This document shows positions 1 to 11,209 of a stretch of DNA of 11,209 nt, piece after piece. The stretch covers positions 1 through 11,209 of the forward strand of contig JAUWKY010000030.1 of NCBI GenBank assembly GCA_030613915.1, read 5' to 3'. The stretch comes from Syntrophobacterales bacterium (GTDB lineage Bacteria > Desulfobacterota > Syntrophobacteria > BM002). The notes beneath the pieces are model-generated. The model searched no databases, was not told the DNA's origin, and was given only the letters and a program-made list of their open reading frames with translations. Position 1 is the first letter of the stretch. The number at the start of each line of letters is the position of its first letter. The position numbers were made by a program, and so were the translations under genes.

Positions 1-60
1 CGCTCAGTATAGTGTGTTTATTGGTGATAGTTCAAGACAAAAGCAATAATTGAAATGCGC

Positions 61-89
61 TTGACAGAAAGGGTGCCTCAGAATAGTTT
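61..89 (+). promoter_or_regulatory. probable sigma-70 promoter of thrC
   Basis: A perfect -35 hexamer TTGACA (61-66) is followed after exactly 17 bases by TAGTTT (84-89), a weak -10 with three of six consensus positions. It lies about 55 bases upstream of the chosen thrC start, in the right orientation. The strong -35 and ideal spacing favour it, and the poor -10 lowers confidence. Nothing else is recognisable in bases 1-60. Confidence 0.45.
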
Positions 90-143
90 TTTGATCTACC
101 TCGAGTGCATTGGGTATACTTACACAAAATCACGGAGACAACA

Positions 144-1658
144 ATGAGGGCTTCTGACTTTTCCGATGAGATTCGACCCCACCTTTTTCCTCAACCTAGT
201 GGTGATCTGATCTATAGATGCCTACAGTGCGAGGAGGTCTTCTCCATTGAATCGTTGCTTTACACCTGTCTCAAGTGCAAGAGCGTCTTGTTGATTGAAG
301 ATCGTGAGAGGGAACGTCTGAAACAGTACAGCGGTTCATTCTGGCGGCGGCTTTTTGACCACCGGAGAATGCTGAACCACCCTGCTCTGAAGGGAATATT
401 TCTGTTTCACGAACTGATCGCTCCGGTCATACCGCTGGAAGACATCATATACTTGGGAGAGGGTCACACACCTGTTGTTCAGGCTAATGATGTACTGCAG
501 GAGTGGGTTGGCTTGGATTTTTATTTCAAGAACGACGGGCAGAACCCGAGTGCCTCCTTCAAAGATCGAGGTATGGCCTGCGCTTTAAGTTACTTGAATT
601 ACCTGGTTCGCAGTCAAGGGTTGACCGAGGTGCTCTCAATATGTGCTTCCACGGGAGATACCTCGGCTGCCGCAGCCCTGTACTCTGCTTACATGAGTAA
701 GACCGTCAAGTCAGCAGTACTGCTGCCGCACAAGAAGGTCACACCACAGCAAATGTCGCAGCCCCTGGGAAGTGGTGCCCGGGTATTCGAGATTCCAGGA
801 GTATTTGATGACTGTATGAAAGTGGTAGAACATCTTGCAGAGAACTACAATGTAGCATTGCTGAATTCAAAAAACGCCTGGCGCATTCAAGGGCAAGAGT
901 CCTACTCCTTTGAGGTGGCACAGAGCTTTGATTATGAGCTGGAGAAAAAGGTGGTGGTGGTTCCCATCGGTAATGCTGGCAATATTACTGCGATTATGGG
1001 GGGATTTCTGAAACTGCTGGATCTAGGAGTGATCGAAACTCTACCCAAGATTGTCGGGGTGCAGTCAGAACATGCCGATCCGGTATACCGTTACTACCGA
1101 GAATCGGCTCCGAGCAAGCGGGTATTTCGCCCCGTAACCGTACGGCCCAGTGTGGCCCAGGCGGCAATGATCGGCAATCCTGTGTCCATGCCTCGGGTTG
1201 TGAGGTTGGTTGAAGCGTACGAACAGGCTGCAAGCAGCCCTGGGGTTTTTGTAGTCCAGGTAAGCGAACAGGAAATTATGGACTGCCAGCTCATTGCCAA
1301 CCGAAATGGACACATTGCCTGTACTCAGGGTGGTGAATGTTTGGCAGGCTTGCTGCGGGCCAGGGAGGAAGGGGTTGTCTCCGCAGAGGAGGTTGCGGTG
1401 CTGAATGCTACCGCGCACGCACTCAAATTTGCTGGATTTCAGGAAAGCTACTTTGCCGATGATCTGGACGCAGCGTATGAGATAGTGCCCAAGCCTGAGT
1501 TGAGAAACTTCCCCGCACTGGTTGAGGCTCCAGGAGTGACAAGACTGCCCGCACCCGGAAAGCCCTTGCCTCCAGATGAGTTCAACACTTTTGTGGAAGA
1601 AACCGCCAGGGAAATCGCTCGGGAACTTGGATTGAAAGAGAAGGCAGCACAGATTTAG
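144..1658 (+). CDS. thrC: threonine synthase (PLP-dependent, fold type II, with N-terminal zinc ribbon)
   Basis: Predicted to convert O-phosphohomoserine to threonine plus phosphate in the cytoplasm, the last step of threonine biosynthesis. The 504-residue protein opens with two CxxC pairs (C26/C29, C42/C45) that form a zinc ribbon common in bacterial ThrC. The PLP domain follows. The lysine expected to bind PLP is K140 in the SFKDRG motif, STGDTSAA lies at about 169-176, and the glycine-rich phosphate-binding loop PIGNAGN is at about 274-280. An in-frame GTG at 105 would add 13 residues, but the ATG at 144 has GGAG seven bases upstream and gives a normal N-terminus. The gene appears monocistronic: the next gene is on the other strand and only short tandem repeats lie between. 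Related fold-type-II enzymes such as cysteate synthase share these motifs, but length and zinc ribbon fit threonine synthase best. Confidence 0.9.
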   Translation: MRASDFSDEIRPHLFPQPSGDLIYRCLQCEEVFSIESLLYTCLKCKSVLLIEDRERERLKQYSGSFWRRLFDHRRMLNHPALKGIFLFHELIAPVIPLEDIIYLGEGHTPVVQANDVLQEWVGLDFYFKNDGQNPSASFKDRGMACALSYLNYLVRSQGLTEVLSICASTGDTSAAAALYSAYMSKTVKSAVLLPHKKVTPQQMSQPLGSGARVFEIPGVFDDCMKVVEHLAENYNVALLNSKNAWRIQGQESYSFEVAQSFDYELEKKVVVVPIGNAGNITAIMGGFLKLLDLGVIETLPKIVGVQSEHADPVYRYYRESAPSKRVFRPVTVRPSVAQAAMIGNPVSMPRVVRLVEAYEQAASSPGVFVVQVSEQEIMDCQLIANRNGHIACTQGGECLAGLLRAREEGVVSAEEVAVLNATAHALKFAGFQESYFADDLDAAYEIVPKPELRNFPALVEAPGVTRLPAPGKPLPPDEFNTFVEETAREIARELGLKEKAAQI

Positions 1659-1660
1659 TA

Positions 1661-1692
1661 GATAATTAGATAATTAGAAAATTGGAGAATTA
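1661..1692. repeat. 4 x 8-bp AT-rich tandem repeat
   Basis: Immediately after the thrC stop there are four consecutive 8-bp units: GATAATTA, GATAATTA, GAAAATTG and GAGAATTA. The last two have drifted from the first two. No function is evident. Such arrays can arise by slippage. No hairpin-plus-T-tract terminator for thrC was seen here. Confidence 0.7.
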
Positions 1693-1713
1693 GTAAAATA
1701 GCTGAATTATTGA

Positions 1714-1734
1714 CTGCTTACTGCTCACCGCTTA
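1714..1734. repeat. 3 x 7-bp tandem repeat
   Basis: Three consecutive heptamers, CTGCTTA, CTGCTCA and CCGCTTA, end exactly where the stop codon of the minus-strand small gene begins. A fourth degenerate unit (CTATTTA) would overlap that stop. This is a different unit and period from the 8-bp array 20 bases upstream. No function can be assigned. Confidence 0.6.
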
Positions 1735-2010
1735 CTATTTACAATTTGACTCAGTGGGTGTCTCCCAGCGGTCAGGAGGATTGAGAAGGTATTGGCGCAT
1801 TTGGTTGGAGTCAAGTGTTTCATAGATTACACGGTGGCGGTTGAGTTCTTCTAAGGCCCTCGTTAGAGCCTCCGGACTTTCATTCCAGAATGAACCCGCC
1901 GACTCAATGGTAACCGGCGTACCGCTTTCGGCTAGGGTACAGATGAGAATGTAGGCCGAGGTAGCTCCCACAGACAAATCTAAGGCGAAAATTTTCCGAT
2001 TCATCAGCAT
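1735..2010 (-). CDS. small hypothetical protein, winged-helix-like
   Basis: I do not recognise a named family. The 91-residue product starts MLMNRK. It has a hydrophobic helix-like segment around TSAYILICTLAES, then a second helical stretch containing SPEALTRALEELNRH, then VIYETLDSNQMRQYLL. This helix, helix, strand order resembles a small winged-helix DNA-binding fold, but no catalytic or metal site is visible. The ATG at 2010 has AAGGAG 11 bases upstream, a slightly long spacing; an ATG two codons later is the alternative. The reading frame stays open as far as 2154, but that extension runs into a palindromic repeat and is unlikely to be coding. It faces thrC convergently across the tandem repeats. 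A possible role as a local regulator is inference only. Confidence 0.55.
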   Translation of the reverse strand: MLMNRKIFALDLSVGATSAYILICTLAESGTPVTIESAGSFWNESPEALTRALEELNRHRVIYETLDSNQMRQYLLNPPDRWETPTESNCK

Positions 2011-2050
2011 GAGAAAAGAATCTCCTTGTTTTCTGTCCACTGTCAAAAGC

Positions 2051-2216
2051 TGATGATCTCTTAAAAAGTCATTAATGAGACGGCACAGTAAAAAGCACCA
2101 GATGCAAGGCGCGCGAAGCTTTAGGAATGAGGCGTACTTACAGGTACGCCGCAATGACTAAAGATGAAGCGCAATCCCGCCGGGGCGGGACAGATGGACT
2201 TTTTACGAAGCCGTCA
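2051..2216. repeat. 166-bp palindromic intergenic element (MITE-like)
   Basis: The left end TGATGATCTCTTAAAAAGTC (2051-2070) matches the reverse complement of the right end (2197-2216) at 15 of 20 positions. The match includes an identical 9-base core, TAAAAAGTC. At the centre is a perfect 7-bp stem, GGCGTAC (2131-2137) and GTACGCC (2144-2150), with a 6-base loop. The arms between ends and centre also resemble each other's reverse complement imperfectly. No open frame of note or clear target-site duplication is present. The layout is that of a non-autonomous inverted-repeat element or REP-like sequence. It resembles, from memory, repeats scattered in Desulfobacterota genomes. Confidence 0.7.
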
Positions 2217-2246
2217 AAGGCTATAATAAACACTTACGAGACGCAA

Positions 2247-2350
2247 GGGAAGGTGGCCCACCAACTTCCCGGGAAAAAGGTGGAAAAAGCTATCGGACCG
2301 AAGCCCTACTCCTGCTGAGGCTTTGGCACAAGGCTTGTCTTGCTGATAGC
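2247..2350 (+). ncRNA. candidate structured RNA upstream of the cysteine synthase fusion
   Basis: Two stem systems lie close together. GGGAAG (2247-2252) pairs with CTTCCC (2265-2270), with a possible inner GTG/CAC. Then GCTATC (2289-2294) pairs with GATAGC (2345-2350), enclosing an 8-bp stem CCGAAGCC (2298-2305) and GGCTTTGG (2319-2326), all pairs intact with one G-U. The nested design suggests a folded RNA. I could not match it to the riboswitch consensus sequences I know (TPP, cobalamin, SAM, c-di-GMP-I, glycine, fluoride). A promoter-like pair at 2374-2402 lies downstream of it, so it may be a separate small RNA rather than a leader. The opposite strand would fold similarly. It could also be an old repeat. 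Confidence 0.3.
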
Positions 2351-2373
2351 CGCATTGGATAGATCATTTATTG

Positions 2374-2402
2374 TTGCTAGTATTTCAGTTATTTAGTATG
2401 TT
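2374..2402 (+). promoter_or_regulatory. probable sigma-70 promoter of the cysteine synthase fusion gene
   Basis: TTGCTA (2374-2379) and TATGTT (2397-2402) each match the sigma-70 hexamers at four of six positions and are separated by exactly 17 bases. This would give a leader of roughly 75 bases before the start at 2484. The hexamers are mediocre in AT-rich DNA, so this is tentative. Confidence 0.35.
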
Positions 2403-2483
2403 TTTTCCACATTCAAAAGCTTCAGCACAAATCGCATTTCCTCTAGCCGAGCAAAACAAAGGGTTTCTTCACGGGAATGAACC

Positions 2484-4796
2484 ATGAGGAATGTCTATGA
2501 TAATATCCTGCAGTTGATCGGCAACACCCCTTTGATTCTCGTCAGCCGCCTCAATCCCAATCCCAACGTTGATATTTACGCTAAGCTGGAGTCTCAAAAT
2601 CCCGGCGGTTCAGTCAAAGACCGCATTGCCCTTCAGATGATAGAGGAAGCCGAACAGCGAGGCGAACTGACTCCCGAGAAGACCATAATCGAGGCCACCA
2701 GCGGCAATACCGGCATTGGTATGGCAATGGTTGCTGCAGTGAAGGGTTATCGTATCTCTCTGGCGATGCCCGAAACCGCCAGCCAGGAGCGCCAGAAGAT
2801 ACTGAAAGCCCTGGGGGCCGAAATCCTGCTGACTTCCGGAGCTCTGGGTACGGATGGTGCTATAGAGAAGGTCTACGAATTAGTCCGTAGGTTTCCTGAT
2901 CGCTATTACATGCCTGATCAATTCAACAATGAAGACAATTGGAAAGCACATTATTATACCACCGCCCCAGAAATCTGGGAGCAAACCGAAGGCAAAGTGA
3001 CTCATGTCATAATGACTTTAGGGACAACCGGCACTGCTATCGGTGTCACCAGACGCTTGAAGGAATATGAGAAAAATGTCCGGACCATTGCCGTAGAACC
3101 CTATATGGGGCATAAAATTCAAGGTCTCAAAAATATGAAGGAGTCCTACGTGCCGGGCATATTCGACAAAGAAATCATGGATGAGATCGTCCATATCGAG
3201 GACGCGGAGGCCTTCGAGACTGCGAGGAGATTGGCTAGAGAAGAGGGTCTTTTTGTGGGAATGAGCGCAGGGGCAGCCATGGCGGCGGCGTTTCGGATAG
3301 CCAGCGATCTGACGCGAGGAACCATTGTGGCAATTCTCCCCGATGGCGGTGAACGCTATCTGAGCACTAACTTGTTTACCACCTTAATGGAACCTGATTT
3401 CCGCTTTTACAATACGTTTTCCCACCAGAAAGAAGACTTCAAACCCATCTCGGAAGGCAAGGTCTCCCTTTTTACCACCGGGCCGTCTGTGGGCGAATCC
3501 CTCGATATGACAGAGAGTCGCCGCTCTGTGGTAGCTGATCTCCTGCGGCGGTATCTGGAATACAAGGGTTTTGAGGTAAACCAGGTGGTCAATATTACCG
3601 ATATGGGGGAAAAGGCCCTACTGGACCCTGCTCGAGCCAATTCTGATCTTGACGCTAATGCCAAGAGATACATGGAGATTTGTCGCCGGGATCTGAGTGT
3701 CCTGGGAGTACAGCCGGCCACTTACTATGCGCGCACCAGCGACCATGTTGACGATATCTTGGACATCAGCAAAAGCCTGATGGAAAAGGGTTTTGCCTAC
3801 GAGAAATTGCGGTCTATTTATTTTGACATCTCAAAATTTTCGGACTACGGTAGACTATCTCGAGTGGATCTGCAGAAAATCAGACTCGGGAAGACGGTTG
3901 ATCTTGAAGCGTATGAGAAGCTGAATCCCCGGGACTTTACCTTACTCAGACGCGCCACCCTGGCAGAGTTGAAGCGTGGGATCTATCTGAAAACTTCCTG
4001 GGGAAATGTGCTGCCATCTCTACACCTTGAGACAGTAGCCTTAGCCATGAAACAGCTGGGGGAGACCATAGACATCCATGTCAGCAGCTTGGACTTTTTA
4101 TTCCCCCACAATGAAAACGAGATTGCCATTGCCCAGGCCGCGACCGGCAAACAGCTCGCAAACTACTATATCCATTGCGAACGGGTGCTGATGGACGGCA
4201 AAAAGATGTCCAGAGAGGGAGAGGGCAGGGTGACGGTGCAGCAATTGTTACATGGCGGCTACAGCGGCAGACAGATTCGCTATTGGTTGCTGGCTACCCA
4301 TTACCGCAAACCTTTGCATTCCGACGAGGATCGCTTACAGGAGGCTGCTCGGGGTTTGGAGCGGCTGGATGAATTCAGTCAGCGGCTACAACATGTGGTT
4401 ACAGGCGAGGCTGCCGAGGAGGTCGACCAGTTCGTCTATGAAGTTGAGCAGACTTTTGATCAGGCCATGGGGGACGATCTGAACGTCTCATCGGCACTGG
4501 CGGCAGTTTTCGGTTTTATCCGTAAACTCAATCCGTATCTATCTGATGGCCGTATAAGCGAAAGTCAAAAGAAAACAGCTCTTGCGGCTATGGAACGGCT
4601 TGATTCTGTATTGAATGTCTTGCAATGCCTAGAGCTTGAGCTGGATGAAGATACCTGCCGACTCCTGGAAACCAGAGCTGAAGCCAGACGCAACAAGAGT
4701 TGGGACGAGGCTGATCGGTTGCGTCAGGAACTTTTGGAGAGAGGGGTTAAGGTTGTCGATACCCCAGAAGGCACACGCTGGAAGCGTATTGAGTGA
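2484..4796 (+). CDS. cysteine synthase fused to a degenerate cysteinyl-tRNA synthetase-like domain
   Basis: The protein has 770 residues in one unbroken frame. Residues 1 to about 302 are an O-acetylserine sulfhydrylase of PLP fold type II. The IGNTPL start is at 12-17, the PLP lysine is K45 in GGSVKDR, TSGNTG is at 72-77, the phosphate loop is GTTGT at 180-184, and GERYLST closes the domain. This part should make cysteine from an activated serine and sulfide. From about residue 306 a full-length CysRS homologue follows without linker. It aligns colinearly with E. coli CysRS but lacks key parts. HIGH is replaced by DMTE (341-344), zinc ligands C28 and C209 by T332 and T517, and KMSK by KMSR (574-577). 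Zinc ligands H234 and E238 (H542, E546) and the C-terminal end (MGDDLN at 662-667, R731-D744 block) are kept. It is therefore unlikely to charge tRNA. A true CysRS should exist elsewhere. The start codon has only a weak upstream GGGA. Confidence 0.88.
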   Translation: MRNVYDNILQLIGNTPLILVSRLNPNPNVDIYAKLESQNPGGSVKDRIALQMIEEAEQRGELTPEKTIIEATSGNTGIGMAMVAAVKGYRISLAMPETASQERQKILKALGAEILLTSGALGTDGAIEKVYELVRRFPDRYYMPDQFNNEDNWKAHYYTTAPEIWEQTEGKVTHVIMTLGTTGTAIGVTRRLKEYEKNVRTIAVEPYMGHKIQGLKNMKESYVPGIFDKEIMDEIVHIEDAEAFETARRLAREEGLFVGMSAGAAMAAAFRIASDLTRGTIVAILPDGGERYLSTNLFTTLMEPDFRFYNTFSHQKEDFKPISEGKVSLFTTGPSVGESLDMTESRRSVVADLLRRYLEYKGFEVNQVVNITDMGEKALLDPARANSDLDANAKRYMEICRRDLSVLGVQPATYYARTSDHVDDILDISKSLMEKGFAYEKLRSIYFDISKFSDYGRLSRVDLQKIRLGKTVDLEAYEKLNPRDFTLLRRATLAELKRGIYLKTSWGNVLPSLHLETVALAMKQLGETIDIHVSSLDFLFPHNENEIAIAQAATGKQLANYYIHCERVLMDGKKMSREGEGRVTVQQLLHGGYSGRQIRYWLLATHYRKPLHSDEDRLQEAARGLERLDEFSQRLQHVVTGEAAEEVDQFVYEVEQTFDQAMGDDLNVSSALAAVFGFIRKLNPYLSDGRISESQKKTALAAMERLDSVLNVLQCLELELDEDTCRLLETRAEARRNKSWDEADRLRQELLERGVKVVDTPEGTRWKRIE

Positions 4797-4809
4797 GCAA
4801 TCCCTTCTT

Positions 4810-5598
4810 TCACCTTCCTTCCCGTAGTTGACGTATCTCCACATCAGAGCCGTTGCTCACCACCACTATACGAATGGAAATGGAGACCTGTTTTTGCTGA
4901 CCAGGATTGGCCAATTTCTGGCTCTCCACTTGGCTTTGGTCGAGGTGGCCAATCTTGTGCAATTCCCGGAGCAGATGGGGCAAACGTTGGCCAGGAACCT
5001 GGAGCTGGAATAAACGAGCTGATTTGGCATGGGGGGAGCGGCTCGACTCTCTTTCCGGCAGCGGTGGCCTAGTAAACGAACGCAGCATTGACTGCAGTTG
5101 TTGATCTGCCCTGGAGAAGTCCTTGACCCTCAGGACCATAACTGGAACAGAGGAACCTGGAGCTCCCTTCCTTATTGTAAAGGTTTCTTGGGACGGCTCA
5201 GCAGGGCGGGTGGTAGTCGCTACATTTTTCCGGGAGCTGGGGAAAAGTGATTGCCAAGGGTACTGAGACGGCATCACCTGCCAGAGGACAACAGAGATAA
5301 GTAACAGTAAAGCTGCACCCACCCCCATGGGAAGCCAGCGGGGGAGGTTGGCAGAGAACCAAAGAGGCTGACGGAGACGACGATTTTTCAACCTTGCCAT
5401 TACCACGGCACTGAGATGTTCTGGAGGATCGAGGGTCGGCAGTTGGTGTAGGATTTCTTGGGTTTTCTGCAAGGAACTCCACTTGCGATAACAGGGCAGA
5501 CATTCTTTGAGGTGGTGCTGTAGTTTTTCGCGCTCTCTCAGCGACAGGTCGCCGTCCAGATAATCGTTGAATTGTGATTGATACTTCCCGCAGTTCAT
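4810..5598 (-). CDS. membrane-anchored zinc-finger (ZAS-type) anti-sigma factor
   Basis: Expected to hold the adjacent ECF sigma factor inactive at the inner membrane. The 262-residue protein starts with an anti-sigma zinc-finger domain: C3 upstream, then H29-x3-C33-x2-C36, the usual HxxxCxxC signature. One membrane segment lies at about 91-109 (MGVGAALLLLISVVLWQVM), so the N-terminus is predicted cytoplasmic and the remaining roughly 150 residues periplasmic. The periplasmic part has a proline/serine-rich stretch around 165-175 and a folded C-terminal part. I cannot assign that part, but it is presumably the signal sensor or protease-accessible region. The start is 3 bases after the sigma factor stop, with GAG six bases upstream, so the two genes are probably translationally coupled. 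The gene ends 13 bp from the convergent fusion gene, with no terminator visible between. Confidence 0.88.
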   Translation of the reverse strand: MNCGKYQSQFNDYLDGDLSLREREKLQHHLKECLPCYRKWSSLQKTQEILHQLPTLDPPEHLSAVVMARLKNRRLRQPLWFSANLPRWLPMGVGAALLLLISVVLWQVMPSQYPWQSLFPSSRKNVATTTRPAEPSQETFTIRKGAPGSSVPVMVLRVKDFSRADQQLQSMLRSFTRPPLPERESSRSPHAKSARLFQLQVPGQRLPHLLRELHKIGHLDQSQVESQKLANPGQQKQVSISIRIVVVSNGSDVEIRQLREGR

Positions 5599-5601
5599 TG
5601 G

Positions 5602-6225
5602 CTACTCTAGCTTTTCTGAGAGGCAGTCCCGCATAGCGGCTCTGGCTCGGTGCAGACGTGATTTCACTGTGCCTGGCCTTAAAGAGAGCATTTCACTCAA
5701 TTCGTCATAGGAAAAACCCTGTATATCCCGCAATAGCAGTATCTGTCGGGCCTGGGGTGGTATTTGGTTGAGGCATTCCTGCACTTGGGCGGCCAGGTCT
5801 TTCGCCATCGTCCATTGTTCGGGAGTAGGAGCACTATCGGCCAGTCCCTCTGGACTTTCAGACACCGTGTTTGTTCCGTAATCTGCTCTTCTCGTCTGTC
5901 TGGCAAAAAAATTTCTTCTCGACAGGTACTTGATGCGATTTCGGGCCTGATTGAGGGCGATGCGATAGAGCCAGGTTGAAAACTTGGCCTCACCCCGAAA
6001 ACTCCGTATCCCCCGGAAAGCAGCAATGAAAATATCCTGGGTTAAATCTTCAGCTTCCCCTTCACTTCCCAGCATGCGATAGGTGAAATTGTAGATTTTT
6101 TTCTCATGCAGTCGCATCAGCTGGGCAAAAGATTCCCTATCTCCTCGCCGGCAACGATCAACGAGTACCTGATCTTCATGACGTTTAACGCTTGAACTGT
6201 GTTGAGCCAACGATTTTGTACCCAT
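5602..6225 (-). CDS. ECF sigma-70 factor, RpoE-like
   Basis: This 207-residue alternative sigma factor has region 2 at about 30-100, with the typical AEDLTQDIF and FSTWLYRIALNQARNR motifs for core binding and -10 recognition. A linker follows, then region 4 at about 150-207 with a helix-turn-helix (FSYDELSEMLSLRPGTVKSR) for the -35 element. It resembles the RpoE group (ECF02). It is followed at once by its anti-sigma partner, the standard arrangement for extracytoplasmic stress response. An RpoE-type promoter sits right in front of the gene, which suggests autoregulation. No good Shine-Dalgarno sequence precedes the ATG at 6225, and the predicted transcript would start only a few bases before it. 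The inducing signal cannot be read from the sequence. Confidence 0.92.
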   Translation of the reverse strand: MGTKSLAQHSSSVKRHEDQVLVDRCRRGDRESFAQLMRLHEKKIYNFTYRMLGSEGEAEDLTQDIFIAAFRGIRSFRGEAKFSTWLYRIALNQARNRIKYLSRRNFFARQTRRADYGTNTVSESPEGLADSAPTPEQWTMAKDLAAQVQECLNQIPPQARQILLLRDIQGFSYDELSEMLSLRPGTVKSRLHRARAAMRDCLSEKLE

Positions 6226-6234
6226 TTATCGAGA

Positions 6235-6261
6235 TTAGACAACAATGATTTGAAAAAGTTC
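6235..6261 (-). promoter_or_regulatory. RpoE-type (ECF) autoregulatory promoter
   Basis: On the minus strand a -35 GAACTT (6256-6261) is followed after 16 bases by TCTAA (6235-6239). E. coli RpoE uses GGAACTT, about 16 bases, then TCnnA-like -10 elements, so this is a close match at exact spacing. Only nine bases separate the -10 from the ATG at 6225. A transcript from here would have almost no leader. The position in front of an RpoE-like gene supports positive autoregulation. Confidence 0.65.
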
Positions 6262-6374
6262 TACAAAATATACTGATTCTATTGAAAAGATCGGGCAATC
6301 AGCAAGCTTCGTGAAACATCCAAGCCACAGGATCATATAATAATTGGCCGAATTATTTCAAGGAGTGATCAACA

Positions 6375-6835
6375 AAGGAGTTTACCCAAAAATGCCAATT
6401 GCGACCCAGACACAGGGAAAGGCTACTCCACAACGAGCGATTCACAGCATTTTATGGCAATGTTCCTGTTAACAAAGCACCACATCTTCATGCATGCCCT
6501 AGCGAGGCTGAGATACCTCAATGCAGGTTGCTCAAATGCTCGTTGTTTCGCAGCCTACCCCTATGCCTTTGCTGGTGTCTCTTCTGAGTGACTGCGGAAG
6601 GTCTGTGCCACTTCCCCGGCTGTGGCTGGGGGAGCCCCTGGCCCCGTTCCGCAGGAACGGGGAACAGGGAAGGGGTGCCTTCCCCCGGTCACAGCCGGGA
6701 TTGAAGTGACCAGACCGTGAGCTTTGGAACGACAGAAGAGACACCTGATAAGGCATTTTCATTTCAATATCAGGGCAAGTTACCTTGTGACCTCAGGTGA
6801 CAAACATCAGCTGTCAATTCTTGGGGAAACTCCTG
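6375..6835 (+). mobile_element. 461-bp inverted-repeat element, copy 1 (full-length form)
   Basis: The left end AAGGAGTTTACCCAAAAAT (6375-6393) matches the reverse complement of the right end (6817-6835) at 16 of 19 positions. A near-identical 10-bp direct repeat flanks the ends: GTGATCAACA at 6365-6374 and GTGATAAACA at 6836-6845, nine of ten, as expected for an old target-site duplication. A second copy lies at 10119-10387 in the same orientation. Near the left end a frame starts at ATG 6392 that resembles the 45-codon frame of copy 2, but one base is missing in the TGG run near 6456, which brings a stop shortly afterwards. With that base restored it would stay open to 6591. No complete transposase is present. 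It is probably a decayed insertion sequence or a non-autonomous relative. The IS family is not recognised. Confidence 0.7.
6563..6756. repeat. long imperfect palindrome inside element copy 1
   Basis: Nested complementary blocks run symmetrically inward. They are ATGCCTT (6563-6569) with 6750-6756, a 13-bp perfect block GGTGTCTCTTCTG (6574-6586) with 6733-6745, GGTCTG (6600-6605) with 6711-6716, CACTTC (6609-6614) with 6703-6708, and CCCGGCTGTG (6615-6624) with 6690-6699. The tip is a perfect 9-bp stem, CCCCGTTCC (6642-6650) and GGAACGGGG (6654-6662), with a 3-base loop. Transcribed from either strand this would form a long hairpin of about 194 bases. Only its right arm is present in copy 2. 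It lies downstream of the histidine phosphatase gene and could end that operon's transcript, although no T-tract is seen. Confidence 0.75.
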
Positions 6836-6893
6836 GTGATAAACAGAGGGGAGCTTGCGAGGGCTATAAAGCTTTCTTGTGGTGGGGGATGGA

Positions 6894-7529
6894 TCAAAAG
6901 TCAGCCAGAGCTTCTCTCCCCAGCGGCTTGAGATAAGAGGTGTCATTCAGGTAGGATATGATCCATTGTCCGTTCCGGTAAACAAAAAGATTGGTGCAGG
7001 CGGTGTCCTGCTGAATACGCCAGAAGTGGCTGTTGTCCAGCCCCAGCAGGGCACAACAGATCACCTTGTTTGGCACCCGGTGCGCAACTAAAGCAAAATT
7101 CTCATCCTGATGTTTTACCAACAGGTCTTCCAGGGCAGCCATAGTACGCGATCGCACCTCATCAAGACTCTCACCTCCGGGAAATAGGACCTTGTGAGGT
7201 TCACTAAGCCAAAGGGCATGGAGTTCGGGGTATTTCTGCTGAACCTCCTGGTTGCCTAGCCCTTCCCATTCTCCGTAACTAATGTCGATTATGGCATCGA
7301 GGGGCGTTACAGAGATATCATGAAATTTAGCTATATTCTCGGCTGTCTCCATGGAGCGGGAGAGGGGGCTGCTGTAGACAGCGTGGAGGGTTTCGTCCTT
7401 GAGTGTCTCTCCAGCCAGGTGTACTTCACCTTTCCCGGTCTCATCCAAAGGGATGTCTGCCCGGCCGCGAAAGATCTCACCCACGTTCCAGGCTGTCTGG
7501 CCGTGACGCACCAGGTAGACTCTGGACAT
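6894..7529 (-). CDS. histidine phosphatase family protein (phosphoglycerate mutase-like)
   Basis: A soluble 211-residue phosphatase that works through a phosphohistidine. LVRHGQT at 6-12 carries the catalytic H9 and R8, R58 lies in SSPLSRSMETA, the acid residue is E87 or E89 in GEWEG, and the second histidine is H150 in LVAHRVPNK. Most relatives have HGG after this histidine, whereas here it is HRV, a mild oddity. The family includes cofactor-dependent phosphoglycerate mutases, CobC (alpha-ribazole phosphatase) and broad sugar phosphatases. No cobalamin genes are nearby, so the substrate is undecided. The ATG at 7529 has GGAGG eight bases upstream, inside the end of the U32 gene. Only three bases separate the two genes, so they form an operon. 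Element copy 1 lies downstream. Confidence 0.88.
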   Translation of the reverse strand: MSRVYLVRHGQTAWNVGEIFRGRADIPLDETGKGEVHLAGETLKDETLHAVYSSPLSRSMETAENIAKFHDISVTPLDAIIDISYGEWEGLGNQEVQQKYPELHALWLSEPHKVLFPGGESLDEVRSRTMAALEDLLVKHQDENFALVAHRVPNKVICCALLGLDNSHFWRIQQDTACTNLFVYRNGQWIISYLNDTSYLKPLGREALADF

Positions 7530-7532
7530 TAC

Positions 7533-8573
7533 TCAGCCCTCCATATCTGAGAGACCTTTGATGCGCTGGTGCAGTTCTCTGGTCTTTTCCTTCCTGGCTC
7601 GATCACGATCTTTGACGAGTCGTTCGAGATTCTCCTCCACCGTGATCAATTCGGGGTCAGCAGGGTTTCTCCCCTGAAGATGGGCGTCGATAAGGATTCG
7701 ATAGTCACGGATCATCTGGCCAATGAGCGCAATCGGGTACTCGCGGCCCTGGACTTTCAAGGTATGCAGGCCCAGATCAATGTAGTTCTTAAATTCCTCG
7801 CCTTGAATGGCAAAAGCTACATTGGGATTGCTGCGAATTTTTTCATTCACGGCATTGATCTCTTTGTTGCTCTTGCCTTTACGCCGCATTAGTTTCTCTC
7901 TTTGGGCTTCAGTCAGCAAGCAGAAACGGTAACAGCTCCCACTCTTGTCAGGCCAACCCTGATATTCAACGATTTCGTGGCCGTCCTCATCCGTGTAAAC
8001 CTTTTTGACATAAGAATCACTGGTTATTTCGTGGAACAGGCAGTTCCCTACACCACCGATGCAACGGTTGCCATGGATGAGTACTTCGGTTAAGACGCCA
8101 ACTTCGTCTGCCTCCTTTTTAAAGCGGTCCACCTTTTTCAGGGTGTTGATTTCAGTGGAGGCCACAACCTGAGTAGCACCAGCCTCCAGGTAGTATTCCA
8201 TTTCTTCCTTGGTACGGATATTACAGCCAACACTGGCGTGAATGGTGAGCTCAGGGTGATCGCGTTTGATCAGCCGCATCAGTTCTGGGGTTTTGGCGAT
8301 CACCCCTTCCGCACCCCATTGAGCCCACTTGGAAGCCTTGCTGAGGACGCGGAAGAATTTTTCTTCAGAAACGGCGGTGTTGATGGCTACCCTGACCTTG
8401 CCACCATAGTCGGCAGCAATATTAATTGCCTCTTGGATCTGGCTATCTTCCAATTCCCAGGCGCATTTCCTTCGGCTGAATCCCTTTGCTCCGACATAGA
8501 CAGAATCAGCACCACTGGCAAAAACCTCTGCCACCATTTCAAGGCTGCCACCTGGAGCCAGCAACTCATTCAT
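7533..8573 (-). CDS. peptidase U32 family protein, putative Fe-S RNA/cofactor hydroxylation protein
   Basis: The 346-residue protein begins [11 protein letters not shown], typical of the U32 family, and carries its signature E163...C171-x4-G-x-C178. A second pair C214-x3-C218 could complete a four-cysteine iron-sulfur site of the kind known in UbiU/UbiV. Despite the family name, characterised members (TrhP/YegQ, RlhA/YdcP, UbiU/UbiV) serve prephenate-dependent hydroxylation of tRNA, rRNA or ubiquinone precursors rather than proteolysis. Which role applies here cannot be told. The C-terminal quarter, from about residue 305, is charged and probably helical. AGGAGG sits nine bases before the ATG at 8573. 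It is the first gene of an operon with the histidine phosphatase, transcribed from a near-consensus promoter at 8704-8732. About 130 bases of leader lie between, with no structure noted. Confidence 0.88.
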
Positions 8574-8703
8574 GGTAAAAAGTCCTCCTCACTTTAAGAT
8601 TGCTAACCTGAACCTCAACATCGGTAGCCGTTTACAAAGTCGGCCCCAATCAGCACGAACAGTCCATTTTAGCAACCGCCTAGAGCTCGTGATAATTATA
8701 ACA

Positions 8704-8732
8704 ATTCTAAAAAATAGTGCAACAACTGTCAA
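8704..8732 (-). promoter_or_regulatory. sigma-70 promoter of the U32-phosphatase operon
   Basis: On the minus strand a perfect -35 TTGACA (8727-8732) is followed after exactly 17 bases by TAGAAT (8704-8709), five of six matches to the -10. This is the best housekeeping promoter in the window. Transcription would start about 120-125 bases upstream of the U32 start codon. The rest of the 296-base gap 8574-8869 holds the terminator of the neighbouring gene and nothing else that I can identify. Confidence 0.7.
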
Positions 8733-8807
8733 AGCCTTTTTAACTAAAAAAGAAGAATCTTTCCAGGGGACAATGCAATTGAAAGCCACTGTACTTCAAA
8801 AAAGGTC

Positions 8808-8839
8808 AAAAAAAAAGGCGGTCCTCAGAAAGGACCGCC
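8808..8839 (-). terminator. rho-independent terminator of the small exported-protein gene
   Basis: On the minus strand a perfect 9-bp GC-rich stem, GGCGGTCCT (8831-8839) with AGGACCGCC (8817-8825), closes a 5-base loop. It is followed directly by nine T residues (complement of 8808-8816). It lies about 30 bases after the stop codon of the small exported-protein gene and insulates it from the U32 operon promoter downstream. Confidence 0.92.
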
Positions 8840-8869
8840 CCCAGAAAGAAAGGAAAAAGCTTAACCCGG

Positions 8870-9181
8870 TTAAGGGTTGTTGACCACCGCTGCCAGACTA
8901 ATGTTCCCTACATCAGTTCTGATCACGAGGGTTCGGTTAACGAGTTCCACCTCCCGAACCTCAATCCATTTGCCATCAAGCAAAACCGTCTTGATCACGC
9001 CGTCTCTGCTCAAACAGGTGAGCTTGTGAGCAGCGAGAGTGTCTGCAATTATCTTGCTCGTATGAGCAATTTCCTTGGCGTAAGCTTGGGAAAGCAGATT
9101 GCCTGGCTGAGTCCAAGTAAGAGAGAGAGTGACTATCACCACGAACGTAAGCAAGGTGATGAGCGCGCCATGCGTTTTCAT
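8870..9181 (-). CDS. small exported hypothetical protein
   Basis: The 103-residue product has a signal peptide: MKTHG, a hydrophobic core ALITLLTFVVIVTLSL, and a likely AYA-KE cleavage site near residue 35. The mature part of about 67 residues has a single cysteine (in LTCLSR) and several strand-like stretches (VIKTVLLDGKWIEVREVELVNRT). I recognise no family. The ATG at 9181 is chosen over one six codons upstream because GAGGAAAAG lies just before it and it starts the signal peptide cleanly. A sigma-54 type promoter (9233-9248) precedes it and a strong terminator follows, so it is a single-gene transcript. The function is unknown. Its likely location is the periplasm or outside the cell. Confidence 0.75.
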   Translation of the reverse strand: MKTHGALITLLTFVVIVTLSLTWTQPGNLLSQAYAKEIAHTSKIIADTLAAHKLTCLSRDGVIKTVLLDGKWIEVREVELVNRTLVIRTDVGNISLAAVVNNP

Positions 9182-9232
9182 AATCTTTTCCTCATCCAAA
9201 CAGATTCATGTTTCTACACCACTTGGTTCCCA

Positions 9233-9248
9233 AGCAAGGGCTATGCCA
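9233..9248 (-). promoter_or_regulatory. sigma-54 (RpoN) promoter
   Basis: On the minus strand TGGCATA (9242-9248), four bases, then TTGCT (9233-9237). This matches the RpoN consensus TGGCAYG-N4-TTGCW at all but one position, with GG and GC exactly ten bases apart. Transcription would begin near 9222, leaving a leader of about 40 bases with a good ribosome binding site before the ATG at 9181. It implies control by an enhancer-binding protein. Confidence 0.65.
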
Positions 9249-9390
9249 TGGAAAAAATGAGTGGAAGGGTTAGCTCCAGGAAGGAAGCTATGTTGTGGGG
9301 AGAAAAAAGTAAAGTAATGCTAATATGTTATAGGTGCGATAGCATAGATAGTGAAGTAAGAGCAGCATTCAGTGGGAGGCAAGTAACGAA

Positions 9391-9402
9391 GCACTTTAGT
9401 GC
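9391..9402. promoter_or_regulatory. possible upstream activator site
   Basis: GCACT-TT-AGTGC is a perfect short dyad about 145 bases upstream of the sigma-54 promoter, a distance at which RpoN enhancer-binding proteins often bind. A single dyad of this size can arise by chance. The remainder of 9249-9442 is AT-rich and shows no gene. Confidence 0.2.
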
Positions 9403-9442
9403 ACAATTAGATATCAAGATGTATAGTTTTGTGTACGTCCTG

Positions 9443-9549
9443 GCATGGCGCAAAGAGCATCCTTCGACTCCTTCGACGAGCTCAGGACAAGAAGCTCAGG
9501 ACAGGTAGCGCAGAGCATCGAGAAAAAGTTTTCTCGCTCTGCGCCATGC
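9443..9549. repeat. 107-bp nested palindromic repeat, possible terminator of the carbonic anhydrase-like gene
   Basis: The outer arms GCATGGCGCA (9443-9452) and TGCGCCATGC (9540-9549) are perfectly complementary. Inside the right half is a 16-bp hairpin: GCGCAGAG (9508-9515) plus CGAGAAAA (9519-9526), pairing with TTTTCTCG (9529-9536) plus CTCTGCGC (9537-9544), with a 3-base bulge and a 2-base loop. The left half contains the widespread short repeat TTCGACGAGCTCAGGACA and a partial second copy (AAGCTCAGGACA). The hairpin starts 15 bases after the stop of the carbonic anhydrase-like gene and could end its transcript, but a T-tract is lacking. It looks like a composite of two repeat types. Confidence 0.7.
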
Positions 9550-9559
9550 TTGTTTTTAA

Positions 9560-9967
9560 TTAATCGACAACCTCTGCTGTTCCACTGAGCCTCATAAAGT
9601 AGGTGAGAATTTCCGTGTCGGGAAAACGATCCTGGATCAGAGCTTTGGCAACACGGAGATCTTCTCGATGGGTGGCAAGTTCCTCTGGACTATCGATGAC
9701 GTCTTCTAGGCCGTAGGCCCCACAGTCCTCGTGGTTGATGAGATAGAACTGGCGCACCCCGTGGAGTTCGTAGGCAACGTTAAGTTGTTCCAGAAAAAAC
9801 TCTCGATCCCTAGCTTCCTTGGGCTGGGCCAGACTCTTGATGGCTCCACCTACCCGAATGACATCTGCTCCATCCCCGTCCAGTTTCTGCTCAGCAAAGA
9901 AGTTTGCGAGTGATTCATGAAGGCGAAAATCCATGCAATAGACCAGACAAGCTCTACATTCTGCCAT
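9560..9967 (-). CDS. small beta-carbonic anhydrase-like protein
   Basis: The 135-residue protein shows the beta-carbonic anhydrase zinc site: C11-x-D13-x-R15 (CMDFR) near the N-terminus and H79-x2-C82 (NHEDCG). These would supply the Cys-His-Cys zinc ligands and the Asp-Arg dyad. RVGGAIKS (38-45) fits the conserved glycine-rich stretch between them. It is shorter than most beta-class enzymes (about 180-220 residues), lacking the usual N-terminal helices. It may therefore be a compact carbonic anhydrase interconverting CO2 and bicarbonate, or a relative with another role. It is cytoplasmic, with no signal peptide. The ATG at 9967 has a modest AAAGGATG upstream. No convincing promoter was found in 9968-10118. 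A palindromic repeat follows the stop. Confidence 0.78.
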   Translation of the reverse strand: MAECRACLVYCMDFRLHESLANFFAEQKLDGDGADVIRVGGAIKSLAQPKEARDREFFLEQLNVAYELHGVRQFYLINHEDCGAYGLEDVIDSPEELATHREDLRVAKALIQDRFPDTEILTYFMRLSGTAEVVD

Positions 9968-10118
9968 AGCATTTCATCCTTTCAGTGGTATGCGAGGTCA
10001 ACGGAAATATTTCCAGAACGAAGACAGTGAACAAACAGGTATAGGACCTAAGAACTGCTTCGACGAACCTGGGAAAGTTTACCCTAAGTTGATAAACACA
10101 TGCAAGAGAAAGGAACCC

Positions 10119-10387
10119 CTGGAGTTACCCCAAAAATGTCATCTGCTACCCAGGCATTGGGAAAGGCTACTCCACAACGAGCAATTCGCAGCATTTTATG
10201 GGCAATGTCACTTTTAGCAAAGCACCACATCTTCATGCATGCTCTAGCCGGGCTTGAAGTGACCAGACCGTGAGCCTCGGAACGACAGAAGAGACATCAG
10301 CAAAGCATTTTCATTTTAAAATCAGGCCAAACTACCTCGTAACCTCAGTTGACAAGCATCAACTATCAATTTTTGGGGAAACTCCCG
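10119..10387 (+). mobile_element. 269-bp inverted-repeat element, copy 2 (internally deleted form)
   Basis: The ends GGAGTTACCCCAAAAAT (10121-10137) and the reverse complement of 10369-10385 match at 16 of 17 positions. The interior is clearly homologous to copy 1 (6375-6835) on both sides, but it lacks 192 bases. The junction falls at an AGC present at both edges of the missing block in copy 1 (6501-6503, 6693-6695). The missing segment includes the left arm and tip of the palindrome. No clear target-site duplication was seen. A frame of 45 codons (10136-10273) starts inside the left end, reading MSSATQALGK and containing TPQRAIRSILW; it is not recognisable. The element lies 78 bases before trpS and occupies most of the 498-base gap 9968-10465. 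Confidence 0.7.
10136..10273 (+). CDS. 45-codon ORF within element copy 2, doubtful
   Basis: An ATG at 10136 inside the left terminal repeat opens a frame of 45 codons ending at TGA 10271-10273. The product contains TPQRAIRSILW and AKHHIFMHALAG. The same frame exists in copy 1 but is broken by a one-base difference. It has no ribosome binding site and no recognised family. It may be the eroded start of a transposase, or simply an open stretch. Confidence 0.2.
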   Translation: MSSATQALGKATPQRAIRSILWAMSLLAKHHIFMHALAGLEVTRP

Positions 10388-10465
10388 TAAATTTAAAGGT
10401 TGAATATTTTCTCAAATGGGGTTAAAGCAGGGTCTTACTTTGATTAGGATAAGGAGCAAGCAATA

Positions 10466-11209
10466 ATGCGCATACTTTCAGGCATTCAACCGTCAGGCAG
10501 TCTACACATAGGTAACTACTTCGGCATGATGAAGCCCATGATTGAGTACCAAAAGGTGGACGAGCTTTATTGCTTCATCGTCAATTATCACGCCATGACT
10601 TCAGTGACTGACGGCAGGCAACTCGCCAAAGGGACTGTTGATGCCGCTATGGACTTCCTTGCTCTGGGGCTGGATCCGGCTCAGGCTATTTTCTGGGTAC
10701 AGTCGGACGTGCCGGAGGTAGCGGAATTGACCTGGATACTCAACAATGTCACCCCGGTGGGGCTTCTGCTCAGGAGCCACTCCTATAAAGATAAAATAGC
10801 TCAAGGGTTGTCTCCAAATCATGGACTTCTTTCTTATCCCGTATTGATGGCCGCAGATATTCTCCTCTATCAATCGGAAAAAGTTCCGGTGGGACAAGAT
10901 CAACAGCAGCACCTTGAGATCGCACGTGACATCGCCATCAAATTCAATCATTTGTTCGGAGAGACTTTTGTCATCCCCGAGGCGGAGATTAATCCGAATA
11001 TACCCACAGTTTTGGGATTAGACGGCAGGAAGATGAGCAAGTCTTATGACAACACCATTGAGATCTTTACGGCAGAGGAAAGTCTCCGAAAAAAAATTGG
11101 TGGAATCGTCACCGATTCCACCCCCGTGGCAGATCCGAAGGACCCAGACAAATGTAATCTCTTCGCCATTATTTCCCTGTTTCTGAGTGAAGATGAAAAG
11201 ACTGACCTG
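10466..11209 (+). CDS. trpS: tryptophanyl-tRNA synthetase, N-terminal part (runs off window)
   Basis: The first 248 codons of a class Ic aminoacyl-tRNA synthetase that charges tRNA-Trp. The sequence opens MRILSGIQPSGSLHIGNY, with the TrpRS form of the HIGH motif (HIGN). It later has the tryptophan-pocket region around NYHAMT, the typical VPVGQDQ, and the KMSKS loop (GRKMSKSYDN). These motifs and their order identify TrpRS rather than TyrRS. The start at 10466 is supported by AAGGAG nine bases upstream. Bacterial TrpRS is usually 320-350 residues, so about a quarter to a third lies beyond the window. Element copy 2 ends only 78 bases upstream. No strong promoter is visible between, so transcription may begin within or before the element. 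Confidence 0.95.
   Translation, partial: MRILSGIQPSGSLHIGNYFGMMKPMIEYQKVDELYCFIVNYHAMTSVTDGRQLAKGTVDAAMDFLALGLDPAQAIFWVQSDVPEVAELTWILNNVTPVGLLLRSHSYKDKIAQGLSPNHGLLSYPVLMAADILLYQSEKVPVGQDQQQHLEIARDIAIKFNHLFGETFVIPEAEINPNIPTVLGLDGRKMSKSYDNTIEIFTAEESLRKKIGGIVTDSTPVADPKDPDKCNLFAIISLFLSEDEKTDL

Follow-up and report, generated by a model that had tools for sequence, protein, structure and literature searches.

Introduction

In other systems, the demand control of cysteine synthesis is given by a serine acetyltransferase (SAT) that is inhibited by cysteine. For histidine, a dead paralogue of the cognate synthetase is linked to the pathway that makes the amino acid. HisZ, a paralogue of HisRS without adenylation activity, is a separate subunit of HisG (available portion of PMC9437257). 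The same portion of that paper describes CysRS* of Desulfobacterales, a form that acts on SelC* and is devoid of the anticodon domain. The SepRS/SepCysS route is known to join phosphoserine and tRNA-Cys (available portion of PMC5424206).

In this study, I analyzed a gene in which a cysteine synthase and a homologue of cysteinyl-tRNA synthetase (CysRS) share one polypeptide (Table 1). It lies in an 11,209-nucleotide stretch of DNA from a Syntrophobacterales bacterium, and this whole stretch is called the window. The fusion has the fold, the PLP lysine and the catalytic loops of CysK/CysM (TIGR01136; O-phosphoserine-dependent CysM, PDB 3dki), from which it differs by a CysRS-like tail of 465 residues and by a lysine where CysM has an arginine. 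The tail has the catalytic, DALR and anticodon domains in the same order as CysS and has five anticodon-domain residues in common with it. Unlike CysS, however, the window protein lacks HIGH, the KMSKS lysine and two zinc cysteines, and the tail is fused and usually occurs beside an ordinary CysS. The profile of MshC, a cysteine ligase derived from CysRS, scores the fusion at 143.2 against a cut-off of 485.1, and the match ends at residue 693, before the anticodon domain. CysRS*, as far as the available text describes it, is likewise a second CysRS-type protein in related bacteria, but the fusion is its reverse, with the anticodon domain kept and the active site worn. The fusion belongs to protein families different from those of SepRS/SepCysS (as described in the available text) and gives no sign of charging.

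The closest functional precedent is HisZ, to the extent of its available description, although the tail of the fusion is in cis and its tRNA-anticodon domain is the conserved part. HisZ/HisRS and CysRS belong to different synthetase classes. A regulatory pseudo-synthetase on a biosynthetic enzyme is known from HisZ, while an in-cis form with a conserved anticodon reader appears to be new. Databases name such proteins cysteine synthase or cysteine--tRNA ligase, and no description of the architecture was recognised in full-text searches of the open literature, including the available portions of PMC2922099, PMC5424206, PMC9437257 and PMC8762117.

Architecture of the fusion gene

Table 1. Features of the fusion gene and of a downstream gene (window coordinates, except where a locus label is given).
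Feature	Position	Strand	Basis
Fusion gene, 770 aa, cysteine synthase + CysRS-like	2484..4796	+	single stop-free frame; Pfam and NCBIfam domains
Cysteine synthase half, residues 1-301, fold-type II PLP enzyme	2484..3386	+	Pfam PALP 8-287 (252 bits)
PLP lysine K45 in SVKDR	2616..2618	+	invariant in family alignments of 32 and 95 rows
Substrate loop QGLKNMKE, residues 213-220	3120..3143	+	aligned by phmmer with LRNMDE of 3dki/3dwg
Junction, residues 300-306, almost no linker	3381..3401	+	synthase profile reaches 298, CysRS profile begins at 307
CysRS-like catalytic domain, residues 306-622	3399..4349	+	PF01406 (tRNA-synt_1e) 319-622, 226 bits
T332 replacing zinc ligand C28	3477..3479	+	alignments, E. 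coli numbering
D-M-T-E replacing HIGH, residues 341-344	3504..3515	+	alignments
T517 replacing zinc ligand C209	4032..4034	+	alignments, E. coli numbering
H542..E546, retained equivalents of zinc ligands H234 and E238	4107..4121	+	alignments
KMSRE replacing KMSKS, residues 574-578	4203..4217	+	alignments
DALR domain, residues 658-713	4455..4622	+	PF09190 (DALR_2) 37.7 bits
Anticodon-binding domain, residues 719-766	4638..4781	+	PF23493 (CysS_C) 35.7 bits; R731, R735, D744, R747, D759 kept
Downstream gene copies	L050:7963-8955, L074:10285-11463	+	

The first-pass annotation of the window claimed that one frame carries a complete sulfhydrylase with PLP lysine K45 and, after almost no linker, a complete CysRS-like module from about residue 306. 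The Pfam and NCBIfam profiles agree with the first part, and K45 is invariant in the family. The cysKM model (TIGR01136) gives the window fusion 389.6 bits, above its cut-off of 344.15, while the cysS model (TIGR00435) gives residues 307-768 330.6 bits, just below its cut-off of 340. The cysteine synthase is complete at residues 1-300 and the CysRS homologue is full-length at residues 306-769. Since the first model stops at residue 298 and the second begins at residue 307, the halves abut and the linker is nearly absent, as claimed. The CysRS-like module is full-length but not intact; its catalytic degeneracy had been missed.

Is the frame an assembly or sequencing artefact at the junction, where related genomes would have two separate genes? 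The source of the window is a draft genome of 351 contigs. However, the uninterrupted 770-aa frame is present in five close relatives (94.5-98% identity), it recurs in independent assemblies including single-contig chromosomes, and 155 of the 395 genomes sampled from the phylum gave a match to a two-domain profile (E below 1e-240, a threshold of my own choice, with G104 at 6.6e-182 set aside). Thus, a junction error was ruled out, and an artefact is extremely improbable.

Distribution and phylogeny

A search for PALP followed by tRNA-synt_1e, with the taxonomy mapped, had been proposed in the annotation. Both domains are present in 117 of the 120 protein matches listed to the CysRS half; among these matches P0039, P0049 and P0111 lack PALP, are about 510 aa in length and lie on short contigs. 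A genome scan with one genome per species kept 78 loci, 39 of which (L039-L077) are fusions labelled Desulfobacterota/Deltaproteobacteria, Acidobacteria, Myxococcota and, in one case, Planctomycetota. In the class of the window, 37 of 40 sampled genomes have the fusion, and it was not found among the matches listed for G032, G035 and G037. Partial cases among the listed matches are G053 and G333, where the match stops at 591 and 553, respectively, of the 766 model positions. The G115 match begins at model position 28 at a contig edge. A match across both halves in G075 (C34:173076-175349) contains one in-frame TAA. The named species Desulforhabdus amnigena (P0100), which I take to be a cultured species, carries the fusion, and thus the fusion is testable now.

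A FastTree phylogeny was made of 57 standalone CysRS and 70 fused domains, of which 59 had passed a filter at 85% identity and 11 were later additions without re-filtering. The fused domains form one clade (support 0.909), which is joined (support 1.0) to three standalone CysRS with intact motifs from DPANN archaea and Patescibacteria; the standalone CysRS were drawn by similarity searches, and nearer relatives may be missing from the tree. Standalone synthases near to the synthase half are about 61-66% identical to it, and the five that are named and non-partial are archaeal (Woese-, Pace-, Nano- and Hermodarchaeota). The tree of the CysK half did not separate fused from standalone copies (support 0.31-0.53).

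The synthase half and serine acetyltransferase

The synthase half looks active, judging from its retained catalytic residues. K45, presumably the PLP lysine as in the rest of the family, and S73-G77, G180, T181, G183 and T184 of the TSGNTG and GTTGT loops, to which I assign the usual motif roles of cysteine synthases, are invariant in the 32-row and 95-row alignments of the fusion family. K216 and N217 are invariant in the same alignments. When compared with 3dki and 3dwg by phmmer, the loop GLKNMKE aligns to LRNMDE of a CysM deposited as O-phosphoserine sulfhydrylase, and K216 is placed where the O-phosphoserine-dependent CysM carries an arginine, presumably its phosphate-binding (phosphoserine-binding) R220. 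A QGLKN loop is found in 19 of 21 standalone synthases of a hand-picked set. The window fusion scores 388.4 with the CysM equivalog model, below the cut-off of 394.2. It is known that the CysM of C. jejuni uses OAS only (available portion of PMC9855970). Since a lysine replaces the arginine at the phosphoserine site and the C. jejuni CysM is OAS-specific, the substrate is not readable from the family.

The distribution of SAT was then compared with that of other cysteine synthases. A SAT match was defined as a TIGR01172 family match at E<=1e-34 (the curated cut-off is exceeded in only 75 of 395 genomes), and an extra cysKM as a TIGR01136 match at E<=1e-45 among the best five or fewer candidates scored per genome. 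In the 155 phylum carriers, SAT is accompanied by an extra cysKM in 76 and by the fusion only in 2; among those without a SAT match, 5 do hold another cysKM match and 72 have the fusion only. SAT absence here means absence from a profile search of draft genomes, and the table counts related genomes rather than independent events, so its Fisher value should not be taken as a probability for independent events. In the class sample, the same categories in the same order hold 19, 2, 0 and 16 of 37 genomes (same SAT rule; cysKM at E<=1e-30). The G000 genome, 79% complete, has no cysKM match at E<=1e-30 other than the fusion. SAT adjoins the extra cysK in G002, G004 and G007, and the presence pattern thus comes from a single acetylserine operon that was gained or lost.

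The 14 genomes of other loci (11 labelled Acidobacteria, Myxococcota, Planctomycetota or Deltaproteobacteria and 3 of Desulfobacterota type) include 10 with a SAT match, among them most of the Acidobacteria- and Myxococcota-labelled ones. Since these 10 and 78 of the 155 phylum carriers have a SAT match, SAT-independence is not required in SAT-bearing carriers. On the other hand, in 72 of the 155 neither a SAT match nor a CysK/M-type match besides the fusion was found, and the fusion synthase is thus probably acetylserine-independent. In roughly half of the phylum carriers, the fusion appears to be the only route to cysteine, one without acetylserine, and O-phosphoserine is the likely substrate.

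The CysRS half

The residues of the CysRS half were numbered as in E. coli CysRS, using the 1li5/1u0b sequence. The HIGH signature, HxG[HN], is kept in only 3 of 70 fused domains as against 56 of 57 standalone CysRS. The second lysine of KMSKS is a lysine in 1/70 and 54/57, respectively (lysine or arginine in 33/70 fused domains). In contrast, the set R423, R427, D436, R439 and D451, which I take to be the anticodon contacts in the E. coli complex 1u0b, is present in all 70 fused domains and in 49 of the 57 standalone ones. No paper naming the anticodon-contact residues of CysRS was found in the open literature. R347, just after the HIGH position, occurs in 68/70 fused and 0/57 standalone domains; thus, a separate constraint acts on the former active-site region. 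From these motifs, most members including the window copy seem to have lost aminoacylation activity. In the fused clade, Fitch parsimony explains the motif history by one change (a regain), while Dollo parsimony requires ten losses, on weakly supported nodes.

All four zinc ligands, for which I take C28, C209, H234 and E238, are kept in 41/70 fused domains and 55/57 standalone CysRS, and in two of four positions in the window, where both cysteines are threonine. With DMTE and these two threonines, the window clade is among the most worn of the fused CysRS domains. This bears on a HisZ-like alternative, in which the old cysteine pocket would be a sensor of free cysteine that inhibits the synthase in cis and the tRNA would be uninvolved. 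The 41 domains with a full zinc set favor it, and so does the role of HisZ, which has no adenylation activity and mediates histidine inhibition of HisG (available portion of PMC9437257). However, the full set is missing in 29/70 domains, both zinc cysteines are lost in the window, and the anticodon domain, useless to such a sensor, retains its residues in 70/70. A pure cysteine sensor is therefore unlikely in my estimation.

The loss of the zinc cysteines suits another alternative, the formation of cysteine on a tRNA. The zinc cysteines of CysRS select cysteine, and the SepCysS route uses PLP chemistry. By analogy with SepRS/SepCysS, tRNA-Cys mis-acylated with serine or phosphoserine would be offered to the PLP site by the C-terminal half of the same chain, as an independently arisen counterpart of that route. 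A PLP enzyme and anticodon-recognition residues do share one chain, and the cysteines are lost in the window clade. However, the adenylation motifs are gone as well, and the fold of the PLP half is that of synthases acting on free amino acids; I consider this alternative very improbable.

Ordinary CysRS beside the fusion

The annotation had also suggested checking the carriers for separate cysS and cysK. An extra cysKM is present in 76 of the carriers with and 5 of those without a SAT match, and an ordinary CysRS is found in at least 144 of the 155 phylum carriers (match at E<=1e-110, a level not reached by any fusion seen; the best fusion, that of G043, reaches 1.8e-102). Another CysRS type exists outside the fusion in G131, G142 and G196. 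G196 and G142 had been candidates for genomes with no CysRS but the fusion, and were rejected on finding separate CysRS-type frames of 469 and 596 aa. G062 and G078 have pieces of a separate CysRS, and in G007 (95% complete) a CysRS*-like frame of 419 aa is the only one beside the fusion. The search gave no separate CysRS for G000, G044, G115, G249 and G379 (79, 79, 62, 82 and 94% complete; sought only at E<=1e-85 in G115 and G379), nor for G003 of the class sample (93%), which has the fusion only. In the genomes of other loci, a separate CysRS is present in 10/14 and was not found in 4/14, whose completeness is unknown.

Near-complete fusion-only genomes were sought for the possibility that the fusion actively replaces the ordinary CysRS, and this was rejected because an ordinary CysRS is mostly present. 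Thus, the fusion is usually an addition, not a replacement, while it may be essential in a few lineages.

Could the fusion be an active bifunctional enzyme, one half forming cysteine and the other loading it onto tRNA-Cys, with the amino acid channelled between them? The least worn domains, those of L144 (genome G043), P0078 and P0079, retain HLGN, KMSRS and all zinc ligands, and their CysRS halves may still be active. The intact motifs of the three sister standalone CysRS point the same way, as do the five phylum genomes and 4/14 others without a separate CysRS found, several of them incomplete or of unknown completeness. However, 67/70 fused domains have lost HIGH and 69/70 the second KMSKS lysine, and the ordinary CysRS stands alongside in at least 144/155 carriers. 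These facts speak against a channelling of cysteine into aminoacylation within one and the same protein, and for the family an active bifunctional enzyme is quite unlikely.

Several other CysRS-type genes were seen. Six genomes of family f64 (G157, G184, G253, G294, G313, G332; 95-98% complete) have no CysRS match at E<=1e-85, and G184 has a divergent standalone CysRS of 480 aa. CysRS-type frames of 419 and 425 aa are found at L133 (G007 C145:8291-9175) and in G004 (C124:5847-6734). L133 keeps HLGH and KMSKS, has no anticodon-domain residues and resembles the CysRS* of Desulfobacterales. A further CysRS-type protein (412-476 aa frames, 228-260 bits) in G024, G025, G029, G031-G037 and G039 is neither an ordinary CysRS nor the fusion; that it is MshC-like is a guess. 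In the single-contig genome of G009, the ordinary cysS is in two pieces 274 kb apart (C1:4276118 and C1:4550768), owing to an insertion, an inversion or a misassembly.

Gene neighbourhood and selection

In 40 loci, many of them on short contigs, no operon partner is conserved family-wide. The neighbours that recur most often are genes found among close relatives, in up to 11 of the 40, and a gene of 326-392 aa (about 335 aa) that lies directly downstream of the fusion in seven Desulfobacterales-type loci. The latter gene gave no Pfam match for two copies and no NCBIfam match for one, and is possibly a partner of the fusion in this group. Among 69 standalone-CysRS loci, only L093, itself found as a cysK locus, has cysK beside cysS. 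The tRNA and Rfam scans of the window gave no match.

Other genes of the window were also noted. A small frame (1735-2154, minus strand; 86-139 aa in its copies) between threonine synthase and the fusion is conserved in 11/40 loci, all of close relatives, without a Pfam match. Downstream of the fusion, an ECF sigma factor and a zf-HC2 anti-sigma-type gene (4810-6225, minus strand) are conserved in close relatives. A Peptidase U32-family protein, a weak relative of TrhP/UbiU below both cut-offs, is encoded beside a histidine phosphatase (7533-8573 and 6894-7529, both on the minus strand).

In the window copy and its five close relatives, dN/dS is about 0.15 for the catalytic part and 0.155 for the DALR and anticodon domains, as compared with 0.09 for the synthase half. 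Thus, the CysRS half is maintained rather than left to decay. The purifying selection along the entire C-terminal half, together with the lack of a family-wide partner gene, would also suit a structural tail without allostery, which would aid oligomerisation or localise the enzyme near tRNA-Cys, the ordinary CysRS or the ribosome. However, this leaves the retention of the anticodon residues unexplained unless the tRNA is the anchor, and I regard such a tail as improbable.

Proposed mechanism

The annotation had offered channelling, sensing or a tRNA-linked reaction. Channelling is weakened by the lost motifs, while sensing or tRNA binding fits best since the five anticodon-domain residues are kept in 70/70. 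The reading that I prefer, with an even measure of belief and doubt, is a SAT-independent cysteine synthase that keeps a pseudo-CysRS as a tRNA-Cys-binding, probably regulatory, domain in cis. The N-terminal half would make cysteine from sulfide and an activated serine that needs no SAT, most likely O-phosphoserine. The C-terminal half would be a former CysRS which, in most members including that of the window, has lost aminoacylation and kept the residues of anticodon recognition. As a tRNA-Cys-binding domain, the tail would most likely regulate or localise the synthase. The tRNA binding, the regulation and its direction are all predicted here from sequence.

How might the regulation work? 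Carriers without SAT also lack the feedback of cysteine on SAT, and the tail may supply the demand control that a cysteine-inhibited SAT gives elsewhere. Its signal may be uncharged tRNA-Cys or, in members with a surviving zinc pocket, free cysteine. For example, uncharged tRNA-Cys could signal cysteine shortage and switch the synthase up. It is possible, though on the whole doubtful, that the synthase is gated in cis by tRNA-Cys in this specific sense, the charging state being read through the fused pseudo-synthetase in place of SAT feedback.

If the preferred reading is true, sulfate reducers and their relatives, many of them without a SAT match, would have an acetylserine-independent route to cysteine. 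The fusion would be a natural link from tRNA charging to metabolic flux, in which the aminoacylation site decays and the anticodon reader remains unchanged. If the gating is also true, the supply of cysteine in a large bacterial phylum would be under direct control by demand.
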